IMG/VR virus record: IMGVR_UViG_3300008120_000129
Span: 1-40,624 of that record
DNA length: 40,624 nucleotides
Source of the DNA: a virus
Reading direction: 5' to 3' (one strand)
The position numbers and the translations under genes were made by a program. The notes under the pieces are model-generated. The model saw only the letters and a list, made by a program, of their open reading frames with translations, made no database searches and had not been told where the DNA came from. This document shows, one piece after another, positions 1 through 40,624 of this stretch (positions are counted from its first letter, which is position 1; the number at the start of each line of letters is the position of its first letter).

Positions 1-84
1 AGGCGTGCCCGTAGGGAACGTGCAAGGTTCGCTGGCACGTCTGGGGCTGCTGCGTCATCTCTCGGGGTCGAAAGGAATCTTTAG
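1..84 (+). CDS. 3' end of the 770-aa virion protein (wrapped copy)
   Basis: This is the second copy of the C-terminus of the gene that runs 38282-40594. The frame begins at base 1 and gives 27 residues ending in VERNL and then a stop. It is not a separate gene; it is present only because the window closes a circle. Confidence 0.9.
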   Translation, partial: RRARRERARFAGTSGAAASSLGVERNL

Positions 85-114
85 CAAGTGAGCGATTGGG
101 ATTGGTACAGAGTT
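1..114. repeat. Terminal direct repeat, circular-assembly overlap
   Basis: These 114 bases are identical to 40511-40624. The repeat contains the last 28 codons of the 770-aa structural gene and 30 bp after its stop. Because it interrupts a gene rather than lying at the packaging genes, it is best read as the overlap left when a circular or circularly permuted genome is assembled. Confidence 0.95.
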
Positions 115-120
115 CACACA

Positions 121-135
121 GGCAAATAGTTTGCC
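121..135. other. Perfect hairpin just upstream of the tRNA-like element
   Basis: GGCAAA-TAG-TTTGCC is a 6-bp stem with a 3-nt loop, ending 2 bp before the acceptor stem of the tRNA-like element. No T-tract follows, so it is a poor terminator; it could be a processing signal or a stem in a longer structured transcript. Confidence 0.5.
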
Positions 136-137
136 TC

Positions 138-216
138 GGGGGTGAATGGAATGCAGGACTGTAAAGCCTCACGAAGGACACAGACCTAGACCTGGGTTCG
201 ATTCCCAGCACCTCCA
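138..216 (+). tRNA. tRNA-like element, possibly degenerate tRNA-Tyr(GTA)
   Basis: The acceptor halves GGGGGTG (138-144) and CACCTCC (209-215) pair over 7 bp with one G-T. Discriminator A216 follows; CCA is not encoded. A canonical T-arm lies at 192-208 (CTGGG, loop TTCGATT, CCCAG). Loop CTGTAAA at 159-165 has T33 and an A37-A38 pair around anticodon GTA, typical of tRNA-Tyr. A 3-bp hairpin (AGG at 175-177 with CCT at 185-187) would be the long variable arm of a class II tRNA. Only 9 nt separate acceptor and anticodon stems, so there is no normal D-arm, and two of five anticodon-stem pairs are mismatched. It may be a decaying tRNA or a tRNA mimic used for another purpose. It sits inside the virion operon. 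Confidence 0.5.
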
Positions 217-274
217 CCCCACACCTGGATCGGCAGGCCCCAGGGTGCGTCACAAGACCTGTATGTCACAGCCT

Positions 275-296
275 CACACAACCCCCCAGTTGTGTG
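275..296. other. Hairpin in the leader of the scaffold gene
   Basis: CACACAAC at 275-282 and GTTGTGTG at 289-296 form a perfect 8-bp stem around loop CCCCCA. It lies 45 bp before the start codon at 342. No T-tract follows. It could moderate translation or mark an mRNA processing site between the tRNA-like element and the capsid genes. Confidence 0.45.
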
Positions 297-341
297 TGTG
301 GGTGGCGACTTACTCACGGATGAGAAGAGGGTGAACGCCTT

Positions 342-845
342 ATGGCGAATAACGAGTTCGATCTGCCAGACGATTTCGATGACTACGATGATGGTGCCAT
401 CACTCAGGTGCGCCGAGCCCACAAGGCTGCGGTGAAGCGCCTGAAGGAACTGGAGTCTGAACTTCAGGGCTACCGCACGGAGTCGCGTAAGCGGACTGTT
501 GCAGATGTTCTCACGTCTCGTGGATACAACCCGAAGATCGCTGAACTGATCCCAGGGGATATCACTAACGAGGCTGAGGTTGTTTCTTGGCTTGATGAGA
601 AGGCCGATGTGTTCCAGCCCATGACCGTGGCTGCGGACAGCGATGGCGCTCAGAACGAGCAGATGGGCAACCAGCCTGAAGTGAATATCCCGCCTGGGTA
701 TCAGCAGTTCAACGATGTGGTGAACGCGGGACAGGCACCGATGGGTGACGAGTCGCAGTTGATGGCAATGATTGCCGCTGCAAAGAATCCTGACGAGTTG
801 AACAAGATTCTTTTCGGTAATGCGGCTGGTCCCCCGGCGTATTGA
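342..845 (+). CDS. Probable scaffolding protein
   Basis: This 167-aa protein has a very acidic N-terminus (residues 5-18, mostly D and E), a charged helical stretch around residues 22-50 likely to be coiled coil, and a flexible Q/N/P-rich C-terminal half. It lies directly before the major capsid gene, the usual place for a scaffold, which assembles with capsid subunits and then leaves the procapsid. The ATG at 342 is preceded by AGAGGG about 11 nt upstream. The function is inferred from position and composition; no catalytic protease motif is seen, so it does not look like a maturation protease. Confidence 0.7.
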   Translation: MANNEFDLPDDFDDYDDGAITQVRRAHKAAVKRLKELESELQGYRTESRKRTVADVLTSRGYNPKIAELIPGDITNEAEVVSWLDEKADVFQPMTVAADSDGAQNEQMGNQPEVNIPPGYQQFNDVVNAGQAPMGDESQLMAMIAAAKNPDELNKILFGNAAGPPAY

Positions 846-886
846 CCATTCCAATTTCTAACCGCGAAAGGTGGTGAATCTCAACT

Positions 887-1846
887 ATGGCTAACACCTA
901 TACTGGTTCGGCTACGATCACAGATCAGACTGGCATGACTAACCTCGTGCAGTCCGCTTACGATCGCTACGTTGAGATGGCTCTGCGTTCGCAGCCGCTC
1001 ATCCGTGATGTTGCTGATAAGCGTCCTGTGCAGCAGGCCATGCCTGGTTCGTCCGTTGTGTTCCAGATCTATGCGGATCTGGCTCGTGCGACCAGCACTC
1101 TTACTGAGAACGTCGATCCTGATGCTGTTGCCCTGAGCAACACCTCCACGGTGACGGTGACCCTGAATGAGTACGGCAACGCTGCCCTGCTCACCCGCAA
1201 GCTGGGTCTGTTCTCGCTGTCTGACGTTGATCCGGCTGCTGCCGACATCATCGCCTACAACATGGCTGACTCGCTTGATGCGGTTGCCATGACTGAGCTG
1301 CGTGGTGGCACTAACGTGCGCTACGCCCGTGATGGCTCTGACACTCCTGCTGCAACCAATCAGGTTGAGGCGACGGACACGATCGCCCTGACGGACGTTC
1401 GTTTCTGTGTGTCGAAGCTGCGTGCGGGTCTTGCAGTTCCGCGCCAGGGCTCGCTCTACGCGGCCTACATTCACCCTGAGGTTTCGCACGATATTCGTAG
1501 CGAGACGACGGGTGGGGGTTTCCAGGATCTCCACAAGTACGACGCTTCGGAGAACTTCTGGCCTGGCTTCATCGGTACGATTGATGGCGCGTACTTCATT
1601 GAGACGCCGCGCATGTACAACGCTACCGATGGCGCTTCCTCGGCTCGCGTGTTCCGCACGATCATCGTTGGCAAGCAGGCGCTTGCTGAGGCTGTCGCGG
1701 AGGAGCCGCACACCATTGTTGGTCCTGTGACTGACAAGCTCATGCGTCACCGCCCTCTGGGCTGGTATGGCGTCCTCGGGTGGAAGCGTTACCGCGAGGC
1801 TGCACTCTGGCGCATTGAGTCTTCCAGCTCGATCAACGCCTCTTAA
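887..1846 (+). CDS. Major capsid protein, N4-gp56/HK97-like
   Basis: This 319-aa protein builds the head shell. The N-terminus (MANTYTGSATITDQTGM), the central beta-rich region and the C-terminal WYGVLGWKRYREAALW segment resemble the N4-gp56 class of HK97-fold capsid proteins. It directly follows the scaffold gene and precedes the connector genes. The sequence is rich in T-ending codons (GGT, GCT, CGT), typical of a highly expressed gene here. Start ATG at 887 follows AAAGGTGG. Length fits the family. I am confident of the role, less so of the exact family. Confidence 0.85.
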   Translation: MANTYTGSATITDQTGMTNLVQSAYDRYVEMALRSQPLIRDVADKRPVQQAMPGSSVVFQIYADLARATSTLTENVDPDAVALSNTSTVTVTLNEYGNAALLTRKLGLFSLSDVDPAAADIIAYNMADSLDAVAMTELRGGTNVRYARDGSDTPAATNQVEATDTIALTDVRFCVSKLRAGLAVPRQGSLYAAYIHPEVSHDIRSETTGGGFQDLHKYDASENFWPGFIGTIDGAYFIETPRMYNATDGASSARVFRTIIVGKQALAEAVAEEPHTIVGPVTDKLMRHRPLGWYGVLGWKRYREAALWRIESSSSINAS

Positions 1847-1909
1847 TAACTGACGTACCTGTAGGGCCACTCATATGACGGGGTGGCCCTACAGGCGTTG
1901 GAGGGACTT

Positions 1910-2227
1910 ATGGCTTGTAGGACCGGATGTATCACGAAAGACCATGCCTCTTATGGGGAGTGCCTGAGATCGGCCTCTCTGCGAGTGGGTTGGGGTAAGT
2001 CACACCTGGGCATTGACCGGACCAGGGAACGTGGCAAGCAGGCTGAACTGGATCTGTACAAGACCGCAAGGTCGGCAGGGATTCAGCCTGCGACAACAAG
2101 GACTCCCGATATCCGTAAGGCAATTGAGATATCGGAGAAGGCAGGCGCTGCCTTTGATGCAACAAACAACACCTTCAGCAATGGTGCCCATTACAGCCCT
2201 AAGACGGGGCAGGTAGTTCAATTCTAA
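1910..2227 (+). CDS. Small conserved virion-operon protein
   Basis: This is a 105-aa hypothetical protein starting MACRTGCITKDHASYGECLR. Three cysteines (residues 3, 7 and 18) with histidine suggest a small metal site. The remainder is helical, with a DxYKTARSAGIQPATT-type segment resembling proteins found beside capsid genes in many actinophages. The ATG at 1910 follows GGAGGG with normal spacing and is preferred to an in-frame upstream start at 1883. It may be a head-completion or decoration component; the function is unknown. Confidence 0.7.
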   Translation: MACRTGCITKDHASYGECLRSASLRVGWGKSHLGIDRTRERGKQAELDLYKTARSAGIQPATTRTPDIRKAIEISEKAGAAFDATNNTFSNGAHYSPKTGQVVQF

Positions 2228-2236
2228 GGAGTACAG

Positions 2237-2665
2237 GTGGCGAACGCTGTCTTCCCTAAGGCCAAGGAAGGCTTCCTTGATGGAAGCATTGACCTGGATA
2301 CGGCCTCTATCAAGGTTGCCCTGGTTCGGGGTTACACCTATAACGCTGCTCACGATTTCGTGGATGATGTGACGGGTGCTGGTGGCACTCTCCATGCCAC
2401 GTCTTCTGCGCTGTCTAGCAAGAGTGTGACGAATGGCGTGTTTGATGCCGCCGATATCACCTACACCACTCCTGCTACGGACACGAACGATCACAGCCTG
2501 CTGATCTACCAGTCTTCCGCTGTGGGTGGTGGCGCTGATGTGGCTGCCTCTAGCCAGCGTGTGATTGCGTGGATTGACACGGGCACGGGTATCCCGATTA
2601 AGCCTGCTGGTGGCGACATCACCGTGGTGTGGGATTCGGGCGCTAACAAGATCTTCAGCCTCTGA
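2237..2665 (+). CDS. Structural protein, possible head decoration or tail component
   Basis: A 142-aa protein begins with GTG behind TAAGGAGT. It has an MANAVFPKAKEGFLDG start, a beta-rich body (SIKVALVRGYTYNAAHDF) and an ending of WDSGANKIFSL. Similar small proteins occur between capsid and connector genes in actinophages and cyanophages and are virion components. There is no enzyme motif. The gene is followed after 5 bp by the repeat-containing protein. Role inferred from context only. Confidence 0.65.
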   Translation: MANAVFPKAKEGFLDGSIDLDTASIKVALVRGYTYNAAHDFVDDVTGAGGTLHATSSALSSKSVTNGVFDAADITYTTPATDTNDHSLLIYQSSAVGGGADVAASSQRVIAWIDTGTGIPIKPAGGDITVVWDSGANKIFSL

Positions 2666-2670
2666 CCTGA

Positions 2671-3477
2671 ATGACCGTTCTTGATGTAACGGAACGCCCA
2701 GTATTCAAACTGGGTCCTGAACTTTTCAGGATTGTCTACCCGAGCGGTATCGCCTCGGGTGAGGCTTTCGGCACAGCACAGGCCAATGCATCTGTAACCG
2801 CTGAGGGTGTGGCTCCTGCGGGTGCTGTAGGCACAGCCTCCACGACTGCCAGCATTGCTGTCACCGGGATTGATGCAGCCACGGGTGCCGCAGGCACCCC
2901 CTCTGCTGTGCTGTCCGTGAACCCGACAGGGATCGCTGGCGCTGGTGACCTGGGTCAGCCTCACTTGGTCACCCAGGTGCGGGTGGATGGCCTGCCTTCA
3001 GCGGAAGCCCTGGGGGAACCGACTGCCTTCACGTCGATGAACCCGTCAGGGTTCTCTGCGACCGGAGGTGGACTAGGTACACCATCTTTGACGATGGTGA
3101 TGTCACCTGAGGGCATTGCTTCTACGGAGGCGTTCGGGGATGCGGACACACTCGCCACCGTGTTCATCATCCCTGGCCCGTTCGATCCGACAAATGATTT
3201 CGGTGATGCTGTGGCTACGAAGAAGGGCTGGGTTTTCCGTACCCCGAAGAACACCTACCAATGGAGGCTGTTCAAGGAGTACGAGGGCATCAGCCTGTTG
3301 AAGGAAGATGGGGTGTGGTCAGAGGTGGCTCACCCTGACCTTGAGCGCACTCGCGCAGCACAGGTGTATCTGGCTGGTGGTCGTGACCATGTGGTGTCTA
3401 CCTCGTTGAAATCTGAGCTTGAGGCCTTGGGTTACACGGTGACGGAGGAGTTTGTGACCACGGAGGAGTATCTGTGA
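2671..3477 (+). CDS. Virion protein with seven tandem GIAS-EAFG repeats
   Basis: This 268-aa protein has about seven repeats of 19-20 aa between residues 25 and 165, each of the form (P/E)xGIASxEAFGxPxxxxxV: for example PSGIASGEAFGTA, AEGVAPAGAVGTA and SPEGIASTEAFGD. The C-terminal third (GPFDPTNDFGDAVATKKG onward) is non-repetitive and ends in a charged helix. Such repeats occur in phage tail and adhesin-like proteins as extended rods. The gene ends in a GTGA overlap with the next gene, indicating translational coupling. It is likely an extended tail or connector-attached fibre; not an enzyme. Confidence 0.7.
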   Translation: MTVLDVTERPVFKLGPELFRIVYPSGIASGEAFGTAQANASVTAEGVAPAGAVGTASTTASIAVTGIDAATGAAGTPSAVLSVNPTGIAGAGDLGQPHLVTQVRVDGLPSAEALGEPTAFTSMNPSGFSATGGGLGTPSLTMVMSPEGIASTEAFGDADTLATVFIIPGPFDPTNDFGDAVATKKGWVFRTPKNTYQWRLFKEYEGISLLKEDGVWSEVAHPDLERTRAAQVYLAGGRDHVVSTSLKSELEALGYTVTEEFVTTEEYL

Positions 3478-4361
3478 CGACGTTTGATGAGTTGGCAGAC
3501 GATGTGCTGTCGATGCTCCGTGGCTATGTGCGTTCGCAGGAGTCGGTGACTGCCCTGAATGGCAGCCTGAACTCGTCTGCGACCACGTTCAACGTGGATA
3601 ACGGTTCACGCCTGGGTATGGGTCGGGCTGAGATTGATGATGAACTGGTGTACATCGACGCGGTGACGACTAACGCTGTGGCCTTGCAGCCGTGGGGTCG
3701 GGCTGTGGATGGCACTACTGCTGCCACCCATGCTGATAACGCCAGGGTCACGTTCAATCCCCTGTTCCCTCGCCACTATGTGAAGCGTGCCATCAACGAC
3801 ACGATTGCTTCTATAGGTGTGGAGTTGAAGGCGAAGGATGTGCATACGTTCACGTTCCTGCCTGCGACGAACACCTATCAGGTGCCTGCGAATGTGAAGG
3901 CTGTCAATCAGTTGACGTGGAAGACGGTTGGCCCTTCGGGCCGTTGGGAGACGGTGCGACGTTGGCAGTTGGATCATCAGGCGAATGCGACTCAGTACAC
4001 GACGGGCAAGACGGTGACTGTGTGGGACAGCATTGTTCCCGGTCGAACCGTGCAGGTCCGGTATCTGAAGGATCCGACCTCTCTGTCCGCTGGTGCGGAC
4101 ACCCTGACAGGGACGGCAGGTTTGCCTGCCTCGTGCCGGGATGTTGTTGCTCTGGGGACGGCTGCCCGACTTGTGTCGTCTGTGGATGTGGCTCTGCTGG
4201 ATCCCAGTTCGGTACAGGCAGGCTTTTTTGATGAGCGTCGCCAGATTGGGTCTGCGTCGAATGTGGCGAGGACTTTGTATGCGCTGTTCCAGCAGCGCCT
4301 GGCTGAAGAGGTAGCTCGTTTCCGTGATGACCTCAACACTCCGATTCACTACCGGAAGTAG
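3474..4361 (+). CDS. Head-tail adaptor-like protein
   Basis: This 295-aa protein starts at a GTG that overlaps the preceding stop (GTGA). Residues about 22-98 form a module (TALNGSLNSSATTFNV, then an IDDELVYIDAV strand, then GRAVDGTTAATH) also present at the N-terminus of the next gene. The remainder (FPRHYVKRAINDTI, RDVVALGTAARLV, helical C-terminus) resembles podovirus adaptor or tail-tube A proteins that join portal to tail. Position after capsid genes fits. The adaptor assignment is inferred; the shared module is seen directly. Confidence 0.6.
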   Translation: MTTFDELADDVLSMLRGYVRSQESVTALNGSLNSSATTFNVDNGSRLGMGRAEIDDELVYIDAVTTNAVALQPWGRAVDGTTAATHADNARVTFNPLFPRHYVKRAINDTIASIGVELKAKDVHTFTFLPATNTYQVPANVKAVNQLTWKTVGPSGRWETVRRWQLDHQANATQYTTGKTVTVWDSIVPGRTVQVRYLKDPTSLSAGADTLTGTAGLPASCRDVVALGTAARLVSSVDVALLDPSSVQAGFFDERRQIGSASNVARTLYALFQQRLAEEVARFRDDLNTPIHYRK

Positions 4362-4366
4362 GATAG

Positions 4367-5323
4367 ATGCCCCGTAGATATTATTCGTCTACAGCGGTAG
4401 CGACGACCCTGTCTGCTTCCGCTAACAATTCGACTACGTCGATTACGGTGACTGCCCTGTCGGGCTACCCGGCTCAGTTCCCCTATACGGCGATCATTGA
4501 CCCTGACACGGCCTCTGAGGAGGTTGTGACTGTTACTGCTGCCTCTGGCACCACGTTGACGGTGACTCGTGGGTCTGATGGTACGTCTGCTGTGTCTCAT
4601 AATGCTGGGGCTGTGTTCCGGCATGGGGTGTCAGCTCGGGACTTCGATGAGGCTAATGCCTTCGCTAATGGGGGCGGTGTCGCTAACTCTCTACTTACTG
4701 CCAAGGCGTCGATACTCACGGCGACGGCTGCCAGCACTCCTGCCGCCCTCGCGGTCGGCTCCAATGATCAGGTCCTGACGGCTGACTCCTCGACGGCGAC
4801 GGGCCTCAAGTGGGCCGCGGCCCCTGTCAGCCTGCCGAGTCAGACGAGCAACGCTAACCGCCTCCTAACCACGGACGGCACTAACGCATCGTGGACCAAC
4901 GTCGCCACCAGCCTGATCAGCCTCGCGCCAGAGGAACGCTTCAACGTCGTGGCCTCAGCGGCTACGGGCACCATCGCCATCAACGTCCTCACGGCAGCCG
5001 TCTGGTACTACTCCACTAACGCGACCGCGAACCACACGATCAACTTCCGAGGCGACGGATCGAACACCCTCAGCAGCCTTCTGGCGACGGGTGACGCGAT
5101 CACGGTCGGCTGGATTATCAATAACGGGACGACGGCTTACTACCCGACGACGATTCAGATTGACGGGTCAGCGGTCACACCTAATTGGCTGAATGGGTCC
5201 GCGCCTCCTACGGCGTCGCAGGCTAACCAGACGGCAGGCTTGGACGCGTTCACGTTGACGATCATCAAGACCGCAGCGACCCCGACGTATCGGGTGCTGG
5301 GTAGTTGGGCGCAGTACCGCTAA
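4367..5323 (+). CDS. Tail fibre or baseplate-like protein with mosaic structure
   Basis: This 318-aa protein joins an N-terminal module (residues about 10-95: TTLSASANNSTTSITV, EEVVTVTAAS, RGSDGTSAVSHNAG) matching one in the preceding adaptor-like protein to an S/T/A-rich, beta-predicted C-terminal part. The C-terminal region (VWYYSTNATANHTINF, then DAITVGWIINNGTTAYY) is of a type seen in marine and freshwater phage fibres. Codon use changes near base 4690, from T-ending to C/G-ending codons, so the C-terminal half was probably acquired separately. Its stop overlaps the next start (TAATG). Confidence 0.65.
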   Translation: MPRRYYSSTAVATTLSASANNSTTSITVTALSGYPAQFPYTAIIDPDTASEEVVTVTAASGTTLTVTRGSDGTSAVSHNAGAVFRHGVSARDFDEANAFANGGGVANSLLTAKASILTATAASTPAALAVGSNDQVLTADSSTATGLKWAAAPVSLPSQTSNANRLLTTDGTNASWTNVATSLISLAPEERFNVVASAATGTIAINVLTAAVWYYSTNATANHTINFRGDGSNTLSSLLATGDAITVGWIINNGTTAYYPTTIQIDGSAVTPNWLNGSAPPTASQANQTAGLDAFTLTIIKTAATPTYRVLGSWAQYR

Positions 5324-5883
5324 TGCCTATCGTGGGGCGTTTCGGGTCGCTTGCCGGGTTGGGATCGCTGATCCTGCCGGGCGGCGCTATGGAGAGCATC
5401 GCCACGGTCAGCGTGGGATCGGGCGGTGCGTCGTCAATCTCATTCAGCGACATTCCCGGTGGCTTCCAGCATTTGCAGGTGCGGATCGTCGCTTTGATGA
5501 ATGGCGCCAATCAAGCCGTCTGGACGCGCTTCAATGATGATTCAGCCGCTAACTACTCGTGCCACTTTCTGTATGGAACGGGTGCGGCGGCTGCGGCTGG
5601 GTCCAGACTTTCCGACGGTGGCATTGACGCCATCTTCCAGCCCACCTCAAGCGGCAAGGAGTTCTGTGGAGTCATTGACATCCTCGACTATGCGAACACG
5701 AGCAAGCACAAGGTTATTCGCGTGCTTCATGGCTCCGATTCCAACGGCGCTGGCTATGTCGGCATCAACTCGGGGTCATGGCGCAACACCAACGCCATAA
5801 CCAAGATCCACCTGTCGGACCAGATTGGGTCTTCTTCGTTCAATCAGCACACCACGGCGGCGCTCTACGGTTTCCGCGCATGA
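5323..5883 (+). CDS. Tail fibre-associated paralogue 1 of 3
   Basis: This 186-aa protein starts at the ATG of a TAATG overlap. After a hydrophobic glycine-rich N-terminus (FGSLAGLGSLILPGG) comes the shared family pattern ATVSVGSGGASSISFSDIPG, then residues with HLQVRIVALMNG, and the C-terminal ITKIHLSD...AALYGFRA. The two downstream genes have the same beginning, ending and length class. No enzyme motif is visible. These are likely beta-sandwich receptor-binding or fibre-tip proteins; that function is inferred from position between a fibre gene and tail genes. Confidence 0.65.
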   Translation: MPIVGRFGSLAGLGSLILPGGAMESIATVSVGSGGASSISFSDIPGGFQHLQVRIVALMNGANQAVWTRFNDDSAANYSCHFLYGTGAAAAAGSRLSDGGIDAIFQPTSSGKEFCGVIDILDYANTSKHKVIRVLHGSDSNGAGYVGINSGSWRNTNAITKIHLSDQIGSSSFNQHTTAALYGFRA

Positions 5884-5942
5884 CCGCCGCCACTAATTCG
5901 ATAGTAAACGACACGGGGAGGTGCCATGCCTGCAACGTATGA
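5880..5942 (+). CDS. 20-aa bridging mini-ORF between paralogues
   Basis: The ATG at 5880 overlaps the stop of paralogue 1 (ATGA) and the 20 codons run to a TGA inside the start of paralogue 2. The peptide ends RCHACNV. Paralogue 2 has its own strong SD (GGGGAGGTG), so this ORF may be chance. It could also keep ribosomes moving across the junction. Confidence 0.25.
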   Translation: MTAATNSIVNDTGRCHACNV

Positions 5943-6444
5943 GCCCATCGCCTCGCAGACGTTGGGCAGCGACGTATCAGAGGTCACTTTTTCCAGCATC
6001 CCCGGCACCTTCACTGACCTAGTAGTCGTAGCGCAAACCCGCACAAGCGAGGCCGCAACCGTTAGCGGCCTTGGCTTGCGACTGAACGGCACAACATCGA
6101 CCGGATTCTATTCGGTCACGCGATTGCAGGGCAGCGGCAGCGCGGCGTCTAGTGGCCGCGATTCTGCTAGTACGGAGACGCAGAGCAACGGCGGCGTGGC
6201 ACCGGGCAATACTGCGACATCAAATGTGTTCGGGACAACTGTCTTGCACGTTATGTCCTATGCCAACACCAACGTATTCAAGACGGTCCTGTGGCAATCC
6301 GATGATGGGGCGCAGAGCCTTCTTCGTCGTAGCGTGACGCTGTTTCAGTCAACGTCGGCAATAACGTCGCTCACCCTGCGACCCGGCGCCGGAAACCTCA
6401 AGAGCGGGAGCACGGTTTCGCTCTTTGGATTGAAGGCCGCCTGA
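5926..6444 (+). CDS. Tail fibre-associated paralogue 2 of 3
   Basis: This 172-aa protein has the family signature SQTLGSDVSEVTFSSIPGTF followed by TDLVVVAQTR and the C-terminal ITSLTLRP...VSLFGLKAA. It aligns by eye with paralogues 1 and 3 over its whole length, with the core strongly diverged. The ATG at 5926 follows GGGGAGGTGCC, a strong ribosome site. Its stop is linked by TGATG to a 12-codon mini-ORF. A fibre-tip or receptor-binding role is inferred. Confidence 0.65.
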   Translation: MPATYEPIASQTLGSDVSEVTFSSIPGTFTDLVVVAQTRTSEAATVSGLGLRLNGTTSTGFYSVTRLQGSGSAASSGRDSASTETQSNGGVAPGNTATSNVFGTTVLHVMSYANTNVFKTVLWQSDDGAQSLLRRSVTLFQSTSAITSLTLRPGAGNLKSGSTVSLFGLKAA

Positions 6445-6482
6445 TGTCATTTACCTGTGAATATACGACCGGGGGCCGCTGA
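6444..6482 (+). CDS. 12-aa bridging mini-ORF between paralogues
   Basis: MSFTCEYTTGGR starts in a TGATG overlap with the stop of paralogue 2 and ends in a TGATG overlap with the start of paralogue 3. Paralogue 3 has no good SD of its own, so termination-reinitiation through this mini-ORF would explain how it is translated. Confidence 0.4.
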   Translation: MSFTCEYTTGGR

Positions 6483-7009
6483 TGCCGACCACCATGAAGC
6501 TGATTGGGAAGCAGACTCTCGGGTCCGCTGCCGCTTCGGTGACCTTCTCATCCATTCCCAGCACCTACACCGACCTACTCATCACATACTCAGCCCGGTC
6601 GATACGGTCTGGACAGCCAGCCGACAACATCAACATCAGGTTCAACGGGTCCAGCGCGACCAATTACTCATTCCGCTACCTAGAGGGCAACAGCGCAGCC
6701 GTCAGTAGTTTCAACGGGTCGGCGCAGGCCCAACTGATCGTTGGCTACTCAACGGCAGCAACGGCAACGGCTAGCACGTTCGCTTCTGGGGAAATCTACA
6801 TCCCCAACTATGCGGGCAGCACCGCTAAGAGTGTGTCCTCTACGTCAGTCACGGAGCACAACGGGGGCGCGGCGGGCAACGCCTTCATCCTCGCCTTTGC
6901 TGGCCTGTGGTCTTTGACTAGTGCCATTACCTCGGTAGAGGTCATTTCTCAGGTCGCTAACTTCGCCGCAGATTCGTCTTTCTACCTCTACGCGATTTCC
7001 CGCGCCTGA
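6482..7009 (+). CDS. Tail fibre-associated paralogue 3 of 3
   Basis: This 175-aa protein carries KQTLGSAAASVTFSSIPSTY, TDLLITYSAR and the C-terminal ITSVEVIS...FYLYAISRA, the same frame of conserved beginning and end as paralogues 1 and 2. It is closest to paralogue 2. There is no clear SD; the start is part of TGATG with the 12-codon mini-ORF. Likely a virion surface protein; target unknown. Confidence 0.65.
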   Translation: MPTTMKLIGKQTLGSAAASVTFSSIPSTYTDLLITYSARSIRSGQPADNINIRFNGSSATNYSFRYLEGNSAAVSSFNGSAQAQLIVGYSTAATATASTFASGEIYIPNYAGSTAKSVSSTSVTEHNGGAAGNAFILAFAGLWSLTSAITSVEVISQVANFAADSSFYLYAISRA

Positions 7010-7023
7010 CTTTAGGAGTATTC

Positions 7024-7257
7024 ATGTCCACACCCATCGCTATCGAGGTCAACTGCGAGACCGGCGACGTAACTGAGCGGCCCCTGACTGCGGAGGAGAT
7101 CGCGCAGCGGGAGGCCGACGCCGCTGCCGCCGCTACTGCGGAGGCTGAGCGGGTCGCTGCGGAGGAAGCCAAGGCAGCCGCTAAGGCCAGCGCCATCGCC
7201 AAGTTGGCAGCCCTCGGGCTGACCGAGGATGAGGCCGCCGCCCTGGTCGGGGCGTAG
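7024..7257 (+). CDS. Small Ala/Glu-rich helical protein, possible fibre assembly factor
   Basis: A 77-aa protein starts MSTPIAIEVNCETGDVTERPLT and continues as an A/E/R-rich helix (residues 25-60) likely to be coiled coil, ending LGLTEDEAAALVGA. Small proteins of this form often follow tail fibre genes and act as fibre chaperones or caps. ATG at 7024 follows TAGGAGT. It is the last gene before the terminator at 7372-7407. The function is inferred. Confidence 0.6.
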   Translation: MSTPIAIEVNCETGDVTERPLTAEEIAQREADAAAAATAEAERVAAEEAKAAAKASAIAKLAALGLTEDEAAALVGA

Positions 7258-7308
7258 TCCGTAACCGTCACGTTAACGATCTCGCGCAACCTTTACTAAG
7301 GAATTCCC

Positions 7309-7329
7309 ATGTTTAAGGTTTCGGCGTAA
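7309..7329 (+). other. Possible 6-aa leader peptide with two competing hairpins
   Basis: ATG at 7309 behind AAGGAA opens a 6-codon ORF (MFKVSA, stop at 7327-7329). Its 3' end lies in hairpin TTTCGGC-GTAA-GCCGAAA (7319-7336; GNRA-type loop). The 3' arm GCCGAAATA (7330-7338) can instead pair with TATTCCGGC (7348-7356), with one mismatch. With the terminator downstream this looks like an attenuator, but it is only a structural guess. Confidence 0.35.
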
Positions 7330-7371
7330 GCCGAAATAACGGGCAGCCTATTCCGGCTTAACGATCCAGCT

Positions 7372-7407
7372 CCCCGCAGCCCCCTAGGGCTTGTGGGGTT
7401 TTTGTTT
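7372..7407 (+). terminator. Rho-independent terminator after the fibre module
   Basis: CCCCGCAGCCC pairs with GGGCTTGTGGGG across a short CCTA loop, with a mismatch and a bulge, followed by TTTTTGTTT. This is the clearest intrinsic terminator on the plus strand in the late operon. Genes beyond it need read-through, antitermination or their own promoter. Confidence 0.75.
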
Positions 7408-7426
7408 GCCACCCGAAGGAGGAGTC

Positions 7427-7480
7427 ATGGACGACGACATCTGGGACTTCTTGGGCTATGTCGAATATGACGAGGACTGA
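7427..7480 (+). CDS. 17-aa acidic microprotein
   Basis: MDDDIWDFLGYVEYDED is encoded directly after a perfect SD (AAGGAGGAG at 7416-7424) and ends 3 bp before the GTG of the 626-aa tail gene. Eight of 17 residues are D or E. The SD strength argues for real translation. It could be a coupling leader for the tail gene or a functional peptide, for example a DNA-mimic-like acidic peptide; nothing decides between these. Confidence 0.55.
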   Translation: MDDDIWDFLGYVEYDED

Positions 7481-7483
7481 TCT

Positions 7484-9364
7484 GTGACTGTCACTACAGA
7501 CATTACCGATTCCGTTCTACTGGACATCGGGGTCGCCTACTCGTCCAGCCTGAACTCGTTCAGCCTGGGTGCGTTCGCCTATGAGTGGGCTATCGCTGGT
7601 CAGCCGTTCCTGGGTGTGGCCTCTGATGAGTTCCCCCTGACTCGCGCTTTCACGGCGAGCAACAAGGAGCAGTTCGATAATCAGCGTGATCCTGGTGAGC
7701 AGTCTCTGACGGGTTGGTGGCTGCGTTCGCAGCGTGACTTCTCGGGTGGTTCTGGGATCACCTATTTGGAGCCTGCTGATAACGAGCGCACGATGCGCCG
7801 TTTCAGCAGCAGCATCGGGATTGATTGTTGGACGCCTGGTGAGTTCAAGCTCCTCCGCAGTATGAGTGCGGGGGAAACCTCTACGGGTGGTTGTCGTGCC
7901 GTGAGTGTGGTGTCTGGGGGAACGAACTATGTCTACTCCACGACGAATGCGAAGGTGTTTCGCAGCAACGGGTCTTCGTCTACGGAGATTACAGGTTGGA
8001 CCAACCTACCCTCGTGGCTGGTTTCGACTGGTGATGGTGTGTGGGGATTCCATTCTTCTGGTATCGACTTTTCTGCTGGCTCGGGAACTACTGCTTCATC
8101 GCGGTGGACCGGGGCCTCAGGAGTAGGTAAGGGCTGGTGGGTTAAGCAGCGTCTGATCGCAGCCTATGGGGCTGCGCTGTATGAGCTGGGTGGGTTCACG
8201 GGTGGTGCCCTGCCTACTGCTCTGTACACGCACCCTCAGTCTGGTTGGACGTGGACTGCTGCTGTGGATTCGCCTGGTGCGATTCTGGTTGCTGGCTATT
8301 CGGGGAACTCTTCCACGATCTACAAGTTCACGGTCGATGAGGCTGATGGCACGTTGCCGACGTTGTCGGCTGCTGTGACTGTGGCTGAGTTGCCTGTGGG
8401 TGAGTTTGTGACGGGCATGTTCACCTACCTGGGTGCCTATCTGGTGATTGGCACGAACCGGGGTGTGCGTATCGGTCAGGTGTCTGACCAGGGCCAGGTG
8501 ACGTATGGGCCGTTGACGTACCAGTCGTCTAGCCCTGTGGAGTTCTTCACGGGCTTCGACAGGTTTGTGTTTGCTGGTGTGACGAACGCGATTGACGGTA
8601 AGAGTGGGGTGATCCGTCTTGACCTATCTGATCTGGATCAGACCGGGCGTGCAGCCTGGGCCAACGATGTCTCAACTGGTGTCACGGGCACCGTTGAGGG
8701 AGTCTGCGTGCTGGGTTCCTCTGACCGTGTCTGCGTTGGTGTTAATGCCTCAGGCGTCCACATAACCTCAGCCTCCACGCTCGTGTCCTCAGGGACACTC
8801 GTGACGGGTCAGGTCAGGTACAACACTCTTGAGAATAAGTCGTTCCGGTTCCTGAATGTTCGCCGCTACGGCGACTTGAAGGGGACGGTGAATGTGAGAA
8901 CGGTGCAGGCTCATGGGACTGAGGCTGACCTGTACACGTTCCCTGAGTCTTCTGCGAATGTGGAGATTCAGGTGGTGCCTTCGGCTCCTGTGGAGTCGCT
9001 GGGTTTGAAGTTCACTCTGACTCGTAGTGCTGGGGATTCCACTAAGGGTCCGGTGATTCGGGGTTGGCAGTTCAAGGCTTTGCCTGCTGTGCCCCGTAAG
9101 CAGCTATGGAGGATTCCATTGCTCGCCTTTGATCAGGAGACTGATCGCTTTGGTCAGAGGACCGGGCACCCTGGATATGGGATCACTCGCTGGCAGAACC
9201 TCCGCAATGCCCTGATCGAAGGCACGCCTGTTGTCCTTCAGGACTTCCTGGCGAAAGAGACGTACACGGTCCTGATTGAGGATCTGCAACTAGCGCAGAC
9301 CTCTCCCCCACGACAGCAGTCCGGTCTTGGCGGTGTCCTTGTGGTCACCTGTCGGGAGTTGTAA
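7484..9364 (+). CDS. Large tail protein, beta-rich
   Basis: This 626-aa protein starts with GTG at 7484, coupled to the microprotein just before. Repeated motifs such as GTNYVYSTTNAKVF, WGFHSSGIDFSAG and GVRIGQVSDQGQV suggest a beta-propeller-like or tail-nozzle body. The C-terminal part (RIPLLAFDQETDRFGQ, ending LVVTCREL) is a separate domain. The stop overlaps the next start (TAATG). Position just before the lysis genes and size suit a tail hub or nozzle protein that closes the podovirus tail. Function inferred; no enzyme motif seen. Confidence 0.6.
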   Translation: MTVTTDITDSVLLDIGVAYSSSLNSFSLGAFAYEWAIAGQPFLGVASDEFPLTRAFTASNKEQFDNQRDPGEQSLTGWWLRSQRDFSGGSGITYLEPADNERTMRRFSSSIGIDCWTPGEFKLLRSMSAGETSTGGCRAVSVVSGGTNYVYSTTNAKVFRSNGSSSTEITGWTNLPSWLVSTGDGVWGFHSSGIDFSAGSGTTASSRWTGASGVGKGWWVKQRLIAAYGAALYELGGFTGGALPTALYTHPQSGWTWTAAVDSPGAILVAGYSGNSSTIYKFTVDEADGTLPTLSAAVTVAELPVGEFVTGMFTYLGAYLVIGTNRGVRIGQVSDQGQVTYGPLTYQSSSPVEFFTGFDRFVFAGVTNAIDGKSGVIRLDLSDLDQTGRAAWANDVSTGVTGTVEGVCVLGSSDRVCVGVNASGVHITSASTLVSSGTLVTGQVRYNTLENKSFRFLNVRRYGDLKGTVNVRTVQAHGTEADLYTFPESSANVEIQVVPSAPVESLGLKFTLTRSAGDSTKGPVIRGWQFKALPAVPRKQLWRIPLLAFDQETDRFGQRTGHPGYGITRWQNLRNALIEGTPVVLQDFLAKETYTVLIEDLQLAQTSPPRQQSGLGGVLVVTCREL

Positions 9365-9636
9365 TGGGTTACGACACCCCTGACTGGATTCAGGTTGTGC
9401 AAGACGCAGCCATTGTTCTGGCATTCCTCACGGCCCTTATCGGTGCCGTCATTGCAATTGGCAAGTTCTTGATTGTCAAACCGCTAGAGAGGTACATCGA
9501 CCAGCGCATGCCAAAAAACGGTGGCAGGTCTTTGGGTGATCTGCACGAGAAAGTTGATGACGTGGTGCGACGGATCGGTCGCATTGAGAAAGAGCTCGTT
9601 CGTATTGATGAGGAGTTGGATCACATTGCTGAGTGA
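9364..9636 (+). CDS. Membrane protein with coiled coil, lysis cassette
   Basis: This 90-aa protein has one strong transmembrane segment (residues about 14-38: AIVLAFLTALIGAVIAIG...) and a charged C-terminal helix with heptad spacing (DLHEKVDDVVRRIGRIEKEL). It overlaps both the preceding and following genes. In actinophages such a protein beside the holin is usually a second holin or holin regulator. The TM and coiled coil are visible; the lysis role is inferred from position. Confidence 0.65.
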   Translation: MGYDTPDWIQVVQDAAIVLAFLTALIGAVIAIGKFLIVKPLERYIDQRMPKNGGRSLGDLHEKVDDVVRRIGRIEKELVRIDEELDHIAE

Positions 9637-9880
9637 GAAGTTGTTTTGGATTGCTGCCGGGGAGCGTGCCGTTAAGACGTTCGCTCAGTCTCTTGTTGCC
9701 CTGTTCGCTGCGGGTGTGACGATTCTGAACATTGATTGGCAGCAGGGTCTGGCTGTGGCTGCGACTGCTGCTGTTGTGTCTGTGCTGACTTCTGTTGCAT
9801 CTGTTCGCCTGGGCCAGTTTGAGGGTCCGTCCCTTGCGGGTGAGGCTGTTGTGGAGCCCGTGTACGAGATCGAAGATTGA
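9626..9880 (+). CDS. Holin
   Basis: An 84-aa protein with TTG start at 9626, inside the end of the previous gene. The N-terminus LSEKLFWIAAGERAVKTFAQ is typical of actinophage holins, followed by two hydrophobic segments (SLVALFAAGVTIL and GLAVAATAAVVSVLTSVA) and a short acidic tail. Holins open the cytoplasmic membrane so the endolysin reaches peptidoglycan. Its stop overlaps the endolysin ATG (TGATG), as expected of a lysis cassette. Confidence 0.8.
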   Translation: MLSEKLFWIAAGERAVKTFAQSLVALFAAGVTILNIDWQQGLAVAATAAVVSVLTSVASVRLGQFEGPSLAGEAVVEPVYEIED

Positions 9881-10524
9881 TGGCTGCCATCTGGCTGAGT
9901 GACGCAGCCAAGGTGCTGCGTCGTGCTGGCGTGAAGGTTGTTGAGGAGAAGTACACCTCAGGCCAATTCGCTGGTCGCTCGTGGAAGTCTGTGTCTGCAT
10001 CCGGTACGGGTTACCCGCAACTCACCCATGTGCTTTGGCATCACGATGCCTCACCGGAAGGCGTGTCATACGGAGCTCTCTCGTGGATGAAGGCATCCGG
10101 TCCCGCAGCCAATATGTGGGTGGCCCTGGATGGGACCTGGCATGTCTACTGTGCCGGGGTGTCCTGGCATGCAGGCACCGGAGGCCCTGGTTGGGGTGTG
10201 CCGAAGGATCAGATGAACTGGTACGCCTTCGGCATTGAGACTGACCACACCTTCGGGGAGCCGTGGGCCCCCGCTCAACTGGACTCTCTGCGTCGGGGTA
10301 CGGCTGCCCTGATGCAGCACTATGGGATCCCGTCGAAGGGTCTGCTGTTCCACAAGACTTGGACTGATGGTGGTGTGGATGGGGTTCCTGTCCTGCCCAC
10401 TCAGGGTAGGAAGAATGACCCTGACCAGTTGAACCTGAAGCGTGAGCGGCGTCGCGTTGCTCGCCTCATGGGTGAAGATCAAACTGGGATCAAAGCCCGT
10501 CTCGGACGCCTGTTCGGTCGCTGA
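9880..10524 (+). CDS. Endolysin, N-acetylmuramoyl-L-alanine amidase
   Basis: This 214-aa enzyme would cut the amide bond between muramic acid and the stem peptide. Amidase_2-type zinc ligands are visible: WHHDAS near residue 53 and the later FHKTWTDG; a GIETDH segment contributes the catalytic acidic residue, and GRKNDPDQL is the usual C-terminal motif. The C-terminus is basic (RERRRVAR, KARLGRLFGR) and may bind the cell wall. It is last in the late operon, directly after the holin, and is followed by a strong terminator. Confidence 0.9.
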   Translation: MAAIWLSDAAKVLRRAGVKVVEEKYTSGQFAGRSWKSVSASGTGYPQLTHVLWHHDASPEGVSYGALSWMKASGPAANMWVALDGTWHVYCAGVSWHAGTGGPGWGVPKDQMNWYAFGIETDHTFGEPWAPAQLDSLRRGTAALMQHYGIPSKGLLFHKTWTDGGVDGVPVLPTQGRKNDPDQLNLKRERRRVARLMGEDQTGIKARLGRLFGR

Positions 10525-10572
10525 TTTAACTAACAGATTAGAATCAATCTCAGCCACGCTGAGGCCTTAGAA

Positions 10573-10604
10573 CCCCCTACCCTATCCCCACATAGGGTAG
10601 GGGG
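10573..10604. terminator. Bidirectional terminator between convergent operons
   Basis: CCCCCTACCCTAT and ATAGGGTAGGGGG form a perfect 13-bp stem with a 6-nt loop. TTAG/CTAA flanks extend the symmetry. It lies between the plus-strand endolysin and the minus-strand zinc-finger gene and can stop transcription from both sides. The remainder of 10525-10653 holds only short CTAGG repeats and no ORF. Confidence 0.85.
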
Positions 10605-10653
10605 CCTAAAGCCGTCTATGGGCCTGCTAGATACCTTCTAGGCCCCTTCTAGG

Positions 10654-10887
10654 CTACAGGTTAGCTTCCGTGATGTTGGTCTTTCTAACCCTGGCCTGAG
10701 GTCTAACATTATTGATCTTGGCCCTACGGCTCACAGCGTGCATATCGGACATCCGATTGCCGTAACAGCGAGTGCAAAGGTCCAGCTCCCACGGGGAATC
10801 GTCCCCGTACTTCCAGACCACAGCCATCGTGTACACATCCTCGCGACTGTTACACAGGTCGCAGATCTTTACTTCTAGGGTTGCCAT
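10654..10887 (-). CDS. Small zinc-finger protein
   Basis: A 77-aa protein starting MATLEVKICDLCNSRED. Two CxxC pairs (CDLC, CTRC) about 33 residues apart flank a conserved WELDLC segment and would bind one zinc. The C-terminus is basic (RRAKINNVRPQARVRKTN), consistent with nucleic-acid binding. Similar proteins occur in many actinophages. It is transcribed towards the terminator, after the integrase gene. Start at 10887 is preferred over 10899 because an AGG site lies at suitable distance. Function unknown beyond probable nucleic-acid binding. Confidence 0.7.
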   Translation of the reverse strand: MATLEVKICDLCNSREDVYTMAVVWKYGDDSPWELDLCTRCYGNRMSDMHAVSRRAKINNVRPQARVRKTNITEANL

Positions 10888-10904
10888 GCTGCCTCCCATC
10901 CTGA

Positions 10905-11915
10905 CTACCCAGCCCTCAGGTCAGTAACTGTAGCGACCTCATACATGCCTGGGAACATGGCCTTGCCAGCGAACATCTCATTACGCTGAACCTTCTCCAC
11001 ATCCAGACCCAGGTAAGTCTCGGTGTGCTGGGCTGAGGTGTGCCCGAGCATGGCCTGCACCCTCTTCAATGCACCGTCGTAGCCCTCGGTGCGGAGCCTG
11101 TCGAACAGGACCCTGGCCCCTGACCGCCTGAGAACGTGCCCACCTAGGCCCTTGCCACTCATGCCGATAGCCCTCAGGGCACGCTGAGAAGCCCTGTAAG
11201 GGTGGCTCATGGGCTTGGTGGGGCGAAGGGGTGCTGGGGCACCTGTCGGTGCCAGACGCCCTAGACGGTGATCCCAGGCCATCGGCAGAGGATCCTTCGC
11301 CGGAACCAGATACCAGTCAGGCTGCACCTCCCCCGCAATGGAGCGGTAGATGTTCAGCCAGCGAAGCATCTCGTTCCTCAACTCCACGGGCATGGGCATG
11401 ACATCGCCCTCCTTGGTCTTGTGGCGGTAGAGATCCACCAACTCCCGGTCGAAGTCCAGATCCCTGACCTTCAGGGTCTGCACCTCACTAGCCCGACAGA
11501 AGGTGAATAGGCCCAGGGCCACCACTGCCCTGTCCCTGGGATCGGTGGCTGCCTCAAGGACTCTGGCGAAGTCTTCGATCCCGATGCGGGGCATCTCCTT
11601 GCGGGGAACCTTCACGGGTCGCCAGGACTCAGTCGGGTCGTAGTCCCTGGGAATCCAGTTGTGCCTACGGCAATGGGCGAGGAACAGCTTGTAGTTACCC
11701 AGGTACAGGTTCCTAGTAGCGGGAGCCCACGGGTAGTGGCTGAAGATCCTGTCGATGTGTTCGGGCTTGATGTTGCTTACATAAATGTTTCCCCACAGGG
11801 TGAGTGCTTTTCTTAGTGGAATCTCATGGGTCTTGCGGGTGCCAGGAGTCAGGCCTACGGCAGTCAAGTGCCTCAGGTACTCCTCTATGGCATCACTCAA
11901 TAGTTTCGTTCGCAT
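10905..11915 (-). CDS. int: Tyrosine integrase
   Basis: This 336-aa site-specific recombinase would insert the phage into a host tRNA gene. The N-terminal core-binding (SAM-like) domain covers residues 1-95. The catalytic residues are visible: R141 in FCRASEVQ, HxxR in GGHVLRRSGAR, and H...Y in LGHTSAQHTETYLGL. The start at 11915 is chosen over 11960 because GGAGG precedes it with good spacing. Its upstream side faces the attP candidate at 12007-12033. Catalytic set complete, so it is likely active. Confidence 0.92.
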   Translation of the reverse strand: MRTKLLSDAIEEYLRHLTAVGLTPGTRKTHEIPLRKALTLWGNIYVSNIKPEHIDRIFSHYPWAPATRNLYLGNYKLFLAHCRRHNWIPRDYDPTESWRPVKVPRKEMPRIGIEDFARVLEAATDPRDRAVVALGLFTFCRASEVQTLKVRDLDFDRELVDLYRHKTKEGDVMPMPVELRNEMLRWLNIYRSIAGEVQPDWYLVPAKDPLPMAWDHRLGRLAPTGAPAPLRPTKPMSHPYRASQRALRAIGMSGKGLGGHVLRRSGARVLFDRLRTEGYDGALKRVQAMLGHTSAQHTETYLGLDVEKVQRNEMFAGKAMFPGMYEVATVTDLRAG

Positions 11916-11951
11916 TGGTCTAGCCTCCGTCCAAAGGTGGATATGTATTTT

Positions 11952-11982
11952 TGCTAACATACTGCTGTGGACGATGCTAACA
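11952..11982. repeat. Direct repeat TGCTAACA, possible integrase arm sites
   Basis: TGCTAACA occurs at 11952-11959 and 11975-11982, 23 bp apart, between int and the attP core. The spacing suits arm-type integrase sites. The second copy, GATGCTAACA, also resembles the promoter motif found in front of minus-strand accessory genes. Confidence 0.4.
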
Positions 11983-12006
11983 CACCCGAATACTTACATA
12001 CCAAAA

Positions 12007-12033
12007 GGGGGTTCAAGTCCCCCCTCGGACACC
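12007..12033. other. attP core candidate: 3' end of a tRNA gene
   Basis: GGGGG-TTCAAGT-CCCCC is a canonical T-arm, followed by CTCGGAC as the acceptor 3' half, a discriminator A and CC. No tRNA 5' half lies upstream, so this is only the tRNA 3' portion, as used in phage attachment sites. The matching acceptor 5' half in the host would be GTCCGAG. A tRNA-Leu target is a guess. It lies 92 bp upstream of int. Confidence 0.8.
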
Positions 12034-12150
12034 GCAATACCTATACACAATCTGACGTGGGCAAACGCACCAGATTTGTGGGTACAGATGTTCGATTTTC
12101 CTCTATGGAAGTTACTACTGGGTAACATCGACCACACCGCTATTTTGTTT

Positions 12151-12179
12151 TTGACATTCGCCTAAGTCCGACTTATCCT
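12151..12179 (+). promoter_or_regulatory. Strong sigma-70-type promoter for the HTH regulator
   Basis: A perfect TTGACA at 12151-12156, a 17-bp spacer and TATCCT at 12174-12179 lie in front of the HTH gene. It is the best match to a housekeeping promoter in the window and fits a gene expressed in the lysogen or at once on infection. Confidence 0.75.
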
Positions 12180-12183
12180 GTTT

Positions 12184-12200
12184 TTAACTTTGAGAGTTAA
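12184..12200. promoter_or_regulatory. Operator-like inverted repeat over the transcription start
   Basis: TTAACT-TTGAG-AGTTAA is a 6+5+6 inverted repeat just downstream of the -10 box, ending 4 bp before the SD of the HTH gene. Its place suits a repressor site; autoregulation by the adjacent HTH protein is a guess. Confidence 0.5.
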
Positions 12201-12216
12201 GAACAGGGGGCAGCAA

Positions 12217-12672
12217 ATGGCACCGCCGAAATACACGCCAGACAAAACCACCTTCCAGCAGTGGCTCGCTGAAGGGCTCACCCATCAGCAGATGGCAGAC
12301 CGAGTCTACGAGCAAACAGGCCGAAGGGTGACTAGAGCAGCAATCACCGTCGCACTCATGGGGTACGGCCTGACCAACTCCAAGCCTCGGTACAAGGAGA
12401 CGATCCCCTGGCGGGTGAAGGTGGACCATGCCAAGACCTACCCCATCAGGATGCTTCGGCTTCTCGGTAAGCGCAGGGCAGGGGTAGAGCTGTCTGAGGA
12501 TGACACTCGCCTACTGGACACCTGGCTCGTACACCTGGCTAACGAGAACCTGATCGTGGCCTATGACCCTGGCGATGACATGGGGGTCCACTATGTGGAC
12601 GCTGGCTACAGGGACCATGAGGATGAGGATCTCCCCATCAGAAAGAAGACCATTCACCTAAGCCGCGCCTGA
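12217..12672 (+). CDS. HTH DNA-binding protein, candidate regulator
   Basis: This 151-aa protein has a helix-turn-helix-like N-terminal part at residues about 9-50 (FQQWLAEGLTHQQMADRVYE, then TRAAITVALMGYGL), and a C-terminal part with DTRLLDTWLVHLANENLIVAYDP. It is transcribed divergently from int, behind a perfect -35 box and an inverted repeat, as an immunity or early regulator would be. The ATG at 12217 follows AGGGGG at 6 nt and is preferred over an in-frame TTG at 12190. A DNA-binding role is likely; whether it is the repressor is unproven. Confidence 0.65.
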   Translation: MAPPKYTPDKTTFQQWLAEGLTHQQMADRVYEQTGRRVTRAAITVALMGYGLTNSKPRYKETIPWRVKVDHAKTYPIRMLRLLGKRRAGVELSEDDTRLLDTWLVHLANENLIVAYDPGDDMGVHYVDAGYRDHEDEDLPIRKKTIHLSRA

Positions 12673-12680
12673 GGCGCGGC
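12662..12680 (+). terminator. GC hairpin overlapping the regulator stop
   Basis: GCCGCGCC-TGA-GGCGCGGC, an 8-bp stem whose loop is the stop codon of the HTH gene. It is followed by CCTATATCTATATCT rather than a T-run, so it may slow the ribosome or polymerase or support the terminator just after it. Confidence 0.55.
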
Positions 12681-12691
12681 CCTATATCTAT

Positions 12692-12703
12692 ATCTGTACA
12701 GAT
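12692..12703. other. 12-bp perfect palindrome
   Basis: ATCTGTACAGAT is self-complementary without a spacer. It lies between two GC-rich hairpins and could be a site for a dimeric DNA-binding protein such as the HTH product. Confidence 0.4.
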
Positions 12704-12708
12704 CTAAA

Positions 12709-12745
12709 GGCCAGGCCCTCAGGGGCCTGGCCTATTTCTGTTTCT
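12709..12745 (+). terminator. Intrinsic terminator after the regulator gene
   Basis: GGCCAGGCCC (12709-12718) and GGGCCTGGCC (12723-12732) form a 10-bp stem with loop TCAG, followed by TATTTCTGTTTCT. It separates the regulator transcript from the replication operon. Confidence 0.7.
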
Positions 12746-12799
12746 ATTACCCGTACCTGTATTCAAGTGTAATCGTGCCTTACGACGATCTGAGAAAAG

Positions 12800-12885
12800 C
12801 GACACGCCGAAGGTCGGACCCTTGCTATAGCCTTGTGCCGATGCCCATGAAAGTCTGACCAGTCAGACTTCTGTACGGCGTGTCG
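12800..12885. promoter_or_regulatory. Nested inverted repeat upstream of the replication operon
   Basis: CGACACGCCG (12800-12809) pairs with CGGCGTGTCG (12876-12885). Inside lies AAGTCTGAC-CA-GTCAGACTT (12851-12870), a 9+2+9 palindrome. No ORF covers 12673-12947. The element could be an operator, an origin or a structured leader. The outer arm ends 1 bp before a -35 box. Confidence 0.5.
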
Positions 12886-12886
12886 G

Positions 12887-12914
12887 TTGGAAACTACATC
12901 GCTGTAACTATAAC
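12887..12914 (+). promoter_or_regulatory. Promoter of the replication operon
   Basis: TTGGAA at 12887-12892, a 16-bp spacer and TATAAC at 12909-12914, followed 33 bp later by the first start codon of the operon. The nested inverted repeat immediately upstream may control it. Confidence 0.6.
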
Positions 12915-12947
12915 GTTTCCGTCACGAACTTGAGGAGGTCGAAAGGA

Positions 12948-13160
12948 ATGATCAGCGTTTCGGGGGGATCTGACCCCGTGAGCGTTGCGCTCACGAAGGA
13001 TCTGATGGTGGTGTCCTGTGCGCCCGGTTGGACCGAGCAGGACTGGACCGATGCCCTATCCCCACATCAGCACATTGAAGCCCACCTCTCAGGCATGACC
13101 GATGAGGTAGACGGCACGGAGATCTACATCTTCGCCATCGCCACGGAGGTGGCGGCATGA
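12948..13160 (+). CDS. Small protein at the head of the replication operon
   Basis: A 70-aa protein MISVSGGSDPVSVALTKDLM... with an acidic C-terminal half. There is no recognisable motif. ATG 12948 follows GAGGAGG and GAAAGGA. Its stop overlaps the next start (ATGA), so it is co-translated with the exonuclease N-part. Being first after the promoter, it is expressed earliest in this operon. Function unknown. Confidence 0.65.
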   Translation: MISVSGGSDPVSVALTKDLMVVSCAPGWTEQDWTDALSPHQHIEAHLSGMTDEVDGTEIYIFAIATEVAA

Positions 13161-13333
13161 GCCACATCTCCTACTCGCAGTTCAACGAATACGTTGGCTG
13201 CTCCGAGCGATACCGGCTCACCCGCATCGTGGGTGTAGCCGAAGACCCCGCCTATTGGTTCGTCGGTGGCACGGCTGTTCACGCCGCAACGGAGGCGATT
13301 GATCGCGCTCTCTTTGAGGAGTTCAAGGCATGA
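13157..13333 (+). CDS. RecB/Cas4-type exonuclease, N-terminal part (split gene)
   Basis: A 58-aa ORF, MSHISYSQFNEYVGCSERY..., ends GTAVHAATEAIDRALFEEFKA. This is the N-terminal piece of a PD-(D/E)XK exonuclease of the Cas4/RecB family: SYSQ opening, first cluster cysteine C15, and the FVGGTAVHAATE motif with the metal-binding histidine. The rest of the enzyme is in the next ORF, which starts in an ATGA overlap and a different frame. In related actinophages this is one protein of about 290 aa. Either two subunits associate, or a frameshift joins or breaks them. Confidence 0.75.
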   Translation: MSHISYSQFNEYVGCSERYRLTRIVGVAEDPAYWFVGGTAVHAATEAIDRALFEEFKA

Positions 13334-14031
13334 ACAAATACCTAGAGATCGGTGTTGATGAGTTCAACAAGTCCTGGTCCAAGGATATGGACGAGATCAC
13401 ACCGGGCAAGACGATCCGTGCAGGCGGTAGACCCACCAAGGCGATGCCCTTCGGGGAAGATGGCACATGGTGGAAGGCCCAAGGCCCTGCCTACATTCAG
13501 TCGTGGATCACTTGGCGTCAGGCGAACCCGAACCTGCACATCCTCACGATGGACGACGGCTCCCCCGCTATCGAACTGGGGGTGCTGGCTGACATTGAGG
13601 TGGACGGCGGTGAGGTCATCCAGTTGAAGGGCTACATCGACCGGGTATTCGTGGATGAATCCACAGGCCAGGTGCTGATCGTGGACCTGAAGACAGGTAA
13701 GACCACACCGAACGGAATGCAGCTCGGTTTCTACAGGCGTGCGTTGAAGGCCGCGTACGGCATTGACGCACAGTACGGGGCCTATTGGATGGCTCGTGAG
13801 GGAAGCCTTTCCACGATTGAAAACCTAGATCCGTACAGCGATCAGGTCATCGACTACTGGGTAGCCAAGACCTATGCAGGGGTGAAGGCAGAGATCTTCC
13901 TGCCGCACATCACGAACCTGTGCAAGGGCTGTGGCGTGAAGCAGCATTGCTATGTCTTCAACCCCAACACCAGATTTTCACCGTTCAATACTAACACTCA
14001 ACCCGTAATGCAGGAGGAAGCGAATGTCTAG
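13330..14031 (+). CDS. RecB/Cas4-type exonuclease, catalytic part (split gene)
   Basis: This 233-aa part holds the nuclease core: GYIDRVF (D104), LIVDLKTG (D119, K121) and QLGFYRRA (Q131, Y135), then C197, C200 and C206 in CKGCGVKQHC. In Cas4/AddB-type enzymes these three cysteines and one N-terminal cysteine hold a 4Fe-4S cluster; here the fourth (C15) is in the preceding ORF. The protein would process double-strand ends for recombination and replication. The residues are intact, so a working two-chain enzyme is possible. Confidence 0.85.
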   Translation: MNKYLEIGVDEFNKSWSKDMDEITPGKTIRAGGRPTKAMPFGEDGTWWKAQGPAYIQSWITWRQANPNLHILTMDDGSPAIELGVLADIEVDGGEVIQLKGYIDRVFVDESTGQVLIVDLKTGKTTPNGMQLGFYRRALKAAYGIDAQYGAYWMAREGSLSTIENLDPYSDQVIDYWVAKTYAGVKAEIFLPHITNLCKGCGVKQHCYVFNPNTRFSPFNTNTQPVMQEEANV

Positions 14032-14491
14032 CACCGAGTCCCCGTTCTCAGCGAACATGCGTGTTCGCCTTTCCGATCACGATGTGCAGCTCACGGTTCG
14101 TGGCGACACATCCTCAGACTTCAACCTTCGATGGGCTGAACTGGCTGAGTCCATGCCTGTCCTCATGGAGTCCATTCAACTAACTGTGGCAGCGTCTAAC
14201 GCTGCTTCCTTGACCCAGCAGCCGGTGGGAACGCCTCCTCCTGCGCCTGCTGCTGTGGTGAGCGACGGTGGCTGGGCGACGCCAGCGCCCTCCCCCCAGG
14301 TTGCGCCTCCCCCGGCGTTCTCAGCCGCCGTCGCTCCCGTCTGCGCTCACGGGCCGCGTAACCCCGTGTCCAAGGTCGGGGCGAAGGGGCCCTGGAAATC
14401 CTGGATGTGCAACGCACCTCAAGGCGCTGCCAAGTGTGACCCTATTTGGGTGAACAAGAACAGCCCCGAGTGGGCTTCGTTCCCCGGTTAA
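14024..14491 (+). CDS. Proline-rich protein with C-terminal zinc ribbon-like motif
   Basis: This 155-aa protein has a folded N-terminal part (residues 1-60), a long P/A-rich linker (about 65-107) and a C-terminal region with CAHGPRNPV...GPWKSWMCNAP...KCDPIW, which suggests a zinc knuckle (C, H, C, C). Such proteins accompany the exonuclease in actinophages; a single-strand DNA-binding or partner role is plausible but unproven. It overlaps the exonuclease stop by 8 bp and has an SD AGGAGG. Confidence 0.65.
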   Translation: MSSTESPFSANMRVRLSDHDVQLTVRGDTSSDFNLRWAELAESMPVLMESIQLTVAASNAASLTQQPVGTPPPAPAAVVSDGGWATPAPSPQVAPPPAFSAAVAPVCAHGPRNPVSKVGAKGPWKSWMCNAPQGAAKCDPIWVNKNSPEWASFPG

Positions 14492-14494
14492 GGC

Positions 14495-15277
14495 ATGAGG
14501 CGACTAGACCGTGCAGTTCAACACCTGGATCGGGGCGGGGCCACAATCCCCGTCCCGTTCCGGTCTTGGGCCGACTACCAAGTGTCAATACGGAGGGGCG
14601 AGGTGACTCAGTTCGCTGGCCCACCGGGTGCAGGCAAGTCCACCCTCGCCCTGTCTGTGGCTGTGCTGTCCTGCGTGCCCACGCTGTACGCATCAATGGA
14701 TACGCACGAAACCACGATGGCTCTCCGCACAACAGCGATGGTCACAGGCCTTGCCCAGAGTGAGGTGGAGAACAGGATCAAAGAGAACCCCACCTGGGCT
14801 TCAGAGATCCTGGCATCGAAGGCATCTCACATTTCGTGGATGTTCGATGCCTCCCCCTCACTACAGGATCTGTCCGATGAACTGTCCCTGTACCGGGAGA
14901 TCAATGGCGAACCACCACATCTACTCGTGGTGGACAACATGATCGACGTAACCCACGACTCAGGTGATGAGTTCTCATCCCTGCGTTCCCTGTCCAGGGA
15001 GCTGAAGTGGTGGGCTCGTGAGACAGGTGCTGCTGTGTTGGCCCTGCATCACACCTCGGAGCAGTTCAATGGCAATCCGTGTCCTCCTCGTGCTGCTTTG
15101 CACGGGAAGATCGCCCAGATCCCGAGCCTCATCTGCACCCTGGCCTCACCTAGTGATGGCCTGATGGCTATTGCTCCGGTGAAGAACAGGTATGGGCCTG
15201 CTGATCCGTCAGGTCAGACAGCGATGTGGATGGAGTACACCCCAGCCACGATGCAGATCAAGGACATCAACCTGTGA
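14495..15277 (+). CDS. RecA/DnaB-like ATPase, probable replicative helicase or recombinase
   Basis: This 260-aa P-loop ATPase has Walker A GPPGAGKST at residues 42-50, a catalytic segment YASMDTHET, and Walker B HLLVVDNMIDV. A sensor-like LALHHTSEQ and the C-terminal KNRYG element place it in the RecA/DnaB (AAA_25) group. It would power strand exchange or unwinding with the primase encoded downstream. It is shorter than a DnaB helicase and lacks a DnaB N-terminal domain. ATG 14495 comes 3 bp after the previous stop. Confidence 0.8.
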   Translation: MRRLDRAVQHLDRGGATIPVPFRSWADYQVSIRRGEVTQFAGPPGAGKSTLALSVAVLSCVPTLYASMDTHETTMALRTTAMVTGLAQSEVENRIKENPTWASEILASKASHISWMFDASPSLQDLSDELSLYREINGEPPHLLVVDNMIDVTHDSGDEFSSLRSLSRELKWWARETGAAVLALHHTSEQFNGNPCPPRAALHGKIAQIPSLICTLASPSDGLMAIAPVKNRYGPADPSGQTAMWMEYTPATMQIKDINL

Positions 15278-15378
15278 GCGAGTGCAAGCACGAGGGATGC
15301 GTGCGCCTGGTCACCTTCGAGGGTGATGAGAACACCGTGTGCTGTGACTGCGGGGTGGAACTTCATGGATGCCTCTAG
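15274..15378 (+). CDS. 34-aa zinc-finger microprotein
   Basis: A GTG start overlaps the ATPase stop (GTGA). The ORF encodes SECKHEGC..., then VCCDCGVELHGCL. The CxHxxxC and CCDC groups are spaced to bind one zinc. It ends inside the start of the resolvase gene. Overlaps on both sides and high GC3 support translation. It may be a nucleic-acid-binding adaptor; function unknown. Confidence 0.6.
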   Translation: MSECKHEGCVRLVTFEGDENTVCCDCGVELHGCL

Positions 15379-15757
15379 TAAGGCCAGGGCTGCGAAGCGC
15401 AAGGGCGCACAGTTTGAGGTGGACCTTGAGCAGATGTTCCGTGAGAAGTTCCTGCATGCCACACGCCTAGTGCGGCGAGGTAAGGACGATGAAGGGGACA
15501 TCCTCATCAGGGTCCACGACCTGGCTGTGATCCTTGAAGCGAAGAACGAGAAGGCCATTGACCTGGCTGGGTACATGAAGGAAGCCACCGAAGAAGCGTT
15601 GCGGTGGGAAGCCAAGCATGTGCATGAGCCGATGCCTGCTGATCTCGTGATCGGGGCTGCCGCCGTGAAGCGGCGCATGCAGCCCACATCCAAGTCATAC
15701 ATCGTCATGGAGGCTGATGACTTTGCCGCACTCCTCTTACACCTACAGAAGAGGTGA
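15365..15757 (+). CDS. Holliday junction resolvase-like nuclease
   Basis: This 130-aa protein has the PD-(D/E)XK layout of Hjc-type resolvases: KRKGAQFEVDLEQMF (E18), DDEGDILI (D45) and VILEAKNEK (E58, K60), with a C-terminal MEADDFAALLLHL helix. It would cut branched DNA before packaging. Start ATG 15365 is chosen over an upstream in-frame ATG because it follows the microprotein frame and gives the usual basic N-terminus (SSKARAAKRKG). Catalytic residues intact. Confidence 0.8.
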   Translation: MDASSKARAAKRKGAQFEVDLEQMFREKFLHATRLVRRGKDDEGDILIRVHDLAVILEAKNEKAIDLAGYMKEATEEALRWEAKHVHEPMPADLVIGAAAVKRRMQPTSKSYIVMEADDFAALLLHLQKR

Positions 15758-16109
15758 CCTGTGGGCTGTACTCACGCACCTCGGTTGGAAGCTGCCTGGC
15801 CCTCGGTCGGGCTGGCAGACCATCTCGTGCGGGATGCACGCGGACAACACACCCAGTTGCAGGGTGAACAACGAGACAGGAGCGATCGCCTGCATGAGTT
15901 GCGGCTTTCGTGGGGATCTTCCGAAACTTGTGAAGGAGGTACAGGGAGTTGAGTACAGGGATGCTTTCCGAATCATTGAGGATGTCACTAGCGGAAGCGG
16001 CAACGACTTATCACCAATCGGTAGATCTGGCCTCGGAGTATCTGGCTCGCAGAGGGATTACTCAGGCAGCAGCAGCCGCTCATCTTCTCGGGTACGTCAC
16101 AGAGGCTAA
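15717..16109 (+). CDS. DnaG-type primase, zinc-binding N-terminal part (split gene)
   Basis: This ORF of about 130 aa has a CHC2-type zinc ribbon: ISCGMHADNTPSCRV then IACMSCGFRGD. It is followed by LVKEVQGVEYRDAFRIIED, the linker usually leading into TOPRIM. After about base 16000 the frame turns into S/G/R-rich low complexity, which looks like reading out of the true frame. The start is uncertain: ATG 15717 overlaps the resolvase by 41 bp; CTG 15759 lies right after GAGGTGA. The TOPRIM part is in the next ORF, one frame forward. Confidence 0.7.
   Translation: MTLPHSSYTYRRGDLWAVLTHLGWKLPGPRSGWQTISCGMHADNTPSCRVNNETGAIACMSCGFRGDLPKLVKEVQGVEYRDAFRIIEDVTSGSGNDLSPIGRSGLGVSGSQRDYSGSSSRSSSRVRHRG
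15933..15951 (+). promoter_or_regulatory. Perfect internal Shine-Dalgarno deciding the TOPRIM start
   Basis: AAGGAGGT at 15933-15940 lies inside the zinc-part ORF, 8 nt before a TTG at 15949 that opens the TOPRIM frame. A full-strength SD in mid-gene is unlikely by chance and argues for separate translation of the second primase part. Confidence 0.7.
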
Positions 16110-16584
16110 CGTCGCTGTCGGTCACGAGGCCTTCGTGAACCGGGTGTCCATCCCCTACATCACTACGACAGGTGTCATTGACCTCAGATTCAGGTCGATA
16201 TCGGATGAGGTATCACCCAAGTACCTGGGTCGTGTAGGTGCAGAGCTGACGTTGTACAACCCGCTGTCCTTCTCCGTGCCCTCCGATGTGATCGCAATCT
16301 GTGAAGGCGAGATCGACACCATCACAGCCCACACCCTGGTCGGTATCCCAGCCATTGGCATCGCCGGAGTGAACGCCTGGAAGCCCTACTACGCACGGGC
16401 TTTCGGTGACTACCAACGTGTGCTGGTGCTGGCTGACGGTGACCAACCGGGCCGGGAACTGGGCAAGAAGATCGCCACACAGGTGGATCAAGCAGTCGTC
16501 ATCGTCATGCCTGACGGCATGGATGTGAATGGCACCTATCTGCAAGAGGGTGCTGAGGGTATTCGTAGGAGGGCTGGTGTCTGA
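15949..16584 (+). CDS. DnaG-type primase, TOPRIM catalytic part (split gene)
   Basis: This 211-aa protein contains SVDLASEYLARRGIT, then the TOPRIM core: ICEGEIDTITAHTL (catalytic E) with IAGVNAWK and VLVLADGDQPGREL (DxD). It would make RNA primers with the zinc part encoded just upstream. TTG 15949 is chosen because of the perfect SD; ATG 15961 is the alternative. It overlaps the zinc ORF by 161 bp. The two-ORF primase arrangement recalls that in some mycobacteriophages. Confidence 0.8.
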   Translation: MSTGMLSESLRMSLAEAATTYHQSVDLASEYLARRGITQAAAAAHLLGYVTEANVAVGHEAFVNRVSIPYITTTGVIDLRFRSISDEVSPKYLGRVGAELTLYNPLSFSVPSDVIAICEGEIDTITAHTLVGIPAIGIAGVNAWKPYYARAFGDYQRVLVLADGDQPGRELGKKIATQVDQAVVIVMPDGMDVNGTYLQEGAEGIRRRAGV

Positions 16585-16996
16585 GTTTGCTGAACGAGGA
16601 TTGGCTAAGGCTCATGTCCGCATTACAGGATCTGGGTTTAGTGAGGATCAAGATCGACAAGAAGAACGGTTTCATCGGGGGCTACCTGCCGCCGAGCAGG
16701 GACTGAATGCCACGTTCCTGTTCGATGTCCTGTCTGCCTTCAATGAGGCTGAAGACCTACTCATCGGTAGGCACCGGGACTACGGTCCCGGCAACATCGC
16801 TAACGCCTACCCCGATCCTTTGACTGCACTCGTGGTTCGCATGGGTGACAAGTTGGAACGCATCAAGCACATCCTCAAGAGTGAGGGTGAAGCTGTCTAT
16901 GGTGAGCGGCTTCGGGATTCATGGCTTGACCTGGCGAACTATGCGCTGATCGGTGTCATGTGTCAGGACGGTAAGTGGCCTGGGGTCAAGCGGTGA
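16577..16996 (+). CDS. MazG/DUF1599-like nucleotide-associated protein
   Basis: The conserved part begins at LFDVLSAFNEAEDLL and runs through GRHRDYGPGNI, VVRMGDKLERIKHIL and RLRDSWLDLANYALIG, the pattern of the DUF1599 / nucleotide-modification-associated domain. It may hydrolyse or bind nucleotides to adjust the dNTP pool. The start is doubtful: GTG 16577 follows TAGGAGGG but bases 16577-16703 show low GC3, while another frame (see next entry) looks coding. A CTG at 16703, overlapping that ORF's stop, would give about 97 aa. Confidence 0.7.
   Translation: MSEFAERGLAKAHVRITGSGFSEDQDRQEERFHRGLPAAEQGLNATFLFDVLSAFNEAEDLLIGRHRDYGPGNIANAYPDPLTALVVRMGDKLERIKHILKSEGEAVYGERLRDSWLDLANYALIGVMCQDGKWPGVKR
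16587..16706 (+). CDS. Small ORF overlapping the start of the MazG-like gene
   Basis: This frame reads SLLNEDWLRLMSALQDLGLV then RIKIDKKNGFIGGYLPPSRD. It has high GC3, amphipathic helices and a strand-like end. TTG 16587 (or CTG 16581 at 7 nt from TAGGAGGG) would start it; an ATG lies at 16614. It is 39 aa from the TTG. The competing frame of the MazG-like gene has poor codon use over the same bases, so this ORF is probably the coding one here. Confidence 0.45.
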   Translation: MLNEDWLRLMSALQDLGLVRIKIDKKNGFIGGYLPPSRD

Positions 16997-17226
16997 CATT
17001 CAGCGAAGACGACTTCCCCGATGTGTCAGCCATGACTGACCCGTATGTGGATGTGCATCTGGCAAGTGGCAAGACCATCAGGCTTGCGGAGATCTCCATC
17101 GTGGAAGTGGCGAAGCGACTGCATCACTACGGCTTCGTGTATTTGTCAGACGGCGAAGGAAGTTATGCCGTGTTCTTCGGGCACGGTGTGTGTGCCCTGA
17201 CTGTGCCTAGCGCGAACGATAAGTGA
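16993..17226 (+). CDS. Small acidic hypothetical protein
   Basis: A 77-aa protein with GTG start in a GTGA overlap with the MazG-like gene. Sequence VTFSEDDFPDVSAMTDPYVD... continues as alternating strands (KTIRLAEISIVEVAKRL, GFVYLSDGEGSYAVFF). No known motif. Co-translated with its neighbours in the replication operon. Confidence 0.6.
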   Translation: MTFSEDDFPDVSAMTDPYVDVHLASGKTIRLAEISIVEVAKRLHHYGFVYLSDGEGSYAVFFGHGVCALTVPSANDK

Positions 17227-17239
17227 GAGGGCCATAACT

Positions 17240-17989
17240 ATGCGCCGCATTTATGTCATTTCAGACATGCAGATACCTTACGTCGATCGTAAAGCAGTGG
17301 ACGCTGTTGCCACGTGTATCGCAGATACCAAGACTGACGACGACATGGTCGTGAGCGTGGGCGATGAAATGGATTTTCAGACCATTTCAAAGTACGCCCA
17401 AGGGTCCGCGCTGGAATGGGAGCGGTCCATCGGTAAGGACCGTGACCTCACGCACCAGATCCTCAAGGATCTACAGGTGCAACACATCTCAAGATCAAAC
17501 CATTGCGACAGGCTGTGGTTGGCGATCACTCGCAGGCTTCCTGGGCTGCTCGGTGCCCCCGAGTTGGAGCTAGAGAACTTCCTCGGCCTCCCCGAACTGG
17601 GCATCACGTACCACAAGAAGGCCTTCAAGATGGCCCCCAACACTTTGCTCATGCATGGCGATGAAGCAGGCGTGTCACAGATCGGTGGATCAACAGCGGC
17701 AGGACTTGTTCGGCGCACAGGAATGTCGTGTGTCGTGGGGCACTCGCACCGCCAGGGATATCAGCCCATCACCTTCGATGTGAATGGCAACTACACGCGC
17801 ACCCTGTTTGGCATGGAGGTGGGTCACCTCACCGATATCAAGTCACCTGGCATGCAGTACGTGAAGACACACAACTGGCAGGCAGGCTGGGCCGTTGTGT
17901 ACGTCGATGGGCAAAACGTCTACCCCCATCTCATCCCCATTTCCGGCAAGTCTTTCGTCTTTGAGGGAGAGCGTTACTCGTGGAGCTGA
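17240..17989 (+). CDS. Calcineurin-like metallophosphoesterase
   Basis: This 249-aa protein has the binuclear-metal motifs in order: SDMQIPYVD (D9), VGDEMD (D42, D45), SNHCDR (N87, H88), LLMHGDE (H139) and VVGHSHRQ (H168, H170). The first motif has Q in place of the usual H of DxH. It may be a DNA nuclease or phosphatase in replication or repair; family members of this size occur in actinophage replication modules. ATG 17240 follows GAGGG. Confidence 0.82.
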   Translation: MRRIYVISDMQIPYVDRKAVDAVATCIADTKTDDDMVVSVGDEMDFQTISKYAQGSALEWERSIGKDRDLTHQILKDLQVQHISRSNHCDRLWLAITRRLPGLLGAPELELENFLGLPELGITYHKKAFKMAPNTLLMHGDEAGVSQIGGSTAAGLVRRTGMSCVVGHSHRQGYQPITFDVNGNYTRTLFGMEVGHLTDIKSPGMQYVKTHNWQAGWAVVYVDGQNVYPHLIPISGKSFVFEGERYSWS

Positions 17990-18603
17990 CTGATCGGGAG
18001 CTACAGGTGATCACTCAGGGGGCGACTAATGCTTACAACGCACAACGAAAGTTCATGGATCTCGGTGACCTCATCAATGAGGCTGTCGTGTGGGCACTCA
18101 CGCACGAGAAGAAGTTGCTCATGTGGCGGGAGAAGGGCAAGCACGGTGAGAACCTGCTGCGATTCTCTGCGAAGCAGCATTGCCTGTCGCTGATTGGCAA
18201 GGAGCGCAGGCGCATCTATGTGTTGGAGAAGGATGACATTGCCTACTACACGCCTGCGATTGTGCGTGAGGTACTGCCTGACATCTTCGACATTGACGAC
18301 TGGCTGTCAGGTTCCACGAATGATCAGGAGCGGGTATCGGGTACGTCCCGACCGAGCGAGGGCAACACTCGCCTCGCCACGGTGGTCGATGTGAAGTCGG
18401 GCTTTGAATCTTTGAGTGATGACGACAAGGCCCTGCTCACCGATCTGTATGCCGATGGTGGTGTCACGCATCAAGTGCTGGCAGCCACGTTGGAGGTTGC
18501 CGAGAAGACCATTCAACGCCGGGAGCAGCGTGCTGTGCAGCGCCTGGTGGACAGGCTTGGTGGTGAACTGCCGTGGTGGGATATGAAAGGGATAAGCGCA
18601 TGA
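17980..18603 (+). CDS. Sigma-70-like HTH protein
   Basis: This 207-aa protein has an N-terminal helical part (NAYNAQRKFMDLGDLINEAV, then LLRFSAKQHCLSLIGKERRR) resembling sigma region 2 and a C-terminal region-4-like HTH (LSDDDKALLTDLYADG, VTHQVLAATLEVAEKTIQRR). A linker with STNDQERVSGTSRPSEG joins them. It could direct host RNA polymerase to phage promoters, such as the motif repeated in the minus-strand block, or be a plain regulator. GTG 17980 overlaps the previous stop; SD GAGGGAG is 10 nt upstream. Confidence 0.65.
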   Translation: MELTDRELQVITQGATNAYNAQRKFMDLGDLINEAVVWALTHEKKLLMWREKGKHGENLLRFSAKQHCLSLIGKERRRIYVLEKDDIAYYTPAIVREVLPDIFDIDDWLSGSTNDQERVSGTSRPSEGNTRLATVVDVKSGFESLSDDDKALLTDLYADGGVTHQVLAATLEVAEKTIQRREQRAVQRLVDRLGGELPWWDMKGISA

Positions 18604-18731
18604 GTTGGTGGGCAATCCCCCTGATCGGGGGCTTGAGTGTGTTAGGGATGCTCGCTGGTTGGACGGTTGGTAGCTTCTTGCTCGCCCTCAGGGATGAGCC
18701 GCATGATATCTGGGAGGACTGGGAAGATTGA
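18600..18731 (+). CDS. 43-aa single-pass membrane protein
   Basis: An ATG in an ATGA overlap with the sigma-like gene opens MSWWAIPLIGGLSVLGMLAG, a single hydrophobic segment of about 25 residues, then an acidic C-terminal tail (RDEPHDIWEDWED). It is the last gene of the plus-strand early operon. Coupling to the sigma-like gene suggests a related use, for example membrane anchoring or superinfection exclusion, but there is no direct evidence. Confidence 0.6.
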   Translation: MSWWAIPLIGGLSVLGMLAGWTVGSFLLALRDEPHDIWEDWED

Positions 18732-18738
18732 GGCGCAA

Positions 18739-18780
18739 CTGGTGCAGGCCCCTGACTTATTGAGTAAGGACCCGCACCAG
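18739..18780. terminator. Probable bidirectional terminator between convergent operons
   Basis: CTGGTGC at 18739-18745 and GCACCAG at 18774-18780 are a 7-bp inverted repeat, with an inner CTTA/TAAG hairpin. It lies in the 59-bp gap where the plus early operon and the minus accessory block meet. It has no long T-run, so it is weaker than the terminator at 10573. Confidence 0.45.
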
Positions 18781-18790
18781 AAGCAGTCCA

Positions 18791-18973
18791 TCATTGCTTA
18801 CCCACTTCACTTCGGATCTTGTTCACGAAACCCCACAACTCATCCCTCACCACAGCATCAGGGTGAGTCATTGCCCATTGCGAGAACATCGCCTCTACTT
18901 TGTCCAGGGTGTCCCGCTCCCCCAGGATGTAGCCATCCCGCTTCATGCGGGAGTAGTCCGTCTCAAACAACAT
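18791..18973 (-). CDS. Small hypothetical protein, last of the minus block
   Basis: A 60-aa helical, charged protein: MLFETDYSRMKRDGYILGER..., ending FVNKIRSEVGKQ. ATG 18973 overlaps the preceding gene's end by 11 bp and has TGAGG at 9 nt; two further in-frame ATGs lie upstream. No motif recognised. Confidence 0.55.
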   Translation of the reverse strand: MLFETDYSRMKRDGYILGERDTLDKVEAMFSQWAMTHPDAVVRDELWGFVNKIRSEVGKQ

Positions 18974-19190
18974 CGTCATCAGCCTCAGTAGGTGCAATCA
19001 AGTGTGCGCCACAGGCCAGGCACCTGATGTCCGTGAAGTACATGGCAATCTGCTTGTCATGGAACACCGTGATCGTTGCCATGTTGTCGTTCCCACACAG
19101 GCACACATGCGTAGGGCCAGCCCAGCGATAGTCAGGGCCACCCTCACTCAGCTCGTGGAAGATGTGCGACCACGGCTTGACCTCGCTCAT
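18963..19190 (-). CDS. Zinc ribbon protein
   Basis: A 75-aa protein with VCLCGN and IRCLACGAHLI, two CxCG/CxxC groups about 27 residues apart that would form one zinc ribbon around a beta-hairpin (ATITVFHDKQIAMYF). The C-terminus is acidic (EADDDVV). ATGA overlap with the upstream gene. Likely a small nucleic-acid or protein adaptor; role unknown. Confidence 0.65.
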   Translation of the reverse strand: MSEVKPWSHIFHELSEGGPDYRWAGPTHVCLCGNDNMATITVFHDKQIAMYFTDIRCLACGAHLIAPTEADDDVV

Positions 19191-19351
19191 GCGGGTGTGA
19201 CCACCAGGGAATCAACCCCGACAGCGTGCTGACAGGTGCAGCCATGACAGCGTGCATGGCACTCCGCAGCCATGTCTAGGAACTGTCCTCCCCCACCTGA
19301 TCGCCAGATGCGATTCCACTTAGCACCCTCAACACAGTCCTGGCATGTCAT
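19187..19351 (-). CDS. 54-aa Cys/His-rich protein
   Basis: MTCQDCVEGAKWNRIWRSGG... then ECHARCHGCTCQHAVGVD. Two cysteines at the N-terminus (CQDC) and a dense CHxxCHxCxCxH cluster suggest two metals or a compact knuckle. Both ends are ATGA overlaps (with WhiB upstream and the zinc ribbon downstream), which is strong evidence that it is translated. Confidence 0.7.
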   Translation of the reverse strand: MTCQDCVEGAKWNRIWRSGGGGQFLDMAAECHARCHGCTCQHAVGVDSLVVTPA

Positions 19352-19638
19352 GCGACCTGCCTCCGCTCCGTAATCGGAATGACAGGCACATCCAGCAGGA
19401 TGTTCATGGATCGGCGTAGCCGATACCTGTCCTCAGGTGTAGTGCCAGCCCAGTAGCCGTCCTTCTCGTGATGCAAGGCCCACATGAGGCACGCATCACG
19501 AGCATGGCAGTCGTTACAGAGCTGATCCATGAGTGCCCGTGTCGCACGGGTCACGGCATTGAATGAGGACGGGTAGTAGATCTCAGGATCTACCTCACGG
19601 CACGGTTCAGAGCCGTCATAGGGCGGGTAGGCGGCCAT
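19348..19638 (-). CDS. whiB: WhiB-family transcription regulator
   Basis: This 96-aa protein has the four-cysteine Fe-S set C13, C41, C44, C50 (CNDCHARDAC spacing) and the GYWAGTTPEDR turn that follows it in WhiB proteins. WhiB proteins occur only in Actinobacteria and their phages, where they bind the principal sigma factor; the mycobacteriophage TM4 WhiB alters host cell division and excludes superinfection. The C-terminal basic DNA-binding end is short (TERRQVA). This is the best host marker in the window. Confidence 0.9.
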   Translation of the reverse strand: MAAYPPYDGSEPCREVDPEIYYPSSFNAVTRATRALMDQLCNDCHARDACLMWALHHEKDGYWAGTTPEDRYRLRRSMNILLDVPVIPITERRQVA

Positions 19639-19859
19639 TAGGCCACCTCTAGGGTGCGATCGTGCTTGTCGTTCTCTGCCAACACCTCATCAACGGCCTC
19701 ATCGGTGTACCCGTACCACTTCACCGCAATCTCGGCGTAGTCGATAGCCCAGCGAGGCACCCGTGGTGCAGGCCAGGGGTCCATGCCCCGCTGCGTGCAG
19801 TAGTGCAGGTACAGCAGGCGTGCGAGTGCCTGCGTAGCCCTCTGATCTTCGATGTTCAT
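19638..19859 (-). CDS. Small helical protein before whiB
   Basis: This 73-aa protein starts MNIEDQRATQALARLLYLHY and ends ENDKHDRTLEVA. It is helical without a known motif. ATG 19859 is chosen because the segment CTAGACCAATG at this start also occurs exactly at the int start. It shares its last base with the whiB start. Motif TGTTAGTATCA on the plus strand (promoter candidate) lies 36 bp upstream. Confidence 0.6.
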   Translation of the reverse strand: MNIEDQRATQALARLLYLHYCTQRGMDPWPAPRVPRWAIDYAEIAVKWYGYTDEAVDEVLAENDKHDRTLEVA

Positions 19860-19895
19860 TGGTCTAGTCGTCCTTTCCTTAGGTCTGTACTGGTA

Positions 19896-19906
19896 TGTTA
19901 GTATCA
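19896..19906 (-). promoter_or_regulatory. Leader motif copy A (minus-strand promoter candidate)
   Basis: In minus orientation this reads TGATACTAACA, an extended -10-like element, 36 bp before the gene starting at 19859. The same motif recurs at 20875, 21854, 22963 (variant) and 24195, each 19-38 bp before a gene start. No convincing TTGACA -35 is seen, so an activator or phage sigma factor may be involved. Confidence 0.5.
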
Positions 19907-20137
19907 AAGGTTTGATTCGGCGTCCGACACGCCGAGAGGGGCCAGATTTGCCCCATTTTTATTGGGTTTTTCGGCACTCGTGTGACAGGTGCAGGAACAG
20001 GTGTAGATGTGGTCAGTCAGGCGTGAAGGGAAGCTGACGATGCACCGCTCATGCACCTGATCCATGCACCAACCGAACATGCTGCCCTTAGGGGTGTGGT
20101 CGCTACTTGTGCGCGTACCCCTGGTCTTGCGGGTCAC
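19904..20137 (-). CDS. Cys-rich small protein with CxCxCH motif
   Basis: A 77-aa protein with basic N-terminus (MTRKTRGTRTSSD) and cysteines in GWCMDQVHERC and YTCSCTCHTS. The CxCxCH group also occurs in the 25-aa microprotein at 23608-23685. Its stop forms part of promoter motif A. The ATG at 20137 overlaps the upstream stop (ATGA). Probably metal binding; function unknown. Confidence 0.6.
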   Translation of the reverse strand: MTRKTRGTRTSSDHTPKGSMFGWCMDQVHERCIVSFPSRLTDHIYTCSCTCHTSAEKPNKNGANLAPLGVSDAESNL

Positions 20138-20523
20138 AGGTTGTCCTCCGTGATCTCAACCTTAACCATCCGTTCCATACCCAAGGCATGATGCGTGTCG
20201 CACCACTCCTCTAAGCCTGGATAGTGCGCTCGGTGCGACACGGACTCCCACTCATCAATGCCCTCCCACCTGTGCCCAGGAATGTCCTGTTCTGCTTCGG
20301 AGGGAATGAGCATCACGTCCACGGCAACGAGCGGAAAGTCTTGGAAGAAGTCATGCACGCGGCGGTCGTCCTCCTCTACTTCCCAGCACTCAGACTTGAT
20401 GAGGTCGATACCGATGTGTTCTTCCGTGATGCTCTTCGCCACACTCACCACGATTCGGGCCTGGCATTCACCACCCCGGCAGTATTCACAGGCAGGTATC
20501 CCCTTAGCCACCGGAGTCGCCAC
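20134..20523 (-). CDS. Hypothetical protein with CxxC and Trp-rich C-terminus
   Basis: About 129 aa: VATPVAKGIPACEYCRGGEC, then a beta-rich region (ARIVVSVAKSITEEHIG, LVAVDVMLIPSE) and WEGIDEWESVSH, ending VKVEITEDNL. A longer in-frame extension to 20646 would overlap the upstream gene and has poor composition, so GTG 20523 is preferred. CxxCxxxxC may bind zinc. No known family recognised. Confidence 0.55.
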   Translation of the reverse strand: MATPVAKGIPACEYCRGGECQARIVVSVAKSITEEHIGIDLIKSECWEVEEDDRRVHDFFQDFPLVAVDVMLIPSEAEQDIPGHRWEGIDEWESVSHRAHYPGLEEWCDTHHALGMERMVKVEITEDNL

Positions 20524-20836
20524 TTTCGATCCAGTTGTCGCTGACGTAATCGGTGAGCAGCGCATAACCGAAGTAGTCGTCGTTGGGATGCTGCGCCATA
20601 TCCCACAGCACCTGAACGTCGAAGCCCTGTGCCTTGACGTACTCACGGGCCAGGATCATGGCGGCAGGGTTGTCCCCCACCCAGTAGACCATCTTGGCCT
20701 TCCAGTTGATCGGCTCTGTCATGCTGGGCTCTGACACCTCAAAGCGTCCATCCTGTGCGGCCCAGTCAATCCCAGCCCAGCGCATGCTGGATTGGGTGAG
20801 CCTGTCGAAGTCGTGCTGTGACAGGTGAATGTCCAT
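20504..20836 (-). CDS. Hypothetical protein
   Basis: This 110-aa protein starts MDIHLSQHDFDRLTQSSMRW and contains WKAKMVYWVGDNPAAMILAR and an alternating helix-strand pattern (FDVQVLWDMAQHPNDDYFGY). It may be a small Rossmann-like fold, but no catalytic motif is visible. ATG 20836 is preceded by GAGGACTAGAC and by promoter motif B. Confidence 0.6.
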   Translation of the reverse strand: MDIHLSQHDFDRLTQSSMRWAGIDWAAQDGRFEVSEPSMTEPINWKAKMVYWVGDNPAAMILAREYVKAQGFDVQVLWDMAQHPNDDYFGYALLTDYVSDNWIESGDSGG

Positions 20837-20874
20837 GTCTAGTCCTCTTTCCCCTTCTCTTGTTTCTAGTGTCA

Positions 20875-20883
20875 TGTTAGCTC
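20875..20883 (-). promoter_or_regulatory. Leader motif copy B
   Basis: On the plus strand TTTCTAGTG-NNN-TGTTAG spans 20863-20880, matching copy E at 24183-24200 except for the three N bases. In minus orientation the core reads GAGCTAACA, 38 bp before the ATG at 20836. It overlaps the stop of the 44-aa gene. Confidence 0.45.
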
Positions 20884-21011
20884 GCGGCCTGTCGATAGGC
20901 CACCAAGTCCACTAGCAGTTCCTCCACGCTCGGGGCAGGCTGCCCCGTCAGGTTGATGTAGGCCTCCATGAGAGCAGCGCCACGCGCTACTGCCAGGTCG
21001 TAGTCGGTCAT
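20877..21011 (-). CDS. 44-aa protein after the methyltransferase
   Basis: MTDYDLAVARGAALMEAYINL... ending LVAYRQAAS. An ATGA overlap with the methyltransferase stop couples the two. It is helical, without motif; it may be a small partner of the methyltransferase or an unrelated moron. Confidence 0.6.
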   Translation of the reverse strand: MTDYDLAVARGAALMEAYINLTGQPAPSVEELLVDLVAYRQAAS

Positions 21012-21688
21012 GCACTTACCTCCCTGTGTTTTGTAAGCATCGACAGATAATCAAACGCCTGCTCCCCTACATGCTGCGTGTACGCAGGAGGGAACCCTTC
21101 CTTCAGCTCATTCCAAGTCAGGTCACGGGTCACACCCATCACCTGACGACCATGCTCCACGTTGCGTGCAGTCCTGCCGCCTTGCGGAATGTCATCCTTC
21201 GGTACGTGATACACACCCCACGGCCTGCCCTGCTCCTTGTGCTTGCACCCTGAACCTGTCAGCGGGATCGCATCGGAGGCGAACAGGCGATGCCTGCGAA
21301 CCCCTAGCGCATACGCCGAGCCACACTCAATCGCTGCACCCTCCATGCCTGGTGCCCCTGGTACGTTCTCCACGATCCACGCCGTGTCATGCGCCCTGAG
21401 TAGGGCAAGCGTGGGCGTGAGCAGATCCTCATACTTAGACTTCCCTCCTTGTGCTGCGCGTAGATGCTTCGCCCTCGTGTGTGCCTGACATGGCGGTGAT
21501 GCATGAATCAGGTCGAACCCTGACAGGTAGTCGGTGTCAGCCAGGACAGCCAGCGCATCGCCCTGATGGAACTCATACGGATAGTTGGGTTGTGCGTTGA
21601 TGTCCCAGCCCACGACCTCGGTGAACCCGGCAGCGTGATACCCGTCTGAGGCCATGCCTGCGCCACAGAACAGATCCAGCAGCCTCAT
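21008..21688 (-). CDS. C5 cytosine DNA methyltransferase
   Basis: This 226-aa enzyme transfers a methyl group from SAM to cytosine C5. It has motif I DLFCGAGMASDGYH, the PPCQ catalytic loop (C67), ENVPG (107-111) and a GVRRHRLF motif in place of the usual QRR. It is shorter than typical Dcm enzymes (over 300 aa) and has a small target-recognition region. No restriction enzyme is next to it, so it likely protects phage DNA. Expressed behind promoter motif C. Confidence 0.88.
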   Translation of the reverse strand: MRLLDLFCGAGMASDGYHAAGFTEVVGWDINAQPNYPYEFHQGDALAVLADTDYLSGFDLIHASPPCQAHTRAKHLRAAQGGKSKYEDLLTPTLALLRAHDTAWIVENVPGAPGMEGAAIECGSAYALGVRRHRLFASDAIPLTGSGCKHKEQGRPWGVYHVPKDDIPQGGRTARNVEHGRQVMGVTRDLTWNELKEGFPPAYTQHVGEQAFDYLSMLTKHREVSA

Positions 21689-21834
21689 GCGTCAGCCCCA
21701 AGCAGACGCTCCTCTTTCTCCCACTTGATCTGGTTGTCCACCCATGCGTCATAGGCCGCAGCCGCAGCCTCCCGGTCCTCCTGCTCCTGACAGTCAGGAC
21801 ACAGGCCCAGGCGGTACAGTCCACACTCACTCAT
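21685..21834 (-). CDS. 49-aa zinc-hook protein before the methyltransferase
   Basis: MSECGLYRLGLCPDCQEQED... with C4 and CPDC could bind zinc. The remainder is a charged helix. ATGA overlap with the methyltransferase start couples translation, and AAGGAAC plus GAGGAAGG precede its start. Motif C lies 19 bp upstream. Confidence 0.65.
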   Translation of the reverse strand: MSECGLYRLGLCPDCQEQEDREAAAAAYDAWVDNQIKWEKEERLLGADA

Positions 21835-21994
21835 ACCCTTGTTCCTTCCTCGTTGTTAGTATCAGGTCATGCCTGCGTTCCTTGTGTTGGCGGTAACGCA
21901 TCCAGCGGTACTCATCCCACACAGCCACAGCCACAGGGAATCCAATGAACATGATGAACACGAGCAGGATCAGCTCAGGGATAGGTGCGCTCAT
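21827..21994 (-). CDS. 55-aa membrane protein
   Basis: MSAPIPELILLVFIMFIGFP... gives one transmembrane segment, followed by a basic cytoplasmic tail (RYRQHKERRHDLILTTRKEQ). The start overlaps the upstream stop (TGATG). The end overlaps the next gene and contains promoter motif C. Role unknown; small phage membrane proteins of this kind can act in exclusion. Confidence 0.6.
   Translation of the reverse strand: MSAPIPELILLVFIMFIGFPVAVAVWDEYRWMRYRQHKERRHDLILTTRKEQGYE
21854..21864 (-). promoter_or_regulatory. Leader motif copy C
   Basis: TGATACTAACA in minus orientation, identical to copy A, 19 bp before the ATG at 21834. It sits inside the end of the membrane protein gene, so if used it would start an internal transcript for the zinc-hook and methyltransferase genes. 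Confidence 0.5.
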
Positions 21995-22170
21995 CACGCC
22001 TCCTCCCACAAGACCTCAACCTGACCCATGTCATCGAACACAGGCGCACCACTCACACTCATAGGAATGTGCATAGCCCCCATCTCATTAGTCCTGCCCT
22101 TCTCGTACCAGCAGCCATGCTCCGGCCACGCCTGAAATGTCATGCCCTCGTACTCCATCTCGTCACGCAT
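21994..22170 (-). CDS. 58-aa hypothetical protein
   Basis: MRDEMEYEGMTFQAWPEHGC..., ending DDMGQVEVLWEEA. Mixed strand and acidic character. ATG 22170 follows GGAGGTGTGAC, just after the upstream gene's stop. A longer in-frame extension upstream is rejected because it would overlap a good gene. Confidence 0.6.
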   Translation of the reverse strand: MRDEMEYEGMTFQAWPEHGCWYEKGRTNEMGAMHIPMSVSGAPVFDDMGQVEVLWEEA

Positions 22171-22171
22171 G

Positions 22172-22381
22172 TCACACCTCCATTTCTTCCGTGTAATCCA
22201 CCAGGCCAAGCGCGTCATACAGCTCGCGCAACTGCCGCACATTGGCACGGCAGGCGTCGTAAGAAGGGCCAGGGCAATCCCTGCCCTGCATGGAGTAATC
22301 CTCCAGCACTTCACACACAGCCTTTATCTCGTCAGGCGTGAGAAGCAGCGCCGTCATGTTCCCGCTCGTCACCTCAGCCAT
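22172..22381 (-). CDS. 69-aa helical hypothetical protein
   Basis: MAEVTSGNMTALLLTPDEIK..., ending LVDYTEEMEV. Two cysteines but no motif. ATG 22381 follows AAGGAGG and overlaps the end of the upstream gene by 8 bp. Predicted helical; no function can be assigned. Confidence 0.6.
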   Translation of the reverse strand: MAEVTSGNMTALLLTPDEIKAVCEVLEDYSMQGRDCPGPSYDACRANVRQLRELYDALGLVDYTEEMEV

Positions 22382-22550
22382 GTCGGGCCTCCTTCTCGTC
22401 AAGGTCGAACGCCGCCAGGAACGCAGCAGACAAGGCCTCATCAAGCGTGGCAATCGCCTCAAGGAAGTCAGGATTGTCGTTGCTGTTGCGTGCAGGGTGT
22501 GCTTCTAGCCACACCTGGAACTGGTTAATCCTGTGCTGCGTGCTGTTCAT
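22374..22550 (-). CDS. 58-aa hypothetical protein
   Basis: MNSTQHRINQFQVWLEAHPA..., ending DEKEARHG. It is helical and acidic. Its stop overlaps the next ATG and the SD of that gene lies in its last codons. The ATG at 22550 is adjacent to the stop of the upstream gene (2 bp). No motif. Confidence 0.6.
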   Translation of the reverse strand: MNSTQHRINQFQVWLEAHPARNSNDNPDFLEAIATLDEALSAAFLAAFDLDEKEARHG

Positions 22551-22551
22551 G

Positions 22552-22935
22552 TCATGCCTCCTTGACTAGTGCAGCAGCGATGAAGTCTTCACGCTTGACC
22601 GTGACGCCTGGCTCGCTTGCGATGCCTGTCTGCCAGTCGTAGTCGTACAGCGAAACCGTGTCGGTGCTGTAGTCGTAGACCGGGATCGGATGCTCGTTGT
22701 CGCTGACGTAGTTCAGCGTCACGCCCCAGCCCGTATCCAGGTCAGGTCGATCCACGATCTCGCTGATGATGATGCGATTGGCGTAGGCCTCATCACCTGG
22801 CAGGCGTCCTGCCCGTGATGCACGATCCAGGGCACGGGCGAACGTCGCGAGCATCCCCTCCCCCGCCCAATGCCCGTAGATGTAGAGCGTGTTCCCGTCG
22901 TGCTGCTTCAGTCCAAAGTTTGCGCGATCTCCCAT
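22552..22935 (-). CDS. Conserved actinophage protein, beta-rich
   Basis: This 127-aa protein starts MGDRANFGLKQHDGNTLYIY and contains GHWAGEGMLATFARALDRAS and WGVTLNYVSDNEHPIPVYDY. Proteins of this form are common in actinophage accessory regions; the function is unknown. ATG 22935 follows GAAAGGAAAG. A promoter motif variant lies 27 bp upstream. Confidence 0.65.
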   Translation of the reverse strand: MGDRANFGLKQHDGNTLYIYGHWAGEGMLATFARALDRASRAGRLPGDEAYANRIIISEIVDRPDLDTGWGVTLNYVSDNEHPIPVYDYSTDTVSLYDYDWQTGIASEPGVTVKREDFIAAALVKEA

Positions 22936-22962
22936 GATCTTTCCTTTCGTTTCGTTGTGTAG

Positions 22963-22973
22963 TGTAAGTATCT
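22963..22973 (-). promoter_or_regulatory. Leader motif copy D (variant)
   Basis: AGATACTTACA in minus orientation, one T for A in the core and one change at the first base relative to copies A and C, 27 bp before the ATG at 22935. It overlaps the stop region of the upstream gene (22973). Confidence 0.45.
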
Positions 22974-23611
22974 CACCGCTTAGAAGCAACGGCAAGCCCG
23001 ATCATGTTCTTTGCACCGTGCGGCAGGAACGCAATCGTCACCGCACGATCCCTCTTCATGCACAGTCTGCACTCGGCGCAAGTCACCCCGCGTGTCTGAT
23101 TAGGGCACACGATGACGCGCTTGCCTGCCACCTTCTGCCCGATCAGCTCATCGTCCTCCCCCGTAGCCACCAGCACCGTGTCCCACCCGTTAGCCGCTGC
23201 CTTCTCCAACTCCTCAGGTGTCTCGCATGATGCGTTAGGCACAAGGTTGGACGGAAACTCTGCGGGTGTGCGATCAGGCCAGGAGTGCAGGTACGTCCAC
23301 CCCAGCGTGTCGGGCCTGTCAATGTGCGCCTGTCCAATCTCAGCGACGTACTCAGCGGTTGGCTCCCCCGACACAGCGTGTCGGACTAGCGTGCCTTGCG
23401 GCAGGTTGCGGATACCGTCAGCCGTGCGTGTCAGATCCTCGGTGCCGTACCTTTCTGCGGTCTTGAATGGACTGTTACCCATTTTGCCCTGATTGGCGTA
23501 GCAAATCTTCAGGAATGGGCACCGATCAGGACAGGTATCGCCCGTGATGTAGGTAGCAGCGACCTTGCCCGTCTTCTTGTTGTTGGTCTTCGGGACCAGA
23601 TGCACCTTCAT
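22973..23611 (-). CDS. Cys-rich protein resembling phage Gp88-type domain
   Basis: This 212-aa protein has CPDRCPFLKICYANQG near residue 25-40 and, near the end, CPNQTRGVTCAECRLCMKRD. The two cysteine groups, with GWTYLHSWPDRTP between, recall Gp88-type phage proteins and radical or Fe-S proteins with paired Cys clusters. ATG 23611 overlaps the microprotein stop (ATGA). Probably binds a metal or cluster; the activity is not known. Confidence 0.65.
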   Translation of the reverse strand: MKVHLVPKTNNKKTGKVAATYITGDTCPDRCPFLKICYANQGKMGNSPFKTAERYGTEDLTRTADGIRNLPQGTLVRHAVSGEPTAEYVAEIGQAHIDRPDTLGWTYLHSWPDRTPAEFPSNLVPNASCETPEELEKAAANGWDTVLVATGEDDELIGQKVAGKRVIVCPNQTRGVTCAECRLCMKRDRAVTIAFLPHGAKNMIGLAVASKR

Positions 23612-23685
23612 GCCACGCACCAGCAATCTTTCGCATCGTGAGAGGCCCGAACATCTAGGTCATGGCATACGCAATCGCACTTCAT
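23608..23685 (-). CDS. 25-aa Cys-rich microprotein
   Basis: MKCDCVCHDLDVRASHDAKD plus CWCVA. Five cysteines and two histidines in 25 residues could hold one or two metals. It is joined by ATGA overlaps on both sides (to 23682-23918 and to 22973-23611), so it appears translated as part of the chain. It shares the CxCxCH group with the 77-aa protein at 19904-20137. Confidence 0.6.
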   Translation of the reverse strand: MKCDCVCHDLDVRASHDAKDCWCVA

Positions 23686-23918
23686 GCGTCCCTCACCTCC
23701 GTCTGCACAATCTCCAGGTGTCCAGGTCCATTACCCTCAGGGTCACGCATCGGGATCAAAGCTGATCCGTCATTGAGGATCAGCACCCATGCCCTCTCCT
23801 CATCGCCCTGCCAGTAGAAGTCTTCGACCTCATCGGGTGCCATAGGTCGCACCTTGATGATCGTCTTCCCTACTAGTTGCTTGTAGTGGTCGGCGTAGTA
23901 GTTGTAGTTGTCACTCAT
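23682..23918 (-). CDS. 78-aa hypothetical protein
   Basis: MSDNYNYYADHYKQLVGKTI..., with WVLILNDGSALIPMRDPEGN, looks like a small beta-barrel or barwin-like fold found in many phages. The acidic middle (DEVEDFYWQGDEERAW) is notable. Its stop overlaps the microprotein start. Function unknown. Confidence 0.6.
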   Translation of the reverse strand: MSDNYNYYADHYKQLVGKTIIKVRPMAPDEVEDFYWQGDEERAWVLILNDGSALIPMRDPEGNGPGHLEIVQTEVRDA

Positions 23919-23925
23919 GTCTGCC

Positions 23926-24168
23926 TCACTTCACCTTGATCGTGTCGCCGGACTTGACGATCTGCGCGTACCACTTGCGTGACTTGTACGGGTCGGGACC
24001 TACGACGTAGTACGCCCCGTCCGGTGCCTCTCGCAGCGGCCCGGCGTACTCATTACCGAAGACTGAGGTCGCCTCCAGATACGTCGTGTGTCCTGCCTTG
24101 ATTGTCTCGGTCAATGCCTTCTTGCTGGCGAAGCGTGTGTTGTCGTCTGACCAGATACCTTGTGTCAC
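23926..24168 (-). CDS. 80-aa hypothetical protein
   Basis: A GTG start behind AAAGGAGA gives MTQGIWSDDNTRFASKKALT..., with AYYVVGPDPYKSRKWYAQIV near the end. It is strand-rich and basic at the C-terminus. Promoter motif E lies 26 bp upstream. No known family recognised. Confidence 0.6.
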   Translation of the reverse strand: MTQGIWSDDNTRFASKKALTETIKAGHTTYLEATSVFGNEYAGPLREAPDGAYYVVGPDPYKSRKWYAQIVKSGDTIKVK

Positions 24169-24194
24169 GTTGTCTCCTTTAGTTTCTAGTGCGT

Positions 24195-24205
24195 TGTTAG
24201 GATCA
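24195..24205 (-). promoter_or_regulatory. Leader motif copy E
   Basis: TGATCCTAACA in minus orientation, one base from copies A and C, 26 bp before the GTG at 24168. The adjoining TTTCTAGTG segment is shared with copy B. Confidence 0.5.
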
Positions 24206-24439
24206 AGCCAGGGAGAGCAACCCCTGGTCGGTCAAGTACTGATCTAGTGCGGCGCGTAGTTCATCATCGCTAACCGTGTAGGGCTCCTGCTCGGACGGGT
24301 TGCGTGCGTGGTCCCAAGGCCTCACCTGTACACAGTCCGGACACGATCCGTCAGGAGCGAACAGGTCAGCCAAGCGTGAGCCCTGCTGGTATTCGATGCT
24401 CCAACCTAGGGTCGGGTGGATCAGCTTTGTGTCAGCCAC
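24203..24439 (-). CDS. 78-aa hypothetical protein
   Basis: A GTG start behind GAAAGGA gives MADTKLIHPTLGWSIEYQQG..., with CPDC and acidic stretches and the ending DQYLTDQGLLSLA. The single CxxC may contribute to a metal site. The leader GACGACTAGAC is shared with the 19859 gene. Confidence 0.6.
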   Translation of the reverse strand: MADTKLIHPTLGWSIEYQQGSRLADLFAPDGSCPDCVQVRPWDHARNPSEQEPYTVSDDELRAALDQYLTDQGLLSLA

Positions 24440-24457
24440 GATGCGTGTTCCTTTCGT

Positions 24458-24718
24458 CTAGTCGTCAAGCCACACGATGCGTGCTGGCCTGTCGATCACC
24501 GGGAGTCGGATACTCCCGTCTGGTGCGTCTATTGCCTGCCACCCGTTCACTACCCTGCGACAACGTCGGCAGGCTAGGTCGTGCCCATTCCAATCAGGAT
24601 CATCCGACCTGACCTCGTACCCCTCCGAGTAGGGAGGGAAGCCCTCGAAGTCCTCCGTGTTCCCGCAGCAGCAGCGCCAGGTACCACCCGTCGCAGACTC
24701 TATGATGTACTCTGCCAT
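24458..24718 (-). CDS. 86-aa zinc-binding protein
   Basis: MAEYIIESATGGTWRCCCGN... and ACRRCRRVVNGWQ: a CCCG group and a CxxC group about 37 residues apart, with conserved W and G, form a probable zinc ribbon. ATG 24718 follows AGGAGGA. Similar proteins occur throughout actinophage accessory regions. Confidence 0.65.
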   Translation of the reverse strand: MAEYIIESATGGTWRCCCGNTEDFEGFPPYSEGYEVRSDDPDWNGHDLACRRCRRVVNGWQAIDAPDGSIRLPVIDRPARIVWLDD

Positions 24719-24730
24719 GTTAGCATCCTC

Positions 24731-25048
24731 CTAGAAGTCTGCCATGACGATCGGCTGGATAAGTCGTCGCTCCGCGGCGTAGTCGGGACCTGTCGGCGCG
24801 TAGTCCGAGCGGACGTAGCGTCGGACAGGAGCATCATCATCGACGGGTGCGATAGGTGCCAGGAGTCCCGTCGACGGGTCCACAACCTCACGCCGCTTAC
24901 GGCGAGGACGGGACACATAGGCAGGAGCCCAACCGTCAGGATGGGAAGCCGTCCGAAGACCATAGGCGCGGCGTGCCGCGACTCTAGGAGTCCTGGCTGG
25001 ATCTATCCATGACGGACCATACACACCCGCGCTAGTGGCGCGGGACAT
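24731..25048 (-). CDS. 105-aa basic protein at the head of the minus block
   Basis: MSRATSAGVYGPSWIDPART..., with KRRE, RRKRREVVDP and a proline-rich middle. The strongly basic N-terminal half (many R) suggests DNA or RNA binding. It is the first gene after the divergent region, with AGGTCAGG before its ATG. No family recognised. Confidence 0.55.
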   Translation of the reverse strand: MSRATSAGVYGPSWIDPARTPRVAARRAYGLRTASHPDGWAPAYVSRPRRKRREVVDPSTGLLAPIAPVDDDAPVRRYVRSDYAPTGPDYAAERRLIQPIVMADF

Positions 25049-25324
25049 AACCTGACCTCCATCTCATCTAGTCTCTTCTTACCTTGCTAGTGCCTAGCCT
25101 ACCACACTTTCACTTACCTGTCAACAGTATTGGGAAGGTTTCCTAAGTACTCCCCCGGCGTCCGGTTTGATGTAGGAGTCTGACCTAGTGGCCTGTCCCT
25201 CTCTTCTGTTGTGACCTCAGTCAATCATACTTCCATCCTCCTGTCAATACCAATTCCCCCATAGGCAGGTAACAGATAGGTCACGCTTACATCAACCCTG
25301 GCACAGCTCTGGAGTGTGTAAGAA

Positions 25325-25341
25325 TCTGGACTAGGTCCAGA
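25325..25341. other. Palindrome, 7+3+7
   Basis: TCTGGAC-TAG-GTCCAGA is a perfect inverted repeat in the divergent region. It has the size of an operator for a dimeric regulator. Confidence 0.6.
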
Positions 25342-25463
25342 CAGACAGGCTACGGTGGCGTAGGTTACGGGTCCGTAGGTTAGGGATGGGGATAGTCTCC
25401 CCTGCTTCCTGTCACCTCTACTGTCCTACATCAAGGGGAGGACAGACCTATATGTATACACAC

Positions 25464-25481
25464 GGGAGGGCAGGCCCTCCC
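25464..25481. other. Palindrome, 8+2+8
   Basis: GGGAGGGC-AG-GCCCTCCC is a perfect 8-bp inverted repeat with a 2-nt centre. It is followed by CCCCTGGGG. It could be a hairpin terminator for leftward read-through or part of a protein site. Confidence 0.6.
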
Positions 25482-25590
25482 CCCTGGGGAGTGGGAGGGG
25501 GACTAGGTGTGATATCCGCATGACAACCCTTGCCCTGATCAGCCTTTGATCAACCGCTTGCGCCTGTCAGCCTGACCCCAGGGTGTTAAG

Positions 25591-25620
25591 AATACTATCT
25601 ATATATATATAATATTATCC
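25591..25620. other. TA-rich tract
   Basis: Bases 25591-25620 are nearly all A and T (TATATATATA-type), unlike the GC-rich surroundings. It could be a DNA-unwinding element of an origin or overlapping -10 boxes. Confidence 0.5.
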
Positions 25621-25766
25621 CTATCACCTTCCGCGTAGCATTGTAATCTTGCTGTCAGAGCTGACCCCTGTACCTGTCTGACCCCACTCCTATCTAGCCT
25701 GTTCTGTACCTGTATGTCCGTTATTTACTGTGAGGTGCGTCACATTTAGGTAAAATCTTGCTGTTC

Positions 25767-25797
25767 AGGTGTCCACCTACCCCCCCTGAAACCAGGG
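25767..25797. other. Two adjoining palindromes
   Basis: AGGTG-TC-CACCT at 25767-25778 and CCCTG-AAAC-CAGGG at 25784-25797, 5 bp apart, start a run of hairpins that leads up to terminase. Confidence 0.5.
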
Positions 25798-25810
25798 ATA
25801 TACATATAGA

Positions 25811-25845
25811 GCCTTTTACTAAAGGCGCCCCTTCAGGGGGGCGCC
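25811..25845. other. Two mutually exclusive hairpins
   Basis: GCCTTT-TACT-AAAGGC at 25811-25826 and GGCGCCCC, 6-nt loop, GGGGCGCC at 25824-25845 share bases 25824-25826. Only one can form at a time in a transcript. The second is very GC-rich and may terminate or stall transcription. Confidence 0.6.
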
Positions 25846-25866
25846 GCTATAGGTACTTCAGTCAGG

Positions 25867-25882
25867 TATAGGTAGACCTATA
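25867..25882. other. Palindrome, 7+2+7
   Basis: TATAGGT-AG-ACCTATA is a perfect inverted repeat with a 2-nt centre. It is operator-sized. Confidence 0.6.
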
Positions 25883-25889
25883 TCTGTAG

Positions 25890-25903
25890 GGACAGGTCTG
25901 TCC
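25890..25903. other. Palindrome, 6+2+6
   Basis: GGACAG-GT-CTGTCC, spaced 7 bp from the preceding palindrome and 12 bp from the next. Confidence 0.5.
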
Positions 25904-25915
25904 TGGCTCCGTCTC

Positions 25916-25929
25916 GGGAGCAAGCTCCC
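25916..25929. other. Palindrome, 6+2+6
   Basis: GGGAGC-AA-GCTCCC. It is one of the evenly placed hairpins before terminase. Confidence 0.5.
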
Positions 25930-25957
25930 TCGCCGGAGTAAATATAGGTTCCGTTTT

Positions 25958-25970
25958 CCACAGGCTGTGG
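25958..25970. other. Palindrome, 6+1+6
   Basis: CCACAG-G-CTGTGG, the last hairpin before terminase, 57 bp from its chosen start codon. Confidence 0.5.
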
Positions 25971-26027
25971 ATATGAGCCTGTGACCCCCCTTGCAGGGTG
26001 TCCCCTGATTTGGGTGAGGAGTCCTGG

Positions 26028-27908
26028 GTGGCTGCGAATAGTGCTGGCAGGAAGCGCAACGATAATCCGGCTGAGGCGAAGAAGCGGTTCCTTGAGTATT
26101 ACAACGAGGGCCGCACGATCAATGATGCGCTGAAGCTGGCGGGTCGGACTCGCACGACGTATGAGACGTGGCGGCGGTCGGATGCCCAGTTCGCGGTGGA
26201 TGCGGATCGGATCCGGCAGATGCGCCTGGGGGCGCAGCATGTGCAGGGCGAGCAACTGTCTTTCTCAGATTTTTCTGAGAGGTATTTGGGCGCTCGGGTG
26301 TTCCCGCACATGCAGAACGTGGTGGACCTGATTGAGGGCAACGAGCCGGATTGGCGTCATCCGGGGATGACGTATGAGCGGGGCGAGCAGGATCTGCTGA
26401 TCGTGAACATGCCCCCTGAGCATGCCAAGACGACGAGCGTGACGATCAACTACGTCACCTACCGGATCTGCATGGATCCCAACGTCAGGATCATTCTGGT
26501 GTCAAAGACCCAGGACATGGCGAAGAAGATGCTGTACGCGGTGAAGACCCGCCTGACGCATCCCAAGTATGCCGAGATGATCGCGAACTACGCCCCGGTC
26601 GGGGGGTTCGATAAGAACTCTGAGGCCTGGAACCAGAACATGATCTACGTCTCTGGCGACGCCAGGGATTCTGGTGAGAAGGACCCGACTGTGCAGGCCC
26701 TGGGTATTCGGGGTCATATCTATGGTGCCCGTGCGGATCTGATCATCATGGACGACTGCGTCGATCTGACGAACGCCCACGAGTTTGAGAAGCAGATTGA
26801 TTGGCTTCAGTCCGAGGTGATCTCGCGTATCTCTAGCCAGGGCGCCCTGCTGGTGGTGGGGACCCGCCTGGCGAGCAAGGATCTGTATTCGGAGCTGCGG
26901 GATAACACCCGCTATCCCGATGAGGTCAGCCCCTGGACGTACCTGGCGATGCCAGCGGTGCTGGAGTTCGCGGAGGAACCGAAGGATTGGTTCACGCTGT
27001 GGCCTAGGTCCAACCAGCCCGAGGCCGGGGCCAGGGGTGAAGACACCGAGCCGGGTGAGGATGGACTGTTCCCGAAATGGGACGGGCCACGCCTAGCCAA
27101 GAAGAGGGCTCGGGTGTCCCCCAGGGCTTGGGCTTTGGTGTATCAGCAGCAGCAGGTAGCCGATCAGGGCATCTTCTCCGCTGAGGCACTACGGGCTTCC
27201 ATCAATGGCAACCGCATGACCGGGTTGATGCCTCGCGGCATGGTGAACTGCCGCCCTGACGGGATGGATGGGCTGATATGTGTAGCTGGCTTGGACCCGG
27301 CAATGGCGGGACATACGGCAGCCGTGGTGATCGGCTTGGATCCAGCGACGCAGAGACGTTACGTGCTGGACATTTGGAACAAGCCAGCGATGACACCGGA
27401 CCAGATCAGGGATTTGATCCGAGAGTGGACCACTAAGTACGGCATTACCGAATGGCGCGTGGAGAAGAACGCCTTCCAGTCGATGCTCACCCAAGACCGT
27501 GAGGTCAGGGAGTATCTGGCTGGTGCTGGTGCGATCCTGCGGGAGCATTTCACCGGATCCAATAAGCATGATGTGGATTTCGGTGTCGCGTCGATGACGA
27601 CGCTGTGGGCTGGTTGGGAAGATAAGCGGCAGTTGATTGAGTTGCCTTCGACTGCGATCTCTGAATCCAGCAAGGCCCTGGTAGAGCAGTTGCTGATCTG
27701 GCATCCTGCCGCACCGAAAACACAAAAGACCGACATCGTGATGGCGTTGTGGTTTGCCGAGTTGGGATGTCGTGATCGCGTGACCGCGATGAGTAACTAC
27801 GCCCGGTCCCATGTGAATAACCCGTTCGTGACTCGTTTCGATAAGGCGGGTAGGGCGACGGTGAACCTAAATGATGCGGAACGTGACCGCATGTTCGTGA
27901 CTCTGTAG
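26028..27908 (+). CDS. terL: Terminase large subunit with N-terminal HTH
   Basis: This 626-aa protein cuts and pumps DNA into the procapsid. GTG 26028 is chosen because GAGGAG lies 6 nt upstream; a GTG at 25998 has only a weak site. Residues about 12-60 (AKKRFLEYYNEGRTINDALK, then TYETWRRSDAQF) look like the HTH found in small terminases. Next come the ATPase (Walker A variant PPEHAKTT, Walker B LIIMDDC) and the RNase H-like nuclease (AGLDPAMAGHTAAVV, later IVMALWFAELG). No separate small subunit is seen. Confidence 0.88.
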   Translation: MAANSAGRKRNDNPAEAKKRFLEYYNEGRTINDALKLAGRTRTTYETWRRSDAQFAVDADRIRQMRLGAQHVQGEQLSFSDFSERYLGARVFPHMQNVVDLIEGNEPDWRHPGMTYERGEQDLLIVNMPPEHAKTTSVTINYVTYRICMDPNVRIILVSKTQDMAKKMLYAVKTRLTHPKYAEMIANYAPVGGFDKNSEAWNQNMIYVSGDARDSGEKDPTVQALGIRGHIYGARADLIIMDDCVDLTNAHEFEKQIDWLQSEVISRISSQGALLVVGTRLASKDLYSELRDNTRYPDEVSPWTYLAMPAVLEFAEEPKDWFTLWPRSNQPEAGARGEDTEPGEDGLFPKWDGPRLAKKRARVSPRAWALVYQQQQVADQGIFSAEALRASINGNRMTGLMPRGMVNCRPDGMDGLICVAGLDPAMAGHTAAVVIGLDPATQRRYVLDIWNKPAMTPDQIRDLIREWTTKYGITEWRVEKNAFQSMLTQDREVREYLAGAGAILREHFTGSNKHDVDFGVASMTTLWAGWEDKRQLIELPSTAISESSKALVEQLLIWHPAAPKTQKTDIVMALWFAELGCRDRVTAMSNYARSHVNNPFVTRFDKAGRATVNLNDAERDRMFVTL

Positions 27909-27916
27909 GAGGATGG

Positions 27917-29755
27917 GTGCCGACAACGGCTGAGGTTGCCAACCTCTACAACAGGCTGCGTGTGCAGAACAATGATCGTGACCAGCGCATGCGTGACATA
28001 AAGCAGGTCCGTGGCGGTCAGATGGGGATGGTGTTCCCCGAGCTGTTCCCTGAGGATGGCCCCTTCACTCGCCCCATTGTGGCGAACATGGTCGATGTTG
28101 CGGCGCGGGATCTTGCTGAGGTTATCGCTCCCCTGCCGTCGTTCAACTGCTCTAGCTCGTCAATGGTGTCCGATCGTGCGCGAATGTTCGCTGAGAAGCG
28201 CACCCGCATCGCCACCTACTATGTGCAGTATTCGCAGTTGCAGAAGCAGGCGTACACGGCTGCTGACCGCTATGTGACGTACGGCTTTGTTCCTGGCATC
28301 GTGGAGATTGACTGGGACGAGCGCATGCCGCGCATCAAGTGGCTGGACTCTATGGGCACCTACACGGTGCGGGACCGTAGGGACCGTGTGAAGGCGCTGT
28401 TCCAGACGATCAACTATCACATTGATGATCTGATCGCGAAGTTCCCGGTGCTGGAGAATGTGATTCTCTCGCAGGTTCCTGGTGCGTCAACGAAGATTGA
28501 GGTTGTTCGCTACCACGACAAGGACGTGGACATTCTGTTCCTGCCCGGTGAGGGCGGCATTGAACTGATCCGCACACCTAACCCGGTGGGCAAGTGCCTT
28601 GCCGTGGAGGTGCGTCGTCCTGGTTTGGATGATGACCCGCGTGGGCAGTTCGATGATGTGATTGCTGTTCAGGTGGCGAAGGCACGTTTCGCGCTGCTGG
28701 CGATGGAGGCTGCACAGAAGTCGGTGCAGGCACCTATCGCCCTGCCCCAGGATGTGCAGGAACTGTCCCTGGGTGCAGACGCCGTGCTGCGGTCTACGAC
28801 ACCGGAGAAGATTCGGCGTATCCCGCTTGAGGTTCCTGCTGCTGCGTTCCAGGAGCAGGGCATTTTGGATCAGGAGCTGCGTCAGGGTTCACGTTACCCC
28901 GAGGTGCGTGGCGGCAACCTGGATGCGTCCATCGTGACGGGTCGCGGTGTGCAGGCCCTGATGAGCGGTTTCGATACACAGGTGCGTACCGCGCATGCCA
29001 TGTTCGCGGAAGCCTACACAGATTTGGTCGCCCTCTGCTTTGAGGTGGAGGAGCGATGCTGGCCTGCGTTCCGCAAGACGGTTCGCGGGAACGATAACGG
29101 CACCCCGTATGAGGTTTCATACTCCCCCGAGAAAGACATCAAGAACGATTACTCGGTGGATATCCAGTATGGCCTCATGGCGGGTCTGGACCCTAACCGC
29201 GCTTTGGTGTTTGGGTTGCAGGCCCGTGGGGATCGCCTCATCTCGCAGGACTGGCTTCGCCGCTCCTTGCCTTTCTCGCTGAATGCGACGGAGGAAGAGC
29301 AGAAGCTGGACATTGAGGATATGCGCCAGGCGTTGCGCCAGGCCGTATCCGGCTATGCCCAGGCAATTCCTGTGCTAGCGCAGAACGGGCAGGATCCCGG
29401 CGAGATTCTTTCCCGCCTGGCGATCATCATCGAAGGACGCCAGAAGGGTAAGCCGATTGAGGAAGTGATCGCTGAAGCGTTCGCTCCCCCTGAGCCCCCA
29501 CCCGGCATGGTTGATCCGATGGTTGATGACGCCTCCCCGGTCCCTGGCGATCCCATGCAGGATCCCATGTCGGGTGGTGGACCTGAGTCCCTTGAGGGCA
29601 TTGACGCGATGGGTCGGGTGCGTGGTGTTGCACCGGGCCAAGCGGGTCTTCCTCCCGGCGGCAGGCCGGATCTGAACTTCCTGCTGGCTGGTTTGTCAGC
29701 ACGCGGTGAGCCGAATCTCTCCGCTTCTGTATCACGACGAGTTCCCATCGCATAA
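27917..29755 (+). CDS. Portal protein
   Basis: This 612-aa protein follows terminase by 8 bp, with AGGAGG before its GTG. It begins VPTTAEVANLYNRLRVQNND and includes PFTRPIVANMVDVAARDLAE and a long helical region, as in portals that form the DNA entry ring. The C-terminal 150 residues are P/G/D-rich (PPEPPPGMVDPMVDD) and probably flexible. Position after TerL and size support the call; family not pinned down. Confidence 0.8.
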   Translation: MPTTAEVANLYNRLRVQNNDRDQRMRDIKQVRGGQMGMVFPELFPEDGPFTRPIVANMVDVAARDLAEVIAPLPSFNCSSSSMVSDRARMFAEKRTRIATYYVQYSQLQKQAYTAADRYVTYGFVPGIVEIDWDERMPRIKWLDSMGTYTVRDRRDRVKALFQTINYHIDDLIAKFPVLENVILSQVPGASTKIEVVRYHDKDVDILFLPGEGGIELIRTPNPVGKCLAVEVRRPGLDDDPRGQFDDVIAVQVAKARFALLAMEAAQKSVQAPIALPQDVQELSLGADAVLRSTTPEKIRRIPLEVPAAAFQEQGILDQELRQGSRYPEVRGGNLDASIVTGRGVQALMSGFDTQVRTAHAMFAEAYTDLVALCFEVEERCWPAFRKTVRGNDNGTPYEVSYSPEKDIKNDYSVDIQYGLMAGLDPNRALVFGLQARGDRLISQDWLRRSLPFSLNATEEEQKLDIEDMRQALRQAVSGYAQAIPVLAQNGQDPGEILSRLAIIIEGRQKGKPIEEVIAEAFAPPEPPPGMVDPMVDDASPVPGDPMQDPMSGGGPESLEGIDAMGRVRGVAPGQAGLPPGGRPDLNFLLAGLSARGEPNLSASVSRRVPIA

Positions 29756-29764
29756 GGAGTAGTT

Positions 29765-29974
29765 ATGGCGGTTCCCGCAGCAGCACCGAAGAAGCCCGCA
29801 AACCAGGGCGGTAAGGCCCCGGCGTATGTGCAGCCTGTGAATCATCAGGAGAAGGCCGTGTCGGGTACGAACGCGCTTCCTCACCAGTACAGCCCGACGC
29901 ATGGCGTGTGGGCAGATCACATTGCTGCGAAGCAGCCGGGTGGTACTCGTGGCTCCGGTAAGGGCGCTCGATGA
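29765..29974 (+). CDS. Small basic protein after the portal
   Basis: A 69-aa protein MAVPAAAPKKPANQGGKAPA..., ending GGTRGSGKGAR: proline, glycine and lysine rich, probably disordered. ATG 29765 follows AAGGAGTAG. It is the first of four small basic proteins in a row. They may bind DNA in the virion or plug the portal; this is inferred from charge only. Confidence 0.6.
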   Translation: MAVPAAAPKKPANQGGKAPAYVQPVNHQEKAVSGTNALPHQYSPTHGVWADHIAAKQPGGTRGSGKGAR

Positions 29975-30150
29975 AGGCACAGTCCGCTAAAGGCAGCACC
30001 GGAAAGCGAGCGGCTGCCCGGAAGGCAACGCCATCTGGGCGTAATGGCGGTGCTGGAATCAATCGTCAGGGCAGCTCGTCTGCCTCTGGCTACTACCACG
30101 ACCGTAGTTGGCCCAGCCAGAAGTCAACTTCCAAGTCGAAGAAGAAGTAG
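29971..30150 (+). CDS. 59-aa highly basic protein
   Basis: MKAQSAKGSTGKRAAARKAT... and a KSTSKSKKK tail. About a quarter of residues are K or R. It starts in an ATGA overlap with the preceding gene. It is probably disordered and DNA- or RNA-binding. Confidence 0.65.
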   Translation: MKAQSAKGSTGKRAAARKATPSGRNGGAGINRQGSSSASGYYHDRSWPSQKSTSKSKKK

Positions 30151-30155
30151 TAGCC

Positions 30156-30311
30156 ATGTGCAATTTCTGTGGTTGCCAGACAAAGACAGGTCAGGGTTAT
30201 GGCGGTCGCAAGCTGCCCGACAGCACAGCCCAGCACGAGCGCACTGAGTCACAGGTTGAGCAGATCTTTGAGTACGGCAAGGTCACTAACAAAAAGGCGG
30301 CGAAGTCCTGA
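30156..30311 (+). CDS. 51-aa zinc-knuckle protein
   Basis: MCNFCGCQTKTGQGYGGRKL..., ending KVTNKKAAKS. C2, C5 and C7 with a downstream His could bind a metal; the rest is basic. ATG 30156 lies 5 bp after the previous stop. Its stop overlaps the next start (TGATG). Confidence 0.65.
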   Translation: MCNFCGCQTKTGQGYGGRKLPDSTAQHERTESQVEQIFEYGKVTNKKAAKS

Positions 30312-30442
30312 TGCCTAACATCAAGAAGACCTACAAGCCACTTCCTGGCGGGAGTAAGGGCAGCAAGATGGTTGCTGTTGGCAAGAAGCCCCCGACTCCG
30401 GTTAAGCCTCTGCCCATTAAGGGCTCAAAGCGTGGCAAGTAA
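30311..30442 (+). CDS. 43-aa basic protein
   Basis: MPNIKKTYKPLPGGSKGSKM... and KGSKRGK at the end: K/P/G-rich, no fold evident. Start and stop overlap its neighbours (TGATG and GTGGCAAGTAA), so translation is coupled on both sides. Confidence 0.6.
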   Translation: MPNIKKTYKPLPGGSKGSKMVAVGKKPPTPVKPLPIKGSKRGK

Positions 30443-30698
30443 GAAGGATTCACGCCTGGACCGTGCTGGTGTTTCTGGCTACAACAAGCCGAAGCGCACA
30501 CCCAACCACCCCACAAAGTCGCACGTCGTTGTGGCTAAAGAGGGATCGCAGATCAAGACGATCCGGTTTGGTCAGCAGGGTGTGACGGGTGACAGGCAGC
30601 CCACGAAACGTCAGGCGTCGTTTAAAGCACGCCATGCGAAGAACATTGCGAAGGGCAAGATGAGTGCGGCCTATTGGGCCGACAAAGTGAAGTGGTAG
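30432..30698 (+). CDS. DUF5872-like basic protein
   Basis: This 88-aa protein (VASKKDSRLDRAGVSGYNKP...) contains HVVVAKEGSQIKTIRFGQQG and ASFKARHAKNIAKGKMSAAY, the pattern of DUF5872 proteins in phages of Actinobacteria and other hosts. It is very basic with a conserved GQQGV turn. GTG 30432 overlaps the preceding gene. Probably a nucleic-acid-binding protein; function unknown. Confidence 0.75.
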   Translation: MASKKDSRLDRAGVSGYNKPKRTPNHPTKSHVVVAKEGSQIKTIRFGQQGVTGDRQPTKRQASFKARHAKNIAKGKMSAAYWADKVKW

Positions 30699-30708
30699 GG
30701 AGCCGGGT

Positions 30709-30987
30709 GTGGAAGAAAACGAGGACTACGAAACCGAGCAGAGTGTTGAGGTTGAGCAGGCCGTCGTTGTTGAAGCCACACCCTGGTTCAACTCTGACAC
30801 GGTAGCCACATCAATGGTGTTCGCATCGCAGATGGCGCAAGCCGCAGCAGACCACTTCCAGAACCTTGCCTTCCTGGCTTTGGGCCAGTCAGCGCATGAG
30901 TGGGTTCGCCAGGATCGTGAAGAGTTTGTGGATGAGACGGCTTCGGACATTGCGAAGTTGCTTGAGGTGAAGGAGCAGGATGGCTGA
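30709..30987 (+). CDS. 92-aa acidic protein
   Basis: A GTG start behind GGGAG gives MEENEDYETEQSVEVEQAVV..., acidic at the N-terminus, then a helical part (SMVFASQMAQAAADHFQNLA) and an acidic end. It is the acidic counterpart of the basic cluster before it. It overlaps the next gene by 8 bp. Possibly an internal head protein; function unknown. Confidence 0.6.
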   Translation: MEENEDYETEQSVEVEQAVVVEATPWFNSDTVATSMVFASQMAQAAADHFQNLAFLALGQSAHEWVRQDREEFVDETASDIAKLLEVKEQDG

Positions 30988-31447
30988 ACAGCAGGGTGGT
31001 TACCGTCGCCCCAGCAATCCTGCCCCTGTCTCAGGGCCGGGTGCTTTGTCGCGTCGCACGGATGGTCGTCAGGGTGCCCGGTACATGTCTGGTGGTGAGT
31101 ACGGGGAGGGCCAGGAGATGATGGATCTTCAGACCTCTGCCCCGATGTCGAAGGCTCCCGAGCAGCCGCGCATGCGGCGGCCTCGTAGCGGTGGTCAGGT
31201 GGTTGAGGAGGGCATGCGCCCTACTCCCCTGTTCGCTCCTACGGAGAGTCCCGACGAGCCGATTACTGCGGGCGCCCCGTTCGGCCCCGGACCTGGGCCC
31301 GCGGAGAGCGCCCCTCTGCCCAGCCAGCCCAATCGCAACCTTGATGTAGTAACCCGCTATTTGCCGGTACTGCGTCAAGTCGCCACGTACGAAGGAACGC
31401 CGGACAGATTCCGAGCCCTCGTTCAGTATTTGCAGGGGTCAGTGTGA
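30980..31447 (+). CDS. Disordered P/G-rich hypothetical protein
   Basis: A 155-aa protein rich in P, G, S, R and E (SRRTDGRQGARYMSGGEYGE) with a short folded-looking end (NLDVVTRYLPVLRQVATYEG). No motif. The stop overlaps the next start (GTGA). Probably a virion assembly or flexible linker protein. Confidence 0.55.
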   Translation: MAEQQGGYRRPSNPAPVSGPGALSRRTDGRQGARYMSGGEYGEGQEMMDLQTSAPMSKAPEQPRMRRPRSGGQVVEEGMRPTPLFAPTESPDEPITAGAPFGPGPGPAESAPLPSQPNRNLDVVTRYLPVLRQVATYEGTPDRFRALVQYLQGSV

Positions 31448-31647
31448 AGAAGCGCGTATGGAAAGCCGGAACAGTGTGGGACAACTTCGCGGCTGCTGCT
31501 GACTCGGTCGGTTTCCAGAATGCAGATGTCGCGTGGGGACTGGCGCAGGTTCCGTGGGAATCAATTGTTGACCGCGACCAGTTCCTGGACGCATTGACTG
31601 CACAGCGAACCCGCGACACTTATGGCGACAGGATCCTTGGTGGGTAA
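31444..31647 (+). CDS. 67-aa hypothetical protein before the giant gene
   Basis: VKKRVWKAGTVWDNFAAAAD... ends TRDTYGDRILGG. It is helical with conserved W residues. Its last 26 bp overlap the start of the giant gene, which indicates translational coupling. Function unknown. Confidence 0.6.
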   Translation: MKKRVWKAGTVWDNFAAAADSVGFQNADVAWGLAQVPWESIVDRDQFLDALTAQRTRDTYGDRILGG

Positions 31648-34600
31648 CTTCCTAGAGGACTTTCTGTTTGGAACGCCCGATCAATCTACGGGTGAGGTGA
31701 GCGGCGGCATTCCTGCCGTCGCGGATTGGCTGTGGCCGTTTGAAAACACCCCCGTGTCAACAGCTCTTGACTCTACGGCGGGTGGTCTGCTCACCGCACC
31801 CGCACGCGCGGGGGCTCAGGTGGTCGGTGCGGGGCTGACCTTCCTTGATGCCGTTGAGTCCTACGCAATTGCTAGGCCAACATCTACAGCCCTGCAAGCA
31901 GGCGCAACATCTAGGTACAATGTCAACCCACTCTATAGAGACGGCATACAGTGGCAAGACTTTGTCAGCATGTGGAATGCCAGTGAGTACATCTCACCCG
32001 CACGTGCACTTGTGCAGAATCGCCTAGCACAGAGTTCGCCACAAGAGGTTGCTCTGGATGCACCAACTGAGCAGGCAGATCTGTATCGCGCAATCACAAA
32101 TCCCTATCCCACGACTGGTGGGGTAAGTCGCGAGCAGTACGAACGGGCCTGGGACAACTCGCCATTTGGGACCATTGTTTCTGGCATTTATGACGCCGGG
32201 TTCCTAATTGTTGCTGGCGGTAAGGGCGTAAACGCCGCTGCACGAACAGCGAAGAAGGCGGCGGGCCTAAACACGCAGATTGTGGAATTGCGTCAACTCT
32301 ACAGTCTACGCGAGTCCATTGATACCTACAAGGCGTTCCGTGCGAGTGGCGGCACACAGGGTCGCTTTAGCGTTCCTGGGCGGCTGATTGAGGATCTTGC
32401 CAAGGAAACCGACGTTGCCAGAGTTCGCAGTTCCCCGCTTTTGACGAACTGGACGCGCCCGAGTTCGTTCTATGCCGACGAGCTATCTCAACTGATTGCT
32501 CGAACAGACAATGAGGATCTGATCACCGAGCTGGTCCTTGCAGATCGTGGCGACGCGCTCGCTCTGGGCCGCCTCTTCCAAACGGCTCCAGACTCAGTGT
32601 GGTCCCTCACCCACATGAACGACAAGATGGCGCGTGAATTTGCCGTCGGTGGGCAATTCATTCCCACCCCCCAAATGGCTCGCGTCATCGAGGCAACGTT
32701 CGATTCCGCTTTAGAGCGAGATGAGTTCTTTACCACTGTGCGTGACATCTTTATGACAAGCAAGGTGGACGACCCGCTTGACGCTTTGGGTGAGGGACTG
32801 GAGTCAGGTAAACTCAATGCCCTACGCGGAACGGGCTCTGACTTCGTGCCAATTGGCAGCGAGGGAGTAGCACCGATTGCCAATGCGGCTGGCATGGCTC
32901 AACGCTGGCTACGTCGCACAATGGCAGACGCTCGCATCAATCGGCCCAATACGTTCGTTGAGGTTCCCTTGGGCGCACAGAACTCTGGCCCCCTCACGAC
33001 GCTTCTGTTTTGGGCTGGCAGCCGCCAGCCGCTGAACATGGTTAGCTACAACCGTCTGCGTCCAGACGAAGTTGTTGAAGAGATGATGGCCTATTCTCGC
33101 AGCGCTCGCACGCTGCGTCAGGGCACCTGGACCGTCACCCGCACCGACCCGGACACCGGCGTAGCCTCAAACCTTGAAGTCGCCTCGTGGCAGTGGCGAT
33201 CCGAAGCGATCGCTCGCTTGACTGCGGCTAAGGCGCAAGGAGATGTGGCACTTGACGCAACTGTGCGCGACCTGCAAAAGGAACTCATGTCGGTCGCCGT
33301 GAACAAGTACAACGTTCCGGCTCAGCGCGCCGAAGAGATCATTGAGGGCCTTCAGCAGCAAGTCGATGGCGCAGCGGCACAGGTAGCGCAGGACGGGTTC
33401 TTTATGGACGGCCCTGTCCGGAAAATCATTGACCCCGTAACCATGCGGCAGTTGCCGGACTCACGCATGCTTATGCCCCTTGACGACCTTGATTGGGCAC
33501 TTCGCATCAACAGCACAACGGGATACGCCCAGCGCGGCAGAGGGACCAGGCGCGTACTTCGTGGGGGGGCAGCGACAGCGGATTTGATCTTCAAGTGGTT
33601 CCGGACCAACATTCTCTTTAGGCCTGGGTACACGCCGAAGAACTCCTTTGCTGAGCCGGGACTGTCAGAGATCTTGGCTGATGGCAGTTTGTTCCCACAG
33701 GATGGGTTGCTTAATGCGCTCAAGAGGTTCGACGCCAACAATGATCGTCGCATCCTTCAGTTCAAGTTTGCGGTTGCCGATCGTTTGCCCCTGAGCCCCG
33801 CGCGTCGTGATGCTGGCAAGGCGCAGGAAGTCTTCGCTTCGTATCTGGAGAAGAGCAGGCGTCTTGACGAACTTGAGGCGCACATTGCTGATCTGGACTC
33901 GGCGGGTACATCACCAGCCGTTCGTGCAGCGCACCTAAACCTGGCTAAAGAGGAGCGCAAGATTACCTATGCTCAAGTTAAGGCACTTGAGCAGCAGTTG
34001 GACCTGATTGACGATAAGTGGACCCAGGTCGATGAGGTGCCAACATATGCAGAACTATCTGATCGTGTTAAGGGCCTGACGGCTGCACTTACGGATCCCG
34101 ACTTCACCGCAACCGCGACTCGTCGCATGGACGAGTTGCGTGACTTGGCAGTATCGCGCCAGGACGGCGCTCGTGATCTCGCTTCCACAATGGAGGAGAT
34201 CAAGAGGCTCCGCTCGCGTAGGAGCCAGCTTGTGGCGCAGCGGGACAAACTGTATCAGCGTGACGGTCGCCGTGCGGCTGAGCGCGATCTCAAGAATCCC
34301 GCAAAGAACAAGCGCCGGGACCTTTTGGATCCCGAGAATCCTGATGCGAGGATTGCACCCGACTGGATCGAGCAGCTTGCTCGCGTCAACGACCCGCGTG
34401 ACATGACCTCTATGAGCAGGGTGCCGGGGCGCAGTGACGCGACACGCCGCGTGGAAAGTGTCATTAGAAGTATCAGCTATATGGACGAGAAGATCGCCGA
34501 CCTTGAGGCGACGGCACGACTGATTTCCCGTAAGAAGGTCCCCTCTTCTGGACTGACGCCTGTGGAACAGGCCGAGTTGGATCAATTGAGCGCTCTCGTG

Positions 34601-37399
34601 ATTGCTCGCAGTCGCGTTGATCTTGGCGACGTTGATGCCAAATCGGTACTGGATGACCTTACGGTAAAGCTTGATGCGATCCGTGAGGAAACATTTACGC
34701 TTGAGCCCACGGCGTTGAAGCGCATGCAGGAGCTCCGAGAGGAACTTGCCAAGCTGGATGGTGAGCGCGCCTCGCTATCTTCTCGCATCGCCGCCCGAGT
34801 GCTGGCCCGTGAGCGCCTTTCAAGGCGCGAGTTTAGCGGCGAGACTGACTACCAAATGAACGTCGGTGGGATCAGTTACACAATTCCGGCCCCGTTCGCG
34901 ACAACTGGAAACTACGGGTCGGCGCTGCGTGCCGAAACAAGTGCTGGTTTGACGGCTGCCCAAACAATGACGGGTGGCAGGCTGAACGGTTCAAACGCAG
35001 GAATGCGCTGGCGGCAGTCCGAGCAGGGTGAAGTAATTACTCCATTCGACCCTCGGTACTGGGACGAACTTACCTACGTGATTAACCGACACATTACGGG
35101 GGATGAGTTCGCGAACTTACTCCTCTCGGGCAAATCCGATGTAGAGATCCTGAGGTGGTTTGAGACTCCGGCGGGCAAGAACTACCGACAGAAAATGGGC
35201 TGGACCTACGACCAGTTGCGCGGGGGCCCGAGCGGTTCGGTCAAGGCCTCTCCGCTGGGCAGGGACACCAAAACTGACGCACGCATCACACTGTTTGAGG
35301 ATGGCGTAATCGCCGAAAATCGTCGGCTTTTGACGCAGTATTTCCCTGACCCGGACTTCCGCAAGCAATTGGCAGAGTCGCGAGAGTGGACCGCCGGTGA
35401 GGTCCAATCGGCACTGGGACAGATTGAGGGGCTTGCCCCGATCTACGGCACGGGGTTGCAGTTCATCGGCAACCCCTTGGCAAGGGCCAACCGTGCCATC
35501 AATAATGGGATCAATGCCATTTGGAATGTTGGCGCCGTTCTGCCCGAATCTAGGTTTGCTCGCTGGACCTTCTACACCCGCGAGTATCAGCGCCAAATGG
35601 AACGCGAGATTAGGATCGCGCAGGACAGGGGCCAGATTGTAGACGGAGCAGCCCTTCAGGCGATGCGCACAACTGCGCAGTCGCGCTCGATTAAGGAGAT
35701 GGAAAACACATTCTACAACGTACGTAGAATGACCAATCCAGTTTTCGCGTTGCGCTACATAACTGCCTTTGCCGCAGCTACGTGGAACACCGCCTATCGC
35801 TACTTCCGTCTCGCCTACCGCAACCCTGGCAGGGCTACCGTCCTGGCGAACACTTGGATGAACATCCTGGAGTTCGGCGGTACGGACGAAGAAGGTCGTG
35901 AGATCACTTCCTGGAAGGACGCAAAGCACCTTGTAATTTCATTCCCCGATGAGTGGAATGTGCCAATTGATCCGAATCTGAAGATTGATGTCAACTCAAT
36001 CAACCTTGGCACTCAGGAGTCGGGCTACCTTCCCACGCTCACGGTGCCAGTGAGCATGGTCCTTCGCGAGAAGCCGGATTTGGAAAGAGCCATTAAGGAC
36101 CGCTATCCCGAGGTATGGGAAGCGATGTTCGGATACGGCACCAACACCGATCCCAAATATGATCTTCTGGGAGTGCCGCTTGACCCCTTTATGGCTTCGT
36201 ACCAGAAGAAGGCCGTCCTGCTTGCAAGAAACACCCCCGAGGTTGCTGGGATTGACAATCCCTTCTTCCAGGAAATCAGTGATGAAGACTGGGCCCGAGT
36301 CGTGATCCAGGATTACGACTATCAGATGTATCAGTGGGCGAAAGACGGACAGCGCGGCGAGATGCCAAAACTGGAGGACTCTTTCAAGAACGCACAGGAC
36401 TACTACATCGACGGAACACTCGCCTCTTGGGCTAGCCCGGTGGCTTTGCGCTTGACACCCGAGGGGGAGTTCTACCGCAGAGAGTGGTTCAAGATTCGGG
36501 CCGGTTTTCCGAACAACTACGCTGCCGCCGTTGCCCAGGCACGCTTGATGTACGGACCCGAGTTCTTCTTTATGATGCAGTCAACCTCGGGCAACAGGGC
36601 AGGCATGCCCCCCACGCAAGATGCCTACGAAATCTGGAGCAGCAACCAGGACGTTCTCAGCGACCTTCGGGAGAAGTCCCCTAACAGTCCGAACGACCTG
36701 GCTCAGTTGTTGTTCCTGGATGAGCAAACATTCAATCAGGCCGACTTCTCCGAAGTCGTATACAACTGGCAATTCACGGCCTATCTCCCCGGCGATACCG
36801 AGCCGGTGCGGGACAGACTGACACCCCAGGAGCGTGAGGATGAGTACCGTATAGGCAGGTCGTGGGCGCAGTGGAATGCCGCTGTTACGAAGCGCGACGC
36901 ACTTGCGCTTCAGTATGGCTTTAAATCACTACAGCCAGATGGTGAAAGCGCCTGGCTGTATGAGCAGTGGAAGTCGTTTGAGAAGTCGTTTGAAAATGAC
37001 CCCGAGAATGCTCTATGGAAAGCCGATAAGGCAGAGTTTGATACAGGTCGCGCAGGGCGGGTTATCGACGGCATCGACTACCTCCTGAAGGATCGTCGAT
37101 TCATGTCTACGATCGGCAAGTCTGTAACCTGGCAAACGATTCGCGATTATCGCGTTGAACTTTTCCGCGCCAGGCAAATGTATGAGGCTGCCGAATCAAC
37201 TGAAGAGCGTCAGTCAATTGCAACGCAGTGGGATGAGTTCGTACGTACAAACTTTCTCCCGCAGGCCGGAAACTTTAGCGGGTACTACGAGAGATTCCTT
37301 GCGGGCCGCGACCTTTCTGGACAACAGCTTTTGGACAGACCGCTCAGCACAACTGGCTTTCCGCTTCCGAATCTACCTGAGGTGACTGCGAATGAGTAG
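31622..37399 (+). CDS. Giant 1925-aa virion protein, probable internal/ejection protein
   Basis: This is the largest gene in the genome. Residues about 745-1080 are charged helices likely to form coiled coils (LDELEAHIADLDSAG, LEQQLDLIDDKWTQ). The C-terminal third has F/W/Y-rich segments (AAATWNTAYRYFRLAYRNPG). There is no clear lysozyme, transglycosylase or polymerase motif. Podoviruses commonly carry proteins of this size inside the head that are ejected with DNA. Codon use differs from the capsid genes. The assignment rests on size, place and helical content. Confidence 0.55.
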   Translation: MATGSLVGNFLEDFLFGTPDQSTGEVSGGIPAVADWLWPFENTPVSTALDSTAGGLLTAPARAGAQVVGAGLTFLDAVESYAIARPTSTALQAGATSRYNVNPLYRDGIQWQDFVSMWNASEYISPARALVQNRLAQSSPQEVALDAPTEQADLYRAITNPYPTTGGVSREQYERAWDNSPFGTIVSGIYDAGFLIVAGGKGVNAAARTAKKAAGLNTQIVELRQLYSLRESIDTYKAFRASGGTQGRFSVPGRLIEDLAKETDVARVRSSPLLTNWTRPSSFYADELSQLIARTDNEDLITELVLADRGDALALGRLFQTAPDSVWSLTHMNDKMAREFAVGGQFIPTPQMARVIEATFDSALERDEFFTTVRDIFMTSKVDDPLDALGEGLESGKLNALRGTGSDFVPIGSEGVAPIANAAGMAQRWLRRTMADARINRPNTFVEVPLGAQNSGPLTTLLFWAGSRQPLNMVSYNRLRPDEVVEEMMAYSRSARTLRQGTWTVTRTDPDTGVASNLEVASWQWRSEAIARLTAAKAQGDVALDATVRDLQKELMSVAVNKYNVPAQRAEEIIEGLQQQVDGAAAQVAQDGFFMDGPVRKIIDPVTMRQLPDSRMLMPLDDLDWALRINSTTGYAQRGRGTRRVLRGGAATADLIFKWFRTNILFRPGYTPKNSFAEPGLSEILADGSLFPQDGLLNALKRFDANNDRRILQFKFAVADRLPLSPARRDAGKAQEVFASYLEKSRRLDELEAHIADLDSAGTSPAVRAAHLNLAKEERKITYAQVKALEQQLDLIDDKWTQVDEVPTYAELSDRVKGLTAALTDPDFTATATRRMDELRDLAVSRQDGARDLASTMEEIKRLRSRRSQLVAQRDKLYQRDGRRAAERDLKNPAKNKRRDLLDPENPDARIAPDWIEQLARVNDPRDMTSMSRVPGRSDATRRVESVIRSISYMDEKIADLEATARLISRKKVPSSGLTPVEQAELDQLSALVIARSRVDLGDVDAKSVLDDLTVKLDAIREETFTLEPTALKRMQELREELAKLDGERASLSSRIAARVLARERLSRREFSGETDYQMNVGGISYTIPAPFATTGNYGSALRAETSAGLTAAQTMTGGRLNGSNAGMRWRQSEQGEVITPFDPRYWDELTYVINRHITGDEFANLLLSGKSDVEILRWFETPAGKNYRQKMGWTYDQLRGGPSGSVKASPLGRDTKTDARITLFEDGVIAENRRLLTQYFPDPDFRKQLAESREWTAGEVQSALGQIEGLAPIYGTGLQFIGNPLARANRAINNGINAIWNVGAVLPESRFARWTFYTREYQRQMEREIRIAQDRGQIVDGAALQAMRTTAQSRSIKEMENTFYNVRRMTNPVFALRYITAFAAATWNTAYRYFRLAYRNPGRATVLANTWMNILEFGGTDEEGREITSWKDAKHLVISFPDEWNVPIDPNLKIDVNSINLGTQESGYLPTLTVPVSMVLREKPDLERAIKDRYPEVWEAMFGYGTNTDPKYDLLGVPLDPFMASYQKKAVLLARNTPEVAGIDNPFFQEISDEDWARVVIQDYDYQMYQWAKDGQRGEMPKLEDSFKNAQDYYIDGTLASWASPVALRLTPEGEFYRREWFKIRAGFPNNYAAAVAQARLMYGPEFFFMMQSTSGNRAGMPPTQDAYEIWSSNQDVLSDLREKSPNSPNDLAQLLFLDEQTFNQADFSEVVYNWQFTAYLPGDTEPVRDRLTPQEREDEYRIGRSWAQWNAAVTKRDALALQYGFKSLQPDGESAWLYEQWKSFEKSFENDPENALWKADKAEFDTGRAGRVIDGIDYLLKDRRFMSTIGKSVTWQTIRDYRVELFRARQMYEAAESTEERQSIATQWDEFVRTNFLPQAGNFSGYYERFLAGRDLSGQQLLDRPLSTTGFPLPNLPEVTANE

Positions 37400-38282
37400 G
37401 GTTTACGTTCCCGGTTACGGATATGTGAAGCAGGGAAGCGCTGGCACGTCGGGCTCTGTGAAGCCTGGACAGTCCCCTAAGCCAAAAAATCAGGCGGTAT
37501 TCGACCCGGTTCCCCCATCCACTGACGTGTCAACTGATTCACCAACTGGCTCGCGATCTAGCATGCAAGGCGCTTACGGTATCGACGCTGGCGACCCAAT
37601 CGTGTCATTTCCAAACATGAATTGGTACTACTCGTCTGCTGATGTCTATGGCACGCAGGACCCCTCTGACCCACGTTCCACCCTTAACCAGGGTGTTCTT
37701 GGGAACCCAGCCGACCCCAATCCGACTCCGATGTGGAACTACTCTGTCAATCCGACTCAGGCGGCAGAGGCTTACGACGATGACATGACGGTCCCGCCAG
37801 GGCTAAGGGCAATTCTTGATTCCATAGCGGAAACGATTCACCCCCTTAAGCAGGGTCGCTCTCTCTGGGAAGAAGCGGTAGCTGCGTCAGCCCTGGCTAG
37901 CCAGAGGGGCGACTACGTCACGCCCTATGCCGTTCTCAAGGAGCGTTATCTCAGTCCGAGCGGAATGCCTCAGTCTGACGGCGCCGACGGCCCTGGTAGT
38001 TACTCCTCTGGTGGCGGGTCATACGGCGGCGGTGGCTACGGAGGTGGCGGTGGAGGCGGTTCCGTCTCACTGACGAACCCGACTTCTGCCCGTGGCCTGC
38101 TGATGCAGACGATGCAGTCTGTCAACACGGCCTCATTTGAGGGTGGCACGACTGTGGGCTCTGGTGGCGTTGATCCCGGTGTGCTGGCCCTTGAGTTCGC
38201 TCAGGACCAGGAGGACTACACGGAACGTCAGGGTGACAACTACTTCCGTACATTCATGCAGGCTTTGGCTGGGGGTGTGTGA
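37392..38282 (+). CDS. 296-aa Gly/Ser-rich virion protein
   Basis: The N-terminal part (MSRVYVPGYGYVKQGSAGTS) is S/P/T-rich, a middle region (PPGLRAILDSIAETIHPLKQ) is helical, and residues about 200-225 are a glycine-rich linker (GGGSYGGGGYGGGGGGG). The C-terminus (FAQDQEDYTERQGDNYFRTF) is helical. Its ends overlap both neighbours. With the giant and 770-aa genes it forms a probable internal-protein set. Confidence 0.6.
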   Translation: MSRVYVPGYGYVKQGSAGTSGSVKPGQSPKPKNQAVFDPVPPSTDVSTDSPTGSRSSMQGAYGIDAGDPIVSFPNMNWYYSSADVYGTQDPSDPRSTLNQGVLGNPADPNPTPMWNYSVNPTQAAEAYDDDMTVPPGLRAILDSIAETIHPLKQGRSLWEEAVAASALASQRGDYVTPYAVLKERYLSPSGMPQSDGADGPGSYSSGGGSYGGGGYGGGGGGGSVSLTNPTSARGLLMQTMQSVNTASFEGGTTVGSGGVDPGVLALEFAQDQEDYTERQGDNYFRTFMQALAGGV

Positions 38283-40594
38283 TGGCTGACCAGCCGAGAA
38301 CTGATCCTGATGCCCCTTCGGGTGGCCCTAACCCCAGCGGTCGTGGGCGTAGGAAGCCTGAGGCTATTCGTATCGCCCAGCGTGACATTCGTCTTGCCGA
38401 GCAGGCGCTGAAGGATGCCAAGGAACTTGGCTCCGCTACGGGCGTTACCGCTGCTGAAAAGCGACTAAAGGAAGCACGACAGGCGCTTCGCACGATCCAG
38501 AATGCTGATCCTGGTGAGGACCGCCAGGATGCTCGCCGTGACTTCATGCAGGACTACTTTGAGCGTCTTGGTCCTGAGGCTGCAAGCCTCGCGAAGCGTG
38601 ACCCTGAACTGCGGAAACTGTTCGATCAGGCTATTCGCGAGGGCTGGGACGAAGCCAAGTTTGATTCGGAGTTAAAGAAGACTGACTGGTGGAGGGATCC
38701 CGCGAAGGGTTCCTCTTGGCAGAACGCTTTCCGAATGGAGTTTGAGGGTTCTCCTGGTCAATGGAATGAAGTGCTTGAGGATGCCAAGCGCACGATCCGC
38801 AAGCTGGCTGACGACACATACGACATGGTCATTGATGAAGCGACTTTGACCAAGATGGCACGTCGCTACCTGTACCAGGGCTGGGGCAAGAACGATAACG
38901 AGGGCCTGCGGGTTTGGCTGTCATCTCAGTTCTCTAAGCAGTCTGAGGCTGGTGGGGACAAGTTCAAGCCTGGTGGCTTGTACACGTCTACTTACAACAC
39001 TTTGCGTGATGCTGCCCGTGCCTACGGCGTTGATCGTGACGGCGGCTGGTTGGACAAGACTACTCGTGACATCCTGAATCCCAACTCTGGCTACTCCGAT
39101 GACGATGCCTGGAATGAGCTGATTGCCGAGGCTGAGTCAATCTACCCGGTGTTTGCGGGGAAGTTGTCGAAGGACCGCTCTGTTCGGGATCTAGGTGCTG
39201 GCTACATCAATCAGTTGTACAGACGTCTTGAATTGGGTAGCCCCGATGAGGTGGATCTGACTGATCCTTTGCTGCGTAAGGCGTTCACGACACCTAACGA
39301 GAAGGGTGAGCCTGCGCTCATGCCGCTGTGGCAGTTTGAGCAGGAGATTAAGAAGGACGGTCGTTGGCAGTACACGACTAATGCTTTGTCCACCTATTCG
39401 CAGATTAAGGACAAGAAGCCTGACCCTATGGCTAAGGGAACTGACCTATACAACTACATAGGCAAGTTGTCTATGGATTTGCAAAAGGGCTTGATCAGCC
39501 TTGAGGATGCCAATGAGCTTAACGCCCGAGCGCGGGAACTTGCTGGCAATCGTGGTCAGTTCGGTGCAGACGTGCGCCAAGCGTTGCGCTACGGCGACCG
39601 TCGAATCGCACCGCCTACTGATCCTGTAACTGACCCGACTGATCCCGTGACGGATCCTACGGATCCTCCTGACGATCCTCCTGAACCTCCTGGCCTCGAC
39701 GCTGGAACGGTGAATGCCCGTAAGTCCGCTCGTGAATACCTGGACGGCTTGTTCAAGCAGTTCGGGTTCTCGGACGCAGACAGGGCCAAACTCCTTGGTG
39801 AGGTTGACGGCTGGATTACTGAGGGTCTAGCTGACGCTGGTACTGATGCGATCTTGATGAAGTTCCGTGGAACCACGACTTACGCGAACCGCTTTGCCGG
39901 CATGGCTGAACTGATCAGCAGAGGTCAGGCAGTTAGTGAGGCTGAGTACATTCAGCTTGAGTCTTCGTACCGGAACGTGATGCAGAACTATGGTCTGCCT
40001 TCCACCTTCTATGACAACCCTGCTGACTATGCCCGACTGATCGGTGCTGGCTTGTCAGTCAAGGAAGTTGAGGAGCGGGTGGTTGCTGCGAAGCAGTCCC
40101 TGAATCCGCTGGTCGCTCAGGAACTTGAGCAGTATTACGGCGTGAGTCAGGGCACTCAGATGGCCTACCTTCTTGGCCTCACGAACGAGACGGGCGTTGC
40201 CCTGGAGTCCGCTCGCACTCAGCAGCAGATCCGACAAGAGGGCCGTGCAGCCCAGATTGGTGCTGCTGCGGAGCGTGCAGGGTTCAGCATGGACAAGACG
40301 TTCGCGGAGGGTCTGGGTGGCACCAGCCTGGGTAAGACCATTGACCCGTTCCAGATGGGCACTCTTGCGAACTTGGAGGGAACGTTTGACCAGGCACGCA
40401 GGGTTGCGGACAGGGACACGACCCTTGCCGCTATCGACACGGAAACGTATAACCAGAGGGATGCTCTTAGTGCTGCTTTCGGTGATGAGCAAAAGAAGCT
40501 CGCGTCGGAAAGGCGTGCCCGTAGGGAACGTGCAAGGTTCGCTGGCACGTCTGGGGCTGCTGCGTCATCTCTCGGGGTCGAAAGGAATCTTTAG
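38282..40594 (+). CDS. 770-aa helical virion protein
   Basis: ATG 38282 is chosen (TGATG overlap) over an in-frame GTG at 38279. The N-terminal part has a basic G/P/R-rich start and long charged helices (AIRIAQRDIRLAEQALKDAK). A DPT-repeat linker at about residues 440-475 (DPVTDPTDPVTDPTD) divides it from a helical C-terminal half. There is no catalytic motif. It is probably an internal or ejection protein paired with the giant protein. The 3' end is repeated at 1-84. Confidence 0.6.
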   Translation: MADQPRTDPDAPSGGPNPSGRGRRKPEAIRIAQRDIRLAEQALKDAKELGSATGVTAAEKRLKEARQALRTIQNADPGEDRQDARRDFMQDYFERLGPEAASLAKRDPELRKLFDQAIREGWDEAKFDSELKKTDWWRDPAKGSSWQNAFRMEFEGSPGQWNEVLEDAKRTIRKLADDTYDMVIDEATLTKMARRYLYQGWGKNDNEGLRVWLSSQFSKQSEAGGDKFKPGGLYTSTYNTLRDAARAYGVDRDGGWLDKTTRDILNPNSGYSDDDAWNELIAEAESIYPVFAGKLSKDRSVRDLGAGYINQLYRRLELGSPDEVDLTDPLLRKAFTTPNEKGEPALMPLWQFEQEIKKDGRWQYTTNALSTYSQIKDKKPDPMAKGTDLYNYIGKLSMDLQKGLISLEDANELNARARELAGNRGQFGADVRQALRYGDRRIAPPTDPVTDPTDPVTDPTDPPDDPPEPPGLDAGTVNARKSAREYLDGLFKQFGFSDADRAKLLGEVDGWITEGLADAGTDAILMKFRGTTTYANRFAGMAELISRGQAVSEAEYIQLESSYRNVMQNYGLPSTFYDNPADYARLIGAGLSVKEVEERVVAAKQSLNPLVAQELEQYYGVSQGTQMAYLLGLTNETGVALESARTQQQIRQEGRAAQIGAAAERAGFSMDKTFAEGLGGTSLGKTIDPFQMGTLANLEGTFDQARRVADRDTTLAAIDTETYNQRDALSAAFGDEQKKLASERRARRERARFAGTSGAAASSLGVERNL

Positions 40595-40624
40595 CAAGTG
40601 AGCGATTGGGATTGGTACAGAGTT
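40511..40624. repeat. Terminal direct repeat, second copy
   Basis: Identical to 1-114. See that entry: overlap of a circular assembly inside the 770-aa gene. Confidence 0.95.

Follow-up and report, generated by a model that had tools for sequence, protein, structure and literature searches.

The palindrome field at positions 25325-25970 of the window (the whole stretch of DNA that was analysed, an entire virus record of 40,624 bases) is, with a probability of about 0.8, a packaging end of the direct terminal repeat (DTR) type followed by the control region and leader of the packaging genes. The palindromes are not one kind of thing, and belong to two adjoining working parts. This kind of site, a DTR packaging end together with a late-operon control region, is known and is found here in an uncultured lineage; the conserved anatomy of the region has apparently not been described. 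When an uncultured phage is assembled from a metagenome as a circle, its genome ends can usually not be read off; here, a short motif together with its cognate terminase would allow ends to be predicted for a whole group of environmental phages.

All 14 palindromes of the original prediction were found in the sequence of 25325-25970, among them TGTATACA (25451-25458), which has an arm of 4. The field is non-coding, as had been stated, and sits between a leftward gene (start near 25048) and the gene of the large terminase subunit (TerL); a minus-strand open reading frame at 25878-26255 that overlaps TerL is probably spurious. When perfect inverted repeats with loops of 0 to 6 were counted against 300 dinucleotide shuffles, the proposed excess over shuffled sequence was evident: 24 repeats with arms of at least 5 were observed versus 4.8 ± 2.3, and 11 with arms of at least 6 versus 1.3 expected, counts reached by 0 of 300 shuffles in either case and by 0 of 200 windows of the same length tiled over the genome, of which the field is the highest. 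The last eight palindromes had been described as clustered within about 200 bp, and 25770-25975 indeed holds 9 inverted repeats versus 1.5 expected (0 of 300 shuffles). The excess is family-wide: at 77 non-redundant, terminase-linked loci, 897 repeats with arms of at least 5 were observed versus 338 expected, and 448 with arms of at least 6 versus 88. The claim that this is not one repeated operator was correct. The covariation looked for among relatives is found in hairpin 1 (GGCGCCCC-6-GGGGCGCC), where pairing is kept while sequence is altered, but several palindromes are unconserved, namely GTCAG-1-CTGAC, GTCAG-2-CTGAC, AGGTG-2-CACCT, and CCCTG-4-CAGGG, which may be incidental; TGTGA-N6-TCACA and CCACAG-n-CTGTGG keep their arms in relatives, which is the behaviour of protein sites. 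Another palindrome-rich stretch of the window (12660-12735) holds two GC-rich hairpins 3' of an open reading frame, probably terminators.

Positions 1-114 and 40511-40624 are identical, an exact head-to-tail overlap inside coding DNA, and the record is thus a circle of 40510 bp that the assembly opened at an arbitrary point. The two window ends adjoin each other in two relatives (L008 and L013), and the record of L008 likewise closes on itself; these assemblies therefore run through the predicted junction as a circle, which is what a collapsed DTR predicts. No relative emerged when phage records were searched at the nucleotide level, and homology was for this reason traced through TerL, which is 83-100% identical to the terminases of metagenome phages and approximately 48-50% identical, over the whole protein, to those of the Streptomyces cluster BF podoviruses (Beephvirinae). 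The portal protein gene follows TerL, and other phage genes encode a tyrosine integrase, a DnaB-like helicase, a primase, and a sigma-70 region 4 protein. In the aligned upstream regions of the relatives, conserved blocks stand amid otherwise divergent DNA: the direct repeat GGTAACgattaGGTAAC, GGATAGTCTC, TGACCCCAGGGTKTTAA with the TATATATATA tract, TGTGA-N6-TCACA, TTCAGGTGTCC, TATATATATAGA, a GC-rich hairpin, and TTGTCCACAGGCTGTGGATA. The features of the predicted packaging end are as follows (a caret marks a cut):

25268-25284, + strand: direct repeat GGTAACAGATAGGTCAC with an 11-bp period, some 110 bp to the left of the predicted left end
25388-25402, + strand: palindrome GGGGATA^GTCTCCCC holding the predicted left end, cut between 25394 and 25395, placed by contig starts and BF genome starts
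25395-25614, + strand: predicted DTR of 220 bp, single copy in the circular assembly, placed by homology to BF DTRs
25464-25481, + strand: palindrome GGGAGGGC-AG-GCCCTCCC inside the DTR, from the inverted-repeat count
25574-25589, + strand: conserved 16-mer GACCCCAGGGTGTTAA, candidate site of recognition by the terminase, towards the right end of the predicted DTR
25600-25621, + strand: TATATATATA tract and predicted right end near 25614^25615 (ATA^TTATCCC), placed relative to the 16-mer

The BF podoviruses supply the homology on which the DTR is predicted. Their genomes begin approximately 620-680 bp upstream of TerL; FlowerPower and its sisters have a 253-bp DTR with termini determined from reads (PMC9753666), and the DTR of Destructrice is 265 bp (PMC13097060). 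The deposited records give DTRs of 253 bp (FlowerPower), 276 bp (Manuel), 264 bp (WRightOn), 274 bp (HaugeAnator), and 266 bp (RosePharie); these five records start (A/T)^GTCC(C/T), and all end GGAGTG^AGTCC. Both groups share, in the same order, a left end of the form A^GTCYC, CCCCAGGG-TTAA close to the right end (a predicted end in this phage), TGTGA-N6-TCACA shortly beyond that end, a TATATATA box, a GC-rich hairpin, and then a TerL about 50% identical; they differ in DTR length (253-276 bp versus a predicted 220 bp) and in the bases after the right end (AGTCCCC in BF phages, TATCCC after the predicted end here). The deposited end repeat of one further record, Streptomyces phage Abafar (PP750865), is 396 bp and starts and stops elsewhere than those of its sisters (264-276 bp), and its termini may be mis-set.

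The predicted left end agrees with A^GTCYC, and GATA^GTCTCCC occurs once in the window. Two relatives from different samples (L089, 28663 bp, and L133, 12519 bp) have GTCTC exactly as their first bases, where other relatives read GGAATAGGAGA^GTCTC, and two more begin 1 nt (L028) and 5 nt (L010) before it; in these clades approximately 13 contig ends were counted within 1.1 kb upstream of TerL, and these starts are 4 of them, which chance hardly explains. The right end, near 25614^25615, is placed by homology of position only: the 16-mer lies 39 nt from it, in keeping with the approximately 37 nt expected for CCCCAGGG-TTAA, since the BF counterpart CCC(C/A)GGG-TTGTTAA, located in three records, lies 37 nt inside the right DTR end, and the distance resembles that of GTG^AGTCCCC in BF phages. 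None of the 63 contigs carrying the 16-mer has an end at the predicted right end, and when the leftward neighbour gene was used as the query, no contigs that end at the junction were retrieved. The best match to the left end falls 18-27 nt after TTAA in most lineages, with single scores that are not significant, and in most single lineages the two predicted cut sites, left and right, are no more alike than chance would make them. TerL starts approximately 410 bp past the predicted right end. The DTR part is not more RNA-structured than shuffles (z -0.9), and most palindromes inside it are not conserved individually; at the place of GGGAGGGC-AG-GCCCTCCC, some relatives carry a GC-rich inverted repeat of other sequence. 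Of 10 close relatives tested, 9 have the GGTMACNNNTNGGTMAC/GATAAC form of the direct repeat to the left of the left end. The 11-bp-period repeat GGTAACgattaGGTAAC is found there in L131, L100, L014, L019, and L027-L034, and some clades have it to the right of the DTR as well. One contig (L007/L124) that is otherwise identical to the window in this stretch lacks 56 bp immediately past the predicted right end (near 25622-25677).

For 25395-25614, the suggestion of a packaging site thus has good support from homology to published DTRs, from the terminase-linked 16-mer, and from contig ends. A cos site, with one staggered cut at GGATA^GTCTC, cohesive ends, and no terminal repeat, was the first reading of the contigs that start with GTCTC, and was dropped, as BF records repeat their first 250-280 bp at the other end. 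A single cut would account for contigs that begin at or near A^GTCTC while none ends at the predicted right end, and GGGGATAGTCTCCCC is roughly symmetric; the homologous phages, however, have published DTRs, the conserved 16-mer lies towards the opposite end of the interval, and assemblies circularise with overlaps elsewhere, which a dead end at a cos should hinder. Most contigs of the relatives pass through the junction, and circular closure is observed, where a cos would have assemblies end at the cut and fail to close. A cos site is accordingly unlikely. In the DTR reading, 25395-25614 would be a concatemer junction cut by the terminase, with cuts proposed at both ends of the repeat and duplication of the repeat meanwhile, and the virion DNA would be linear with a DTR of approximately 220 bp, starting with GTCTC (25395), extending rightward across TerL and the structural genes, and closing with the second copy. 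Concatemer junctions of the T7 type have a short DTR, are cut at both repeat ends, and have transcription nearby. The predicted junction would resemble them by analogy in these three respects, but differs in that no sequence relationship is shown, in that TerL carries a helix-turn-helix-like domain, and in that a separate small terminase was not noticed here, short of a full search of small open reading frames.

An exact-match search of 2.9 million viral contigs of IMG/VR with the 16-mer GACCCCAGGGTKTTAA returned 63 matches, 59 of which come from this terminase family: 56 are followed, 270-530 nt downstream, by the start of a same-strand TerL homologue, and in 3 the contig, of the same clade by sequence, stops before TerL. 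The other 4 are one unrelated sequence. A promoter-like TTAAGA-16-TATAAT overlaps the 16-mer; the notion that the 16-mer is simply a promoter was rejected, because BF phages are without the TATA part there. The terminase would most likely recognise the junction at GACCCCAGGGTKTTAA near the right end, possibly via its own N-terminal domain. TerL matches phrog_38 (TerL) with an E value of 7e-68, and its residues 15-57 match phrog_4044 (the small terminase subunit, TerS) weakly (E 0.0045). The AlphaFold2 (AF2) model of residues 14-74 is a helix-turn-helix-like bundle followed by a long helix, with pLDDT approximately 90 in the core helices, and the weak Foldseek matches, all with E >1, include the small-terminase-like structures 2ao9 and 3hef (Sf6 small terminase, TM 0.53, rmsd 1.8). 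A DNA-recognition domain built into TerL is plausible, and the 16-mer is a candidate recognition sequence for this terminase, which has no apparent separate small subunit.

Between the predicted right end and TerL, 25615-26027 would be the control region and mRNA leader of the late, or packaging, operon, in which the proposed order is a Crp/GlxR-type operator, then a TATA-box promoter, then several short GC-rich hairpins, and finally TerL:

25729-25744, + strand: putative Crp/GlxR-type operator TGTGAGGTGCGTCACA, a consensus match conserved in the family
25799-25811, + strand: TATACATATAGA-type TATA box (TATATATATAGA in relatives, TATATATAATG in BF phages)
25811-25826, + strand: hairpin GCCTTT-TACT-AAAGGC, weakly conserved, probable 5' end of the leader
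25824-25845, + strand: hairpin 1, GGCGCCCC-loop-GGGGCGCC, co-varying, in the same place in relatives with different arms
25867-25882, + strand: hairpin TATAGGT-AG-ACCTATA, unconserved, other sequence in relatives
25890-25903, + strand: hairpin GGACAG-GT-CTGTCC, from the inverted-repeat count and RNA folding
25906-25929, + strand: hairpin 2, with the alternatives GCTCC/GGAGC and GGGAGC-AA-GCTCCC, in the same place in relatives with other complementary arms
25954-25973, + strand: TTTTCCACAGGCTGTGGATA, two back-to-back DnaA-box-like 9-mers, conserved in near relatives
26013-26021, + strand: Shine-Dalgarno sequence GGTGAGGAG, conserved in relatives with TTG or GTG at the same place
26028-27908, + strand: TerL with an N-terminal helix-turn-helix-like domain (residues 14-74), from phrog_38 and the AF2 model

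The true start of TerL is likely the GTG at 26028, judging from comparison with relatives. The operator TGTGAGGTGCGTCACA is the only match in the window with at most one mismatch. A site of the TGTGA-N6-TCACA type is present upstream of TerL in 26 of the 77 non-redundant loci, versus approximately 0.2 by a simple base-frequency estimate, and also in BF phages, shortly past the DTR end. Its arms are invariant and its centre is variable among relatives, and it therefore behaves as a dimer operator rather than an RNA stem. As quoted in PMC10033298, the consensus is GTG(N)6GNCAC for Crp of S. coelicolor and GTG(N)8CAC for GlxR; 25729-25744, with its conserved arms and free centre, fits both, whereas the copies in BF phages match GTG(N)8CAC only. 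Host Crp may bind this putative operator, which is like the Crp/GlxR operators of actinobacteria in consensus and unlike them in being carried by a phage beside a packaging end. The TATA box at 25799-25811 is the probable core promoter of the terminase operon, and no intrinsic terminator was found. A tRNA search of the whole window was likewise negative. The sigma-70 region 4 match of the protein encoded at 17980-18603 has an E value of 4e-5, just below the curated cut-off; such a protein could serve TATA-box promoters without a clear -35 element.

The proposal of a long structured RNA holds for the part adjacent to TerL, as independent local hairpins of an mRNA leader, and fails for the DTR part and for a conserved fold like that of the phi29 packaging RNA (pRNA). 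The leader at 25812-26031 has a folding energy of -99.2 kcal/mol (z -3.3), a value as low as this being reached by 0 of 200 shuffles. Across 46 loci the mean z of the last 200 nt before TerL is -3.5, versus -1.5 within TerL (leader versus coding, paired t-test p ~7e-9), the window's own last 200 nt having a z of -2.1 in this run; the mean z in the DTR is -1.4 (34 loci). Hairpin 1 lies 21-26 nt past the TATA box in relatives, with arms that differ yet pair: GGCGCCCC, GCGGCCCC, GCCACCCC, and GGCAGCCCC in near relatives, TCGGCCCC and CCAGCCCC in BF phages. Changes on both sides were counted in four of its outer pairs, on hand-aligned arms, which leans towards structure; the count was made by hand because RNAalifold, applied to the relatives' alignment, mis-registered the hairpins and gave no common fold or useful consensus. 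In an independent check, 16 of 27 loci had a stem of at least 6 bp in the 70 nt that follow the TATA box, versus 2.5 expected. In place of hairpin 2, relatives have other complementary arms (GTCTTC/GAAGAC and GTCCTC/GAGGAC). Since hairpin number and sequence vary, these look like interchangeable leader stem-loops, not one folded RNA, and they most likely stabilise or regulate the leader transcript.

A packaging RNA of the phi29 type, or another functional non-coding RNA, would also explain why 25812-26031 folds better than 200 of 200 shuffles and why hairpin 1 co-varies, but such an RNA should have a conserved family fold near the genome end, and the alignment yields none; an Rfam search of the whole window gave no match, the hairpins differ in number and sequence between lineages, and the motor is an ordinary TerL rather than a protein-primed system of the phi29 type, all of which makes this exceedingly improbable. 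A replication origin, the other suggestion of the original prediction, would consist of the DnaA-box pair, AT tracts, and inverted repeats where leftward and rightward genes diverge, and is very unlikely. It draws on the TTGTCCACA-type boxes of TTTTCCACAGGCTGTGGATA, on TTGTCCACAGGCTGTGGAT in 10 near-relative loci 70-80 nt before TerL, on the TATATATATA tracts, and on the cumulative GC skew, which reaches a local minimum near 25-26 kb, although a change of gene direction alone yields such a minimum. The pair is single, is lost in two relatives (L019 and L015), and is not part of an array, TTGTCCACA having 9 matches with at most one mismatch in the window versus 10.6 expected; the replication genes sit at 13-19 kb. 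Box pairs are also common in unrelated phages: 39 of 59 matches of TGTCCACAGGCTGTGGAT are without such a terminase, and TGTCCACAGGCTGTGGAT was for this reason rejected as a terminase-specific motif.

With a Crp-type operator beside the predicted packaging end, Streptomyces offers a way to test whether late phage expression is linked to host metabolism. A combined proposal, in which TerL with a TerS-like domain reads the 16-bp motif and the host cAMP receptor protein gates the adjacent packaging operon, is rather doubtful; if true, it would tie packaging to a host nutrient signal across a wide phage group. Next to the integrase gene, AAAAGGGGGTTCAAGTCCCCCCTCGGACACC (12003-12034) resembles a tRNA 3' end and is likely the attP, and the phage is therefore probably temperate; its integrase sets it apart from the BF phage Destructrice, which is described as lytic and without one (PMC13097060). 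Two further TerL relatives (L211 and L212, the latter a Streptomyces hoynatensis contig of 46451 bp) have long arrays of GC-rich hairpins before the gene, and L212 looks like a BF-related phage genome within a bacterial assembly.
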